Assembly: GCF_000003815.2 (NCBI RefSeq)
Contig: NC_049981.1
Location: 13,847,035-13,911,034 of the forward strand
DNA length: 64,000 bases
DNA from: Branchiostoma floridae
Taxonomy: Eukaryota; Chordata; Leptocardii; Amphioxiformes; Branchiostomatidae
Reading direction: 5' to 3'
Every line of letters begins with the position of its first letter. The first letter of the stretch is position 1. The notes under the pieces are model-generated. The model was not told the DNA's origin and ran no database searches. It saw only the letters and a program-made list of their open reading frames with translations. Positions 1 to 64,000 of this stretch are shown here, in pieces. A program made the translations under genes and the position numbers.

Positions 1-2000
1 ACTACCAGTACCTACCCTTCCCTGACGGCGCGTCGCCTTTCCAGGCAGCCGTGAACAACGGCGGGTAGGTTCCTATCCTCTTTATGTCTAGTATTCGCCA
101 CGATGTGACTATTTTATACCATTACGTTTCAAATTTTCATTTGTTTCACCATTTCAACTATCTTATTGCACTTTTTTCCAGGCGCTCTGTATACGTATGT
201 TGCGTGCTGTTGATACGTATACAAACTTTAAAGTAATCGGTAAAGTTTTGTAAGCTTGGCTTGTTTCTGTACTTCAGGTATCAAATGCATCGCAGTTTCA
301 ACTTCGAGGACGGGGCCGTGCTGACTGCCACCTACAACTACTCCTACAGCGGCGGCAAGATCCAGGGAGAGTTTCATGTAGGTCGATCTATATATGCTAA
401 CTACAAAATTTAGTACTCTGATCATGAAGTTCAACTGAGTCAATGCAATATACCTTTGTCACGCGCCAGTGAAATTAAACACAGTAAGGCGCTAGGCCTA
501 TGGTTCCAGTTCCCAACCCGGTACCCGGCGGGGTAGCTTTCCGAAACGAAAAATATGATAAGACAACATACAGAATTTAAACATACAGAATTTTAAAAAA
601 AGTCAGGAGCATGATTCCTTGGTAAACAATTTCATTACCGTTTCCGCAAACATCCCGGTCGGGCCCCGTTTCGGAAATGGGACCTAAGCCTAACATTATA
701 AGGGGGTGTAAGAAGGTGGGCAGATTTAGTTAACTCCTTCTTGGTACCTTGGATTGTCAAAAAACGTCATTTTGAAGTTGATCAAGTCACCATTGATGAT
801 AGATAGGTAGTTGACTTAGCGTTCTTGACAGACCTCAAACATCTACGGGTCAGGGTAGCGAGGCCTATGCAAAATCACCAAGAAGGAAATAATTGAATGT
901 CTCCACGTACACGTGTTTCAGCTGGTGGGCAGCGGTTTCCCCGACGATAGTCCGGTGATGACCAACGCGCTGACCGGTCTGGACAGGAGCGTGTCCAAGC
1001 TGATGTGCACGTCCGATGACAAGCTCGTCGAGTCCGTGCACTGGAGCTACCGGTAAGAGATGAAATGACTTGTTCTCTTGTACAATCTAATCTAATCAAC
1101 CAACCCGTTTTTATGGGGGTATAACAAAATCAAAAAGAAAAGGAAAAAAAACTACACAAGAGGGACAAGACGTTTTTTTTTTTTCAAATACATACGATGA
1201 TTGTATTTCTTGCGTTCAGTCTCCAATGTTTGAGACAAAGCTTGAACAATCCGGCAATGTTATGTAATCTCAAAAATGAGAACGTTTGTGGTAATAATCA
1301 CATTTCTTGTTTGTTTCATTTGAAGGTATATGACAGTCAATGAGTTCCTGAAATAAATTGCGTTCGTGAAAGTTGGCGAGTTTTTCATGTTCCTGGTCTA
1401 GTCTAGACTACGAATAGTTCAGTTCATTGAGAGTTCACTTCTACCTGAATATATGTGTATGACTGAATGGTAATTTGTAACTCATGAAAATCACAGGAAT
1501 GCGTTTCAAGCAAGGATGGGATGTAATTCAAACGTTTTTCCTGATTGCAGTGGCTTAAGTATGTCAAAGGGGTGTCTGTGTGGCGCAACGGCTAGAGCGT
1601 TGGAATCAGAATCAGTAGGTCCTGAGTTCGATACTCGCCATGCCCCTTCCCCCATGACGGTGGAGTGACGCCCGCCGAGCCTCGCGGCTAATCTGTCTAA
1701 AGGTGCTAAAAAACACCTGCGGATTTGGTGCTGCCAGTGTGTCAACATCTGCACACTTGCCACTAAGACCCGTGATTTTTTTAGCGGCTTAAGGGTGTTT
1801 TGTTTTACTCCGTTTGTAGCACCAGCAGCGGCGGGCGCTACCGTGCCACGGTGCAGACCAACTTCACCTTCGCAAAGCCCATCGAAGCTGGCCTGAAGAA
1901 CAACATGCCGATGTTCGTGTTCCGTCAGCTGGAAGTCACCGGCTCCAAAACCGAGATCGGCCTTCAGGAGCAGCAAAAGGCGTTCTCCACCGTTCTGTGA
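1..2000 (+). CDS. GFP-like fluorescent protein, 3' part (partial)
   Basis: Exons read as 1..64, 278..377, 922..1052 and 1820..2000, all with GT/AG borders and continuous frame, giving the last 157 residues. The protein reads YQYLPFPDG...FQAAVNNGG, then YQMHRSFNFEDGAVL, KIQGEFHLVGSGFPDD and MPMFVFRQLEVTG, which I recognise as the amphioxus GFP family (usual length about 219 residues). The family forms an 11-strand beta-barrel around an autocatalytic X-Tyr-Gly chromophore. The chromophore tripeptide lies just upstream of the window edge, so colour and functionality cannot be judged. No stop, frameshift or damaged splice site is seen in the visible part. The last intron carries a SINE, and two polyadenylation signals follow the stop. 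Amphioxus genomes carry many GFP paralogues; which one this is cannot be settled from this fragment. Confidence 0.95.
1570..1790 (+). repeat. tRNA-derived SINE in last intron of the GFP-like gene
   Basis: A tRNA-like head has an A box (TGGCGCAACGGCTAGAGC, about 1581-1598) and a B box (GAGTTCGATACTC, about 1624-1636) spaced as in RNA polymerase III promoters. It cannot fold into a normal tRNA: the anticodon region is irregular and the acceptor stem poor. A GC-rich body of about 150 bp follows and ends near a T-run at 1776-1782. The same strand as the host gene is used. The exact ends are uncertain because no target-site duplication was established. Confidence 0.65.
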
Positions 2001-2212
2001 GCGGCTAGAATGCATTTCTACCATAACGTTACACCCTCCGACAAATTACCTTGTATTCTCTGATGATGCCAGTTTGTATCCACCACTTTTGATTCAGACT
2101 CTCTACCTGGGAGTCAAAAACTTGAAACTATTCATTGAATCCAACACATTTTGCCATTCTAGGATGCGTTTATGGTTGAAATGTAAAAGAGTTGAAATAC
2201 TTTGAGCTTTTA

Positions 2213-2243
2213 AATAAAGGTTCTTGGTACTCTTACAAATAAA
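2213..2243 (+). terminator. Polyadenylation signals of the GFP-like gene
   Basis: Two AATAAA hexamers (2213-2218 and 2238-2243) lie 213 and 238 bp after the TGA stop, a usual distance for a short 3' UTR. Confidence 0.6.
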
Positions 2244-2689
2244 TCTCTGTCTCTGTTTTTTTTAACCTACAAATAGAATAACATGCAAACGTTCAACATG
2301 AAAAATGATAGATACATTTCCTTGAGCGAGTCTCCTGAAAAAAGTTAGTCTCTCGGACAGAAACTCTAAATTAGATAGCTAGTATTTCGACACAAGGTAC
2401 ATGTACATAAGACGCCATTTTTAATCTTAGTCTTATCAGACACCTGACGAACTAGGTTACAGGATCCCAGATGTTCAGACAGTACTAGTGAAGAGAGTTA
2501 ACGGCAGAAAGGTTCAAGAACCACTAGATCACTAGAACAGTCTTTCAGTTTTGGATGACCAGTTAACGTTTTATGTTGGCCACTCACCTACCTAGATCCT
2601 CACGCTGATATTCATTATAAAATCGGCCCGTGTATTACTGTGTAAAGAGATGTGAGAAAAAGCTTGCGGCGACACAATTAATGAGGAAT

Positions 2690-4410
2690 TACTATGGCAA
2701 CAATGGCGTCAGTATTAATGGCCTGTCTGATCTCCTGACACCGAAGACAAAGAAACATTACTGTCCCTCTGTCCAACATTACTGTCCTATAACGTTATAC
2801 CTAGTACCTAGTCAACAGTCTTCTGGTCACTGACCTAGATTTGACACATTTGGTTTTCATGCCTGAGAGATTGCTATACGGGATAGAAACAAGAAAAGGA
2901 CGGGAAAAGATTTGAAACAACAAAATGTGGATTTTCTTCGCCCTTAAAATAACTATACAATCTTTTCCTGATGTTGAAGGTCTTGATTATGATAAACAGT
3001 TTGCATCCATCGTGAATTTCTCTTCAGTAAAAGTAAAATAAAGTAGGACAGGTGCCTTGTACAGTTACGGGAGTCGTAAAATAGACCCCTCCCCCTGTCC
3101 CTGAGGACTAAACATGTCCAGACTTCATGTCCCGACTCCATGTCTACGTACTTTAGGTCAATACTTTGTAACGCTCTAAAAAGAGAGAGAACGCATTGTA
3201 ACAAACTAAAACCTTAAGTTGTATATCACAATATGTCAATACGCTATATCCTTGTAGTCATGGACCTCAGAGTTAGACAAGTATCATTGTATTCATTGAT
3301 GTATCCTTTTTGCCTTACATGCGTACCATGTACAAATGTCATGCAATTAAGTTCATTCTGTAAGAGAGACGGTCTTGCTTCGGTTAAGCACAATGAACGG
3401 CCACATGCTGAAGTGTAGCAGTGTTTGATCGCTGTTTGTAAATAAATATTCAGATTGTTTCTAGACCTGAACAAATTCTATATTCATTATACTGCCCAGA
3501 AAGAAATTTTGCTTTTAAACCCGTGAAGACAGCCTGGAGAAATTCAGCCACGCGGAATGACGTCAAGGCAAGCATGTTTGTTAAGATAATGACAATAATT
3601 ACAGGGTTGGATAAAGTACATAATGAGTGTTGTCATGTTCTTACAATGTATCGATTCACTTGACGCCATGTATGCTCAGGGGGCGTGGCTTTTAGCTGGA
3701 GGTGGAGAAAAATTAATGGCGACGCACTATGCTCAAGGATAAATCACTTTGACAACAATGGCGTTAGTATTATCTGTATGATCGTCTGTATGATCTCCTG
3801 ACACCGAAGACAAAGAAACCAGTACATGCATACAGTGTAATCACAAGGTAACGTCTCGTGACTCTCATAATTGTCCCTTTATCCAACATTACCGCCCTAT
3901 ATACCTAGTACCTAGTCAACAGCCTTGTGGTCACCGACCTACATTTGACACCGACCTAGTACCTAGTCAACAGCCTTTTGGTCACCGACCTACATTTGAC
4001 CAAGGACGTTATATAACGCCCTTGATTTGACACATTTGATTTGCATGCCCGGGAAATTACTACTAGATCAGAGAAAGACGGTGAAAAGATTTGCAACAAC
4101 AAATTTTGAATTTTCTTCGCCCGTTAATTTTTTTTTGTTGGCCTCTCCTAAAAGAAATTATCTTTTCCTGATGTTAAAAGTTTTTATTATGATAAGATAA
4201 TTTTGCATCTATCATAAATTTCTTCTCAGTTGATGTAAAATAAAGTAGGACAGGTGCCTTGTACAGTTACGGGAGTCGTAAAATAGCCCCCCTCCCCCTG
4301 AGGACTAAAACGGATCTGTCAGAGATTGTCAGCTCCGTACAACAATGCACGGCCACATGTTGAACAGTAGCAGCGTTTGATCGCTGTTGAAATTATAGAC
4401 CTGAAAATTC
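2690..4410. repeat. Diverged direct duplication (about 2690-3480 and 3750-4410)
   Basis: No gene is seen between 2244 and 4697. Two blocks share collinear strings: CTGACACCGAAGACAAAGAAAC (shortened here), the CCTAGTCAACAGnCTT motif, TCTTTTCCTGATGTT, a stretch beginning GTAAAATAAAGTAGGACAGG and continuing through GGGAGTCGTAAAATAG, and a motif around CGGCCACATG...TAGCAG.GTTTGATCGCTG. Order and strand are conserved, so this is a tandem duplication with a unit of about 1.1 kb and later indels. The longest open frames in it are not conserved between the two copies, so it is probably noncoding. Confidence 0.75.
3906..4003. repeat. Two-copy tandem repeat inside the right duplicate
   Basis: A unit of about 50 bp (GTACCTAGTCAACAGCCTT, then GGTCACCGACCTACATTTGA) occurs twice in immediate succession. 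The left duplicate near 2805-2850 has only one copy, so this expansion happened after the larger duplication. Confidence 0.7.
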
Positions 4411-4697
4411 TATACAATATCATAAGAATAATGGGCGAGGACAAGCATGATTAATTACTGCCCAGAAAGACTTACTCTCAGCAGAGGTTGAGTCGCGGAG
4501 ATATAGTAGACTAGAAGGCATAATTACAATTATTCTGAACAAAAACAATTATAAATGTTCATTCCCACCTATGTAAGGATTCCTTCAATGGGCCAACCAT
4601 GGACCAAATACTAGTAACCTTAATCCCCAACAGAGGTAAAATTAAAATGCAATAAATAACTACAACAGACATTCGGAAGATCTGCATGTGCGGTTTC

Positions 4698-4703
4698 TTT
4701 ATT
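4698..4703 (-). terminator. Candidate polyadenylation signal of the SRPBCC gene
   Basis: TTTATT on the plus strand is AATAAA on the minus strand, about 430 bp past the stop codon of the minus-strand gene. Confidence 0.4.
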
Positions 4704-5133
4704 GAGCACCCTGTCCCTGTGGGTAGCATTTAACATCATGACAGCGATTCATGACAACATCACATGTCCGTTTTGAGCAAGTTACTAAAATCATAGGTAT
4801 GCTTTTTGGTGACGTCTCAGGAGCGGGGCTTATAGCCTTTTTAACACTCTCAGTGTGCTGCATTTATTGCCAACTATGTAACAGTGGGTTCAAGCGCTGC
4901 CCAACTATCGTTACTGGGTAGGCATTAATCTCCAAGCACATGTTATGAGGCAAGATCATTACGTTTTTATGACTGTCCTTTTCTGTTACAAACTCCCTAC
5001 AGAAACGAGTAGCTAGGAAAAACGAATCGATTTTACCTCCCAACATCTGGTTGGAGTATAATGTATAACCAAGGAGGTTAAAAAATATAACCGTAACGTT
5101 ATTGGTTTCTAGATTTCGGTAAATCTATCATTT

Positions 5134-8008
5134 CTATTTTTCCTGGAATTTGTTCTTGATAAACTGCAGACGATAATCCATGAGCGGCTTGATGCCGGCC
5201 TTGGCGTCGACTCCAGCCTGCGGCAGGAAGATAGCGGTGTACTTGACCTTTGTCTTCTGGTCACTGATCTTCTCCAGCGCCACCTAGAGAACCATAACAG
5301 AATTACAGTTAGCGATTCACGGTATATTAAATTCTTTTGCAAGTTAACAGCTACAGCAATCCTGGACGATTAACAACTTTTATGCACGATAAATATGACT
5401 CGATAATTATAGCACTCAACATCAGTAAAGGTATTGCGATCAAGGCTTAGCAAGAATTGAACTTAGAGTGATTTGTCCAAACAGATGATGGCCATACATG
5501 GTCACACAATTTCAGGCGCACCTTTCCGCGGTAAAACAGCGTCTTCATGACGTCACTCTTCCCGAGTTCATAGGTCAGGCTGGGTGGGTTGTCAGTCACG
5601 GTCACCAGGCGTTCGTCCAGGGCCCTGTCGCCGAAGAACACCTTCCTGCGCAGGTCGTGCTTCTCCGGTAGGGGGCAGGCCTCTGCGCCCGTGGCCTGGC
5701 ACACCCAGGAGCAGCCGCTCCAGTCGTCCACGGCGTCCCACATCTTCTTAAAGGTGCAGTCCACGTCGATCTCGAAGTCTAAGACGTTGCCGCCATTGTC
5801 TGCAAGGAGGCAGAGAACCTGGGAGAAGGTAGAAGAAATCGTACCATTTACAGAAGACTCACGTTGTCGCCTGCTGACATCATAACGGCGTAACGTTACA
5901 TTGTACTTGTTGTGGGTAGTTCTTTAAAGCATAATCATTTCTACAGACGAGCTAGAGAAATACTAGTACATCAACTCATGTTACTGTGTCAGAATTCACG
6001 TCGTTCTTCGACTATTATTGGATATTCACATGCCCAATACTAGAATTTTTTTCTATAGTTACTTAAGGAAGACTAATAATACAATTACCTCTGTGATGCG
6101 GTTGCGCAACATGTACTTGGTGAAGGCAAGTTGTGACTTTCTTTTCTCAGCATCTTCGATGGCAGACGTCGCTACAACTGTCATGGTCACTTTGGCTGTT
6201 TCTTTTGTGTCCTCCTCCACCTTCAAATATACAAAACTTAGCCACTATTTCATGTAGCTTCTCTTTCTTTTCAAATACATGCATACACAAAATAAAATCT
6301 GCAAAAACAAGAGTTCGAAGACAGTCCACGTTACATTTGGAGTTTTGAATTTGTGTTAGATTGTTTAAAACAACTCTACCTTGACCGTAGCTTTGTAGCT
6401 AGTAAACATGGGGTTGGAGCCCAGCATTTCGATGGTCCAAGTCTTTGTGGCGTCATCTTTCTCCACAAGTTCTTCTTTTGTCTTCCCGCCCATGAAGTCG
6501 AACTCTATGACCGTTCCTACACCGCCATCACCTTAGAAATGTCGACAGAATTTTTTTTAACGTAAAGCCAGAAAATATCAATGAATTGTCTAGAGAAAAC
6601 ATTGTATGCCAGCTTGTTACTACTTTGAATACACCATAGCATGACGAAGTCTGATGTCACGTGCCAATAATTTCTACTTGTTATGTAAACTTGCATGATA
6701 CAAACAGGAAAAAAACGTCTAAATGCCAATAACGTTAACAAACTAGCCCCTGTTAGATCTAATGTTAACTTTCTTAAGCTTATTTCCACCAGGTGCCATA
6801 ATGCCGCCACATAATAAAACAACATTGTTATAGATGCCTTCTCAAAATTGTCCTGAAGACCGAACGTTAGATATCTGAAGTGTAGACGCCTCAGGATCCC
6901 TGATTTTGCATTTGTACATCTTTTACCGGTGGAATTATGGCATTCGACGGAATCATGATGATAGCGTTATACGAGTAATGCAAGAATCTGCACCAAGCTC
7001 CAGAGGCGTCATCAAATACAGTTATTGCCTAGTGATGACGACAACTGTAATGGAAAACATTACCCTTGATTGTTTTGGTATTTTCGTGCATCCCAACATA
7101 TGACTGCAACCGGAAGTAGTCATCAAATGCCGACCAGTACACTTCCGGTGTCACATCAACAGTCTCGGTACAGGTGAGCGTCACCACCTTCCCAAAATCC
7201 AAGTCATCTGCATAGAGATCATTATTCAAATTTATTTAGGGTCTAGTTTTAAAGAAGTTTTTCAATCCATTGTGTGTGATTTGCTTTGTGATTTTCTTGT
7301 GTAAAATACTCTAACTACAATTTTTTAAACAAGTTGGAACAAACAAAAAGCAGTGCTTGACTGCATAGAATATCATATTTGCATCAAGGATGCTGAAAAT
7401 GTAGTACATGTACATGACAAGTTGTGCTAATAAAGAGCGCCGTCTGGCGATGATTAAAGAAACTGCAATCTTTGCTGGTGACCCTATTACAAGTTTCCAA
7501 TCAAACAAGATCAGTTGTAGCTTCTCTCGCTGTCTAGAAATAATTGGCATGTAAACTAGAATGAACGTCGTTGCCTGACAAATTGCAAATGGCTATCTTT
7601 AGGCAAACACGGAAGCAGTGGATATGAACATTAAGATGGATATTTTTTTACAATGACTGAGAACAGATGTTTGACTTCGAATCGGCAAGCGATGAATTTT
7701 TAATCTATATCTACGAGGGAGCTTTACATCATACAATTTATCTTCTCTACAGTGTCGGTGGTGAGACAATGTGAATCGTGACCTGAATGTTATGCTACCC
7801 TCATTCAAGGGTTTCTCAAGTGCATGTAGAAGTACAACATGGCGACAGGAAGTCCTGTTTTCCACGAAAGCCTGGGCCAGGGCCAGAAATTGTTATGGCC
7901 TTATATACATGATATACCTTAGACCAGGCTTTGACATAGCAATTGCTAACGTTGTCTACCTTTGGCGATGACCACCGTCTTCAAGAAGTCTTGAAATGCC
8001 TGCGTCAT
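5134..8008 (-). CDS. Two-domain SRPBCC (Bet v1/polyketide cyclase-like) protein
   Basis: Minus-strand exons 7960..8008, 7064..7207, 6380..6531, 6089..6220, 5522..5818 and 5134..5283 join in frame to 307 residues (MTQAFQDFLKTVVIAKDDLD to KNKFQEK-stop). All introns are GT/AG. Residues about 17-158 contain VTLTCTETVDVTPEVYW...FDDYFRLQSY, GVGTVIEFDF, TKTWTIEML and a C-terminal helix. Residues about 160-307 repeat the pattern: VLDFEIDVDCTFKKMW...VDDWSGCSW, DLRRKVFFGD, SLTYEL and a final helix ending PLMDYRLQFIKN. This is the beta-grasp/helix-grip signature of the SRPBCC superfamily, whose members bind hydrophobic ligands or act as cyclases. The ligand is not predictable here. No signal peptide is seen, so a cytosolic protein is likely. 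The assignment rests on pattern recognition, not on a close named homologue. Confidence 0.85.
6792..6945. repeat. Short MITE-like repeat, copy 1 (intron 2 of the SRPBCC gene)
   Basis: The left end reads GGTGCCATAATGCCGCCAC and the right end, on the other strand, reads AATGCCATAATTCCACC, giving imperfect inverted ends of about 16 bp. A related sequence with the same inner landmarks (CCACAT, ATATCT-AGTGTA, CAGGAT) lies at about 38126-38343. Confidence 0.5.
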
Positions 8009-8176
8009 GCTTGTTTCTTGGGAGACCGTCCAACTGAATGAGCGAAGTCTTAGCGTCAGTGTTAAGAACACCGCCCGCACCACGCTACAACACCACTCCC
8101 TGTTGTGAACTGCTGTCTGATTGGCCGGTGAAATAAAATGCATTACCTCATAGGGGTTATTTCAAAACAGCGCGCT

Positions 8177-8183
8177 TTTATAC
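8177..8183 (-). promoter_or_regulatory. TATA box of the SRPBCC gene
   Basis: On the minus strand the sequence reads TATAAAAGCGCGC, 169 bp before the start codon, which would give a 5' UTR of about 140 bases. An inverted CCAAT box (ATTGG, 8120-8124) lies close by. Confidence 0.45.
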
Positions 8184-9708
8184 AAAACTAGTTCTTTTAC
8201 TGATAGAGATGAAATTTGAAATGCACCTGGCATTTCTTTCTGTCCTTTGTTCACACATCAATCTCCAAGCAGATGCAGGGTTAGATATCAATTTTGTAGG
8301 TTTTGTTTCTCGTTCTGTGCGTCTGGTAGATTTGTTCTTTGTCTTTAACTGAAAACCCCATCATCCCGAAATAAAAACAGCTAAGTACAAGGTTGCTTAG
8401 GATGGTAATAGCACAGCCCATTCCTCCCGTTAATGTGTTTGTTAATGATATTTCTAACCTTTGAGCCGAGCCCTACCTATAATGACGTTAACAGAATCAC
8501 ATGTTGCATGACAAGTAAAATAGGTTACATAGCCTTGGGGTGAACTGGGTTTTAAGGTCATGAACATGTTAACAAGAAACAGACGTTCTTCGCAGCCATA
8601 TCTGTTCGTAGCCAGTTGTCAGTATAAACGCTAAAGGATGTCCATTATCAAGTTTAGTTTCTTCCACGATGTCCATTATAGTTATAATTCTAGTTAAAGT
8701 GCTGTAGCATATTGATGACGACAATCATCGTTGAGTATCAAGTTGTTTTATTTCATCCTTGCAACAAATGAATTTTACTCGCTGATATTTTAATAGTTTT
8801 ACAGAATAATTGAAATACGACGATACGCATTAGCAAAATATACATGCTTCGCTCTGTACCCTGTTTATACTTACCTGTACATTAAAGAACTGGTCATTTT
8901 GACCTTTTGATAATTTTATCAAAGAAATAAAGATGCCTGGTTATTTTGCTTTATTACCTAGAAATAGCAAAACTTTGCAATTACGTTTTTCTGATATAGT
9001 AGTCCACTGATTATGCCATCCACTAAAGTATTAACAGTGCAATTTGTCTTTCTTACAATTTATAATTTTCACCTTGACAAATGTATATATTGATTCCTTA
9101 ATTCGACGTTGTGATAATACAAAGCAATGCTATGCTATACAGTACGGTACAATATGATACAGATATAAAGTACAAAATTGCCCATTGACATTACCGTAAT
9201 TGTATATTTAGTAAAAGTAACAAGACTTTTATCAAGTGAATATAAAAGTCTTTAAATAACATTTACAACAGTCGTTTAATGGCATACATCTGTAGTATTG
9301 AACCTGTTAAGGGAGACTGCAGAGATACCAATAGCCGCTAGCTGTCGCTGGTACATGGTGTTTTTGCCTCCAATCACCACAGACGAACATATGCAACGCA
9401 AAGTCCGATCCAGTCCTCTTTTAAAAGACAGTGTCATTTTGTCTGAACGTTTGTGTACTCAGTTCTCAACCACGCACCGATTCGGAATGAAATATAAGGA
9501 CAAGACCAAATTCTTGTCGAGAATTTCCGGTGTTCGTATGTACAGTTATATATTCAGAAACTTAGTGTCAGTCTGTTTCTGAAGATTGCATATTGTATCT
9601 CGTGTCTTTTTGTTCTTTTTGGATTCTTAGTCCTGAAGGGAGGTTCTCAAGTATTTGTACATGGTTCACTTTGACTTCTTTTGCGCATCTTTTTACTTGT
9701 GTTTGTGT
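8184..9708. other. Intergenic region, no gene seen
   Basis: AT-rich sequence between the SRPBCC gene promoter and the 3' end of the Ras-like gene; it probably includes the 3' UTR of the latter. No conserved open frame or structured RNA was recognised. Confidence 0.5.
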
Positions 9709-12700
9709 CTAGACATCTTCTTTAGGATGCACCACCCGAAGTCCTTTAAGGAAGTCTCTCATGTCTAAGAAGGTTGATCTTTTTCTCAACTGCTTCCCTT
9801 TTGGGACTTCCTTCTTCCCCCCTGAATCCCTCCTTTCAGCTTTCTCCTTGTCGCCACCTCCCAGTCCGAAGAAATTCGACGTCGATCGTCTTCTCAACAT
9901 CTTCTTCTTGGGCTTGTCTCCCTGCTCTCGTTCTTTCACGCGGATTATTCTCACGAGATCATGGAAGGCCTCTCGGACGGACTCGGTGTCCACAGCAGCC
10001 GAGACCTCCACGAACTTCCACCCATGCTGCTTTGCAAACGCCTCCGCGTCGGACGTAGTGACCTGTCGCAAATGTGACAAGTCGACCTTGTTTCCGATGA
10101 ACAGGACGGGGAGACTGGATTTTATCTCGGTCAAGTGAGCCCTGAATTGTGAGGCGACGTCAAACGACGACTGCTCGGTGATGTCATAGACGTAGACTAT
10201 TCCGTGAGCGTCGTCAAGGTAACCCTTTCCGGTAGAAGATGTCCCATCCTGGTTTTAGTGAAGAAAATAAAATTTGATTGTTTATTTTCAGTCATACTTT
10301 ATGCAAAACATTTTACAAAGATAAAAAAAAAGTATACAAGACCGAATCTACAGTTGTTGCAATTGGCTTTGAATTCTAGCCATTCAATTCAAAACAACCA
10401 AGGAAAGTGTATATGAATGTAATAAAAAAGGAGAATTACTTCTTAAGTAATAAATGAAAGTAATTCTCCTGTTTCTTTCATCAAGTTGTAGAGACTGAAT
10501 TGTTTTTAAAAACCGAATTAAGTCTTTCAAAAGTTTCGCCACGTACGGAAAATTCATAGAATAGAAAATGAAGAAATTCAAGCAAGGGATGGTTATAGAA
10601 TATAGAATTGTATAAAAACCTACCTGTCCTGCTGTGTCGAATATCTGTATCTTCATACTATGATCATCTATCGTTTCCTCCTTCTCATAGCAATCCTCTG
10701 AAAACACAAACAGACGATGCATTGTCATCAACCAACATCCAAAACCACAGAATAATCATATATCACAAGTGTGACATTGGCAAACCCTAGTCTCTAGAGA
10801 CTAGGCAAACCCTCTACATACAGTGTCTTTGACATGACCGATCAGAAGCATTCATTTTTAACATGATCATTACATATATGTAGACTGATAGAGGTGAGGA
10901 AAATGAGAGGGAGAGCAAGAGATTGAGAAAAGCGACTATTTTGATATTCATCATCATCATCATCAGTCCCATAGCTTTACTATAGAATACTGTAATCTGT
11001 TTCCCATTTAAGGTGCGTATGTGGTTAAGCAACAATTGTGGAATTCCTCCCTTGCTAAAACGCTTGAATTTAAAAAAAAAACACGCAATAAACCGTACTT
11101 CGTGCTTTAATAATGCCTTGCGGCATTAAATTTGACCGTTGACAGCGCATTGTAACTGCCACGCGAAGTCATTACACCGAATCTCGACTATTTCAGGCTC
11201 TGCTCTATTTGTTATCTTTAGACGGTGACAATTATTGTTCAGCCTGGGTGAAAAATAACATGCCCCGACCTCTGCGTGTTTATTTTGGAAAGGGCACGGC
11301 TTTGATTGTGAAGAAAGAATCTACCTTGGCTATGGTAGAACATGTCTGTGAACATTCCTGCTACATCTATGAAGCGATTGTGAAGGGAAGTTGACAAAAC
11401 TAATAGGAATCAAGTTAATTATTTCGCGAACCAGTAGTAACATATTCTTTTGAATAAGTGTGAAAAGACTTACACGTAACGTCACCACGGTTGAAGCTTC
11501 GTCGTTTTGAGAACGGAAAAATAAAGATGTTTTGCTAACCCTTTTTAATCTATATTTGTCACCATGAAAACTATTTGTTTTTATGTTATCAGTTTGTTTC
11601 TAGATCCACAGTCCTCTTAATTGAAAGCTCTTCTAAGGTTAATTTCTTAAGATATTATTTTACCAGGTTGAAGATGAACTGTAACTGTCACTGGTGAGCA
11701 GAAAATGCATTGCAAAATCTTTTAAGCTCATTCGAAAAGCTTCTACAAATTGTTGGGTTTTGTTCAGCTGGAATTTGAAATAAAACATGACCTTTTCGTC
11801 AAAGCATGACTTGAGACTGATAGACAGGCAAAACGTAACTAAAGTAAATAAACACTAGAACACAAAACACACCTGGACAAATATAAATCAACAAATAGAG
11901 AAATATAAAACCCAGACCGCACAAGCAGGTGTGCTATCGGTGGACTGGACTCCGGTTATTACATAATTAACTGATTTCAATGTTACATCCCAGTCATCAA
12001 TCGATACGTAAGTTTAGAAGTTCGGGAAAACAAGTAACAGTTTTAGCATATTAGAAACTGAGAACTACTTTTACATTTATTTTCGGTGCATGAGAGGAAA
12101 TGAGATTTTGCGGACTTTTGTTTCCGAAAAAAAATCTGTATTACAGTAGCAATGCGAAAGACATATTTGCGGTGTCGTGATTTCGTGGTTAAAAGTCACC
12201 AGATTCACCACGGAAATAAAACGACCACGAACATTTCAATAGTAACACTACAGGGCCGATTGGGCTATTATGGTAATACGTTACAATGCTAAGACCAGAG
12301 CTTACTGATAGGTTGTTTGCACTCAAATATCACGTGGTTATGGCGTATCATTGTATGATATAACTGTCATGTAGTCGTGATGAAGTATTGTTCATCATGA
12401 CGGTGACTCAACGTGCAAATTTATTAACACATGTGCCGATATACAGTCGTAACAGTCGGGCACTCACTTAGCCTACTTCATAGCTCCAACTGCGCATGCT
12501 CAGGGAGATGCATCATGGATGGAGGCCCATATGACAAAACACGTCTACACATGCATCAAGTTAGTCTTAACAAGAAGTCACAAGTTAGAGGCCTTCAATT
12601 TGATATATTCCCACAATGCATCTTGCTTTGCATGAGCAGCAGGATGTATGAAATGTCTTATGAAGAGAAATGTACTTACCTAACGTAGGGTCGTACTCGT

Positions 12701-15119
12701 GCAGGAATCTTCCACACAAGTATCGTACTGTGATCGCTGTAGGAGAAAACATACAACTTTAAACCACGCCGAGTTTATCAAATAAACAGTGATACATTCT
12801 TTAAAATCAAACATCCACAGAAAAAGATTCCTGAAAATTGTTTGAACTTGATGGTGTTTTGATTCTAGCGTAGGCATCTTTTTCTTTGGCAATGATTGCG
12901 AGTACGTTATAGAGTATATTGATAAGACCAAGAGTAAATCAGAACAGTGATATGACAGTTATAACAGTTACTGAACAGAGCAGTAACAGGTATATGATGT
13001 CGATATTACACGACTTCACATAAATGTATATTGTATGTTTTGCTGATGGCATTTTAGTCCATATTGAATGGAGGATATTTTAACGTATAGAGGATGAATA
13101 TTCTGATTTTGCCAACAAGCATTGCTCTCTTAGAATGGAGCCCATGAAAAGATGTTTATCTCTTCGGCAAGTCTGGTCAGCTATTGGTATGTGGCAAAGA
13201 ACCCGGTATTTTCATACGAATACTTGTGGTTTAAGTATCCATGTGTTTTCAGTACTTGTCTATGCCCGCCTGCTGTCTCTGTTTTTCAGCCTGCCTGGCC
13301 ACAAGAATGTTTTAAAAGCCGCGAGGAACGTTAACAGGAGCCAGGGGGAAACATCCAGGGAAAGACTTAACAGTTGCGTACAGCTTGTGGTTTTTCAAAG
13401 CCTGGAGTACTTCCACGATAGTCTACCCGAGAGACGTTCAGGGAAAAATCTTTTCATTCATGGTTGCGTTGAAAAACACACTGGTACATAGAAAAATCAA
13501 AGAATCTGTATTTGTATCTGTATAGCCGATATAACCGCACTCCGGATAACACACCAGCTACTCAGGCACGCGACGCGGCAGCAGCTGGTTATATTATATT
13601 GAACGACCTGTCATGCCAAAGCTTTGCAAATGTAGCTACAAGCGTTGTTTAGAACTATCTAGTACGGATGCCTTCACAAGTTCCGAAAGTTCTAGAGGAA
13701 AATCAAACTTTTGAACGTGTGAGTTTCTTCTTTCCATTTGAAGAATAAATTATTGCCAATATTGAACATTTGCTGAGTAGACAAGGTGTTCTGCTTATAT
13801 GCATACACGCAAAAATTTGTCCGTCTATACCAGATGGCTTTCGGTTATCTTTGTTTTTAGAACTTCAGTTTATGATAACAACATTTTAGCTAGTGATTGC
13901 AAACAGACAAATGGAAAATAAAAGAAATTGTGTTGTCAGCGGTGCTAATGGCCTATTATTTGCTTTCATAATAAGTCAGAACTGTGTGATTTTCTGTGCT
14001 TAACCACCATGACTCGCTATCTTCAAAGGCGTTGTTTCCCTCAGCAACATATGATTGACAGGTAAAACGGACGACAACAATGGCGACGTTGAACCTGATC
14101 TGTTTTGGTGGGGATGTGAATCACTACATTCATACCGACCAAACTCTCGACTCAAGTGTTTAGAACGTTCCTTGGCGACGATACGCGAAAAATTACACGG
14201 AGTGTCCCATCTGGATCTTGGATAAAATATCAGGACACAGCTTTTGAAAATGGTCGGAAATGAAAACATGTACAGGTGTACTTACTATGTGGGTGGATTC
14301 TTGGCCACTTGTTGATAACCTTTTGTTCATTTTCCCCACACAACACTCCACAAACAATTGACCACATGTACACCAACATTTCAAATTCAAACAAAAATCA
14401 CAATCTTCGTAGGATTCCAGACATGAACAGTTTAAAACCCAAGTTACGAGACGCATTTCATAAACACTCTGAAAACTAGACGATACCTAGATCTCAGAGA
14501 AATACAGCACAGAACAACATTGCTCACATTGTGAGTGGAGTAAGCCCATGGCTCACATCACTCAATAAAGTGGTTCTCTAACGTTTAAGTGTTCAGTAAT
14601 TGTAAAGGGGAGCACTTCTAGACACGCGCACAAGGGACAGCCTGTGTCTGGTGAGAAACCTAAGTCCGTGTTTTAAAATAACTGTCTGAAAGATGGCACG
14701 CTTCTACACTCAGGGTACATTTGTAATACAATTCAGACATAGTTTTGGTCTAGACTCTGTTCAGGTTGGACCCTCAAATTTTTAACTGCACGTTTGTTTA
14801 TATGTGACGATTCTACCACAAACATGTTTGAAGCTGTTCTGTAACACTAGTAATGGATTAGTTCTGTTAGGTTGAATTGTTCTTCAATTTGCGTCTTTTT
14901 TATCAAATTACCTTTCCCAGACAACACGTTGTCATACACGTGTTTATGCACAAAATATTGCCGATTAAAAAAGAACTAAGCAAACACTTACCTTAAGATT
15001 GCAGATTTTAAGAAATACAAGATTAAAGGAAGTGTCTTACCGGATTTTCCGACCCCAGCGTCTCCAAGAAGCACTAGTCTGTAGGTTGGAAGCTCTGTTT
15101 TCTTCCCTTCGCTCTTCAT
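9709..15119 (-). CDS. Ras-superfamily small GTPase, RERG/RASL11/RASL12-like
   Basis: Minus-strand exons 15041..15119, 12680..12736, 10624..10697 and 9709..10248 join to 249 residues. Nucleotide-binding motifs are all present: P-loop GDAGVGKS (19-26), switch I YDPTLED with Thr44, DTAGQ (66-70), GNKVD (122-126) and the G5 loop VSAA (152-155). The catalytic-type Gln70 is kept. After DTAGQ the usual switch II sequence is replaced by a Gly/Ser-rich DGTSSTGKG segment. From about residue 180 there is a basic tail (KPKKKMLRRRST, later GKQLRKRSTF) ending HPKEDV with no CAAX box, so membrane binding, if any, must be by charge. Loss of CAAX and the DPTLE switch fit the RERG/RASL group, but orthology to one member is not settled. 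The first intron is 2.3 kb. The start codon lies about 60 bp downstream of a TATA box; an in-frame extension upstream has no ATG. Confidence 0.88.
10429..10470. other. Small hairpin in intron 3 of the Ras-like gene
   Basis: AGGAGAATTACTT at 10429-10441 is the reverse complement of AAGTAATTCTCCT at 10458-10470, leaving a loop of about 16 bases. No function is assigned. Confidence 0.35.
10786..10803. other. 18-bp perfect palindrome in intron 2 of the Ras-like gene
   Basis: CTAGTCTCTAGAGACTAG is its own reverse complement. It is flanked on both sides by the direct motif GGCAAACCC. Confidence 0.4.
13501..13595. repeat. Dispersed repeat, copy 1
   Basis: The stretch from TCTGTATnTGTATCTGTATAG through CCGnTATAACCGC and GATAACACACCAGC recurs at about 53985-54070 with small differences. 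Family unknown; it lies in intron 1 of the Ras-like gene. Confidence 0.55.
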
Positions 15120-15180
15120 GACTACAGCACTGTAGTACAGTCTGGTCTGGTCTGAAAGCAAAGAGCGAGTGCCACCAGCG

Positions 15181-15186
15181 TTTATA
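15181..15186 (-). promoter_or_regulatory. TATA box of the Ras-like GTPase gene
   Basis: The minus strand reads GTATAAACG 62 bp before the start codon. Transcription would begin near 15155, giving a short 5' UTR of about 36 bases. The GC-rich stretch at 15230-15560 just upstream may be the rest of the promoter. Confidence 0.5.
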
Positions 15187-15189
15187 CTA

Positions 15190-18100
15190 TAGAACTGGGC
15201 GACAGTGTTTACATAGAGGGCAAGGACGAGGAGTGGGGAGTGTAGGGTTGCAGTGGTCTAAATGGAAGCCGCCGTCAGCTCGCAAGCATGTGCCTTGTTT
15301 CACGGCCAAACAAAACTTGAGCGAGCGCGAGGGCCTTTGTTGGCTCGACCAAGTCACCTGCGAAGCATTATTGTACGACACAATGCGAGGAATTTCCGGC
15401 GGGCGAATGGGGGTACGAAAGCAGAGTCGGTTAGCTCTAACAGGGTTAGGTAAACCCTGACCCCTCTAAGCGGGAACTGAAAGGTCTGAGTGAGAAACAA
15501 TATCCCGTCTGTTCTGTGCACTCCTAAAGATTCGGGGGAGGGGGCGGGGACACCTGCCGTCATGGCGTTGAAGTATCCGTACTTTTGTTATCTATGGACG
15601 AAAGCTTTTCTTGTCGGCGTAATGTTAAAACTGTGTTTGGGCGGAGCCACCAACACTTGAGGGATTAAGCTTTTAAAACGTCAATTAATTGCATTCATCT
15701 TTCACCTTTTCTAAACACGCCAGGCTTAACCTCAAGTACACCTTATTGGCAAGAGACGGGACGATAGCACTGCATGAGGGTTACGTTTATGAATTATGAA
15801 TTATAATTCTTGCTTTGAAAGATTTTCAGTGGTAGGCATTTCAGAGAAGCTATGATGTATAGTATACAAACTTGCTACTTCAACAGAATTCGACAGCCGT
15901 TACCGTCACAAGACAGCTATGATGTGTACGACGCGTCCACGTAGTACCACGAATGCCCGATCATTTCAATGTCGTAGATCGTAAGGCGAATGCTTTTGTC
16001 GCAGAAATCTGACATAAGCAAAGATCGACAAAGGATCTGTGATTGTTTTTTCCATCACAAGACAGCTAAATTTTGTGCGACAGATACACAAAAATCCCGA
16101 GAATGTCGGACCAATATGGTATCGTAAACTTGTCGTTCAAGGAATGTGCCCGACCCCTTACAACAAAACACACAACAGCGACAGAAGTAAACAAACAAGG
16201 TAAGTTATATCCATTCTATCGGCAGGTGGGCACGCTGTCATCACCTGGTGGCTAGAATTAAGTGGTTGGTCTAGACCAGGCAGTTTTTCTTAGAGGTCAC
16301 GGTCACTTGACATCCATGCGTCTTGGAAAGAAAACTAAGACAGTATCGTCGTTACGTCGCATACGTCGAGCGATCGTCGCAAGAGTGTCGCAAGAGTGCA
16401 AGAGAGTCACAAAATGAGGGCATTCTAGGGACTGTCGTGCAAGTTAACAGCATATATTCTGAATGCTGATTTGAACGTTTGGAAATATATAACGGTTAGT
16501 ATAATGGCACAATGACGCAATATCTAAATCTTTCAACTTGTTCACAATTTTGATGAAAGTTTAGACTAATACATAGGATCATTTGAATGTTTGTGCTTTT
16601 CGCAGATTACAGATTCCAATTTTATAACTACGTCATTTTAACATTCAGAAATTATCTGTATTTCTAAAGGTATCATTCAAGCACGTCAAACCACGCCAAA
16701 TACCACAGCATAGCATGGTTCCGTTTTACACGATAGTGTCAGGAACATATACAACAGCGGTGTGGCTAGGCAAGTAACACTAAACTCTTTCCTTAGAACG
16801 ACTATTGGGGGATAAGCATCGACTAGAAGATTGTAACAAAAATACAATGACGTAATGCAGGTGCATGAACTGTGGTGCTCTGTTCTCGAGCGCTATTGGA
16901 AGAGAAAGCAACGGCTTCTAGTTTCAAAACAAGCTCAGATTAATTTACTTCAAGGAGCCAATAACAAACTTTTTCGCAAATGCGAATTCAAAAAAAGCGT
17001 GTTGCATTCTAAAATACGACGAAAAAAAAACGTTGAAATTATGAAGTATGGTTATAGCGGACTGCGTGGCAATTTTATCGTCTGCTCAGATTGTCAATCA
17101 TCCCTTGACCTTGTCCAACGACCCCTTTAAAATGGCTACACGAGTTGGACACTTTTCTGTCACCACTAACTGTATTTCTCGGCGTCCATGCGAGCTCAAG
17201 TTGTCATCACGTTGGTTCCGGCCGACCGGCTGTGCCCAGGTTGACATATGTGTTTTTAAATGTTCCGCCGATAGCACAGAAAAATGTAAGGATCCAATTC
17301 TAGGACAAAAACTACACAGACATAGGACACTAATTAGCTAACGAAATGGTGCTATGTGTGTGTTACTTTCCATCTGTCTTTGTGCCTTGTAGCTATGCTT
17401 TGGGGTAGGTATTTTCCACTGGAAAAAATTCAAAATTCCAAACAAACTTGCTGAGCAAATTTATCAAACAGAACATTAGTATTGCATGATACGACAAAAA
17501 TAGCTAATTTCTTATCAGCAGTATGCATGCTTATTAGTAACAACCTTGTATGGCTAAGGTTAAGTGCATGAAATGCTGATTCCTGAGTAAGTTTTCATGA
17601 ATCAAAGCATCAAAAATAAAGTATTATAACAGCCATTTCTCGTTCTATAAGTCTAATAATAAGTAAGCAGAATTTTTTCTGTAAATCATAAGGGACAACA
17701 CTTGGCATACCTTGTTTTGCGTTGCCGCAGTTGAGTAGATACCAAGTTGAGTAAAGTCACGTTCCTCTCTGTTTATGTGACTCCCCGAGCTATGACTTTG
17801 CTGCACTTGGGTGGCAAGTTCAATAGTATTTATTTACACACGTAACAATAGTAGGGGACGGAAATAGAGTCTTGAGGTTTTTGAGGGGTTGACACTTGCC
17901 CGAGGATACGGTAAACCAGGGCGTGTCCGGGTGACACCGCACAAAGGATGAGTCTTCAGCGGGGGACCTTGCTGTGAGGTCCGGGCACCCTGACACATCC
18001 GCTCCGGTGATATTAGACTATTGGTCTTTGACATTGTCCCATCCTTTGTCTCTTATCGTCTTAATCATTTCCTTTTATTTATCTAAAAACTGGAAACAAG

Positions 18101-19360
18101 AAAGGAAATTCTATCATCAAATCCCATGGGGGAACAAAAATACATCATGATTATACTAATCAAAGATAACAGTTCAACCCCGTACTTTTCAAAATAGAAT
18201 ATCCCAACTCTCGTGTTGAAGACAGCTGCCCTTTAACCTAAACAGTCAGCAGGTGCCATTATTTATACAGATGACAGGTGGCCATTGTACCAGCCTTCTC
18301 TGCCTGTTGTTTTTGTAACCGATACTTCACACGTTGTTAAGAGCAGGGTGAAAAAAAGAGCATATCTAGTGTCTAGTGGGACGACGGTCACTTTTGTCTC
18401 AGCCATTTGAACGACCATCCAAAGGACTGATGTGCTGTTGTTTACAGTCTGTGCTGAACAGTGCTAGCAGTGTCTGTACGTACTTGAGTACATTAGGAAC
18501 ATACTGAACTTTTTAGCGGTGTTATTTCAGGACGCAAAGAGAAAGGCACATGGCCTTCAAAGTTGACAACTTAACAAAAGAAAATCGGAATGATTAATCT
18601 TTTTAGTTGAAGTATATAGGTTTTTTTTTATATATAATTGTGTCGGCTTTGTTGCCCACACAACCATAGGATTTGATGAAGATATGCACACTTTTATGTA
18701 TCGTTGTTCACTTAAACTTTCTAAGACTTGGGACAAGGCTAACTTTAAAATAAGTTAAAGATTGCGTTTTTGCTACATATCTTTGACACCTGAGCCATTA
18801 GGGATTTATCACGTTGTTTATATCACCACTCTCAGCGACCTTGTATCCAATACAAACTAAGTAAATACAAAAGAAGACAAAAGCCAAACATTCATGATTG
18901 CTGCCGACGAACATTGAACTGAATTTCGGTCGAGTCTAAGACTGAACAAACAAGGGAACCATCCTACGCTTATGTACCAAGTATTTTTCAACTGAAACTC
19001 GAACAACGTTCTGTATTTAACCAGGTTGTACTGATGTTATATATTTGTTCGCGCACGTGCCATGAAAGGGGCCCTAACGAATTGTTTATTTTGACAGAGA
19101 GTTAAACGCACCCAGAGTGACAATAGTTTTTGTGTATTGTTGTGTGTTGCATGATTTCTGATAGGGGTGGGCTGAACAAAAGAGTCCATATAGTGGTGTA
19201 CGAAGCATCTGTTCGTGTGAAATGACCCGGAAAGGTGATGTCTGTTTTGTAAATCCGGTTATTTAGTATTAATTACAAGGATACACAACAATATGGTACC
19301 GGTGTCATATTGGCTATAAGTTGTGAAGGTCAGAAATTCATGGAGGTTATGTCAGGTCAG
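15190..19360. other. Intergenic region without a recognisable gene
   Basis: About 4 kb between the divergently placed Ras-like gene and the 19.7 kb promoter-like patch. A GC-rich block at about 17820-18050 ends, on the minus strand, with GTGTAAATAAATA and may be a UTR or LTR-like repeat fragment. Repeated CGTCG-type words occur near 15920-16400. No open frame has recognisable protein character. Confidence 0.45.
16023..16080. repeat. Dispersed repeat fragment
   Basis: ATCGACAAAGGATCT...TCACAAGACAGCTAAATTTTG matches ATCGACAAAGATCT...TCACAAGACAGCTGCATTTTG at about 38040-38100. A third short match (CACAAGACAGCTATGATG) is at 15908. Probably pieces of one old element. Confidence 0.45.
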
Positions 19361-19366
19361 GTCAGG

Positions 19367-19419
19367 TCTCACTCACTCACTCTCTCTCTCTCTCTCACTC
19401 ACTCTCTCTATCTCTCAGT

Positions 19420-19455
<36 letters not shown>

Positions 19456-19511
19456 TTCTCTTTCACTTACTCACTCACTCACTCTCTCTCTCTCTCCCCC
19501 CCCGCCCCCCC
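19367..19511. repeat. CT-rich microsatellite with poly-C end
   Basis: (TC)n and (ACTC)n tracts followed by C8-G-C7. It is preceded at 19351-19368 by four GGTCA-type tandem words. The open frames here are artefacts of simple repeats. Confidence 0.9.
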
Positions 19512-19544
19512 GGAAAGTCTAAACCACACGTTTCTCGCCACAAA

Positions 19545-19640
19545 ATGGACCAATCGGCGGGCGCCACAGGATGAGCCAATCGGCGGGGAGCGTTTTGCCA
19601 CGCCCACGCGCGAGCTCCTGATTGGCCAAGCCGTCCAAAG
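19545..19640 (+). promoter_or_regulatory. CCAAT-rich, GC-rich promoter-like patch
   Basis: Within 100 bp there are two GnCCAATCGGCGGG motifs (about 19550 and 19577), one inverted CCAAT (CTGATTGGCC, about 19618) and a CCACGCCCACGCGC stretch. This clustering is typical of TATA-less animal promoters and lies just before the exon-like ORF at 19710. Confidence 0.45.
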
Positions 19641-19709
19641 CGGCATATACGGGATAGCATGCTTGAAGGTTACGTTACCAGTATATAGAAGTAAGGGACC
19701 GGTGAAATA

Positions 19710-20011
19710 ATGAAGTATTACAGCTTCAATAGTCGCGCGCTGCGACTTATGGAGCTTTCATTATTAGATGGCCACTGTCCCGAAGAGAAGGAAATAGTGG
19801 AGAACGACCCTTCCTTCCCCACAAAAAGTCAGCTTTCGCCAACCGGACGCCAGCAGAAATGGCGAGAAGTTATGGCGAAACTAACGCTAAAAAACGGCGT
19901 CCTCGCGCATAAAGACGCGCCACAACTGCAGCTTATTTCCGTTGAAGCAGTGCAGGAAACTTTCATGAGATGTCATCACAACCATCGCTCATGGGAGGAA
20001 ACATGGAAGCT
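19710..20011 (+). CDS. Possible first coding exon, function unknown
   Basis: An ATG-led frame of about 100 residues (MKYYSFNSRALRLMELSLLD...) ends at a good splice donor (CTG|GTAGGT). It has codon-like composition and sits directly after a promoter-like patch. The segment KLTLKNGVLAHKD...RCHHNHRSWEETWKL faintly resembles the start of an integrase-type zinc-binding domain (HHCC), but the Cys pair would have to be in a later exon that I could not find. It could be the 5' exon of the MULE/SWIM gene at 23 kb, though the splice phases do not clearly match. Treat as a hypothesis. Confidence 0.35.
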
Positions 20012-20071
20012 GGTAGGTCACAGTGTACATTTTGTTAAAACAACGGATGTACAATTGGCAACGTTACAATA

Positions 20072-21109
20072 GCCCTTATTGATAGAATTCTGACATTTAA
20101 AAAAGGATTAAACGAATTAATCCGTTTGAGTTTTACAACTTTGCTAATAAATACATCACAATCGACACAAATACACATTCAACCCATCTGCACTGACATA
20201 ATAAAGAAAACTGACGCCCAATATGTTATAAACGAGCAATTACTCAAAGTCCGTGACATCAAAACATGACTGACTCAACTGCCGTTACAAGGTCAGTCAG
20301 TCACGTAAGAAGTTGGCCTTACAAAGTCAATCAGATTGGCAGTTTTCACGACTGTGTGGTATTTAACAGTGCGAAATGAATAATGAGTCGAATCTACTCC
20401 TTGTCCAAGATTTCTGTTTGTCTTGAGCAGATAAAGATGGTCATAATCCGCATGTTACTGTAGGTACGGTAATCAGATGACCGCTAGTAACCCCACGGAC
20501 GTGAGTCTAACGCTGTGGATATGCTATCATATGATGAACGTCACAGAGTCACCGCAAGTGTTTTGTGCAATAAATGTTTATGACAACAGATGTAGTAGAA
20601 ATTCTACGAAGCTTGTTTTTTTTACTTGATAGATGCAGTAAGGCTTTCTTGTCCCCACACAAGCGTAATGATATTATACTGTTACATTCAGGAAAAAAAA
20701 ATAGCAGAGTGGAAAGTAGATTTCGCCTGTCTCGTCGGTCGTACCATGGTCCAATTAGTAATATTATTGTGAACAATTTATGGGTGATATATTCGCGTGC
20801 ATTGCTAAATCGCTCGTCAAAATCAAAGAGCCATAAACTGTAGGTTCGACTAAAATCTTCTTGACTTAATTGCAATAATTGGAGGAGACTGGATCTGCAT
20901 AAGTGTCGCAATCCATATCCCTATAAGGCACTGAACCCCGCTCAGATTTCCTTTTAGTATTACCCCTGGTGCAGTATGTAGTTAGATAATACTTGAATTC
21001 CGAGCGGACATTTCTCAGTGTTCCTCTTACCACATAAAGTTCGCACCTTTTGAAATCTAAAGACTCTAGCTGGTCGTATGAAGGCTCCGTCTTTGCAATG
21101 AATTCGCTG
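20072..21109. other. No gene seen
   Basis: AT-rich sequence without recognisable coding, RNA or repeat signature; intronic if the 19710 exon is joined to the 23 kb ORF. Confidence 0.4.
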
Positions 21110-21740
21110 AAAGCGCTAAGACCACCGGTCTGTTACCTTAGCCAAGATGGTTATGTTTTGGGTAGCGTTTGTATGTATGTTTCTATGTTTGTAAGTAACG
21201 TTAGAAAACCAACATAACTCGAGAACGCCTGGAAGGATTGTGTTGATATTCGGTATGTTGGTAGGTCTTGATAAGACCTGGAAACAATTAGATTTTGGGC
21301 CCCTAGCGGCCTGTTCCAGTACTGCAGATGAACTTCCTGGTTTCATATTTCGAGTTCTCCACATGCTGTGGCTATGATTTTTGAGTAGTATACAGCTCTT
21401 GATGCCTATAGTAATTGGTATAGGTTTTGGCCCATAGTGGCTTGTTTTGGAACTGCAGTGCAGGTTTAGTGTGAGACTTTGAAAGGGAATAACTCAAGGT
21501 GACGGATTGTCATGATTTTTGTATGTAGGTAGCTTAAGTGATGCCTCATATAACTACATATTGAATATGCAAATTGGAATCTAATTTGCATAATTAATTA
21601 GAGATATCGTCTAAACATGCTCAGTTCAATTATAGGACCATTGCAACAAGACATTTGTAACCGAGAAAGAGAAGAATATTGTTAGATATATATGATGCAA
21701 AATAAAGACCTAATTTGCATAATTAATGAGAAAATGTTAT
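21110..21740. repeat. Probable dispersed repeat with internal direct motifs
   Basis: Degenerate words recur at different spacings: TTTTGGnCCCnTAGnGGCnTGTT with an ACTGCAG near 21295 and 21430, and CTAATTTGCATAATTAAT at about 21581 and 21709. This looks like an old interspersed element rather than unique sequence. The family was not identified. Confidence 0.4.
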
Positions 21741-22697
21741 ATTGTCATTGTGGTAAATGATGGGAACTTTTTAACACTAACTATAAGACTTTCCAATTGC
21801 ACTGCTAAGTGCTGACCTATCAATTTATGAAGGGTGTGCCATCGTTCCAGTAACACAGCCTTGAAAAGACCTTTGCTTTCCTTTGTTACTTGCCAACGAC
21901 CTAGTCGAAGACAAACATTGCTTGAAGTGTATTTTTTTTGGTTATCATACATGGCCTAGCGGAAGACCAGTGCGTGAAAACTGCATCTCTTGTGTAATAC
22001 AGCCAAACCATCATTGTTCAAAGCTTCAGTGGCTCAGGTGTAGTAGAAAGTAGAAAGCTGCACTACTGTATGAAAGGTATCAATGTTTGACGAGTCAGTC
22101 TTTCCTCCGAACTTGGCCAAAACACAATTTATGAAGGATACTTTAACCACACAATTTTGAAGCAAACTGTCTCTGACCAGTGTGCGACTGTTTGACACAA
22201 TGAAATGGCAAAAACAACTGAAAACATGAAGTTATGACATACCGGTAAACCTTTAATGACACAGGGATGAATCTGACAGTGTGAATGAATGAATGGTATA
22301 CACACAGGCTGAATTGCATTCTTTTACACTTAAAATCATTGGCTTAGGCAAATTACAGCTTTAACGAAATTGCAGCGGACTTACAACAAAATTTGCATTC
22401 TTATAATCAACAAAGACGAAGACTTTCCATGGATAAACACAATTTCATAAAGACAATTTACGAAATTTAATACACATGAAAAGTAATTGTGTGAAACATG
22501 CGTCTTCCAAGCTCTGAAATATTTTTGTTTCCAAGGTCGCGTCTCTCCTGTAGCAGAGTCTGAAAACGGTGCCATGCAGGATTCATTGTTCTAGTGATAT
22601 AGTTTTATTAATAAAGTTATACAAACGACTTCAACATTAATGCTCACATGGTCCCTGGTACATGTATATAAAATCATTTCTATCCATTCCAACCTTT

Positions 22698-23033
22698 AAG
22701 GTATCTCACCTGGTCTCAACTAGTCAAAGAAAACACATATATCTCACCTGTAAGGTACTTTACCTGGTCTCACCTGGACCTCAGTCAAAGAAACCATACA
22801 TATCTCACCTGTAAGGTACGTTACCTGGTCTCACCTGGACCTCAGTCAAAGAAACCATACATATTTCACCTGTAAGGTACGTTACCTGATCTCACCTGGA
22901 CCTCAGTCAAAGAAACCATACATATTTCACCTGTAAGGTACGTTACCTGGTCTCACCTGGACCTCAGTCAAAGAAACCATACATATTTCACCTGTAAGGT
23001 ACTTTACCTGGTCTCACCTGGACCTCAGTCAAA
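22698..23033. repeat. 61-bp minisatellite, about 5.5 copies
   Basis: The unit runs CTCACCTGTAAGGTAC, GTTACCTGGTCTCACCTGG, ACCTCAGTCAAAGAAACCAT and repeats exactly every 61 bp, with one to a few substitutions per copy. The last copy is cut after CAGTCAAAG, exactly where the next repeat begins. Confidence 0.9.
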
Positions 23034-23264
23034 GAGCCAGAACCTGTGTGTCCAATGTCCACGGGAGAGCCAGAACCTGTGTGTCAAGAGTCCATGGGAG
23101 AGCCAGAACCTGTGTGTCCAGAGACCACGGGAGAGCCAGAACCTGTGTGTCAAGAGACCACGGGAGAGCCAGAACCTGTGAGTCAAGAGTCCATGAGAGA
23201 GCCAGAACCTGTGTGTCCAGAGTCCACGCAAGAGCCAGAACCTGCATGTCCAGAGACCACGGCA
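23034..23264 (+). repeat. 33-bp coding minisatellite (seven 11-residue units)
   Basis: Seven contiguous 33-bp units encode EPEPVCPETTG-type repeats at the N-terminus of the MULE/SWIM ORF. As 33 is a multiple of three, every frame stays open, so frame alone does not prove that the repeat is translated. Confidence 0.9.
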
Positions 23265-25742
23265 GAGTCCAAAGGTCCAAAATTCAACTTGTTCCATCAA
23301 ATTGGAGTATCGTCATGTCAAAATCAAAGTCCCCTAAAACGCAAAAGAAAAGTTACCAAGAATGACTACCAGGTGTATGAAATAGAGCGTGATACCACTG
23401 ATGAACACATAGCTACTCTGGCTGCCAAGTTCAGCTGCCAGATGGTTTTCATCAGAGCCAAGCGTAAGGTTACCTTCAGGCGAGCAAATGGCATGCTCTG
23501 TCGTGGCACGGTCAGGGAGTACGCATGTCACAGACATGGAGCTCCGTCACGCAAGCGTGGGAGCAAGCGCAACAGAAGAAGTAAAAAGGTTGGGTGCACT
23601 TTTCACGTGAAAGTTATGGAGCCTGAAGACATGTCTATAAAGCTTGAGATACGTCTCCATAGTGTCCACGCTAACCATGTGCCTGGGTCAACAGAAGACA
23701 GCAAGTTCCTTCCAGTAGACAGTCGGGTACTGGACATTGCTCACGATTGCCTGGACGCTGGCCTACGCATTCAACAAACTGTGAACATTATACAAAATGT
23801 TGTTAGTTCTGGTAGCATTGGGGAAATTGACAAGAGCAGATACAGGGCAGTCATGACACGCAAAGAGCTAACAAGGCTACAGCACCAGCGAAGACGGAAG
23901 CATAGGCTCTCTGATGATGACTGGTTTAGTACTTACAGCAAGCTCAATGAGTACAAGTCCCAAGGAAAGTGCATCTACTTCCAGAAGTATGACCCAGACA
24001 ACGCCGATAGCGACAAACGGCCATTTGTCGCCGTCCTACAGACAGAATGGCAGAGGAGAATGGCAGAGCGCTTTACCCCGAACAGCGCTTGGAGCGTTGA
24101 CTCAACTTTCGGACTGAACTCATATGGTTTGCCACTGTTCACAGCCACAGTTCCCAATCAAAACAAAGAAGGAATTCCACTGTTCTTCCTCATCACATCG
24201 GCAGACAAGAACACAAACCAGGAGGAGACAGGGATCAAGGTTGGCTTCTCTGCAGTCTTTCAGAATGTGCAAGCACGACCAAACGCCATCCTTATAGACA
24301 AATCTCTTACAGAAAGACGAGGGATACAGGCCGCAGTGGACCAGGATGCTTTGTCGTGGGAACAATCCAAACAAACAAAGTGCAGGATAATCCTGTGCTG
24401 GTTCCACTGCAAAAAGGCGTGGACGGAAAACCTCCTGCCAAAGCTGCCAGCGGACGTGGCAGCAAAAGTGTATGACCAGCTCTGCACGATGATGTTTGCC
24501 AGCACATGGGAGAAGTATGAAGAAGAAAGTAAACGAATGGAGGATGAGTTTAACGACTACCCAGCAATCAAAAAGTACCTCCGTGGCTGGGACTCGGATG
24601 ACTGGCGACACATGTGGGTCAGGGCTGGGAGGATGTTCCCTCATGGAGACCAGAACACCACCAATCTGACGGAGAGAGAATGGATGACGATCAAATACAC
24701 CATTCTAACTGGACGCGCCAATCACCGTATAGATACGCTCCTAGATGCGCTGATTGGACACCCTAGGGACGAGAGGTATCAGGGTGGCCAGACCACAGTG
24801 GCCTTTCATGTAAAAAAGCAAGAGGAAGCCGACATGGGCTTCAACACGAAGTCATTGTCAAAAACAGAGCGCGGTCGCCAAGACATGGCAGATATGTACA
24901 TGGCTGCCTACAGGAAAGACCCTTCAGTGATAACAATGGTAAACCAGAACGTGCTGCTCTTCCATGTCAAGAGCACGAGTGTGGAGGGTGTATCACACAG
25001 TGTGAGCCTTACAGAACAGTTCTGTACATGTAGGGACAATGCCACAAATGGACAGACATGTAAGCACTTATTAACAGCAACCAAGTTCCTTCAGCAGTAC
25101 CACCCCAGTCTGATCAACAGCATCATGCCTCCAGAGATGTACAATACCAGTAGTACATTTGTTCCTACTTCAAATTCAAGTGAGCTGTCTGAAATGTCTG
25201 CTGTGCTAGCAGAGGACCACCTTGACACGACTCAAGAAGACTGCAGGGGCAAACTAATGGATGGTATCACAAAGTTAGAGTCTGTTTTAACTGGAATGAA
25301 GGAAAACACAGCACAGATGACCGAATACCAATGTCAGCAGGCATCCACAGTTGTAAACCAATGCCTCCAGCAACTACCAATGACAGCAACACTTCAAAAG
25401 CCACAGACGAAAGACGAACGGGTAACAGCAGCTCGACTAGTCAAGTCTATACAGCAGAGCAACATGGCAGCTAGAAGAAGAAAGGCCAGGGCAAGTACAC
25501 CTGCAAGTGCTGCTGCCTCAGCGGACAATATGACAGGTCCTACTGCAACATCATCAAGACGCATGAAAGTAAAACAGGTGCACAAACGTGTAAGGCTTCC
25601 AGGCAAGAATGCATCGTATAAGAGAGTGCGCTGTGACAACTGTGACACAAACACTTTTGTAGGCGTCACCAAGAAGGGGAAAATAGTCAAGGGTAGTACA
25701 ACCTGCAAAAACTGTGACACCTCAATATCTTATGTAGCTTAG
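23055..25742 (+). CDS. MULE-type transposase/SWIM zinc-finger protein (ZSWIM3-like)
   Basis: A single open frame of 895 residues from the first ATG; the frame is open back to 22998, so an upstream exon could be joined at the AG near 23028. Order of parts: 11-residue EPEPVC repeats (to about 75); a FAR1/WRKY-like Cys/His region (CRGTVREYACHRHG...GCTFHVKV); a MULE transposase core with VDSTFG (Asp349), LIDKS (Asp415), CWFHCKKAW (Cys448, His451) and NLTEREW (Glu540/542); a SWIM finger FCTCRD...CKHLL (from about 656); and a C-terminal CxxC...CxxC zinc ribbon (CDNCDTN, CKNCDT). DDE-type catalytic acidic residues therefore appear retained. No terminal inverted repeats were found near it, which together with an intact frame favours a domesticated gene, but a recently active transposon is not excluded. 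Animal relatives are annotated as ZSWIM1/3-like. Confidence 0.85.
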   Translation: MSTGEPEPVCQESMGEPEPVCPETTGEPEPVCQETTGEPEPVSQESMREPEPVCPESTQEPEPACPETTAESKGPKFNLFHQIGVSSCQNQSPLKRKRKVTKNDYQVYEIERDTTDEHIATLAAKFSCQMVFIRAKRKVTFRRANGMLCRGTVREYACHRHGAPSRKRGSKRNRRSKKVGCTFHVKVMEPEDMSIKLEIRLHSVHANHVPGSTEDSKFLPVDSRVLDIAHDCLDAGLRIQQTVNIIQNVVSSGSIGEIDKSRYRAVMTRKELTRLQHQRRRKHRLSDDDWFSTYSKLNEYKSQGKCIYFQKYDPDNADSDKRPFVAVLQTEWQRRMAERFTPNSAWSVDSTFGLNSYGLPLFTATVPNQNKEGIPLFFLITSADKNTNQEETGIKVGFSAVFQNVQARPNAILIDKSLTERRGIQAAVDQDALSWEQSKQTKCRIILCWFHCKKAWTENLLPKLPADVAAKVYDQLCTMMFASTWEKYEEESKRMEDEFNDYPAIKKYLRGWDSDDWRHMWVRAGRMFPHGDQNTTNLTEREWMTIKYTILTGRANHRIDTLLDALIGHPRDERYQGGQTTVAFHVKKQEEADMGFNTKSLSKTERGRQDMADMYMAAYRKDPSVITMVNQNVLLFHVKSTSVEGVSHSVSLTEQFCTCRDNATNGQTCKHLLTATKFLQQYHPSLINSIMPPEMYNTSSTFVPTSNSSELSEMSAVLAEDHLDTTQEDCRGKLMDGITKLESVLTGMKENTAQMTEYQCQQASTVVNQCLQQLPMTATLQKPQTKDERVTAARLVKSIQQSNMAARRRKARASTPASAAASADNMTGPTATSSRRMKVKQVHKRVRLPGKNASYKRVRCDNCDTNTFVGVTKKGKIVKGSTTCKNCDTSISYVA

Positions 25743-27618
25743 ATATACTTAGTCTGATGTCTTAAAGAGCTTGGTCACAGAAGATGTTAATTTTTCTGTG
25801 CTGGTTTTGTTACAAACATTGTACTTGTACTTATTAAACTGTATTAGCCAGGCCTCCATTGATGTGGCTGCCAGTAACATGCTACATTTGATAATTAATG
25901 TTATCTGGATTTGTACTGGTATTATCTGGTCTATGTATATTATTTTGTTATGTAAATTCTGTCATTAAGAATCATTCTATGTACTAGCTGCATCATAAGC
26001 AAGTTCTTTGGTACAGATAGAGTGCATGCCAAACCCTCCTGTTTACAGGAGACAATTTTAGTTTTGTGAAAGAAGTTGTTATATCTTACTACTATCAAGA
26101 TTCAACTTCATAATGCACCGCCTTCCTGCTTGGTGTGATATAGATTTAAGGTTTAGGAGAGGGCTCACAACGCCTACCTGTAAAACTCGATGCAGGCTCC
26201 TGTACATGTATCACTTTGAAGTTCTGTCTTTAATCATGACAGTTGAGTGAGAGATACTAGTACCTTCTTTAGGCATGGACAACCTGATTGTGTTATTATT
26301 ATACTTCAGTCAACATCATGTCCACTTTTAAGTAGAATAGTGGTTCAGACATGCTTGAAGGGCCAAGATATTGGTGATGTTGCCCGTTGTTAAAAATGTA
26401 TTTCTTATATTAGCTCAATCCCTGCCAAACGTTTAATGATCTGTGGCCACTGGGACACCTTTACTTTCGAGCCCGCTTACCAGAAAGAAATGTCATTACT
26501 TCTACAATCAGCATCCAGCTGCATCAATTGAACTATACCTGTAGACTAGAGCATGTTTTGAAATACAAATTATAGTCTAGTGAAATATTGACATAATTGT
26601 TGTTCAATCTTACAACTTGTTTTGATCCATCATTGGTAAACTGCATTTCACTGATTTGTTATGGTAAACTCTTGAACCCTAATTGCAAATTGGATACAAC
26701 TTCTGTGTGCCTAATGTTCTAGTATACATGTACTAGTATGTATACTGATGTTAATTAACTGACTTGTTGTCAACAACCAATGGTCTTCTCTATGTAAAGT
26801 ACAACTATTTTCATATTGCTTCAAGGTGTTTGGATTCACTTATTAGTTGACTATCACTTTAAATGGCAGTACCAGTAGCTCCTACAAAAACTTCGAACAT
26901 TATGACATAAGGGATGAAAATACAGTTTCAGATTATTTGGAGGATATGATTGATGCAATGTGTTCAGGTAACTAATTTTATCACTTCAAGAGTTTATGGT
27001 AGATCTACTGTGTTGCAATACTTGCCATAATGTTACAATAAAAGGCCTGACCATGGATCATGATTATTTTTCCTTCAGTTGTGCATTTGTGAAAACTGTT
27101 CTCAAGTACTAGTAAACTTAGCCCCTTTATAGCCTTAGCTACATGAAAGACATGTACCCATTTGTTAGTAGAAATATGACAGTTAACATATTAACAAACC
27201 AGAATATTGCTGGGATAAATAATTCAATCACAAACTTGCCTTCTTGGAGACATCTAGTCACACTCCAGTTGGTGTGAAGCCCCAACGCCACGGCAAGGCA
27301 GTCTCCATTGTTGGGGAAATTTTGTGGTGAAATGACACCTTTTGCAATGTTGCATTAGTCAAGAACATTAGAGTTCCAGACTGATGGAACAGTGCATAAC
27401 CAATCAAAGAAAGGCAGTTTCTCAAAAACAGAACCTACCACCTATATAAAAAGCTCTACCTAGCCCCTATCATGTACAGATGCCCTAACTAGTCCCTATC
27501 ACCCATACATAGAGCTGTGTACTGGTATACGTAACGTTATAGACTGTACCAATACAGTACCAGTACAATCAATTAAGGAACAGGTCGAAAATAACCGAAC
27601 CCTGGCATACAAGTACTG
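25743..27618. other. Probable 3' UTR of the MULE/SWIM gene, then unannotated sequence
   Basis: AT-rich with no coding frame. The first clear AATAAA is at 27037. Beyond it, at about 27430-27510, degenerate CCTACCTAGTCCCTATCACC words appear that also occur to the right of the retroelement at 31.1-31.4 kb. Confidence 0.4.
27037..27042 (+). terminator. Candidate polyadenylation signal of the MULE/SWIM gene
   Basis: AATAAA 1.3 kb after the stop; the only strong hexamer noticed on this strand before the retroelement. Confidence 0.35.
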
Positions 27619-27712
27619 AATTACACCAACTCATGATCACTGAGAGACAGCTTGGTGCATGACATCTTTAATGCTAGTCCAGAGTCTGTACATTTCTGGA
27701 TGTCAAAGGCCA
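27619..27712 (-). repeat. Split direct repeat A1 (terminal)
   Basis: 94 bp from AATTACACCAACTC to TGTCAAAGGCCA; identical to A2. Its outer end marks the element/host junction, preceded by host CAAGTACTG. Confidence 0.85.
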
Positions 27713-28236
27713 TGGGCAAGACCCAGGCGTCAAGAGGATGCTTTAACACTACAATCGAGAACTGAGCTTGTAGGAATAACGTCGAAAGCATGCGTTAACA
27801 GGTGAACGAGTCAGGTAACACAATGTAACGAGGTAAGCAAACATAACTATAATAGGAGTCGAGTGGCCTAGTCGGTGGAACGAGTCGGGAGGCTAACTAG
27901 ATAAATACATTTGTGGAGAACGGGCATCTGCCAAGTGCTTGAGAGCTTAGTGTGAGCCTTTCTGCTCACGAATCTTATATAACTGCTAACCTAACTAATC
28001 TACGAACCTTGATAACTAAGCGAATGTTTGCTACTTCTAAACTAAAACTAACTGGTTATGAACCGAGTTAAAGTCGGTTGTCCTGTAATGCGATAATAGG
28101 AATCTGCTAGATAATGTGAGTTCTGTAACTGCTGGAAGACCGTTCAAGGAAGAGTGCTCTGACTCTGTTGAGCTGGGTGGTTGAGAGCGCGCATTGCAGA
28201 GTCTTCAGAAGAGTCGGTGTTGCCGGGGTGGACGGG
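27713..28236. other. Internal spacer of the split-repeat element
   Basis: 524 bp between A1 and B1 with no open frame or recognisable motif; present once only, so it is not part of an LTR. Confidence 0.6.
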
Positions 28237-28356
28237 GGATGTCTGACTTGACGGTGGCTCTCCTCAGCCCAGGCTGCTGTGATTGGCCAAGGAGAGTCAT
28301 GTGACCGTGCGTGGTGAAATTCCCCGCTACCTCGCCAGATGGCGCGGTACCCCCAT
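28237..28356 (-). repeat. Split direct repeat B1 (internal)
   Basis: 120 bp from GGATGTCTGACTTG to GGTACCCCCAT; identical to B2 and directly joined to A2. Confidence 0.85.
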
Positions 28357-28450
28357 AATTACACCAACTCATGATCACTGAGAGACAGCTTGGTGCATGA
28401 CATCTTTAATGCTAGTCCAGAGTCTGTACATTTCTGGATGTCAAAGGCCA
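28357..28450 (-). repeat. Split direct repeat A2 (internal)
   Basis: 94 bp identical to A1. The B1/A2 junction reproduces what would form if the two element ends were joined in a circle. Confidence 0.85.
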
Positions 28451-29181
28451 GGCCGAACAGAGTGAGGTGCGCCAAGAAGGAGATGAGAGTATGAGTTGGT
28501 GAGCAAGAGTTCTCTGTGGGTGGCAGGGAAAGTGGTCGTCCCGGTGATGTCGCAGCGTGGCTGGTACTGGGACAAGGCTGCCCTCCACACTGGTATCTTC
28601 AAGTTGGAACTGACGGGGAGACTTAGACCCTGGAAGTTGAGTGTCCTGGAGTCGTACACTAGCTCATGAAGTTCAATGGCAGAGCGAGGAGGAAGCGGTA
28701 GAGGCGAAGGCACATCAACAGTCGTGACGGTATTTTCTGACCGAACGTCCGCTGTGACGAGACCGACTGAACCAGCTGCAGAGAAGTGCGGGCCTGAGCA
28801 CGAACAGATGCCGGGAAGTCGTGTTGGCTGTATGCGCAGTCCGGTATGTGCGGGGCATGAATGCCGAGACTCCGCGGTGGCATTACTGGTGTGCTGCGGG
28901 TGGCGACCGACTGAAGATGCAGGGTGTGGTCTGTCTGGGGACGTTGCCAGCGTTGCCTTGCTGCGCTCCGTGGCCTCCCCGCTCTGCTGCACGTTCATGA
29001 CGGGTGTGACGGGCTCCTGACCTTGAGTCTCCATGAGAGTAGTGTGTTCTAGAAAAGGGCCAGTTCTAATGCTTAAGTCTGATTGGGAACATGATGTAAG
29101 GCTGGAATCATTGCCGAATTCTGATTGGGGACTAGAAGTAAAGCTAGAGTGATTGTCAAAGTGAAGAACGTCTGACTGCAT
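28441..29181 (-). CDS. Truncated second ORF (pre-RT stump) of the split-repeat element
   Basis: 246 residues from ATG at 29181. Most is Ser/Thr/Pro-rich and low in motifs. Near the end it reads NFQGLSLPVSSNLKIPVWRAALSQY, which resembles the segment that precedes the reverse transcriptase in DIRS/Ngaro-type polyproteins (pattern P-S-x-L-x-I-x-x-W-R-x-x-L). Soon after this the frame runs into unrelated sequence and stops inside repeat A2. The reading is that an internal deletion removed the whole RT-RNase H-recombinase region and left the N-terminal part. It follows ORF1 after about 45 bp in a different frame. Confidence 0.55.
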   Translation of the reverse strand: MQSDVLHFDNHSSFTSSPQSEFGNDSSLTSCSQSDLSIRTGPFLEHTTLMETQGQEPVTPVMNVQQSGEATERSKATLATSPDRPHPASSVGRHPQHTSNATAESRHSCPAHTGLRIQPTRLPGICSCSGPHFSAAGSVGLVTADVRSENTVTTVDVPSPLPLPPRSAIELHELVYDSRTLNFQGLSLPVSSNLKIPVWRAALSQYQPRCDITGTTTFPATHRELLLTNSYSHLLLGAPHSVRPGL

Positions 29182-29227
29182 CACCTAACTCAGCGTTCAA
29201 GTCTGTAGTAAACGACCCGTAAGCTAG

Positions 29228-30523
29228 TCATGCCCTCGCTGCCGCGTAGGCGTCGCGTTCAGCTTTGTCGGCGTAGGGGCAATCTTGAGGTGTGTGTTGC
29301 AGAGGAACATCGGGTCGAAACTTGTGGCAGTACTTGCACACGTGCTTCGCGTTGGTGCCAGACGGGCCAAGGTGGTCAGATGCATATGTGCACGTCCCCT
29401 GCTGGTAACCTGCACAGGGTGCCCCAGTGTTGTTCGCCTTGCCCTTTACCTTGACTGTGGGCGAGACGTCATCGTCGTCCGTCGGTCGGCGCAGGTAGTC
29501 ACGCTTAAGATCTCTCACCAGTGCTACTGTATGTGGGGAGTCGAGGTCCAGCAATGCGTGTTCTGCACGACGTAACATGGTGCGGTAGAAGTTTCGAATG
29601 CCCTTGAATGTGTAATGTGGAATGTCCAGCATTATGCCCTGCAGAATCTGGGCTCTGTTGTGGCTCTCACGCGGATCAGTGTCTTTACTGAGGATAATGG
29701 CCAGTTCGCCAGCCATGAACTGGTCCCATGTCAATTGGTCGTGTTCCAGCTTGGATGACGCCGAAAATACGTATTCATGGGGCCAACTGACCTCACGTTT
29801 CACTTTATCGTGAGATTTGCGAGACAACCCGCTACGAAGCCGTCGCTTACCTCGGTAAGTCTTGTCATCATCGTCCGACGGTGAAGAGTAGTCCCGCTGC
29901 CGCCTGGGTCTCCTGCTGTTATCGCCGTCGAGGTCCCAGCCGAACGTGTCGCCGGGCGGTGGCTGCCTCGGCTGAGCCCGGGCTCGCTCGGCTGACGTGA
30001 AAGGATCCTGGAGATAGTTCATGGAACGTATGTCTCGCAGGGACGGGTAGCCGCGGTTGTGCTTGTACTCGTCTGTATGCGCTGGACGCCTAGAGGGATT
30101 CTTCCGAGGAGCCCCCCTCCCATCGTGACCGAATTCTCGCGAGAAGGTGCGTGGGTCTGCGTCTCGCGAGAAGACGCGTGGGACTGACGTCATCCGCACG
30201 CGGGAGTTGCGAGGAACGTCGTCCTGACGTATGTCCCCGGTTTGGGGAGGGGGGCTGCGCTGAGTTTTCTTGGGTTTCGTTTGTTGGTCGTGCTCCCGGA
30301 GGCGTGCCTCGTTTAACTGGATCCTCTCAATACTCCTCGATACCTCAGCTAGTTGGTGGTCGATCTCGTCCTCCAGCTCGTCCATCGGCGTAGAGAGAGA
30401 ACTGACGACCGGTGAAGGACAATCCCGATGTGAAGCGTGGTCCGGCCATTCGTAGCGGTCATCGAGCTGGTAGTCGCCGAAGCGCACGGGAGGCCTTGTC
30501 TTCCTCTTACCGGCGCCTAGCAT
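29228..30523 (-). CDS. Gag-like ORF1 of the split-repeat element
   Basis: 431 residues, ATG-led, no internal stop. Features: basic start (MLGAGKRKTRPPVRFGDYQL), a heptad-like acidic helix at about 48-80 (MDELEDEIDHQLAEVSRSIE...), an Arg/Pro-rich middle, a conserved-looking globular part with WPHEYVFSASS and LTWDQFMAGELAIIL, and a C-terminal Cys/His cluster (CAGYQQGTC...HVCKYCHKF...HTPQDCPY) consistent with a zinc-binding nucleocapsid-like end. Gag proteins of this class package element RNA. It ends just before ORF2. Confidence 0.65.
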   Translation of the reverse strand: MLGAGKRKTRPPVRFGDYQLDDRYEWPDHASHRDCPSPVVSSLSTPMDELEDEIDHQLAEVSRSIERIQLNEARLREHDQQTKPKKTQRSPPPQTGDIRQDDVPRNSRVRMTSVPRVFSRDADPRTFSREFGHDGRGAPRKNPSRRPAHTDEYKHNRGYPSLRDIRSMNYLQDPFTSAERARAQPRQPPPGDTFGWDLDGDNSRRPRRQRDYSSPSDDDDKTYRGKRRLRSGLSRKSHDKVKREVSWPHEYVFSASSKLEHDQLTWDQFMAGELAIILSKDTDPRESHNRAQILQGIMLDIPHYTFKGIRNFYRTMLRRAEHALLDLDSPHTVALVRDLKRDYLRRPTDDDDVSPTVKVKGKANNTGAPCAGYQQGTCTYASDHLGPSGTNAKHVCKYCHKFRPDVPLQHTPQDCPYADKAERDAYAAARA

Positions 30524-30626
30524 CGTGAAGGTTGGACTTAGGGGCTTAACGTACTGGGAACCGGGTGTATGAGGTTACCCCCGCCGAAAAAACGAAAGAA
30601 AACCCGGAAAATGCCGGCAGTGACTA

Positions 30627-30746
30627 GGATGTCTGACTTGACGGTGGCTCTCCTCAGCCCAGGCTGCTGTGATTGGCCAAGGAGAGTCATGTGACCGTGC
30701 GTGGTGAAATTCCCCGCTACCTCGCCAGATGGCGCGGTACCCCCAT
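30627..30746 (-). repeat. Split direct repeat B2 (terminal)
   Basis: 120 bp identical to B1; its outer end (TACCCCCAT) marks the other host junction, followed by host TACCTACAAC. Confidence 0.85.
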
Positions 30747-31119
30747 TACCTACAACACATGTATACACAGAAGGACTGCTTGTCTATTACTTAGCCAACA
30801 CGAAGGAACTGACAGAAGTTTTCACATTTTGTAAACATGCTAGCATTCAGGAAGAAAATGCAATCAAATTTTCTTGTTGGCAACATGTGGATGATTTTTG
30901 GCTTTGTTTCCATAAACTACTACTACTAGTAATCCCTACTGGTGGTATTGGTGGTGGGGAATTATAGATCCTACAATTAAACACGCTTAGGTATCAGTTC
31001 GAACATGCATTTGGTGTGATCAAAGATCAATCATTATTTGAACAAGAAAGTCAGGTCTGGACCTGTACCTAAACCCGTGTACCTCTACCTAGAATTTGTT
31101 TAGTTAGACAACTTACACA

Positions 31120-31410
31120 GCTCCATCCATAAAGTCCCCTTATATATAAACCCTCTCCCTATCCTATACACCCATAAAGTGCCCTACCTAGTCCCTATTA
31201 CCCATACAGTGCCCTACCTAGTTACTATCATCTGTAACTTAATTAGTTAACCAATAACTAATCCCAAAAATGAATTTTGAGCCCTCATGTCCTATTGCAA
31301 GGATGCCCTAACTGGTCCCAATAGTATGGATGCACTACATGGTCCCAATAGTATGGATGCCCTACCTGTTCCCTATCACATATGGATGCCCTACCTGGTC
31401 ATTATCACAT
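31120..31410. repeat. Degenerate CCTACCTAGTCCCTATC-type minisatellite
   Basis: Words such as GTGCCCTACCTAGTCCCTAT and GGATGCCCTACCTGGTCnnTATCAC recur every 25-35 bp. Related words at 27430-27510 lie left of the retroelement, so the element is flanked by the same repeat family. Confidence 0.6.
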
Positions 31411-31929
31411 GCACATCACTTGTTGTAGTCATGAAGTTTCCTTCCACCTTTTTTGACCTGGTGTTATCAAGTACTAGTAATCTGTATGTCTTGGAATGAA
31501 CTCACTGTAGATCTGTAAGTAATGTCAGAAACCATAAAGGCATAAATTAGACAATAAAGTAATAGTGATAGACACCACTAAATTAAATATATCAGAAAGC
31601 TGGCTTATCATGGTCAGCATTCCAATGTAGAAGGTGTTTGTAGCATCTGATCATTTCCAAAATCATATAGAGTTGCTGGAGTACCTGCATTTTTGGCGTA
31701 TAACTTGCAGCAGAGAGACCTGTACTAGTACTTAAGTTTCACTCGCCAACAAATGATATTTCTCAACAAGTATTCAACTTCTGACATGGTCATGCAGTGG
31801 ATAATTTATGATTTCTGGTGCTATTGATTTTAACAACAGTTACTCATTGACAAAACAAAACAGCACAATATAAACAAACAGGGATGATATGCTCTACTCT
31901 ATTCTACATTGTTTAACTCTACTCTACAT
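31411..31929. other. No gene seen
   Basis: AT-rich spacer between the minisatellite and the LINE relic. Confidence 0.4.
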
Positions 31930-32890
31930 TGTTTAATCTGTTTAATAAGTGATATAGTATCTGAATTTGATAACTTTTATCACAATTCTCCGGTTCTGTA
32001 CAACATGAAAGAACAATATTGTAAATCCTGGAAGCTGAAGGTTAACCTGAAAAAGTTATTGTATTTACAAAGGGAGGACAATTATGGAAAGATTGTTGTT
32101 TTTTGTTTGATAACAATGATTTAGAAACAGTAGCATCTTATTGTTAATCTTGTTGTTGTATCCTCAGCGGGCACATTCAAAGTCAACAGCAAATACTTAA
32201 CAGCAAGGGATTGAAAGCTTTATTTGGAATTAGACAATCATTAGACAAAGCAGACGCACCATTATCAGTTAAAAACAAACTCTTCAAGTGTGGTTACCCT
32301 TTAATTTGGCAAGCCCCTCAATCAAAAGATTCAAACATATCCCACTTAATTTCTGCAATTCACCAGCGTATGAAGGATATATATTTCCAGAATTTCCTAA
32401 CCAACATTCATAATGAAAATAAAGGTCTAAGTGCGAAAACCAAACTCCGAACGTACAGACTACTCAAGTCCTCATACAATGAAGAGCAGTATTTGAAAAT
32501 TACAAACAATCGGCTCAGAATTACCATTATTGCTAAAGTAAGAATCAGTTGCCACAAACTGCAAATTGAATCAGGAAGGCACAACCGTACTCCTCTATAA
32601 CAAAGAGTCTGCCAATTTTGTACTTCAAACATGGTAGAAGATGAAGTGCACTTCACTGTTGTATTTTTACACACGAGTTAGCACTGACAAGTTTATATTC
32701 CTCATGCATTTTGACAAACCGACCATAACTAAACCCACAGTCCTACATTTTCACCATTACCAAGAAGCGAGAAGCCAAACTTCTGTGTTAGACTAGGTCT
32801 GTGAAATTTTCACTTTGGGTACCTACTGGCTGCAAAATACACCCGATATCATTATTATAACATAATACAACCAATATTATTATTATTATC
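31930..32890 (+). pseudogene. Decayed non-LTR retrotransposon (LINE) 3' half
   Basis: Translated fragments match the end of a LINE reverse transcriptase: SDIVSEF...MKEQYCKSWKLKVNLKK (equivalent to the ADD...WKLKVN-KT segment), then after a break LKALFGIRQSLDKADAPLS, NKLFKCGYPL, and the post-RT segment ending KVRISCHKLQIESGRH with a zinc-knuckle-like CQFC...DEVHF. At least two frame breaks are present, and the 5' end is missing, as is usual for truncated LINE insertions. The 3' end is an ATT-type microsatellite (about 32850-32890). The 40 bp before it (from CACTTTG to ACACCCGATAT) also ends the SINE at 53.2 kb. Confidence 0.75.
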
Positions 32891-33699
32891 ATAACTTTAT
32901 ATATATATACACATGTTTTGACTTGTTGTGACCTGTACTTAGCTTGGTTGGGCAAAACTGTGCAATAAAGGTCTTCATTTTCTTCTCATAACCAAGTCAT
33001 GTTTTATATGTCTACAAGTGAAGTACAACCATTCTGACCATGCACCACACAAATTATTCCCAAGGTAGATGTCATCATAAAACTGTTGGTCAGCAAGGCA
33101 AATAATTCATAGACCCAAGTGCACACTGAGTCAGTTCCTATTATCATGGTGTATTCTGTTGTAAACAAGGAGGTTATACAACGTGATGTAAAGACTAAGA
33201 TTAACTTATGCATTTTTATCAAGGTTCCAGTTCTACTAAAAACTTGAAGAGGGATTTCGTAATTAATCACATGTAGCGACATTGAAAAAAAGTGCCGTCC
33301 CTCCTTCACATAAACGATGAGTAAATTCAAGGTATGAAGCTATTACAAATGTGTCATCAATATGTTTCGTGGAACTTCATCGTGTCCATAATATTTTGGT
33401 AACAGTTATCGTCATAATTTTTTTTTATAAGCCACAACTCTACAAAAACCTCGAAGCCGTTTGAGCAGAATAACGCAATGCACGGCAACGTTAACTTTTC
33501 AAAACTACACTAACGTCATAGAATTTCGGCCAGTAACATCTGTGTGGTAATAAAATCGAGCATGATGTTTGGATTAGATGTTGACAATCTCTTTACAAAC
33601 CTACTGTTTCGCTGAGAAATTACGCAAAAGTCAGGAAAACACAGTCCTCGACAACATCCAGCGGCGGCCATTTTGGCTGAATAATTGTAACCCCGAAGT

Positions 33700-33770
33700 G
33701 CCAGAATAAGCCAATCAGAGCCAGCTTTGCCACCCGCCGGTCCACCAATCAGGCGCTAGCGCCTGTTCAA
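33700..33770. promoter_or_regulatory. CCAAT-containing GC-rich patch, possible promoter
   Basis: AGCCAATCAGAGCC (33711) and CACCAATCAGGCGC (33746) lie 35 bp apart in locally GC-rich DNA. No transcript start or first exon could be assigned on either side. Confidence 0.25.
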
Positions 33771-34917
33771 TTTGTAGCGAGAGGCGTGTGATTTAGATCT
33801 CGGCCCCCCCCCCCCTCTCTCTCTTGTCTATCGTAAGGATATAGCGTAAGGATGACAGTAAGATAATCTGCGACTGTACATGTGTGGTCTAGAAGCACAA
33901 TTGCAAACCACTTGACAATAACACAAGACTTACACCAGGTATACCAGAAATAACACACACCAGTGTCCCATTTACAAGTGAAAACGCACATATATTTATT
34001 GCATTAGCAAATAACTTTTGTAAATGATGGTTGTCAACATGTTTTGCCGTGTACACGACGGCAAAGTACCTTCGTATACCAAAACACAAACATAGCAAAA
34101 AAGGGACACCAACTTGAATGCAAACTTACACTTCAGACTTAATTACCCAGTGAAACAGGATACAGACATAGTACGCGACATAATGTAGCGTCGCGTTCCT
34201 ACAGTTTAGGTAAGAGGACAGTAGTATTGCGTATATACATGCAAAGTCAGTAGAACAACATACACTGAAGTAGTGCAATACGATAGAATATGAAGAAAAT
34301 TTTCCTTCACTTCGTTTATGGGACAGAGAAAGATTGTATGTAAATCTGAAAGATGAGATTAACATATCTATATGTAGCATAAAAAAAGCCAGTGACTCAA
34401 GATCTAAAAGACACAGTCAACCTATTCGAGCATTGTTGTACTTATTTGCAATTTACCACATGTTCGTGCGTATAGCTGTGTTTCGGAATTTCATAACCGC
34501 GTGTAGAAAGAAAATTATTGCATCTGTTCATTCATTGCACAGTTTCACTGATTATCGTTGAACGGATTGAAGAAGTGAACGAATGACAGCACAAAGATAG
34601 GCTAGTAGTAATTAAGAAGTTATACAATCTTGATAGAAGAATGAGCATAATGTATAAAAAAAACAATAATAACTCAATGCTATTGTAAGATCTCATAGGG
34701 AAATTCAGACAAAATTATTTGAAACTATGTTCCATTACGAATATGCTACAACCATACAAAAGGTGACAAAAGTTCTGAATAAAGGATATCCAGATTTCAA
34801 CAAAAAAATACACGTTATTACAATGTATCATCGTCAGCTACATAGAGTTGATGTTGTCTCATGTCTATTCTGAAAACGTAACATTTTTTCTATCTATTAC
34901 TTTTCTTTACCATTGAA

Positions 34918-34923
34918 TTTATT
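34918..34923 (-). terminator. Candidate polyadenylation signal of the CILP-like gene
   Basis: AATAAA on the minus strand about 350 bp after the stop codon. Confidence 0.35.
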
Positions 34924-35273
34924 TCTTAACCTACTCAACAGGACTTGAAATGTCATAACAAAGCAAATACAGCCAAACACGTCCACATGTCATACATCTT
35001 ACATGGTTTTGTCACAACAGGCTACCGTCAACAACAGCACAAACACGACGGAAATAATGGTTGAACAACTCATAGTGCCGACAAAATGATTAAACTCTCA
35101 CTTACTTGCTGAAAGATGATTATGTTACCTAGACTTTAGTTAGAAGTTAGGGGCCTTCAACTTTGACCTCACGCATGCCCAGTTTACAATGTGTACTGGT
35201 TAATTGTGAGGGAAAACTCGAGCTGGAGATTATCTATTGATGTTCAGGTAGTTAAGAGCCTGCCAGTCCTGCC

Positions 35274-38200
35274 TCATCCTACGTTATTGATTGGGTTGAA
35301 AGTAGTCGAAGCGGGAACTGTTGGAATGAAAGTGTCGTCACATTTCTTACACCCACAGGCGGTCGTTATAGGGTAGTCAATGGGCGATAAAGTACCCGGT
35401 ATGAAGGGGCATAACAACCTCTTGGTACTGGTGGCCACGGGCCCGCAGCAGTACTCCAGCGGGTCCTGGCAGGAGCCGGGGTTGGTGTAGTTGTACGCGC
35501 TCCAGACGATGCACGGCACGATGGTACCGTTAGCGCACACGCCGATGTTGATCTCACTGATGAACTTGTTGCCCTGTTCCGGGTCCTGACATGGCACGGG
35601 CAGCTGGACGTACGACACGTTAGGCACGGTGTTACAGAACTCCGTACCGTTCGCTGGAGAAGGAGAGGGAAAAACAACCACGTTAGATTTTCAGGCTGAC
35701 GTCACCGCGATAAGTCACGTGACAGAAGATAGTGGGTCATTATCCCTTAACTCTGATGGTTGAAGGGTCGGTCAAAAGTGTTGTAGATGTATATAACTTT
35801 GTGTTAAAAAGAACATATTGATTGGAATAACAGATGGCTACATTTTAAAACTCAGGGAATACTAGTATTGTTGAGAAGTAAAAGACAGAGCTTTGGTGTG
35901 TGCAGTCAACAAATCCTGCAGGTTTCTTCTTCTGAAGTTGTCGAGTCTACACTCCTACCCATTTTGATATCTGGCAGCTTGAGTTTGCCCTTTTTTGTTT
36001 AGTCCGCAGGATTCTATACCATTTCTGCTGCCACTCGGTTGCAACGGTTATACTTACGATGGATAGTAAGGGTGGTGATGTTGGAGGTGGACTCTCCAGC
36101 AGGTGTTCTCGTCAGACAGCTGTAGTCTCCCGCGTCCTCTCGCGTGATGTTGTAAATCTCGAGCTCGTTGGTGTTGTTGTAGCCCCACTTCTCCGAGTCG
36201 AGGAGCACGTCATCTTTGTACCTGTAAAGGCACGGTTGAAAGCCGTGTATTTGAGAACAGCAGAAAATACCTGCAACACTACATGAAAAGACCATGTGAC
36301 AAATGAAAAGCAAATCATATGCCATGGGTGATGTATACATAGAAAGAAGAGACAGAAAGAAGGGAAGAGAGACATACAGACAGACAGATAGACATAGAGA
36401 AGAGTACGTGAATTAGATAATATTTGGATGCATGAAAGATCGGGAGAAGGATAGAAAAGTGAAAGGAATGGAACAAAGATTTCTTTACCCACCATTCGAA
36501 GTAGTCGGGTTCAGGGGTGCCCACTGCCCGACAGCACATGACGACGGACTGCCCCTCGTACCGCAGCTTGTGCAGAGGCTCCAGAAAATACGGCTCCTCT
36601 GTAGAGAACAAAAACAAGATGCACAATTTATACTCGCATCTTAAGTTTCGTAGCAAACGTAATGCCGTGATTGTACATGGAATGCTGTGCTCGGAATTCT
36701 TATACTAAATATCCAAGATTGTTTCACCGGGAACATCGACATGAGATATCACGTATAACGTCAGCTCCCTAAATATGCAGGGAAGCATTTTAGGATAGGC
36801 GTTAAATCCATAGAAAAATGGCGTACTTTGAATTATGTCATGGGTATGCTGAGCATGGTTGTAGACACAATTTTCTTTTTTCCACAGGAAGAAAATGGAG
36901 AGTCACTGAAGGGGGAAGGGGCACAAGCCTTGCTCATCAAAATAAACAATCAACAAGAAAATAGAGATTCACTGAAGGGGCACAAGCCTTGCTCATCAAA
37001 ATAAACAATCAACAAGAAAATGGAGAGTAACTGAAGGGGGAAGGGGCACAAACCTTGCTCATCAAAATATTAAACAATCAACATAAATTCTAGACTTTAG
37101 CTTGAGAAGCGGACCTCATTATGCCTCTTATTCGAACTCTATGCTATATTACGCTATGCTATGCTTAGAAGCCCAGGAAAGAGGCTGCCTACCGTACGGG
37201 TCTATCCGTGCCACGAGTTGCGTGGCCGTCTCGTTCATGCGAGCAGGCTGGACGTACTTCGGCATGTACTCGTCCCGCTCCAGCCGCACCGTGTTCTCAC
37301 CGTTAGCGCAGATACCGTAGATCACGAATTGTCCCGTTCTGTTACTCAGCCCCAGGATCTGTACCGAGTCTCCCAAGTACACCTATATATGAGGGACACA
37401 CAGACATTCTCAACGTTAAAGGAATGCCCTGTCCTTGGTACTGAAAAGGGGGTCACTAGGCTATGGGGTTGTCATGCTTAAGTACAGTTTTTTTTGTGAC
37501 ACACAATGGTGTGTCAAAGTTCACCTAAACCAAAAAAAATGTCACGGACTTGATATACGAACATGACAGCCCGCTATATATGAATGACTGACAGTTTGAT
37601 TTGTCCATCTCAACTGTAGTGTAAGGAAAGTTGCTGTTGCTTGGTGTTTTATGTGTCTAACTATGATGCATTTAGCTTCATCAATACGACTGACCCACCT
37701 TGACGAACTGCACGGGATCTCGCGTGACTTCATCGTACACCCAGCCCAGCATCACGTGACCCTTGCAGGTGCAGGCTGTGCAGTTCTCGTTCAGAGACCC
37801 CACGTCGCATATTCTCGCACAATCTAGGAGGGGAACACTTGGTCAACACTAAAATCATTTCAAAGGGCTCTCTAGGCATACGGGAACAAATAGAGACGTG
37901 ATAATGGGCATCAGACGTTCTGAACGTAATGATTTTATCAAAAATAGCAAGCGGTAAATCTTAACGACTGGGCTCGATCACATTTGTTGTAGAATTTCAT
38001 CACATGACTTAAGTTCCGTCAGGCTATGATTGAGAACGACCATCGACAAAGATCTAGGATAGCATTTTTCGTCACAAGACAGCTGCATTTTGCAAGGCAT
38101 ATGACATCAACTCTCAAAATTCCGCCTGGTGCCATAACGTCAATACCACCACATCAAAAACATTATCATAATAGAGGCATTGATATTTTGAACAATGTCA

Positions 38201-41200
38201 TCAACACTTAAATATCTAGAAGTGTATAGACCTTAGGATTACTAATGATGTATTGGTACATCCAGCTGGGTACATCTCTTTAAATCACTTCAATTCGGGT
38301 CTTTTAGGTATTTTCATGTCATGTGGCGGAATTATGAGTGTTAATGTTACACATGACTATCCACGACTATCCAGACTATCAATTTACGATCGTGCCACGA
38401 CCGTGCGAGGAATGTAATCAGTCCTATATGTAATCACCTGGGCAGTCCAAAGCCGCACTACACGGTTTATTCTCTATGGACTCGCCGAAGCACAACGGTT
38501 GGTCATTGGGGTGTGCATGCGGGTTCTCACACTCCCGTGTGCGCTTCTGCACCCCGCGGCCGCAAGTGGCACTGCAGACGGACCACAGGCCCCACTCACT
38601 CCACGTGCCGTTTACTGGAGTGGGAGAGATATCAAGACATGCATGTGGTCTATACAACATACAACATGTAGTGCAAAAAAAAAACACAATTCATTTCTTG
38701 GTCATCCATATTTTTGTGTCAAAGAAGCATTTAGGAACCTGGCAGGCTCCAATGATTTAGCATATATATGGTCGTATTTATTAATGAAATCAAACCAGTC
38801 CGAAATGAAAAAGTTGTCCTACAATGCGTCACTTACAGTTAACTAATAGACTTAAACAGTGAATCAGGCAAATAGCACTTATGAGAAAAAAACTGTTTTG
38901 TTTTAATGATACAATTTAGGTTCAAACGGCTGATAGTAACGTTACTGTTAACTATACCAGATTCAGATATTGAAAATAAATGAAAAGGGCAATACTCACT
39001 TCCGATGTGTTTCTCTGAAAATAAATAAGAGAAAAGAAATTATTTAGGCTGCAGCTGTTACAACTTAGATATTACGTTAATATTTGACATTTTAGTATTC
39101 AACGATGCAACAAATATCTGTTGTAGGGAGGTCAGCGATATATAGTACAGGTCATCACCATACCAAAGCTATGTTACCGTTTGAAACTGAAATATGCGTA
39201 ATTGATAAATCTTGTATTCATGTGTAAATAACATGTAACGTTATGTACAAACAACGCAGAATGTAATGTATTGTGTTAAATGCAATACAATACTACGAAA
39301 AGACGTCGAACGCAATTCAGACCTTAAGGCTTTTTCATCAATAAATCATTCGATTGGTTACTTGATTGATTGACTATAATTGATTGACGTCTATGGCTAT
39401 TACATGACGTACTATGCTGCGAAGCGACAGTTCGCACAACAACCACTTTCTAATCAAAGTACAGAAGTTTTTACTTCCAATGTTCCTTTTATATATTTTC
39501 ACAACACACCTGGTCAAATCTTAACAATTGTCCCTTTCTTAATGGTCGCCCTGACCAGAGAAACCTATCCCCTGACGTAATGCTTCAAATTTAATGTGGA
39601 GTGCATAGCAAGCGTGGGTTCATGTATGAATGTCTCATTAATATTCCAGTCCTTAAAAGCCTTCAGCCATGACTCAGACTTAGTCCATTCAATAGAAGTT
39701 AAATATTAACCATGCGCATTCAGAGACTCCACGGGTGTTGTTTGTGTGCGATTTTTCAACCCACGGTGTATACATGGTATACGTACCTGGCACAGGTCGT
39801 TACAAATCTATGATTCATCTGTTTACATGGTGATTTCACATTTTATCTTTATCACTTTGATTACAGCGAATTTTAGTAGTAAAATTGCACACATATCTTT
39901 TACGGTCGACATGAACCAAAAGGTTAGTATAGGCCTAACCATATGTAAGACAGAAATTAAGGATAAGGATACGACATTTTGCAATGAAGTGGAAAACTAT
40001 ACAATTACAATCTTCAGTACAACACCGTGTGCATGTCTCGATATACTGCTGTGTTTGCGGGTGGCTGTTAGTATTGTAAACGGTTTAATGTTCACGAGTT
40101 GGGCGATACGAATTTCGTGGTGGATATAAAAGACAGATTTGCAAAGTTGCCTTTGAAGGACAATAGAGTGAAAAGTGTGACAGAGTTCAGTGCAATCACA
40201 TACACGGGACTGACCTACCATATGTTAGCTCTAAGTCTACATCTTCACTAGCTCTGTTACCGTGCTTTAGTGCCCACTAACTGAAGCGTCGATGAAAACA
40301 AACGAAGCCGACCCAGTGATTCAGTCATGAGCTGGCATGAAGAAAACAAACTCAACAAGCCTGACATATCGTGACCTCCAAGACCCCCATACCTTCAACA
40401 CGCTCATATGCAGTAATACTATACAACACAGACACCTCTAGATCCTTCAAATAAAGTACGCGTACGAATCCATTTGTTATCACTGTGACTGAACTCATCG
40501 TTGTGCTATGGATATCAACGTGACCCATATATTTGATCCTTTCTATCTTGACCAAAGAAAAGTATTTTTATTCAAGAAATAAAAGTCATGTCATACACAT
40601 TTTCCAGATTGCCATTGAAAATATGGCAGAAATTGTGCAGATATCTGGATCCAGAATAATGCAATATAAAGCAACTACTTTGTAGCTGCAGCACTTCAGT
40701 ATCCGCACCATTTGCCTTTGCAATTGACCTTTGTTTACAACACAAGTCACAATGCTAACAAGTTATAACGGTAAGATAACGTTGGACCGGTTCAAACTGT
40801 AACCTCTATAAAAATTACAATTATATTTTTTACTGAATGGACATTGGCCATAACGCAATTCTTATTTTCTCCCAAGACATCGAAATGAAAAAAAAAGAAA
40901 GACCAAAGTTTTAGCTGGAATTCATAACTTCTTTTGAAAAGTGTCATTTGGAACTGCGTGTATTCAGATAAACGTTACAGTGACCTAAAATGGCTGAAAT
41001 GGATAGTACGACTTTCAATCCAATTGGTTCAACTCTTCCGTGTCATTTCAGGTTCAGCAAAACTAAAAATGCGCAAAAGGATGGGTCAAACGCATTTTTA
41101 CAATCAACTATTGCAACATAGCACCATCCGAGTTTTAACTACATTAATAGTCTCATTAGATAGATACCTATATAGTCGGACCATAGATTTCTACCTACGT

Positions 41201-42205
41201 TTACGTCTATTACTAGTTTATATAAATGTAATCATGTTTACTAAATTGAATTTCGCCCACAGTGATATACAAACGCCAGTTGAATAATTAGAATTCTTCA
41301 TGCTCATGATACACGCATATCATATTTCCTACTGATACCGCGACTCGAGCTCAGTTTCCTACATTTACCTAGCTATCATTGGCAATGATTGCTGAAATAT
41401 TTCTGAAACATTTTATGAAGCAAACAACACCATTTCGAACGCCGATGTTGACATACGCCATTGTACAAGGGTAAACCAGTCGCCATTGTAACAAAAACTT
41501 CCCTTTTTTCGTTCTATCTACAATGAGTTGAACCGTAGTGGCCTAGAAACCCAAGCTCTGGTAAGACTAGGCAATAGAAACGGCCGATTCATATCATGCG
41601 CATCAAATCTTGTATGACGACATTATAATCTTACTACTGAAAGCCACATAGCTGTTATCAGTAAGTCACAAACGGTCCTATTTTCGATACAATGAGGCTT
41701 ACAAGATTTATAGACGACTTTAAAAGCACGTCAACAATAAACATAACGGCATGAATAGCAACAGACAAAGTCTTCCTTAACCCGTGAAAATAAAAGGGAG
41801 TGGAGCAATTGCAACTTGCTTTCTAACTGAACCCTGAAATAGTCTATTTTACAGCTCGTTGTACTAGTACTATGGACAGTTTTGAATTTTGAACCCCCGT
41901 ATGGCGCCAAAATTTGTCATGTGTGAGTAGGTAAAGAATAATATGAAGAGCTTACCTAGTTGTGGTTCCACTGCCATTTTGAACACCACGAAATAGCCGA
42001 CACAGGCAAGGCCTCCCAGTAGCGCCAAGACGAAGATAGTGGTAACACATGGGCACAAGATGCCACGTTTTTTCCTCTCTCGGTGATCTCTGGGTTCGTA
42101 GCGGAAATCGTCGATTCCCATACTGCTGACGGTCCGGTTGTGGTCATCGTCGAAAAACGACTTGATCCCCGCCCCATCTTTGTAAGACGACCCCGCTTCG
42201 CTCAT
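35274..42205 (-). CDS. CILP-like type II membrane protein (TSP1, regulatory-like domain, Ig)
   Basis: Minus-strand exons 41956..42205, 39000..39014, 38438..38614, 37699..37823, 37193..37382, 36493..36598, 36058..36221 and 35274..35653 join in frame to 468 residues. Residues 1-48 are hydrophilic, 49-74 a membrane helix (CVTTIFVLALLGGLACVGYF), with RKKR on its inner side: a type II signal anchor. Then a thrombospondin type 1 repeat (89-147, WSEWGLWS, CSATCGRG), a Cys pair CTAC-C-GHVMLG opening a carboxypeptidase-regulatory-like beta-sandwich (about 165-250), an Ig domain (253-342, VVMCCRAVG...DAGDYSC) and a Cys-rich C-terminal region (to 468) with GVCANGT and CGCKKC. This order matches the N-terminal half of cartilage intermediate layer proteins, which are secreted matrix proteins of over 1100 residues; here the rest is absent and a membrane anchor is added. 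Exon 2 is only 15 bases. Confidence 0.85.
36888..37085. repeat. Three-copy tandem repeat (about 60-70 bp unit) in a CILP-like gene intron
   Basis: The unit CAATCAACAAGAAAATGGAG, AGTCACTGAAGGGG, CACAAGCCTTGCTCATC, AAAATAAA occurs three times; the middle copy lacks a GGAAGGGG segment. Confidence 0.85.
38040..38100. repeat. Dispersed repeat fragment (partner of 16023-16080)
   Basis: ATCGACAAAGATCT followed by TCACAAGACAGCTGCATTTTG; see the matching entry at 16 kb. Confidence 0.45.
38126..38343. repeat. MITE-like repeat, copy 2 (intron of the CILP-like gene)
   Basis: Begins CTGGTGCCATAACG and ends GTGGCGGAATTATGAGTGTT, which are imperfect inverted ends, with the inner landmarks of the 6792-6945 copy plus about 60 extra bp. 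Confidence 0.5.
39015..41955. other. Intron 1 of the CILP-like gene (2.9 kb)
   Basis: No embedded gene or identifiable mobile element was seen; AT-rich throughout. Confidence 0.5.
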
Positions 42206-42924
42206 CTTCCAAACCTTTACAAGAAAATTTTCTCTCAAAATATCCGAATAACGTCTTGCTCAAACGGTATTTCGAGACTGGACTCTGTCTGGGTTTGAAA
42301 CAAACGGTAAAAAAGATGGCCGACTGGTCTGTTTGCCCGGTTTAAGTTGCAGATGGTTACAGTTTAACCAGCCGACACTATTTGAACTGTGATGTAAGGT
42401 GGGGCGACTGGACGGTACGTCATTTTGTTTACCTGTAGGGGTTAGCCAGGTGTCAACAAACCCCAGGGTTTGTTTTGCGGATTAGGGTGCTAAGACTTTC
42501 GAAATATGTTTTTATTTCACCTTCGTCATCTCACGTTTCTATACAAAACACTTGAAATTGTTAAGTACCTTAAAACAGTTAAGGTTTGTAAAGTTACGAA
42601 TTCAACGTTTATGCAGAAATCAATCATTACAAATCATTCAAGTTCAAACGGATTTGGGATATAGAAGTAATTTAATAGCATGTTCTTCATTATTCTTTTG
42701 AACGTATATCGAGAATTGTAAAATATCCAAAAAATGTTTTAGTTTTACACGCGTATTTATGAGGAACAGGTGACATTGGGAAGTTTACTTATGCGCATGG
42801 CATGACGGGAGTTTTTATGGGCATGCGTATTAGATACCTAACCGCCATCTTTGATTTGGCCAGTTTTGATGTTTGTATTTTTTCCGTCCAAAGTTTTTCT
42901 TCGTACAGCTGTTTGACGTGAGCC
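42206..42924. promoter_or_regulatory. Shared 5' region of the CILP-like gene and centrin-3
   Basis: The two start codons face away from each other across 719 bp, so both promoters must lie here. No TATA box was recognised. The bases just before the centrin ATG (TGAGCCATGAG) give a good Kozak context. Confidence 0.45.
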
Positions 42925-44888
42925 ATGAGTCTGTCTTTGAGGTGAGAGGAACTTGAGATATTGTCAATTTGAGATATCCAAAACAATGTACTAAAACTGT
43001 GTGTTTTGGGGGTGAAAATTCGAGATAGTTTTGACGAGGCGATATAAATTTTGGGGAGGGGGGTAGCAAACAAGTGGCGGTTTGTAGATAATTGTTTATT
43101 CTCGAAAAATAATGGCACAGAAGATTTGTATAGGACGTAATCAAATTTTGATAACGTTAATTTGAAAAAAAAAATCGTGTTCCTAGTTTTGATGATGAAA
43201 GGCATTGCGTAAGTAACACAACAAGTTTGGGGTTTGTCTTTTCGCTTTGTCTAGCACTAGCACTAGCACTAGCAGTCTACTCAAGAAGCTTGGTCTACTG
43301 AGGTAGCCTGTCTCACAGTGTCTGTCCCAATTTGCAATTTATACTACAGCCAGCAGTGCTAAATTGTACAAACTTAGTGCAGATACTGGTGACTGGACAG
43401 TTACCAAAGCTTAGTTTAAGTAAGATACAGTCTGGACTGAAGTGTGCCATCTCTGCCTTGTCATCTAGATGTTTTGCTTGTACAGAGATTTTCCAACAAA
43501 GAATTTGTTTGTATGCCTACTAGTATAAGATGTCATTTTCTAAACTACTAAGTATATAGCTAGTCATCATGTTGAATAGTATAGGTGTCATGTCCTCATT
43601 ATTTTGGTGGACAGGAAGCATGAAAATATTAAAGACATAAACAGTATCTGACTTGTTTGTCCTACTCTAGATCTGACTTCGGTATGGACAAGTCCAAACG
43701 TCGGAAGCGCCGAGAACTGACAGAAGAACAGAAACAGGAAATTAAGGAGGCCTTCGAGCTGTTTGACACTGACAAGGATCATGCCATTGATTACCATGAA
43801 CTCAAGGTAATGTTGTAATTTCTACCTTCAATATTTATTATAACTTGCGTAGTACACAAAAATAGCCTAAAATGCAAATCAGCTAACACAAAAATTGGTA
43901 AAAATCTTCAGATATCCTGATTTAGTAATCACAAGCTTTAAATGTAACTGTGTAAGTGGAATCTATTTTGTAAACCAATCAATTTTGCATACCGTTTTCC
44001 CAATCAGGTGGCCATGCGTGCTCTGGGATTTGACGTCAAGAAAGCTGATGTGCTGAAGATTCTACGGGACTACGATAGGGAAGCCACGGGGAAAATTTCT
44101 TATGAAGACTTCTCGGAAGTCAGTAAGTAAAAACATCTATATCTAGCCAGATGATGGAAAAATATAGTAAAAAGTAAAAGATCTAATTAAAATGTTATTT
44201 TCAAACAGGTGACTTGCCCAGTGGCAGTTGATTCTTACTAATTTCTTGTTGATTTCTAACAAGAAGATTTTTTCTAATGCCCAGTTGATTTTGTATAATA
44301 TCCTGTTGATTTCTGATGATATCTTACAACATTGATTTCTATTAACACCCTAATGATTTTCTGATAACACCCTGATGATTTCTGATAAGTCCCTGATAAT
44401 TTCCAATAACACCCTGATGATTTCTCCCAGTGACAGACATGATGCTAGACCGTGACCCCAGGGAAGAGGTGATGAAGGCATTCCGTTTGTTCGACGATGA
44501 TGACTCCGGGAAGATCAGCTTGCGGAACCTGCGCCGAGTGGCGCGGGAACTCGGCGAGAACATGACAGACGAGGAGCTGAGGGCCATGATCGACGAGTTT
44601 GACAAGGATGGAGACGGTGAAAGTGAGTCACAACCTTTATTTTACTGATGTTATGATACAATTTTCATCCTGATATTGATAATGTTTTTCCAGTCAGGTA
44701 CAGAATTGAGCATTTCCCTCACTTGTGAAAAACTAAGAGAATGGCCACCTCTTCATAAAACATGGACCTGACATTTACAGCATTTACAATATGTTGTAAC
44801 ATGAATACTTTTGATACTTATCTCTCTCTCTCTTTCTTTTACAGTCAATGAGGAGGAGTTCCATGCCATCATGACGGGAGACACGTAA
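42925..44888 (+). CDS. CETN3: Centrin-3
   Basis: Exons 42925..42941, 43671..43806, 44008..44122, 44431..44622 and 44845..44888 join to 167 residues, the same length as vertebrate centrin-3. The start MSLSLR comes from a 17-base coding exon and matches the family N-terminus. The signature [64 protein letters not shown] and [14 protein letters not shown] shows four EF-hand motifs; loops 1, 3 and 4 carry full acidic ligand sets, while loop 2 ([12 protein letters not shown]) is less acidic. Centrins are calcium-binding proteins of centrioles and basal bodies. The 3' UTR probably reaches one of the AATAAA sites at 46182 or 46373. The gene converges on the Rieske gene. Confidence 0.97.
43250..43275. 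repeat. Hexamer tandem repeat in centrin-3 intron 1
   Basis: Four units of CTAGCA in a row. Confidence 0.85.
44270..44428. repeat. Degenerate minisatellite in centrin-3 intron 3
   Basis: Words of the type CCTGATGATTTCTGATAACAC repeat every 20-23 bp up to the splice acceptor of exon 4, so the repeat supplies part of the polypyrimidine tract. Confidence 0.7.
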
Positions 44889-46879
44889 AGCATTCTCAAA
44901 CAAGCCAAATATTACAACCACCATCAATCTGTTCTGTCATTTAGATTATAGTCTTGCTATATACTTTTAACACTCAAAACTCAGACATCATATTTATTCT
45001 GGTATCCTCTCATTCAGCAAGATGTATATAGGCTGTATTTGCTGTACCTCTTCAATAGGAAAACATATGTTTTTCTGTCACAACTTGATTTACCATGTTT
45101 TTCTGTCCATATTCCTACAAAATCACACCTTGCATCAAAAAGGTGATGGCTGTGTCATGGGTCATGATTGTAGACCCCTACCTTTAACCCTGTGAAGATT
45201 TACATTGAGAAGTGTTTGATTTTTTTAAAAAGATGTACAAACTTAATACACATGTCTGAGTTGTAAACTATTATCCCAGGGGCTATTTCATCTAGATGTC
45301 TCAAGAATTGTAAGGAAAATATTTGAAATCTAATAATTTAGGTGGAGAACAATTCTGAATTTCATACATAGAAGGGTTACAAAGAGCATAAAAAATGTTC
45401 CTTACCAGCTTTTTCATGAGACTTCTAAATGGAGCAACCCTATATTAATCAGTTAGTAGATTTTGATAAAAAAATATGTGATGTTCATGTATGATAGGCT
45501 AGTAACTCTGCTATTTAATCTTTTCTAATCTAAATTGTAGTCTTTTCATTCAATCTATATTAGTTATAGATATCAGATCAAGTAGTGAGGGTTAATTATA
45601 TTCTCTATCTATAGTTTATTGATGGATATTTTTTCTTCCCCTCATGAGTTGTATGGGGTTTTCAGAGGGTTTCTCTCTTTTGTTTGTCTCGTGATGCACT
45701 GCACATGTATACTATTTTGTAGTTTACAGTCACAAGTACCACTCAGTGAGGAAAATAGGAAGTGTCCTCTATTTTTTGTTATTTTTGATACAAATGTAGA
45801 TGACATTTAAAGGTTCACTCTACATACCTTTTCGCCACTTTGCAGCTTTCTTCTAAAATATGATCAACAGCATGAAAAATATTGTCAACAAATGCCAAAC
45901 CTGTCATTAGTTACCACTTAAAAAATGGTCGCAGTCACAAGTGGTCAACATAGACAGGATATTTTAGTCTTGGGTAAATGAAGTAAGTTACCTAATAGGG
46001 GACCACTAAAATATGGCCACAATAGCAAGGTGTTCTTATGCAGAGATGGTCACTAGTAGTATAGGTTTGACTATATTTCATCATACTATACAAGTCGCTT
46101 GCACATTTTGAGGTACATGTAGTATGTTTGTAAGCTAAACTCTTACGGTTTACATCATGTACATACCTTTGTATGGTAGACAATAAATGAATAGTACAGT
46201 TTGCAGTTTGTTTCCCATGCAATGAACAGAAATAGTATAGTTAAGGTATTAGTAGTAGTATAGTAGTCAATATTCACAAATAATTGCCTTGCACAAAACA
46301 TTCAAAATTCTCATAGTGTAGCTTTTTATACATTTTTCTTCTCAGCAACTTTGTTACCACTAACTAACACAAAAAAATAAATTCTTCGATGTGCTGTACC
46401 AATGGTCTTGTTTTGATTATTTTTTTAAACGTAGATGGTTGTAGTAGAGAAGAGAAAGATTGGCAAAGTGCCAGTACTTCATGCTTATGGATAAAGGTGA
46501 TTATTGTGTCTGCATTTTTTCATCCTAGGCTTTTCAGCCAAACTAGCCATAACAGAACTGGTTGTGGAGAATGTCTATCTATGACACAAGTAGTTCTATG
46601 CAGAGCTTGGATAAATAAGGTTTTCTACAAGCCAAAAATGGTTAGGCTTATGTTTACTAGACTTTGAAATTGTATTTGACATACACTTGTACACTACCAA
46701 TTGTTTTTCACATATAAATCCACTAAAACATGAAGCACAAAAATATTGCCCTTCTTTGTCTTTGAGTCATACAATATTTCATATACATATTGCAGAGAAG
46801 CTGCTTACTTGAGTGACGTTGTCACTCTGTGACGGAGGGTAATTTGTTTGATTTTGATTTGACAAATAGATTCCGTGTA
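44889..46879. other. Centrin-3 3' UTR and intergenic space
   Basis: AT-rich; AATAAA at 46182 and 46373. The 3' end of the minus-strand Rieske gene enters from the right. Nothing else was seen. Confidence 0.5.
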
Positions 46880-49800
46880 TCATTTTCTCTCCGGCCGTCG
46901 TAGGTGCACAGGTTCACAGCCAAACTTGACGTAAACGTTATCATCCTCTTGCTTTACTTCGTACGTTTGTTGCTGCAAAACAAAAGCATGAACCTTGAAG
47001 CATAGAGAAACTTAACACTGGCTAAGGCTTTATCCTCATTGAAAAAAAGAATAATGACCATAACGTGTTCAAAGCACAAGAAATCAAAACCGAAAGTCCT
47101 AGCTGCTGCAGGTGCATGGAAAGCCGCCAGGGGCCTCTAATCTAATTTATTCATTCTGCCCACAAACACCCACATACCAAATATTATAAACATCCGTACA
47201 CAACTTCTTGAGTTGTGCTGTTCGCGGACGAAATAAAATCCGAAAACGACCTTCTTGGCGAAGGGATAAAGGTAAGTCCCTTTTCTTAAATTAAACTTAA
47301 CCTGTAAAATAAAATAAAACGCTAAAATCTATCTGGAGATGCAGGGTATCGATCCCCGTACCTCTCGCATGCTAAGCGAGCGCTCTACCATCTGAGCTAC
47401 ATCCCCGGTCACGCATCATTCCCGAATAAACAAGTTGTTAGCAGTCTTTGAAATAGCTGAAGAGATGAAGAAATACCATATCGTTTGGACATAAGTTATA
47501 CAATATTATATTTTCTCATGATATAACAATTCATCCCAGATGTCTTAAACCATTCTGATGCTTGAAACACTTCCCTCGGTCTTGATGTCTCCTGCCACAT
47601 GTAAGACAATAATCTTGATGTCTATGTAATGAGATCACACGCGCAGCAACGTGAAATGGGAAACTAATACTACCCCGGCCCCAGCCAGGAAGGTGCCCTT
47701 TGACTACCAGTTAGTGAAATACATATTAAAGATGAAACTAGAATACGAAACCAAAGATCTCATGCGTCCGCAAATAGTTTTTGCGAATTTCTTAATTCCA
47801 TCTCTTGCCATAGTATTTAATATCATGCACAAGCTTCAAGTCCCATGTGCATTTGCCGTACCAACTATCCCAAATTAATTATAGGGCCATTAACACAGTT
47901 TTAGCAGAACGTAAGACTATAGAATGTAAGGCTTTGATATCGGCAAGACATAGCTGATGTGGTGCTGTAGTTCTTGAAAAATTTGATATTGGGATTCTTT
48001 TGTTCCTCCATAACTACCATCATGCCAAAAATTCATGAAAATCTATCAAAAAAATCTTGAGTCTCATCTGGTGCATATACAAAACAAAAGGAACCAAAAC
48101 AATACCGCCCGTTTGAAATACCAGTACCCCGGTGGCACCAGTCCTTCATTTCCTCAAAGACTAAATTAGAAAAACGAGAAAAAAGAAACGCCAACCGGGG
48201 TCAGCTGGTATCTGAAGGAAACCCGATTGCACGTCTTTCAAAACAAAAGACGTTCAAAAGCGAAGGTGTCCGTGAAATTAATGAAAACACCATTTATAAG
48301 AACCCAACAGTGCGTGGTTTGTCTCAGAAAGACCGAAACCTACACAATGTGCATCGTTAGCTACATGTATGTTATAGCAATGTTACTGGTTCTCCATCTA
48401 ACAAGTCGCTGTGTTGGGATAGACTCTGTTTCTGGGTCGGACATGAACGTTACAGACCAGGTCGATGATAAGCTCACTAATTCAACACTGTGGATCCGGA
48501 ATGGTTCGTCTGAAAACTGTACTTCTGCGACCAACAACGTTAACAACAGCTCCAGCTTAGGAGAGAATAGCACTTCAATCATCAACGTGCACGCATGTCT
48601 ACAGGAGGAGCCACTCTTCCCTCTTCAACAGTACGTCTCAACCGTGTCTTTATTCATAGTAGGCATCACTATATTTCTTGGTGTCTGGTCAGTCGTGGCA
48701 AACAGCCTCCCACTAGCAGCTATCATCAAGCACGAACAGCTTCACACTCCAGTCTACATCCTAGTGGCTAATCTGGCGGCTAGCGATGTCTTGGCCGGCA
48801 TAAGCTTCATCTTAGGCGGTAGCTCACAGGTGCACGTCGTAACAACGGAGACTGTTCCCTCTAACTTCATCTTACGTCTCCGCTTCTCGTCAATCTTACT
48901 GTCCGGGACATCCTCCGCATACAGCCTCATGGCGCTAACAGCTGAGCGCTACTGGTTCATCGTCCACGGGATGAGCTACGTCAGTAACGTCACCGACGGC
49001 AAGTGCAAGGTCACGATCGTAGTGCTGTGGGTGTGGTCACTGCTGCTGGCGATGCTGCCCAACTTCGACCAGCGATGCACTGACCGTTTTGACGACACGT
49101 GTATCCCGATAGGAGCGGGACTGTCCAAACAATACGTCATCGTTGCCGTCGTGTTTGTTTTCATCCCGATGGCGACGATCTTCCTCTTCAACCTGGGCAT
49201 CTTCTGGTGTCTGTGGAAGCACGTGAACGCCATCGCCGCGCAAGAAGCCGCTGTGGGCGCCCAGCCGAGCGTCAGCAGAAAATCCGCCATCACCATCGTC
49301 ATCATCACAGTCGTGTTCCTGGTGGGATGGATGCCATTCTTCGTCAAACTGGCTCAGCTTTCAACGGACATGGTTTCCGTGCAATACACGATGGTCCTCA
49401 TTATCGTCAACTCAGCAATCAACCCCGTGATCTACGGGTTTCGTCTGAAGGAGGTTAGGCGTGGTGTTGCAAGACTCTTCGTCAATTATTAGTAGCAGAG
49501 AGGACTTCTATATCTATTACGTTTATCTAGTCAAGACAAAGTACTGGTATGTAGGAAATGCGTGATAGTACAACTTGCGATGTCTCTCTATCTTTTATAC
49601 TAATTATATCAGGCAAGAGGCAGAATATTACCAAAGGGTTTATGTTGAGATTTTTTTGTACCATTTTGCTTTTACTGGTGTTCAATCTTCTGTTGTTAAA
49701 GAATTTGTGCCCCATAGACACCAATTTGTGTCATTAACTGTGTGAAAAAAGTTGATCTTCTTTTACTTGAGAGTTAATGAGATAACACGCATTTCTTTTA

Positions 49801-52800
49801 TCAATTCTCCATAAGGATATTTCAATCTCGTAGCGGATCAAGGGCATTGAGGGATAGCAAAAGAAGACAGAGTTTAGGACATAAATAGGTACCATGTCGC
49901 ACACTGAATAAATATCAAAATCGTCATTTTGGGCACTGTGGCTGTGGTGGTAACTGCGTTGGAATACTGTTACTGTCTAAAAATTTAATAACTGTTTTAC
50001 TTTTTGTTTGAAATTTCAGCCTGCATGGTACCTAACCATCATTCATCCACAGATTCTGGAGTTATCAGTATGTTGTTCTCTGTCACGCACACATATCTAA
50101 AAAGATAACATTCTCGGCGAGAGTAACAAGGGGAAAATGTGAAAGTATGATCGTGTTGGGAGCCCCAGTAGGTAACTTGAAATGCGTCAGAACATACAAC
50201 CCTTACCCGTAGACCAGACTCTGACTTTCCCGTGGAGATATTGAACTCGTAAAAATGTAGCGGACAGACCACTGTATAACAGCCGTTCAGCTCTTCAATA
50301 TCTCCCTGGTCCAATGGGCCTTCTGAAAGGAAGCCACAAAAATTACAATTGTCAGAAGATCAATATCTGTGTTGGTAGTAAACATAGTACAATGCTAAAC
50401 TGTCTTCCAACACAAAGGTATACACGAATCAAATTTTCAACGACCACTGTTGCCTTCTTCAAGATCAATACTGATGACCAATCGCTTCAGAACGTAACTT
50501 ACGAGAGTTATACAGACACTTGATATTGCAGCAATTCTACTGCCAGAAAAATAATGAGACTAAGTCAACATTGTGCTAAAGATCGTAACATAGGGCTACG
50601 TTTTTTTATGGATCTTTTCATTATTTGAAGACTGAACCACGATATATCTATGATGGTGATCAAACATATCGTCTCTCGGTTGCATTCTGCCTGTAGGGCA
50701 TAATGGTCGGTTCCTATATTCCGTGCGAGTCTATCTAAGATAATTGCCAGGAGGGCTAAGCTGTATCGTGTGTTATGTCGATTTGCATCATTCAAACATC
50801 CCAGGGAGCCTTCTGTGATTCTGTCGATTTACATATTGCACATCTATCCCTTCCATGAAGCTTTATGTTGATTTTCATATTGCGCCATGTACCAATTCCA
50901 GGAATCCTTAGGTTCATTTGCATATTGCACAATTTATCAATTCCAGGAAGATTTATGTTGGTTTGATGATGTCATTACGTTGAATTTCAAGTAGCTTGAA
51001 ATCTTTAAAGCTCGTCCTTTAATTCTAGAGAATCTCTGATAAAAATTAAAGGTCTAGATCTGAGCGTTTTACTGAGTAATGTATCTTAATGGTGTGTCTA
51101 TCTCGTTTTACCAATCTAGATTTAGCAAATTGACGTCAATGCAATTGTCAAATAGATCACAATCGGCCATTAAGTATAATTCAGGACAGCTAGGAATTCA
51201 AAATGAAAAGGCGCGTGTCGCACTAGATTGAGTGGGACACGCACCTAGTTATAGCGGAATGACCGACGATGAATCAACAAAAACACATTAACACGTCATG
51301 TCAGATCAGCATTCACGTGTTGACCGACGATGCAAAAAAAAGGAAACAGTTGAGTCAAACTCACGAAGTATCATTTTCCTTTACAAATTCAGCTTTATTC
51401 AAATGCACTGTATCAGGCAAAGCCACACATCGCCCTTTGAATCGTTGAAGGACACTTGAAATGCCAGCGTGCGTCATTTACATTTCACTGTGCTCTCATG
51501 CAACGTTCAGTGGCAAGTTTTTAAATCGTTTTTTTATGTTTTTACATCAATTTCATTAGCATCCAGTGTCTGTAATGATGGATCTATGACTCTATGTACA
51601 CAGCACTAAAAAAGGGCTCTAGCTATTCATTGACATTTGTATGATAGAAAAATGCACTGACAATGTCAACGCATGCAAACATTTATCAACACACTACTCT
51701 CCAACTGTTTTAAGATATGTCCATTGTTATACTGATTGATAATATACCACTATGTACTAGTAGCTTTAGTGTCTCACTCAGTCTCTTGTAAAATGTTATT
51801 TGTTCACATCTTCTATACATTTTGTGACGAATGAAATAGCTCATGTGTCGAATCAGGGCATCTCGATATTCTGTTCAAAGATGCCCCTTGATTAATCTTT
51901 GATGGCGTGCGGGCTTTTAAGCCATGAAAATCACGTAAAGAAAAGAAGATTAAAAGCTTCTTATCTTTACGCGATTTTCACGGATAGAGCCCCCAACAAC
52001 TTAATTACAGATATGCACATGTTGCCTCGCCCAAACAGCGCCATGTTTTATTCAGATCATGCGTTCAACAGTTTGGATTTCAAAGGCTTGTAATTGGCGC
52101 AAATTATACATATTTGCTCCATTTTCGCATTGCATTTTCGTGGGCAAAGTATGTGCTCCCATCCAATTTTTCTGGCTTGACTGTTTATTGTTAATCGCCA
52201 TAATATTGGCGTTCAAAATACATAATAGTAAGTTGCTATCACCACCTATTAGAGGCATCATTACGGTGTTGTTATACATGGGTCCATTAAATAGTTAGCA
52301 GGCAAGGAACGTTATAACGTGGGTGGACAAACTACGTTGTTTGCAATTCCTTTTGCGTGCCGATCTTTTGACTAGGAAAGTCTAGCGCGATAGAAGGTTG
52401 ATAACATAACAATCAAAATATAATTGAGGAAAATTGCATACGTATTAGCTATATTGACTGGTTCGAATCGTACACAGGCATTTTCAATCCTCCTTGGAAA
52501 TAGTTTCTGGTCTACCTGCGTTGGATAGGCGGTTCCATTTTTGTGCTTACGCGTAGACTGTTTTTTTTTTCGTGAGAACACTTTGCTTTCATTAGAAGTA
52601 TTTAATTGGTAATGTCTATTTTCACTGTGTCAGCGCATATCCACTACATTAGAGTAATTTTCACACTTCCTTAAGCTTGTTACGGTCCCTAATCGTCGCC
52701 TCTGCACCTTAAAGCCAAATTAAATCCTCTTGATTTAAACATTTATTCAGCGAAGCGCACTTTGTCTTAAGGGATCAAATAGGAACAGCGCTGAGCATTC

Positions 52801-53737
52801 TAATTGCAGACGACTCTAGCTTGTGAAGGATGAAAACAAGACTTCGCGATGTACATGATCAAGGTGACTTTAGAGGAAGTCTGCTTTGGTGTGATTTGTT
52901 CATTTCTAATTGCCACAATATAATGAAGCAAAATACGGGGCACTTTATTACGAATACAAATATATATGTGTCACATATACAAAAATGATTATCAATATAT
53001 GTTAAACATATAGTAATTGCAAGTGGAAGCTGCGTTTGATCTAAACATATGTGTATCCGAAAATATCATCGGCGCAACTTATGTGAAACAAAGAAAAACA
53101 GGGGAAATTGACCGTTTCAGCTCCAACATCGGCAAGTAGCAATAAAAAATTTGATGATGATAATAATAATAATAATATCGGGTGTATTTTGCAGCCAGTA
53201 GGTACCGCAAAGTGAGGGTAATGAGGCTGTTTAACGTGGTCGAGGCACCTCCTCCAGCACGGGACCCCCGTTTTACGTCCCCCCCCCCGGAAGACGATTT
53301 CGTGGAAAGCTTCGTGAACTGCCGGACCGCGCGTTGCTTAACTCCCTGAGATCGAGGGTGTACCAACGCGCCACGCGGCCGTAGCATAATTAAGGGAAAA
53401 TTTTCACTTTAGATGTCATAAAATCAGTTTTGTAAACAGTGATTTTAACGTAGTTAGTAACAATCGAGATGGCTACATGCATGCCGGCTTTTCATAGCAC
53501 GGCACACATGTGAGTCTGTTGTTCCATGCTGTAAAGCTTGACGTTTATCATACCTGCATGCGCGCAAGACGCTTCGAGCGCGTAAAACTTCTCTCCGACG
53601 TAAAACAAAGCCACGTCCTGGGATCGGCCGGCCTCCGCGTACAGTCGCCGGCATTTCTGTTTACGTAGCTGTTCTACCGGCCCGACGCACCGCCATTCCT
53701 CGGAGACGCCGGATCGTCTGCTGTTTTCCGCCGCCAT
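46880..53737 (-). CDS. RFESD: Rieske [2Fe-2S] domain protein, RFESD-like
   Basis: Minus-strand exons 53554..53737, 50207..50322 and 46880..46972 join to 130 residues (MAAENSRRSGV... to HLRRPERK-stop). The Rieske cluster motifs are CAHAEGPLDQGDIE (C-x-H, split by the first intron) and CPLHFYEFNISTG (C-x-x-H), followed by the final strand DNVYVKFG. The single-domain size without membrane segment or transit peptide fits the soluble Rieske ferredoxin-like RFESD family rather than the bc1 subunit; the electron partner is unknown. Both introns are about 3.2 kb, long for such a small gene, and hold an alanine tRNA and a GPCR gene (intron 2) and a SINE and hairpin (intron 1). The C-terminus is shorter than in human RFESD. 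Confidence 0.88.
47324..47327 (-). terminator. Pol III terminator of tRNA-Ala
   Basis: A T4 run on the minus strand 7 bases after the tRNA 3' end. Confidence 0.75.
47334..47406 (-). tRNA. tRNA-Ala (anticodon AGC)
   Basis: 73 bases on the minus strand fold as a full cloverleaf: acceptor stem GGGGATG with CATCTCC, D arm GCTCAGATGGTAGAGC, anticodon arm CTCGC-TTAGCAT-GCGAG, T arm CGGGG-ATCGATA-CCCTG and discriminator A. The G3:U70 wobble pair, the main alanine identity element, is present. The T loop reads ATCGATA instead of the usual TTCGANN, which weakens the B box and may affect expression. No intron; the 3' CCA is not encoded, as usual in animals. It lies within intron 2 of the Rieske gene, same strand. 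Confidence 0.93.
48281..49492 (+). CDS. Class A GPCR, lysophospholipid/cannabinoid-type (MECA-like)
   Basis: An intronless frame. The first ATG (48281) gives 403 residues; ATG 48347 (MCIVSYMYVIAMLLVLHL) would start a good signal peptide and may be the true start. A long N-terminus carries at least five N-glycosylation sequons. Seven helices are visible with VVANSLPL (TM1), LVANLAASDVLAG (TM2), LMALTAERYWFIVHG (TM3, ERY for DRY, 222-224), FLVGWMPFF (TM6) and NSAINPVIYGF (TM7, 381-385). The usual TM3 cysteine is missing while extracellular loop 2 holds its own Cys pair (RCTDRFDDTC), a trait of the lysophospholipid/cannabinoid/melanocortin group. The ligand is unknown. The gene lies inside intron 2 of the Rieske gene, on the opposite strand. 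Confidence 0.9.
   Translation: MKTPFIRTQQCVVCLRKTETYTMCIVSYMYVIAMLLVLHLTSRCVGIDSVSGSDMNVTDQVDDKLTNSTLWIRNGSSENCTSATNNVNNSSSLGENSTSIINVHACLQEEPLFPLQQYVSTVSLFIVGITIFLGVWSVVANSLPLAAIIKHEQLHTPVYILVANLAASDVLAGISFILGGSSQVHVVTTETVPSNFILRLRFSSILLSGTSSAYSLMALTAERYWFIVHGMSYVSNVTDGKCKVTIVVLWVWSLLLAMLPNFDQRCTDRFDDTCIPIGAGLSKQYVIVAVVFVFIPMATIFLFNLGIFWCLWKHVNAIAAQEAAVGAQPSVSRKSAITIVIITVVFLVGWMPFFVKLAQLSTDMVSVQYTMVLIIVNSAINPVIYGFRLKEVRRGVARLFVNY
49493..50206. other. GPCR 3' flank inside the Rieske intron
   Basis: AT-rich noncoding sequence; AATAAA at about 49909 could end the GPCR transcript. Confidence 0.4.
51922..51983. other. Long imperfect hairpin in intron 1 of the Rieske gene
   Basis: The arm at 51925-51948 (TGAAAATCACGTAAAGAAAA, then GAAG) pairs with 51957-51980, with two mismatches in 24 bp and an 8-base loop; two more G:C pairs lie beyond one mismatch. 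It could be a palindromic element remnant or a structured RNA. Confidence 0.5.
53155..53386 (-). mobile_element. 5S-rRNA-derived SINE with LINE-type tail
   Basis: On the minus strand the element starts GCTACGGCC and contains CGATCTCAGGGAGTTAAGCA, matching the start and the A-box region of 5S rRNA (consensus CTACGGCC, GATCTCGGAAGCTAAGCA). A GC-rich body follows (CCCGTGCTGGAGGAGGTGCC). The end, from CACTTTG through GGTACCTACTGGCTGC to ACACCCGATAT, equals the 3' end of the LINE relic at 32.81-32.85 kb, and is followed by ATT/ATC microsatellite. This is the composite structure of a 5S-headed (SINE3-type) SINE. About 232 bp, in intron 1 of the Rieske gene. Confidence 0.8.
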
Positions 53738-53984
53738 GTTGGCTCACCTGTAGTCACGTGACCACCGGGCTATCACATTACACACAGGGGGTGTTACCGG
53801 TCTTGTAGTGAGAAGGTGACTGCTGACAAATATAACGTCCTTGCTGCTGACAAAATGATTCAGATATGTGGGTGTCAAGATTTGAACTTCTTGTAATTTT
53901 AAGAAAAACAGAAGTGCTCCTGTGTGCTTGGCTACAGGTAAAGAGCGAGCACTGCAAGCCATATAGACAAAGTCTTATGCTCTG

Positions 53985-54070
53985 CATCTGTATCTGTATC
54001 TATATAGCCGGTATAACCGCCATTCGGCGTAACACACCAGCATCATTCTGATGATAGCACTTATATTATA
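53985..54070. repeat. Dispersed repeat, copy 2
   Basis: TCTGTATCTGTATCTATATAG, then CCGGTATAACCGCC and GTAACACACCAGC match the copy at 13501-13595. Confidence 0.55.
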
Positions 54071-54706
54071 CACCACATTTTAGGTCTGACCAAGACTACA
54101 TGTACTACAGTTTCTACTACCAGCTTGGTTGCTGTGATGTCAAATGAAAACACCCGATAGCTGGAAAAATTAACGTAACCCACAAAACTATTCAATTGAA
54201 TCCATTTTAAAGTTATTGTTTTTTTTGGTACCATTTATGTGCATATAACATTATTACCAACAAGCTGACCTCTGACCTAAATGGAAATGTGATATCAGCA
54301 ATGGATCATAGGTGCCTGGCAGTCGGTAACAGCCACCATCTGACCAAAGCTCCTTGGTACGAAGCTTTTATTTGTGTGTAATTAGCAAATAAAATCTGTC
54401 AATAATGGCACAGAAAACCTTTCCTTTAAATATTATACATGTACATGTACCATTTATGTGCACTTTCATCACATTAAAACCCCATTCACAATTAAACTGG
54501 CAAATCATATCGGATTCCTTTCTCGCTCTTCATAGCTTGAAATGCTGTTAAGTTTATTGAATTGTCTATTGTACAAAAACATGCACATGGTTACATTCAA
54601 TGTAAACTGAATTATTGAATTCATCATTTGCACATGGAATGATGTATATATTACATTGAATCAAATACTAAATGTCAGAAATGCTTGATAAATCATTAAT
54701 GTATTG
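54071..54706. other. Intergenic, includes the GPATCH4 3' UTR
   Basis: AT-rich, with (TACATG)n-like words at about 54436-54450. No gene seen. Confidence 0.45.
54553..54558 (-). terminator. Candidate polyadenylation signal of GPATCH4
   Basis: AATAAA on the minus strand about 150 bp after the stop codon. Confidence 0.5.
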
Positions 54707-57513
54707 TCAATCTAACCCTTCTACACATAATTTCTTCCCCTTCTTCTTCTTTTTACTTTTCTTTGCCTTTTTTTCATTTTCTACATCATCAGCTATAACT
54801 ACAGGATCTGATTCATCATTTCTGTCTTTCCTTTTCCTCTTTTTGCTGGACTTCCTTCTGTTAGAATTTTCACATGCTATAGTACAAGGTTCATCATTTT
54901 CTAAGTCTACCATTCCTTCCTCATTCTCCTCCTTCTTTTTCAACTTCTTGTCATCAGTAGAGACTTCTCTATCCTTCTTTCTTTTCTTCTTTTTCTTTTC
55001 TCCTCTTTCTTTCACTTCTTCACACTCTGATGAGGAAGGTTTGACCTGGATGTTAGAATCACCCTGGTTGGTTGAAAGGTTACTGCTACTGCTGCTGGTA
55101 TCTTCTTCCTGATACGCTGTCCTGCTTTCCTTTTTGGCCAGGTACTTTTTCAGCAGTTCTCTTTCTTGTTCTTGTATCCTTTGGAGTTTTCCGTTCAACT
55201 TGTGTCCATGACGAGCAGCCCTGTAAAAAATCATACATACTGATTTTGATGGGGGATGGTGTATCAGATCTAACCTGTGACCTCTTGCACTGGAAGGCAT
55301 TTCACCTAGGCATGTTTGGTACATCAGATAGATATACTGGTAATAAGCTGACATCAGCATCTGCCATATCTGTGATCATCCTACTGTACTGCATGTATTG
55401 TGCAAATCTGATTCTCCATTTCAGAATAAAATAACATGAACATCCCAAGCTTTTCAGGGCACACAAACCTATTAGAATAATTTACATGAAGTACTTACTT
55501 GTGAGCTGTCCTTCCTCCACAAGCCTTGAACAATTCTTCATCTGTCAACCTAACATGGTACAAAAGAAGATTTCTTCAAAACAAACTTACAAAAATAAAA
55601 CAACAAATGACATAATTTTGAAGGTTCAAAACATATTGACAAGCCACTGAAAAGCTGCCCTACTTTGAAACCGAGTCCCTGTCTTCCTCATCAGAGCTGT
55701 CGTCTGATTGGCTGTCATCCTCTTTGTCATCTAGAATGCCATTGGTTAGTGTGGCTCCCTGCAAGATACAGTCATACAAAATTAAAATGTTGTAAGAGAC
55801 AATGCTTCAATGATGTCTGTTCTATATCTTCTTCTTTTCTTTTGAAAATTTGTTAAACTTCTATTGGTGAAGAGAAAAGCCAAGCTTGCCAGCTCACCTT
55901 GACAAAACTTCCATACAGCATGGCTTTGCTGTCATACTTGCCAGTCATGACACTTTCACTGGTGCTGAGTTTTAACTCTTGGTCTGTTGTTTTCTTCACA
56001 CTCACTCCAGACTGGGGAAAAATGGTAAAAAGACAGATTATACATTCACAGTGAATCACTTGATAAAGGGTTCTTTTTTTGATAATGTCAGTCTATGATG
56101 TTACTTTCAAAAAAGAGTTTTTTTAATGATAATCTAATGGTTATAATTTTATTTTGGCCATTTCAAACCCAAGAAATGCATCAGACAAAGACATAAGCAA
56201 TCACATGTACTCAGAGTCTGCCTTATCTTTAAATCATCATGCTGCAATTCCTGGGTTTCTCAGAAGGGGGCACTACAAACTTACCTGTTCTTTGATTTAA
56301 ACAAACATCGACACACATTGGCACTACCCAGTTAGATGTTCGAACTTAATCTATCTGAAACATTTCTCACATAAAGTTGCATATGATAAAGATTTTGTCA
56401 GTTACAGACCTCTGAACTTTCCACAGTGATGTTATTGGCAGCTTTGTTGAAGGCATGTTCCCACCAATTAAAGGTGAACTGGTCGCTAAGGTTATGCCCC
56501 ACCTGAAAACAAGGATAGGTCATACAATTTATTATAACTTAATCCACAAACTTGCAATAGAACAACAACATGGGGGAATTTCTTCCAGACTATTTTATCC
56601 TTGCCCACCTACGACCATACTTGCATCAGACAAAGACATAAGCAATCATTTTGGTTCAGAGTCTGCCATATCTTTCAATCATCATGCTGCAACTCTTTGA
56701 GTCCATCAGAAGGGGGTACACAGATTTGTACAGGGACTTAAGTGCATTTTTAACTTTTAACAGGAATTTAGTTTGCGGTAAGGTGGCCACTGCAAAAATT
56801 GCGAACATAAAACCACTGCAAACATGTCTGCATTTACAGTAGCATGTAAATACAGGATTTCGTGATGACTGTGGTGTCACCTCTCTGACGATGAACTGAA
56901 CTGAGCTGTATACACGTCGTACACACTGCATATAAAAATGTGTGCAATTCTGCAATTTGACTCACCCCTGCCGTGTCCATTTTTAACTTGACCTTGATAG
57001 GGTCAGGTCTGCCATGTTCATGTCTTCCAAGGCCACTTCCTTTATGAAGAAGAAATAATATATTTTGAGTGATACTAAGGAGTTCCTCTCATAAATACTT
57101 TTTATCTGAGACACATTATTTTTCATGCACCATAACTTTGAGTATTTCCGTGAAGAAAAATTAAAGAATCATTACTTGGAGGTATTCACACTCATAATGT
57201 TTTCATCGCACTTGGATAAGCAGTTCAATAAATCAACAAAAAGTAAACCCAGTGAGTATTTGCACATTATGTACCTTAGATTCTAAGCCCCCCTCCCCCT
57301 TTAATTTTAGCAACACGTGGTCACTTGTCTTACAAGCTGAGCAGCTAAACTGTGCTTCCAAAATCGCCAATACGGACGTCAAAAGTTTCCCAACAAATCT
57401 AGAAACTGTCCCTAAGATGCTGCTAACAATTTTCACCAGAAAGAACGGGAATCAATACCTTCTTTCCACCCGTGTTTTTCGAGCTGCTCTCGAGCAAAAT
57501 TACTGGCAGCCAT
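54707..57513 (-). CDS. GPATCH4: G-patch domain-containing protein 4
   Basis: Minus-strand exons 57459..57513, 56966..57039, 56410..56502, 55898..56011, 55664..55758, 55499..55549 and 54707..55220 join to 331 residues. The G-patch sits at the very N-terminus (FAREQLEKHGWKEGSGLGR...), as in the GPATCH4 family, followed by the family block VGHNLSDQFTFNWWEHAFNK and YGSFVK, an acidic Ser/Asp stretch, LTDEELFKACGGRTAHKAARHG, and a long Lys/Glu-rich tail with several KKKKK runs that act as nucleolar/nuclear signals. G-patch proteins activate DEAH helicases and bind RNA. Human GPATCH4 is longer, mainly through expansion of the charged tail. The donor of exon 3 (GTCTGT) is atypical after GT. Divergent with MFAP1. 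Confidence 0.93.
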
Positions 57514-58084
57514 GTTGAACTTTTCACTTAGGGGCCAACCGTTGCTATTTTAAAGAGAGGGGTTTATCTGTTGGCCCAAGGATTGTGAACTGAAATATGG
57601 CAATGAAAATTGTAATATCGTGATACAATGATATCTATGAAGCAAAGCTTATTCTTAGTTTTCAGAAACTAATCGAGTTGAAGTCATTGGTTCCTTGTGA
57701 CATTTTGTAATATTTTGCCTAGTAACTTCTAGCAACGGATTGTCCCTGTACGAAGGTCACAAGGGGTCATTTTTGCAATGCATTGTGGGATACGTACAGA
57801 CGCCATTTTGGTCGAAAATTGGTGTTTGTGTTTTCAGTTTTGTCCAAATTGAGTCGCTAGGAAAGGATTTTGTGGGTTTGTTTACGCACCTGTAGTAGTG
57901 TTGTTCAATTGATAATTTCTTGAAGTCCATCTGGGGGTAATTTTAAGGACAGGGCCTAGCTCTGAGGAGTTTCTAGACCACATTTCGCTGAAAGCGAGAC
58001 CTCGACCGCGACGAAAACTCTTGAGGAGAGGCCGGGTTTTTCTGTCGTTGGTTTGTTGATTTCCGAAGCGGAGAGAAGCCGACC
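57514..58084. promoter_or_regulatory. Bidirectional promoter region GPATCH4/MFAP1
   Basis: Start codons 571 bp apart, facing outward. The right part (57960-58090) is GC-richer. GCCATTTTGG (57801) and the inverse of GCCATGTTG near the GPATCH4 ATG resemble YY1-type initiator motifs common in TATA-less housekeeping promoters. Confidence 0.45.
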
Positions 58085-61000
58085 ATGTCCGCCATGGAGA
58101 GGGGACCAGGACCGGGGTCCATGGAGAGGAACAGTTTTCTCATCCAGTCCACTGCTGGAGCTGTACCTGTACGAAATGAGAAAGGTATACCATTACTTAC
58201 TACACATGCATGCATAGCCGGGGCGACTATAAACGAAAAACTTATTTGATTGTAATATAATATACAGGATGTTTTTGTTTCTAGTCGGGGGGGAGCATAT
58301 TTGGCTAAACGGTATATGCGTATCCGTTCCGTGGAGATACCTTTTCCTCCGTTTATTTGCACGTCCCCGGCTTCCCTGGAGTCTTGCACACTGCGCCGTG
58401 GTGTTCGCGATCTCCACTTTCCCCAAAGTAGCCCGAAAGGCGACCTTTGTCAACGGATCGCTGTGCTTAACTCATTCCGTCCGCCATCTGGATCAATCCG
58501 TCGATGTTCGGGACACCCTTCGGCAACGCTCCGGAGCCTTTCCGGCTATGGTCGGAAGCGCTTCGGAGGCTCCGGAGCGTNNNNNNNNNNNNNNNNNNNN
58601 NNNNNNNNNNNNNNNNNNNNNNNNNNNNNNNNNNNNNNNNNNNNNNNNNNNNNNNNNNNNNNNNNNNNNNNNNNNNNNNNNNNNNNNNNNNNNNNNNNNN
58701 NNNNNNNNNNNNNNNNNNNNNNNNNNNNNNNNNNNNNNNNNNNNNNNNNNNNNNNNNNNNNNNNNNNNNNNNNNNNNNNNNNNNNNNNNNNNNNNNNNNN
58801 NNNNNNNNNNNNNNNNNNNNNNNNNNNNNNNNNNNNNNNNNNNNNNNNNNNNNNNNNNNNNNNNNNNNNNNNNNNNNNNNNNNNNNNNNNNNNNNNNNNN
58901 NNNNNNNNNNNNNNNNNNNNNNNNNNNNNNNNNTTTCTTTCACAGGTGAAATTACGATGGAGAAGGTGAAAGTGAAAAGATATGTGTCTGGAAAAAGGTA
59001 TGTGGTTTTACATAATAATTTCTATATCTTTGTACCATCATAACTTAAAATTTTTTCGAATAAGTTAATATTTCACAGTCTTTATCACTGACAATTTCAT
59101 TCCCAAAACTTAAATTGCCTTTGCCCAAGTTTGTGGGAATTTATGTTTTTGGTAGTGTTTTAATGTGTGTTTGTGGATGAACAGCATAACTCAAAAGGGC
59201 CATAGTTGGATGGATTGTCCTAGAATTTAGTATGTGGTTAGATCATGTCCTATTGAAGAAAAATTAGTTTAGAGTTTGCCCCCCCCCCCCCCGGTGGCTT
59301 CCTTGGTACTGCAGCATTTCCATGATTTTGACCTGTATCCTGTCTCCCTGCACAGACCCGACTATGCTCCACAGTCCAGTGATGAAGAGGAAGAAGATGA
59401 TGACTTCCGTCTGAAGCGCCAACCTGAGGTCGTCATCCAGCCATCAGCCTCCACCGCTGCGGACATGGCTGAGGTTGACGACCCTCGTCTCCGACGTCTT
59501 CTCAAAGCTCGCGCTGCAGAAGACGAGAGCAGTGATGAAGAGTTGGATAGGTAATTGTATTGATTTTGTTATTTTGTATCTCATAACATCATTTGTGTAC
59601 CTGATGAGTTTGGAAGTACTTTTTTGTTGGGTCATCTCACAGAAGATATAGCCTGAGTATCATCATCTATCTGTAGTGACCACTGGTTCATACTTTCCAA
59701 AGTTTCACTTGGTAACTCTGGGTAGGAAGCAAAAGTATTGAGCCAGAGGTCACTACAGAGGATTGCACTAAGGCTACAGAAGATACCAGGTGTATGAATA
59801 CCAGGGTAACTGGAACTCAGATTCTTCTTTTTTTTTTTAAATAAAATTTATGTCTAATCTTCACTAAATCCATCCCTTGGCTTTGATAATGGATAGTTGT
59901 GAATCCAAACTTTTCCTAAACAAAAGTATATGTTAGCATTGTTATATTTACATAGCACATATTAGCCATAGATAAATCACTCTTGTTATTTGTATAAGCT
60001 GTAAAAGAGGTGCTTTTACAAGAACCCCCTATTCCTTGTCAAGCCTGTTTACAAATAGATCAGAAAGATGTGAATAGCATAAAACATGTTTTTAGTATTT
60101 TACACATTCTTCTTTGATGAAACCATAGGTTTGAGTTCTGGACCAGTGGACCATCATTTTTTGATACTGTATGTAATGTATTACCATGGTAACAGTTGTC
60201 ATGGCTACCTCACCTCAGGGTGGCTCGTCACCGGAGAGTCCTTGAGCCAGAGGTCCTGGAGGAGGCGGATGAAGATGACGAACCAGAGCGGATGGCGCGG
60301 GAAGAGGAGAGCAGCGGAGAGGAGGACCTGGACGAGGAGGAAATCGAACGCCGGCGTATGCTAATGAGATTGAGGGCGCGGGAACGGGCACAGGCTGAGG
60401 AAGTAAGGAATAGAGTGGAACAGTTTTGCTGCATTATGAAGTGTTCCTAAAAGTGATAAGGCTATCATTGTTGAACTATGCTTGTTCTATGAAAGTTTTC
60501 TATTAAAGGTACATGCATAGAGATATGTATTTCTTGGGAACATAGATCTGATGTAGGATGATTTTAAAGCTTACTGCTGTATGAGATTTTTGTTTTGCCA
60601 TCATCGTGTACAAGTTTCCGCCATAATTTGACTACGAAACAATGTCTACCTTGTGCGAATGATGCCAGGCCTTCGCGTGCCAATTATAGTACCCCACCAG
60701 AGGATAGAACAACAGCGCTGTCATACTGATGTTAAATGTATGGTGTTTTTTTCTATTTTACACAAAAATTTTCCTACAATTTATTGAAATCTGCAGGCCT
60801 CACTGTCATATTCCATGAGCACCTTTTTCTGTGAGAGGGATGAAATTTTTGTGTTGGTGTTGGTCGAATCCAATTCAACATTTCAAATGTTTTTGTTCAT
60901 TTTTGCCGACGCTTTTTGTGTTAAGATGTTAAACTGTTACTGAAGGTAGGAAAAGACATTATCAAATTGACATTATAGGCTGTTAAATTTTGAAAATTGT

Positions 61001-63818
61001 ATAATCTCTTTTTCTATAGGAAGTGATGGAGCTTGTAGAAGAAGCAAAAGAAGAGGAAGAGGAGGAATCAGAAGAAGAGTCATCAGAATACGAGGAGTAC
61101 TCAGATAGTGAGGATGAAGCTGGGCCCAGACTCAAACCTGTCTTTGTCAGAAAGTATGTTCACCAACTAACATTACAATTACTACATTTAAGTGTCCGAC
61201 AATTTAAATGGACCGCGGTTCATCAGCATATACTAGCTACCTTTCTTGCAAATACCTTACTCACTTTGTATTTTGTCAAAGTTCTGATATAGAAGTCTTA
61301 TTTGAAGCTGAAGATTGAAGATATAATAGTGCATTTATCCCCTGTGCCATCTATGGAAAGTAGTTTATATCTGCCCTCTTTGTTTTGTGCAGAAATACTT
61401 GATTACTTGCAGTGACCTCTGTCTACAATTGCAAAGCACATGTAATTTCTAGTGTGTCAGATGACAGGATTAATAGACATGTATGATGTATGATATCACA
61501 GGAAGGAAAGAGTGACCATACAGGAGAGAGAACAGCAGGCCCAGAAGTTGAGAGAACTTGAAGAGGAAGCTAAGAAGATGGCAGAACTAAGACGAAAGGG
61601 GACTCTTAAGGTATGTCCTCTTCTCAACTTCTTAAAACATTCCTTTTCACCACTACGGTGTCTAGGAATCTTTTGAATTCTAAATTTTTGCCTGGGCCAC
61701 ATTCTCCGCATGGACCCCTCCAGATTAGTCGGCCGCACCCTGAAGGCTATGTGTGCAGAGGAGAAAACCCGCCTGAAGGTTCCTGATGGACTGTGAACAC
61801 TTATCTTTCGAACTGTTAGCTAGACAAACCAGAAATAGGCGGATGTCGAATGCTAAAGTTAATAAGATAAACTGACTTTATATACTTTTGAAAGTATGGT
61901 CTGTAGATATGTAGCATAGGGCCCACGGCCTAAGAAATGTGAATTACATATACAGTCAAACCTGCCCTAGCGACCACCTCTTCTCAGCGACCACCTAGCC
62001 ATTTCGACAGCTTTTTCCCCGTCCCGATTTATTTTCCCATTGACGTAAGCATTAAGCGACCTTTTCTCAACGACCACCTGGCCAACGCGACCACGACCGG
62101 CCCAAATTGGGACCCATAATGACCGCGTCATTTTCAAAATTGAGGTTTTCATCGATTTTTTATGATAACTAGCGCGATTTTGTGCCGAAATCGGCCAATT
62201 TGCGTCGGATTTTGGGGTTAAATTTACAGTTTACAGTGTGCATGTTGTATTTGACATTAAAGACCTCGCTTCTTTGCGTGCGTGCAGTGTGCTTGCTATT
62301 TGGCATTAAACACAACGGAAACCATTCATACTTTGCATCGGGCATGTTTTGAGTCGATACTCTTCTCAGCGACCACCTGTCCAAATCGACCGTTTTTTTC
62401 TGGTCCCCCGGGTGGTCGTCTCGGGCAGTTTTGACTGTACATGTATATATATTGAGCTGTTTGTTCTGTCCATTACTTCAGATTGTTGAAGATATAGCGC
62501 GCAAAGAATACGAAAAACCCAACATGATGGAAGAAGACCAGTTTGGTGACATTGACACTGATGACGATAATGATGAAGAAGAGTACGAGGCCTGGAAAGT
62601 GCGCGAACTCAAGAGGATCAAACGGGATCGGGAAGAAAGGGAAAAGTATGGTGTCTTGTTGATTCTGTGTGCAATACTGGTACTGCTACAAATTATATTC
62701 TGCATATCTTTGTTAGAGTTTGATACTATGTGTAAGTTTATGAAATGCCTTGCTGTAGAATTAAAAACTTTTAAGCTATATCTCAAGTAATTTGCTGTTT
62801 ATAAACTCACGAGCAATTATGACATTTTTGTTCTAGTTAAAACTATGCTTTTGCAGCATTACAGTTTGTTGTTGAACACACATTTAAGGCATAGCTAAAG
62901 GTTGTTATTTTTACTTAGCTGTAGCTCTTGCTTCCAGGACAAAGTGATACAAGTCAAAGCCCTCTAGTACTATTGTATGGAACTGCAGGTGTTTCCTTAC
63001 TAATTTGTCCATGACTCTACTACTTTTCAGTCTGGAGAAGGAGAAGATGGAAGTAGAACGCATGCACAACATGACGGAGGAAGAAAGACGAGCAGAGCTC
63101 CGCAGCAACCCCAAACAAGTCACCAACAAGGCACCCAAGGGCAAGTACAAGTTCCTGCAGAAGTACTACCACAGGGGAGCTTTCTTCATGGTGAGTTTTG
63201 CAACTGTTTCATTTTCACTACTATTTCTACTTAACTTCATATTTTTTCACTGAGAAAATATCCTCTAACCCTCAACCAAGAAATTTAGCTTACACAGCAC
63301 CTCAGAGGTGAATCTAGGTAGTAAGGGAACCACTTTATATTTAAGGCATAAGAATACCTGGAAATGAAGCTTGGGCAAAAACACAAATTTCACCCAAATC
63401 ACACCATTTCCTATGCATTTCAGCCATGTTAGCATTCAATGTGATTTCACTGTAAATAATCAGAAATGTAAACTTAAACATAGTCCCGGAAACCTTTTCA
63501 TCTCTTTTTTGTCGTGCACTACTCTCAGACCCCAGTTGGGGAAGAACTGGGGTGTGCACTGTTAAATTCATAATTGAGTGGTGTTTATACACATCTACTT
63601 ACTAATAGCCTTAGTTATATCAGTCTTAGTGTTATCTTATGCTTTAATTGTTGGTTGGTTGCTATTGATAATTGGAAATTGCATATTTTTGATAACCAGT
63701 TCTGAGTATCTATGGTGCATATTTACAGGACAGAGACAGCGATGTGTACAAGCGTGATTTCGCCCAGCCAACCCTGGAGGACCACTTTGACAAGACCATC
63801 CTACCCAAAGTCATGCAG
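58085..63818 (+). CDS. MFAP1: Microfibril-associated protein 1 (spliceosome component), 5' part
   Basis: Exons 58085..58184, 58946..58997, 59356..59550, 60219..60402, 61020..61153, 61502..61610, 62482..62645, 63031..63190 and 63729..63818 join to 396 codons in frame; the C-terminal part lies beyond the window. Family blocks: [17 protein letters not shown] and [129 protein letters not shown] and YKRDF. Despite its name, MFAP1 is a nuclear protein of the precatalytic spliceosome (B complex). The N-terminus is about ten residues different from human. Long charged coiled-coil helices dominate. Intron 1 contains the N gap and intron 6 a MITE. Confidence 0.97.
58581..58933. other. Assembly gap (353 N) in MFAP1 intron 1
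   Basis: Run of N. Just before it the sequence GCTCCGGAGCCTTTCCGG...GAAGCGCTTCGGAGGCTCCGG is a GC-rich self-complementary stretch, a likely cause of the gap. Frames that cross the gap are not real. Confidence 0.98.
61953..62437. mobile_element. Tc1/mariner-pogo-like MITE in MFAP1 intron 6
   Basis: 485 bp flanked by TA on both sides. The left end CAGTCAAACCTGCCCTAGCG and the reverse complement of the right end CAGTCAAAACTGCCCGAGAC are inverted repeats, each followed by GACCACC; CGACCACCT words recur inside both arms. CAGT ends with a TA duplication fit the Tc1/mariner superfamily (pogo/Tigger side). No transposase frame remains, so it is non-autonomous. Confidence 0.75.
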
Positions 63819-64000
63819 GTTTGTGTGAATGTTTAATCTATATATATTACTTATTAGCACAGAAGTTATCTGTGTGAACCAAAAAGTTAAGGCAATGGAT
63901 GTGGGCACCACTTTAGTACATCATGTTTGGTTAATAAAAATGCTAAATTATCAACTGAATGGTAGTTAGTCAGATGAAGAAAAAAAAAGATATGAAAGCA

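Follow-up and report, generated by a model that had tools for sequence, protein, structure and literature searches.

Ngaro-like retrotransposons, as far as the published accounts cited here go, carry a gag, reverse transcriptase with RNase H, and split direct repeats in the order A1-ORFs-B1A2-B2, with a tyrosine recombinase encoded upstream of the inner repeats, and insert without target-site duplication (PMC9210276, PMC8547959, PMC4157794); one has been reported near VCBP2/5 in amphioxus (PMC2632668). Shortened forms are described as well. Type 2b Ngaro of Cafeteria is a multi-copy deletion derivative (PMC8547959), and SIRE, which in Trypanosoma cruzi is VIPER's short form, is a truncated, non-autonomous split-repeat retroelement of the tyrosine-recombinase type (PMC6681497). 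Among plant LTR elements, gag-bearing parasites devoid of a polymerase are documented: the TR-GAG class has one gag frame, no enzymes and a full-length relative, and its transposition has been seen (PMC8704663). Among the matches listed from the open-access literature, we found no gag-bearing, polymerase-less parasite of tyrosine-recombinase retrotransposons.

The element reported here lies in a 64,000-nucleotide stretch of Branchiostoma floridae DNA (the window). It has the split repeats and gag of Ngaro-like elements, and a relative in the same genome, termed C17, has their enzymes in the expected places; unlike them, the family to which the window copy belongs has neither reverse transcriptase, RNase H nor recombinase, and spreads as such. 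Cafeteria type 2b shows the opposite loss, ORF1 being gone and the enzymes retained (PMC8547959). SIRE corresponds to the A2-B2 repeat region, and the available part of its description does not mention gag (PMC6681497), while TR-GAG elements have LTRs and insert by integrase (PMC8704663), whereas the system here is one of split repeats and a tyrosine recombinase. We conclude that the element is genuine: a non-autonomous Ngaro that bears a gag and was mobile recently. A single genome offers a five-copy family together with its full-length relatives, an empty site exact to the base and, as an internal control, an apparently neutral stump beside a conserved gag, a set-up which makes it testable which retroelement proteins serve their own RNA only and which are shared.

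Architecture of the short element

The features are listed below; other copies are designated by handles such as C4 or C17. The A and B names used in an earlier note, given in brackets, run opposite to those customary on the coding strand.

27319..27618, no strand: left flank, part of another repeat split by the insertion; matches the empty site
27619..30746, minus (coding strand): whole short element, 3128 bp; ends set by the empty site and by where the resemblance between copies stops
27619..27712, minus: outer 94-bp repeat (A1; coding-strand B2), 94/94 identical to 28357-28450
27713..28236, minus: spacer of 524 bp separating the inner from the outer repeats; 95-99% identity in short copies C4, C9 and C5, 80-81% in C17, C13 and C9:14.36M
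28237..28356, minus: inner 120-bp repeat (B1; coding-strand A2), 120/120 identical to 30627-30746
28357..28450, minus: inner 94-bp repeat (A2; coding-strand B1), directly joined to its 120-bp neighbour
28451..28562, minus: tail that runs from where the ancestral recombinase frame ended up to the inner repeat; aligns with C17 just past its recombinase frame (88% over 112 bp)
28562..28563, no strand: deletion junction, where C17 has 2,632 bp
28563..29184, minus: ORF2 stump, the N-terminal portion of the frame for RT/RNase H; 82% to C17 ORF2 residues 17-222
29231..30574, minus: gag ORF, 448 codons counted between stops, with its first ATG at 30523 and a Cys/His motif close to the C-terminus
30627..30746, minus: outer 120-bp repeat (B2; coding-strand A1), 120/120 identical to 28237-28356
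30747..31046, no strand: right flank, rest of the interrupted repeat; matches the empty site

The earlier note had described both repeat pairs, their order and their direct fusion, and all of this proved exact to the base: 94/94 and 120/120 bases are identical, and no base separates the inner 120-bp repeat from the inner 94-bp repeat. It had also excluded an LTR pair, rightly, the two ends bearing different repeats. Read on the coding strand, the element consists of a 120-bp repeat, gag, the ORF2 stump, fused 94- and 120-bp repeats, 524 bp and a 94-bp repeat, which is the Ngaro order A1-ORFs-B1A2-B2, the split-repeat layout first proposed. No coding frame was recognised in the 524-bp spacer. 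The element has a G+C content of 0.54; its 3-kb flanks have 0.41 and 0.37.

One part of the first reading needed correction. Gag and an N-terminal polymerase stump are indeed present, both on the minus strand, and an open frame of 247 aa (28444-29184) contains the stump; positions 28444-28562, however, are not polymerase N-terminus but derive from the end of the deleted recombinase frame and beyond, the junction lying at 28562/28563.

Copies in the genome and insertion sites

We searched the window's own genome (513 Mb). The 94-bp repeat occurs at 17 places, 14 of which make up seven A1/A2 pairs; the remaining three comprise a 74% match on C6 and, on C165, two remnants consisting of A plus spacer. 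Because the other repeat directly abuts A2 in all seven pairs, the arrangement is more than chance. On this distribution of the 17 places, the outcome that the earlier note had set against its own reading, repeats confined to LTR-type copies or scattered independently among unrelated elements, did not occur. Two overlapping or nested LTR-type elements in chance arrangement might also account for two direct-repeat pairs and for a gag without any Pfam match at E 1; we hold this to be barely conceivable, as the same arrangement and ends recur, also around reverse transcriptase and recombinase frames, and no duplication is visible in any of the four copies with both ends. The recurrent unit refutes it.

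Five short copies are without the same internal stretch: C3 (the window copy), C4, C5, C9 (C9:21.50M) and C19. The junction is identical at base level in the first four, and the C19 alignment spans it; additional copies sharing the deletion point, which had been proposed as a check, thus exist. Within each copy the 94-bp pair is identical (7/7), as is the 120-bp pair in the four copies having both (C17 over 119 bases), and the repeat sequences differ from copy to copy. Since repeat pairs match within and differ between the testable copies, the short form itself replicated. Transposons generally often decay after insertion, and a single full-length insertion might have lost its polymerase once integrated, never to move as a short form. 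Such an origin is very improbable: the same stretch is missing from copies on five chromosomes, repeat pairs behave as just described, and a site without the whole unit exists. The shared junction at separate sites refutes it. The per-copy identity of both repeat pairs may also be seen as indirect support for the circular DNA intermediate expected of a Ngaro.

When the flanks of the window copy are joined, they agree at 600/600 bases with a paralogous site elsewhere that has no interruption, so that there is no target duplication, as the earlier note had said; none is visible by eye in the 4/4 copies with both ends. Empty sites had been expected in other individuals, and the one found lies instead in a paralogous copy of the interrupted repeat. 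Of the two options in the earlier note, still moving or moved very recently, it is recent movement that is supported. Spread of the short copies by segmental duplication or gene conversion rather than transposition deserves mention, and duplication does occur here, because the full-length copies C13 and C9:14.36M have the same left flank. For the short copies we judge it highly unlikely: the left flanks of C3, C4, C5 and C9:21.50M are unlike one another and the empty site of the window copy is precise, both of which contradict it.

A shared trinucleotide at the insertion has been reported for DIRS1-like elements (PMC3266345). None is seen here: the two repeats abut without overlap, and flanking bases vary between copies. 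Inspection of four sites by eye established no common target motif.

Full-length relatives and class assignment

C17 carries three open frames between related repeats, and its 2,632 bp at the deletion site code for reverse transcriptase, RNase H and tyrosine recombinase. Its ORF2 (734 residues) matches RVT_1 at E 2.3e-7 and RNase H at E 0.0032, the latter scoring below its cut-off. The recombinase frame, of 338 aa, opens 78 bases past the end of ORF2 and ends before the inner repeats. Alone it has no match in Pfam at E 0.1 and none of use in PDB, and PHROGs gave nothing useful for it or ORF2; a profile combining nine related frames has a match to Cre at 3.3e-11, and 7/9 of its members have a Phage_integrase match.

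The repeats of C17 are related to those of the window copy rather than the same (7/94 bases differ in one, 14/121 plus a gap in the other). Full-length partners between the same repeats, as the earlier note had anticipated, were therefore found only in this looser sense. Since the 513-Mb search returned no full-length copy with near-identical repeats, the enzyme donor is one we infer. The fused junction resembles that of C17 at 29/30 and 27/30 bases; this is not clearly special, as similarity farther out also reaches 27/30 on one side and 19/30, ungapped, on the other.

The window element is a non-autonomous Ngaro derivative and not an autonomous Ngaro, because reverse transcriptase and RNase H are missing from it and present in C17; the recombinase, likewise absent, has its frame upstream of the inner repeats in C17. 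The earlier proposal of a gag-bearing parasite of a full-length element is supported by the five same-deletion copies and this relative, the helper being putative. PAT elements share the split repeats and, unlike Ngaro, have a methyltransferase domain; we rejected this class, as no methyltransferase matched in C17 with Pfam at E 1, and there is little room for one, RNase H ending at residue 655 of 734 and 78 bases separating ORF2 from the recombinase frame. A DIRS1-like assignment was rejected on the direct repeats found in place of inverted terminal repeats; no inverted repeat pairs of at least 20 nt were found in 26500-32500. LTR retrotransposons, including TR-GAG, were rejected since the ends carry different repeats and target duplication is absent.

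Selection on gag and a second gag-only family

Substitutions among short copies number 37 synonymous to 29 nonsynonymous in gag and 12 to 35 in the ORF2 stump (Fisher P 0.0019), with wrong-frame controls at 12:50 and 15:47. On these counts, gag shows purifying selection across the short copies and the stump looks neutral. Part of the gag signal could reflect recombination with full-length copies. The gag is open in C3, C4, C5 and C17. NCBIfam gave one chance-level match for gag and the stump together, PDB likewise one for gag; searches of the stump in Pfam, and of gag, its C-terminus and the stump in IMG/VR, gave nothing useful.

A host function for gag might explain its purifying selection; we consider this most improbable, as several near-identical insertions with intact repeats and three open gags point to selection on the element rather than on one locus. 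The short form might also be mobile with all its proteins, Gag included, supplied by full-length relatives, its own gag being a passenger conserved by youth or repeated recombination. The 7-bp gag frameshift common to C9 and C19, two of the five short copies, speaks for this, and it may indicate that a copy whose gag was no longer functional was mobile too. We nevertheless think this unlikely: gag departs from the neutral pattern of the adjacent stump, an open gag is kept in 3/5 copies, and full-length copies form a clade apart from the short ones (tree support 100).

We therefore favour, as the probable reading, a non-autonomous Ngaro-type tyrosine-recombinase retroelement whose short form spread as its own lineage with a working gag. 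One internal deletion in a full-length ancestor would have taken out reverse transcriptase, RNase H and recombinase; what was left would then have spread separately, retaining the split repeats and gag. Transcription would start in the outer 120-bp repeat; Gag would be made from, and would package, its own RNA; a full-length relative would provide RT/RNase H; the fused 94/120 junction would template circle closure; and a relative's recombinase would perform the insertion.

A second gag-only split-repeat family exists in the same genome, with copies on C19, C1 and C4 and a full-length relative on C2. Its break lies about 7 codons from the place equivalent to that of the first family, and the two gags are only about 41% identical. 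It is conceivable, if somewhat doubtful, that gag-only Ngaro elements are a recurrent strategy, two families having separately dropped the recombinase along with reverse transcriptase and RNase H, at nearly coincident break points and with an open gag kept. If so, Ngaro Gag would act mainly on its encoding RNA, polymerase and recombinase would be shared, and the retained start of ORF2 would carry something needed in cis. The selection on gag reported above was measured in the first family.

Layout and genomic copies of the element

The four repeats described in the earlier note were recovered at the same positions, identical pairwise over 94/94 and 120/120 bases, and the proposed fusion of a 120-bp to a 94-bp copy is found at 28356/28357:

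27619-27712, 94-bp repeat
28237-28356, 120-bp repeat
28357-28450, 94-bp repeat
30627-30746, 120-bp repeat

Gag and ORF2 (the RT/RNase H frame, reduced to an N-terminal stump) lie on the minus strand of the window. Read along the coding strand, a 120-bp repeat is thus followed by gag and the ORF2 stump, then by the fused 94-bp and 120-bp repeats, the 524-bp spacer and the outer 94-bp repeat. The split-repeat layout claimed for the element is borne out: this is the A1-ORFs-B1A2-B2 order that passages of PMC9210276, PMC8547959 and PMC4157794 give for Ngaro-like elements. A 27-bp tandem duplication lies within the gag coding region (30135-30191).

We searched the genome containing the window (513 Mb, 431 contigs) and found the 94-bp repeat in at least 17 places and the 120-bp repeat in at least 19. 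The 94-bp repeat is paired in seven copies, on contigs C3 (the window copy), C4, C5, C17 and C13 and at two loci of contig 9 (C9:21.50M and C9:14.36M); its remaining places are a pair of remnants on C165 and a single match of 74% on C6. The C165 remnants, 42 kb apart, each consist of a 94-bp repeat plus a portion of the spacer; since they have the same flanks, they are probably one duplicated remnant.

Five short copies (C3, C4, C5, C9:21.50M and C19) are unbroken where full-length copies hold additional sequence. Besides the window copy they are:

C4, 3115 bp, 98.7% identity
C9:21.50M, 97.3% identity, one end missing
C19, element bases 892-3128, 94.9% identity, other end missing
C5, both ends present, split by about 8 kb of another element

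Further copies with the same deletion point, suggested earlier as a check, thus exist: the junction bases are identical in C3, C4, C5 and C9, and C19 is included because a continuous alignment crosses its junction. By eye, left flanks differ among C3, C4, C5 and C9, and identity begins at base 1 of the 94-bp repeat. The element inside C5 has a 5-bp duplication at its ends, and the ends resemble each other when one is inverted (78% over 85 bp). Short copies carry one extra base between gag and ORF2; in C17, ORF2 is in frame after the gag stop codon.

A full-length relative and the proposed mechanism

The full-length partner that the earlier note proposed looking for is present on C17, where 5774 bp holding three open frames lie between related repeats:

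gag, 448 aa
ORF2, 734 aa
third frame, 338 aa

ORF2 matches RVT_1 in Pfam (E 2.3e-7) and RNase H at E 0.0032, below that model's cut-off; no methyltransferase family matched C17 at E 1. Searched alone, the 338-aa frame had a sole, weak Pfam match below cut-off (DUF2019, E 0.21) and no match in PDB. A profile of nine related frames from the genome matched Cre recombinase at E 3.3e-11, seven of the nine members match Phage_integrase, and R160, K198, H280, R283, W306 and Y314, which we take to be the recombinase catalytic residues, are invariant in the set. The short copies lack 2,632 bp of the C17 element (bases 959-3590), a stretch that begins at ORF2 codon 222 and stops where the recombinase frame ends; the break points share one base of microhomology. 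C13 and C9:14.36M hold additional sequence at the junction point, with N runs in both; because they have a common left flank, they may be a single insertion, duplicated. Another locus, C9:23.02M, still has gag and a portion of the polymerase region but has lost its other side.

We infer a cycle in which an RNA intermediate of the short element would be packaged by its own Gag, a full-length relative would supply RT/RNase H and recombinase, and the fused repeats would template circle closure. Beside the fused junction, 29/30 and 27/30 bases agree between the window copy and C17; farther out, the figures are 27/30 for one side and 19/30 (ungapped) for the other. Judging from these bases, a C17-like recombinase could plausibly use the window's junction site; the actual helper may be missing from the sequenced haplotype, or extinct.

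The 94-bp repeats are identical inside each of the seven paired copies, as are the 120-bp repeats inside C3, C4 and C5, which have both, and in C17 across the 119 bases that repeat. Between copies the repeats vary: at base 23 of the 94-bp repeat C3 and C4 carry T, C9 carries A and C5 carries G, and within each copy the two sides agree. Such within-copy identity with between-copy difference would not be expected from duplicating one dead copy, and renewal of both pairs at every replication cycle would fit it; gene conversion within each copy could also yield identical pairs, as a less simple alternative to renewal.

Insertion site, age and selection on gag

The window copy interrupts another repeat, itself young (flanks 27319-27618 and 30747-31046). 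The joined flanks (300 + 300 bases) match C11:2873603-2874202 as a single block, 600/600, a perfection inferred from scores (1083 bits versus 542 per 300-base half). A second site, C9:1322346-1322945, differs from them at about one base, and further matches, on C17:6.20M and C158, span the insertion point as well, though with an extra stretch elsewhere. Because the 600/600 site is uninterrupted, no base was duplicated or lost on insertion, which places both ends of the element with single-base precision. Inspection by eye of the four copies with both ends (C3, C4, C5 and C17) shows no target duplication in any of them.

With 0/214 repeat differences, divergence of the window copy is bounded at 1.4% (95%), or about 1.2 million generations at 5.89e-9 mutations per base per generation; the 0/600 flank match corresponds arithmetically to about 0.4 million. 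At the age of a random allele pair (heterozygosity 3.2-4.2%), the chance of zero repeat differences is 1e-3 to 1e-4. With the effective size put at about 1.7 million, the insertion is predicted to be polymorphic still (rate, heterozygosity and size from PMC12862219). These age estimates hold if the genome is that of Branchiostoma floridae.

Does the short form require its own gag? Polarised against full-length copies and counted within the five short copies, changes in gag are 37 synonymous to 29 nonsynonymous (74% nonsynonymous expected; P 2e-7), whereas the ORF2 stump shows 12 : 35 (P 0.66); the two differ at Fisher P 0.0019, which argues against a dispensable gag. Counted from the ATG with no outgroup, the ratios are 35 : 27 for gag versus 12 : 35 for the stump (Fisher 0.0017), with gag at 30 : 25 without C5 and 17 : 9 in the three open copies; wrong-frame controls for gag give 12 : 50 and 15 : 47. 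A separate count between the window copy and C4 only gives 7 : 2. Private changes are 12 : 5 in the three open-gag copies and 12 : 16 in the two frameshifted ones. As the deletion is common to the short copies, the changes counted postdate it, unless recombination brought gag back. In a tree built without fragment C13b, the full-length copies stand apart from the short ones with support of 100. In favour of a dispensable gag, the C9 and C19 short copies have in common a frameshifting 7-bp gag deletion (element position 1862) although the tree does not group them, placing C9 weakly with C5 (55%). The deletion may have arisen more than once at short repeats, been passed on by recombination, or spread through movement of a broken-gag copy.

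A second gag-only family and known systems

A second gag-only family, with its own split repeats, open gag and ORF2 stump, was found in 3.3 kb read at C19:2275600-2278900, of which it spans bases 422-3294; no RT or recombinase was found in that stretch. Its repeats are identical over 112 bp and 97% identical over 101 bp, and its open 318-aa gag shares about 41% identity with the C17 gag across 207 residues. A copy on C1 (6.88M) has a 98% identical gag and shares the junction region (98% across 911 aligned positions); in one on C4 the paired repeats reach 99-100% and gag lacks its middle part. The 112-bp repeats are spaced 2025 (C19), 2015 (C1) and 1723 (C4) bases apart. Relatives of these repeats on C2 (81-82%), 4750 bases apart, enclose a 90% identical gag and RT and recombinase matches. 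By eye on translations, the left breaks of the two families are about 7 codons apart; the right break of the second, located only approximately, falls past the recombinase match. Its stump also carries other small indels.

TOC1 of Chlamydomonas is non-autonomous and PAT-like; no paper on it came up in the open-access literature searched. Among the papers listed from that literature on non-autonomous Ngaro, DIRS and split-repeat elements there was no gag-only tyrosine-recombinase element. A consensus for the short element may already stand in Repbase or in a subscription paper. In the passages concerned, Cafeteria Ngaro type 2b is without ORF1 (PMC8547959), whereas the window family retains gag; TR-GAG is gag-bearing and non-autonomous but belongs to the LTR class, unlike the tyrosine-recombinase window family (PMC8704663); and SIRE, the short form of VIPER in Trypanosoma cruzi, is a truncated non-autonomous split-repeat element (PMC6681497).

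Two further frames lie in the window:

22998-25739 (+), 914-codon frame, intronless and opening with tandem repeats
48170-49489 (+), 440-codon frame with a match to rhodopsin-type receptors (7tm_1, E 2.1e-32)

The former matches models of MULE transposase and of the SWIM zinc finger below threshold and is perhaps another transposon.
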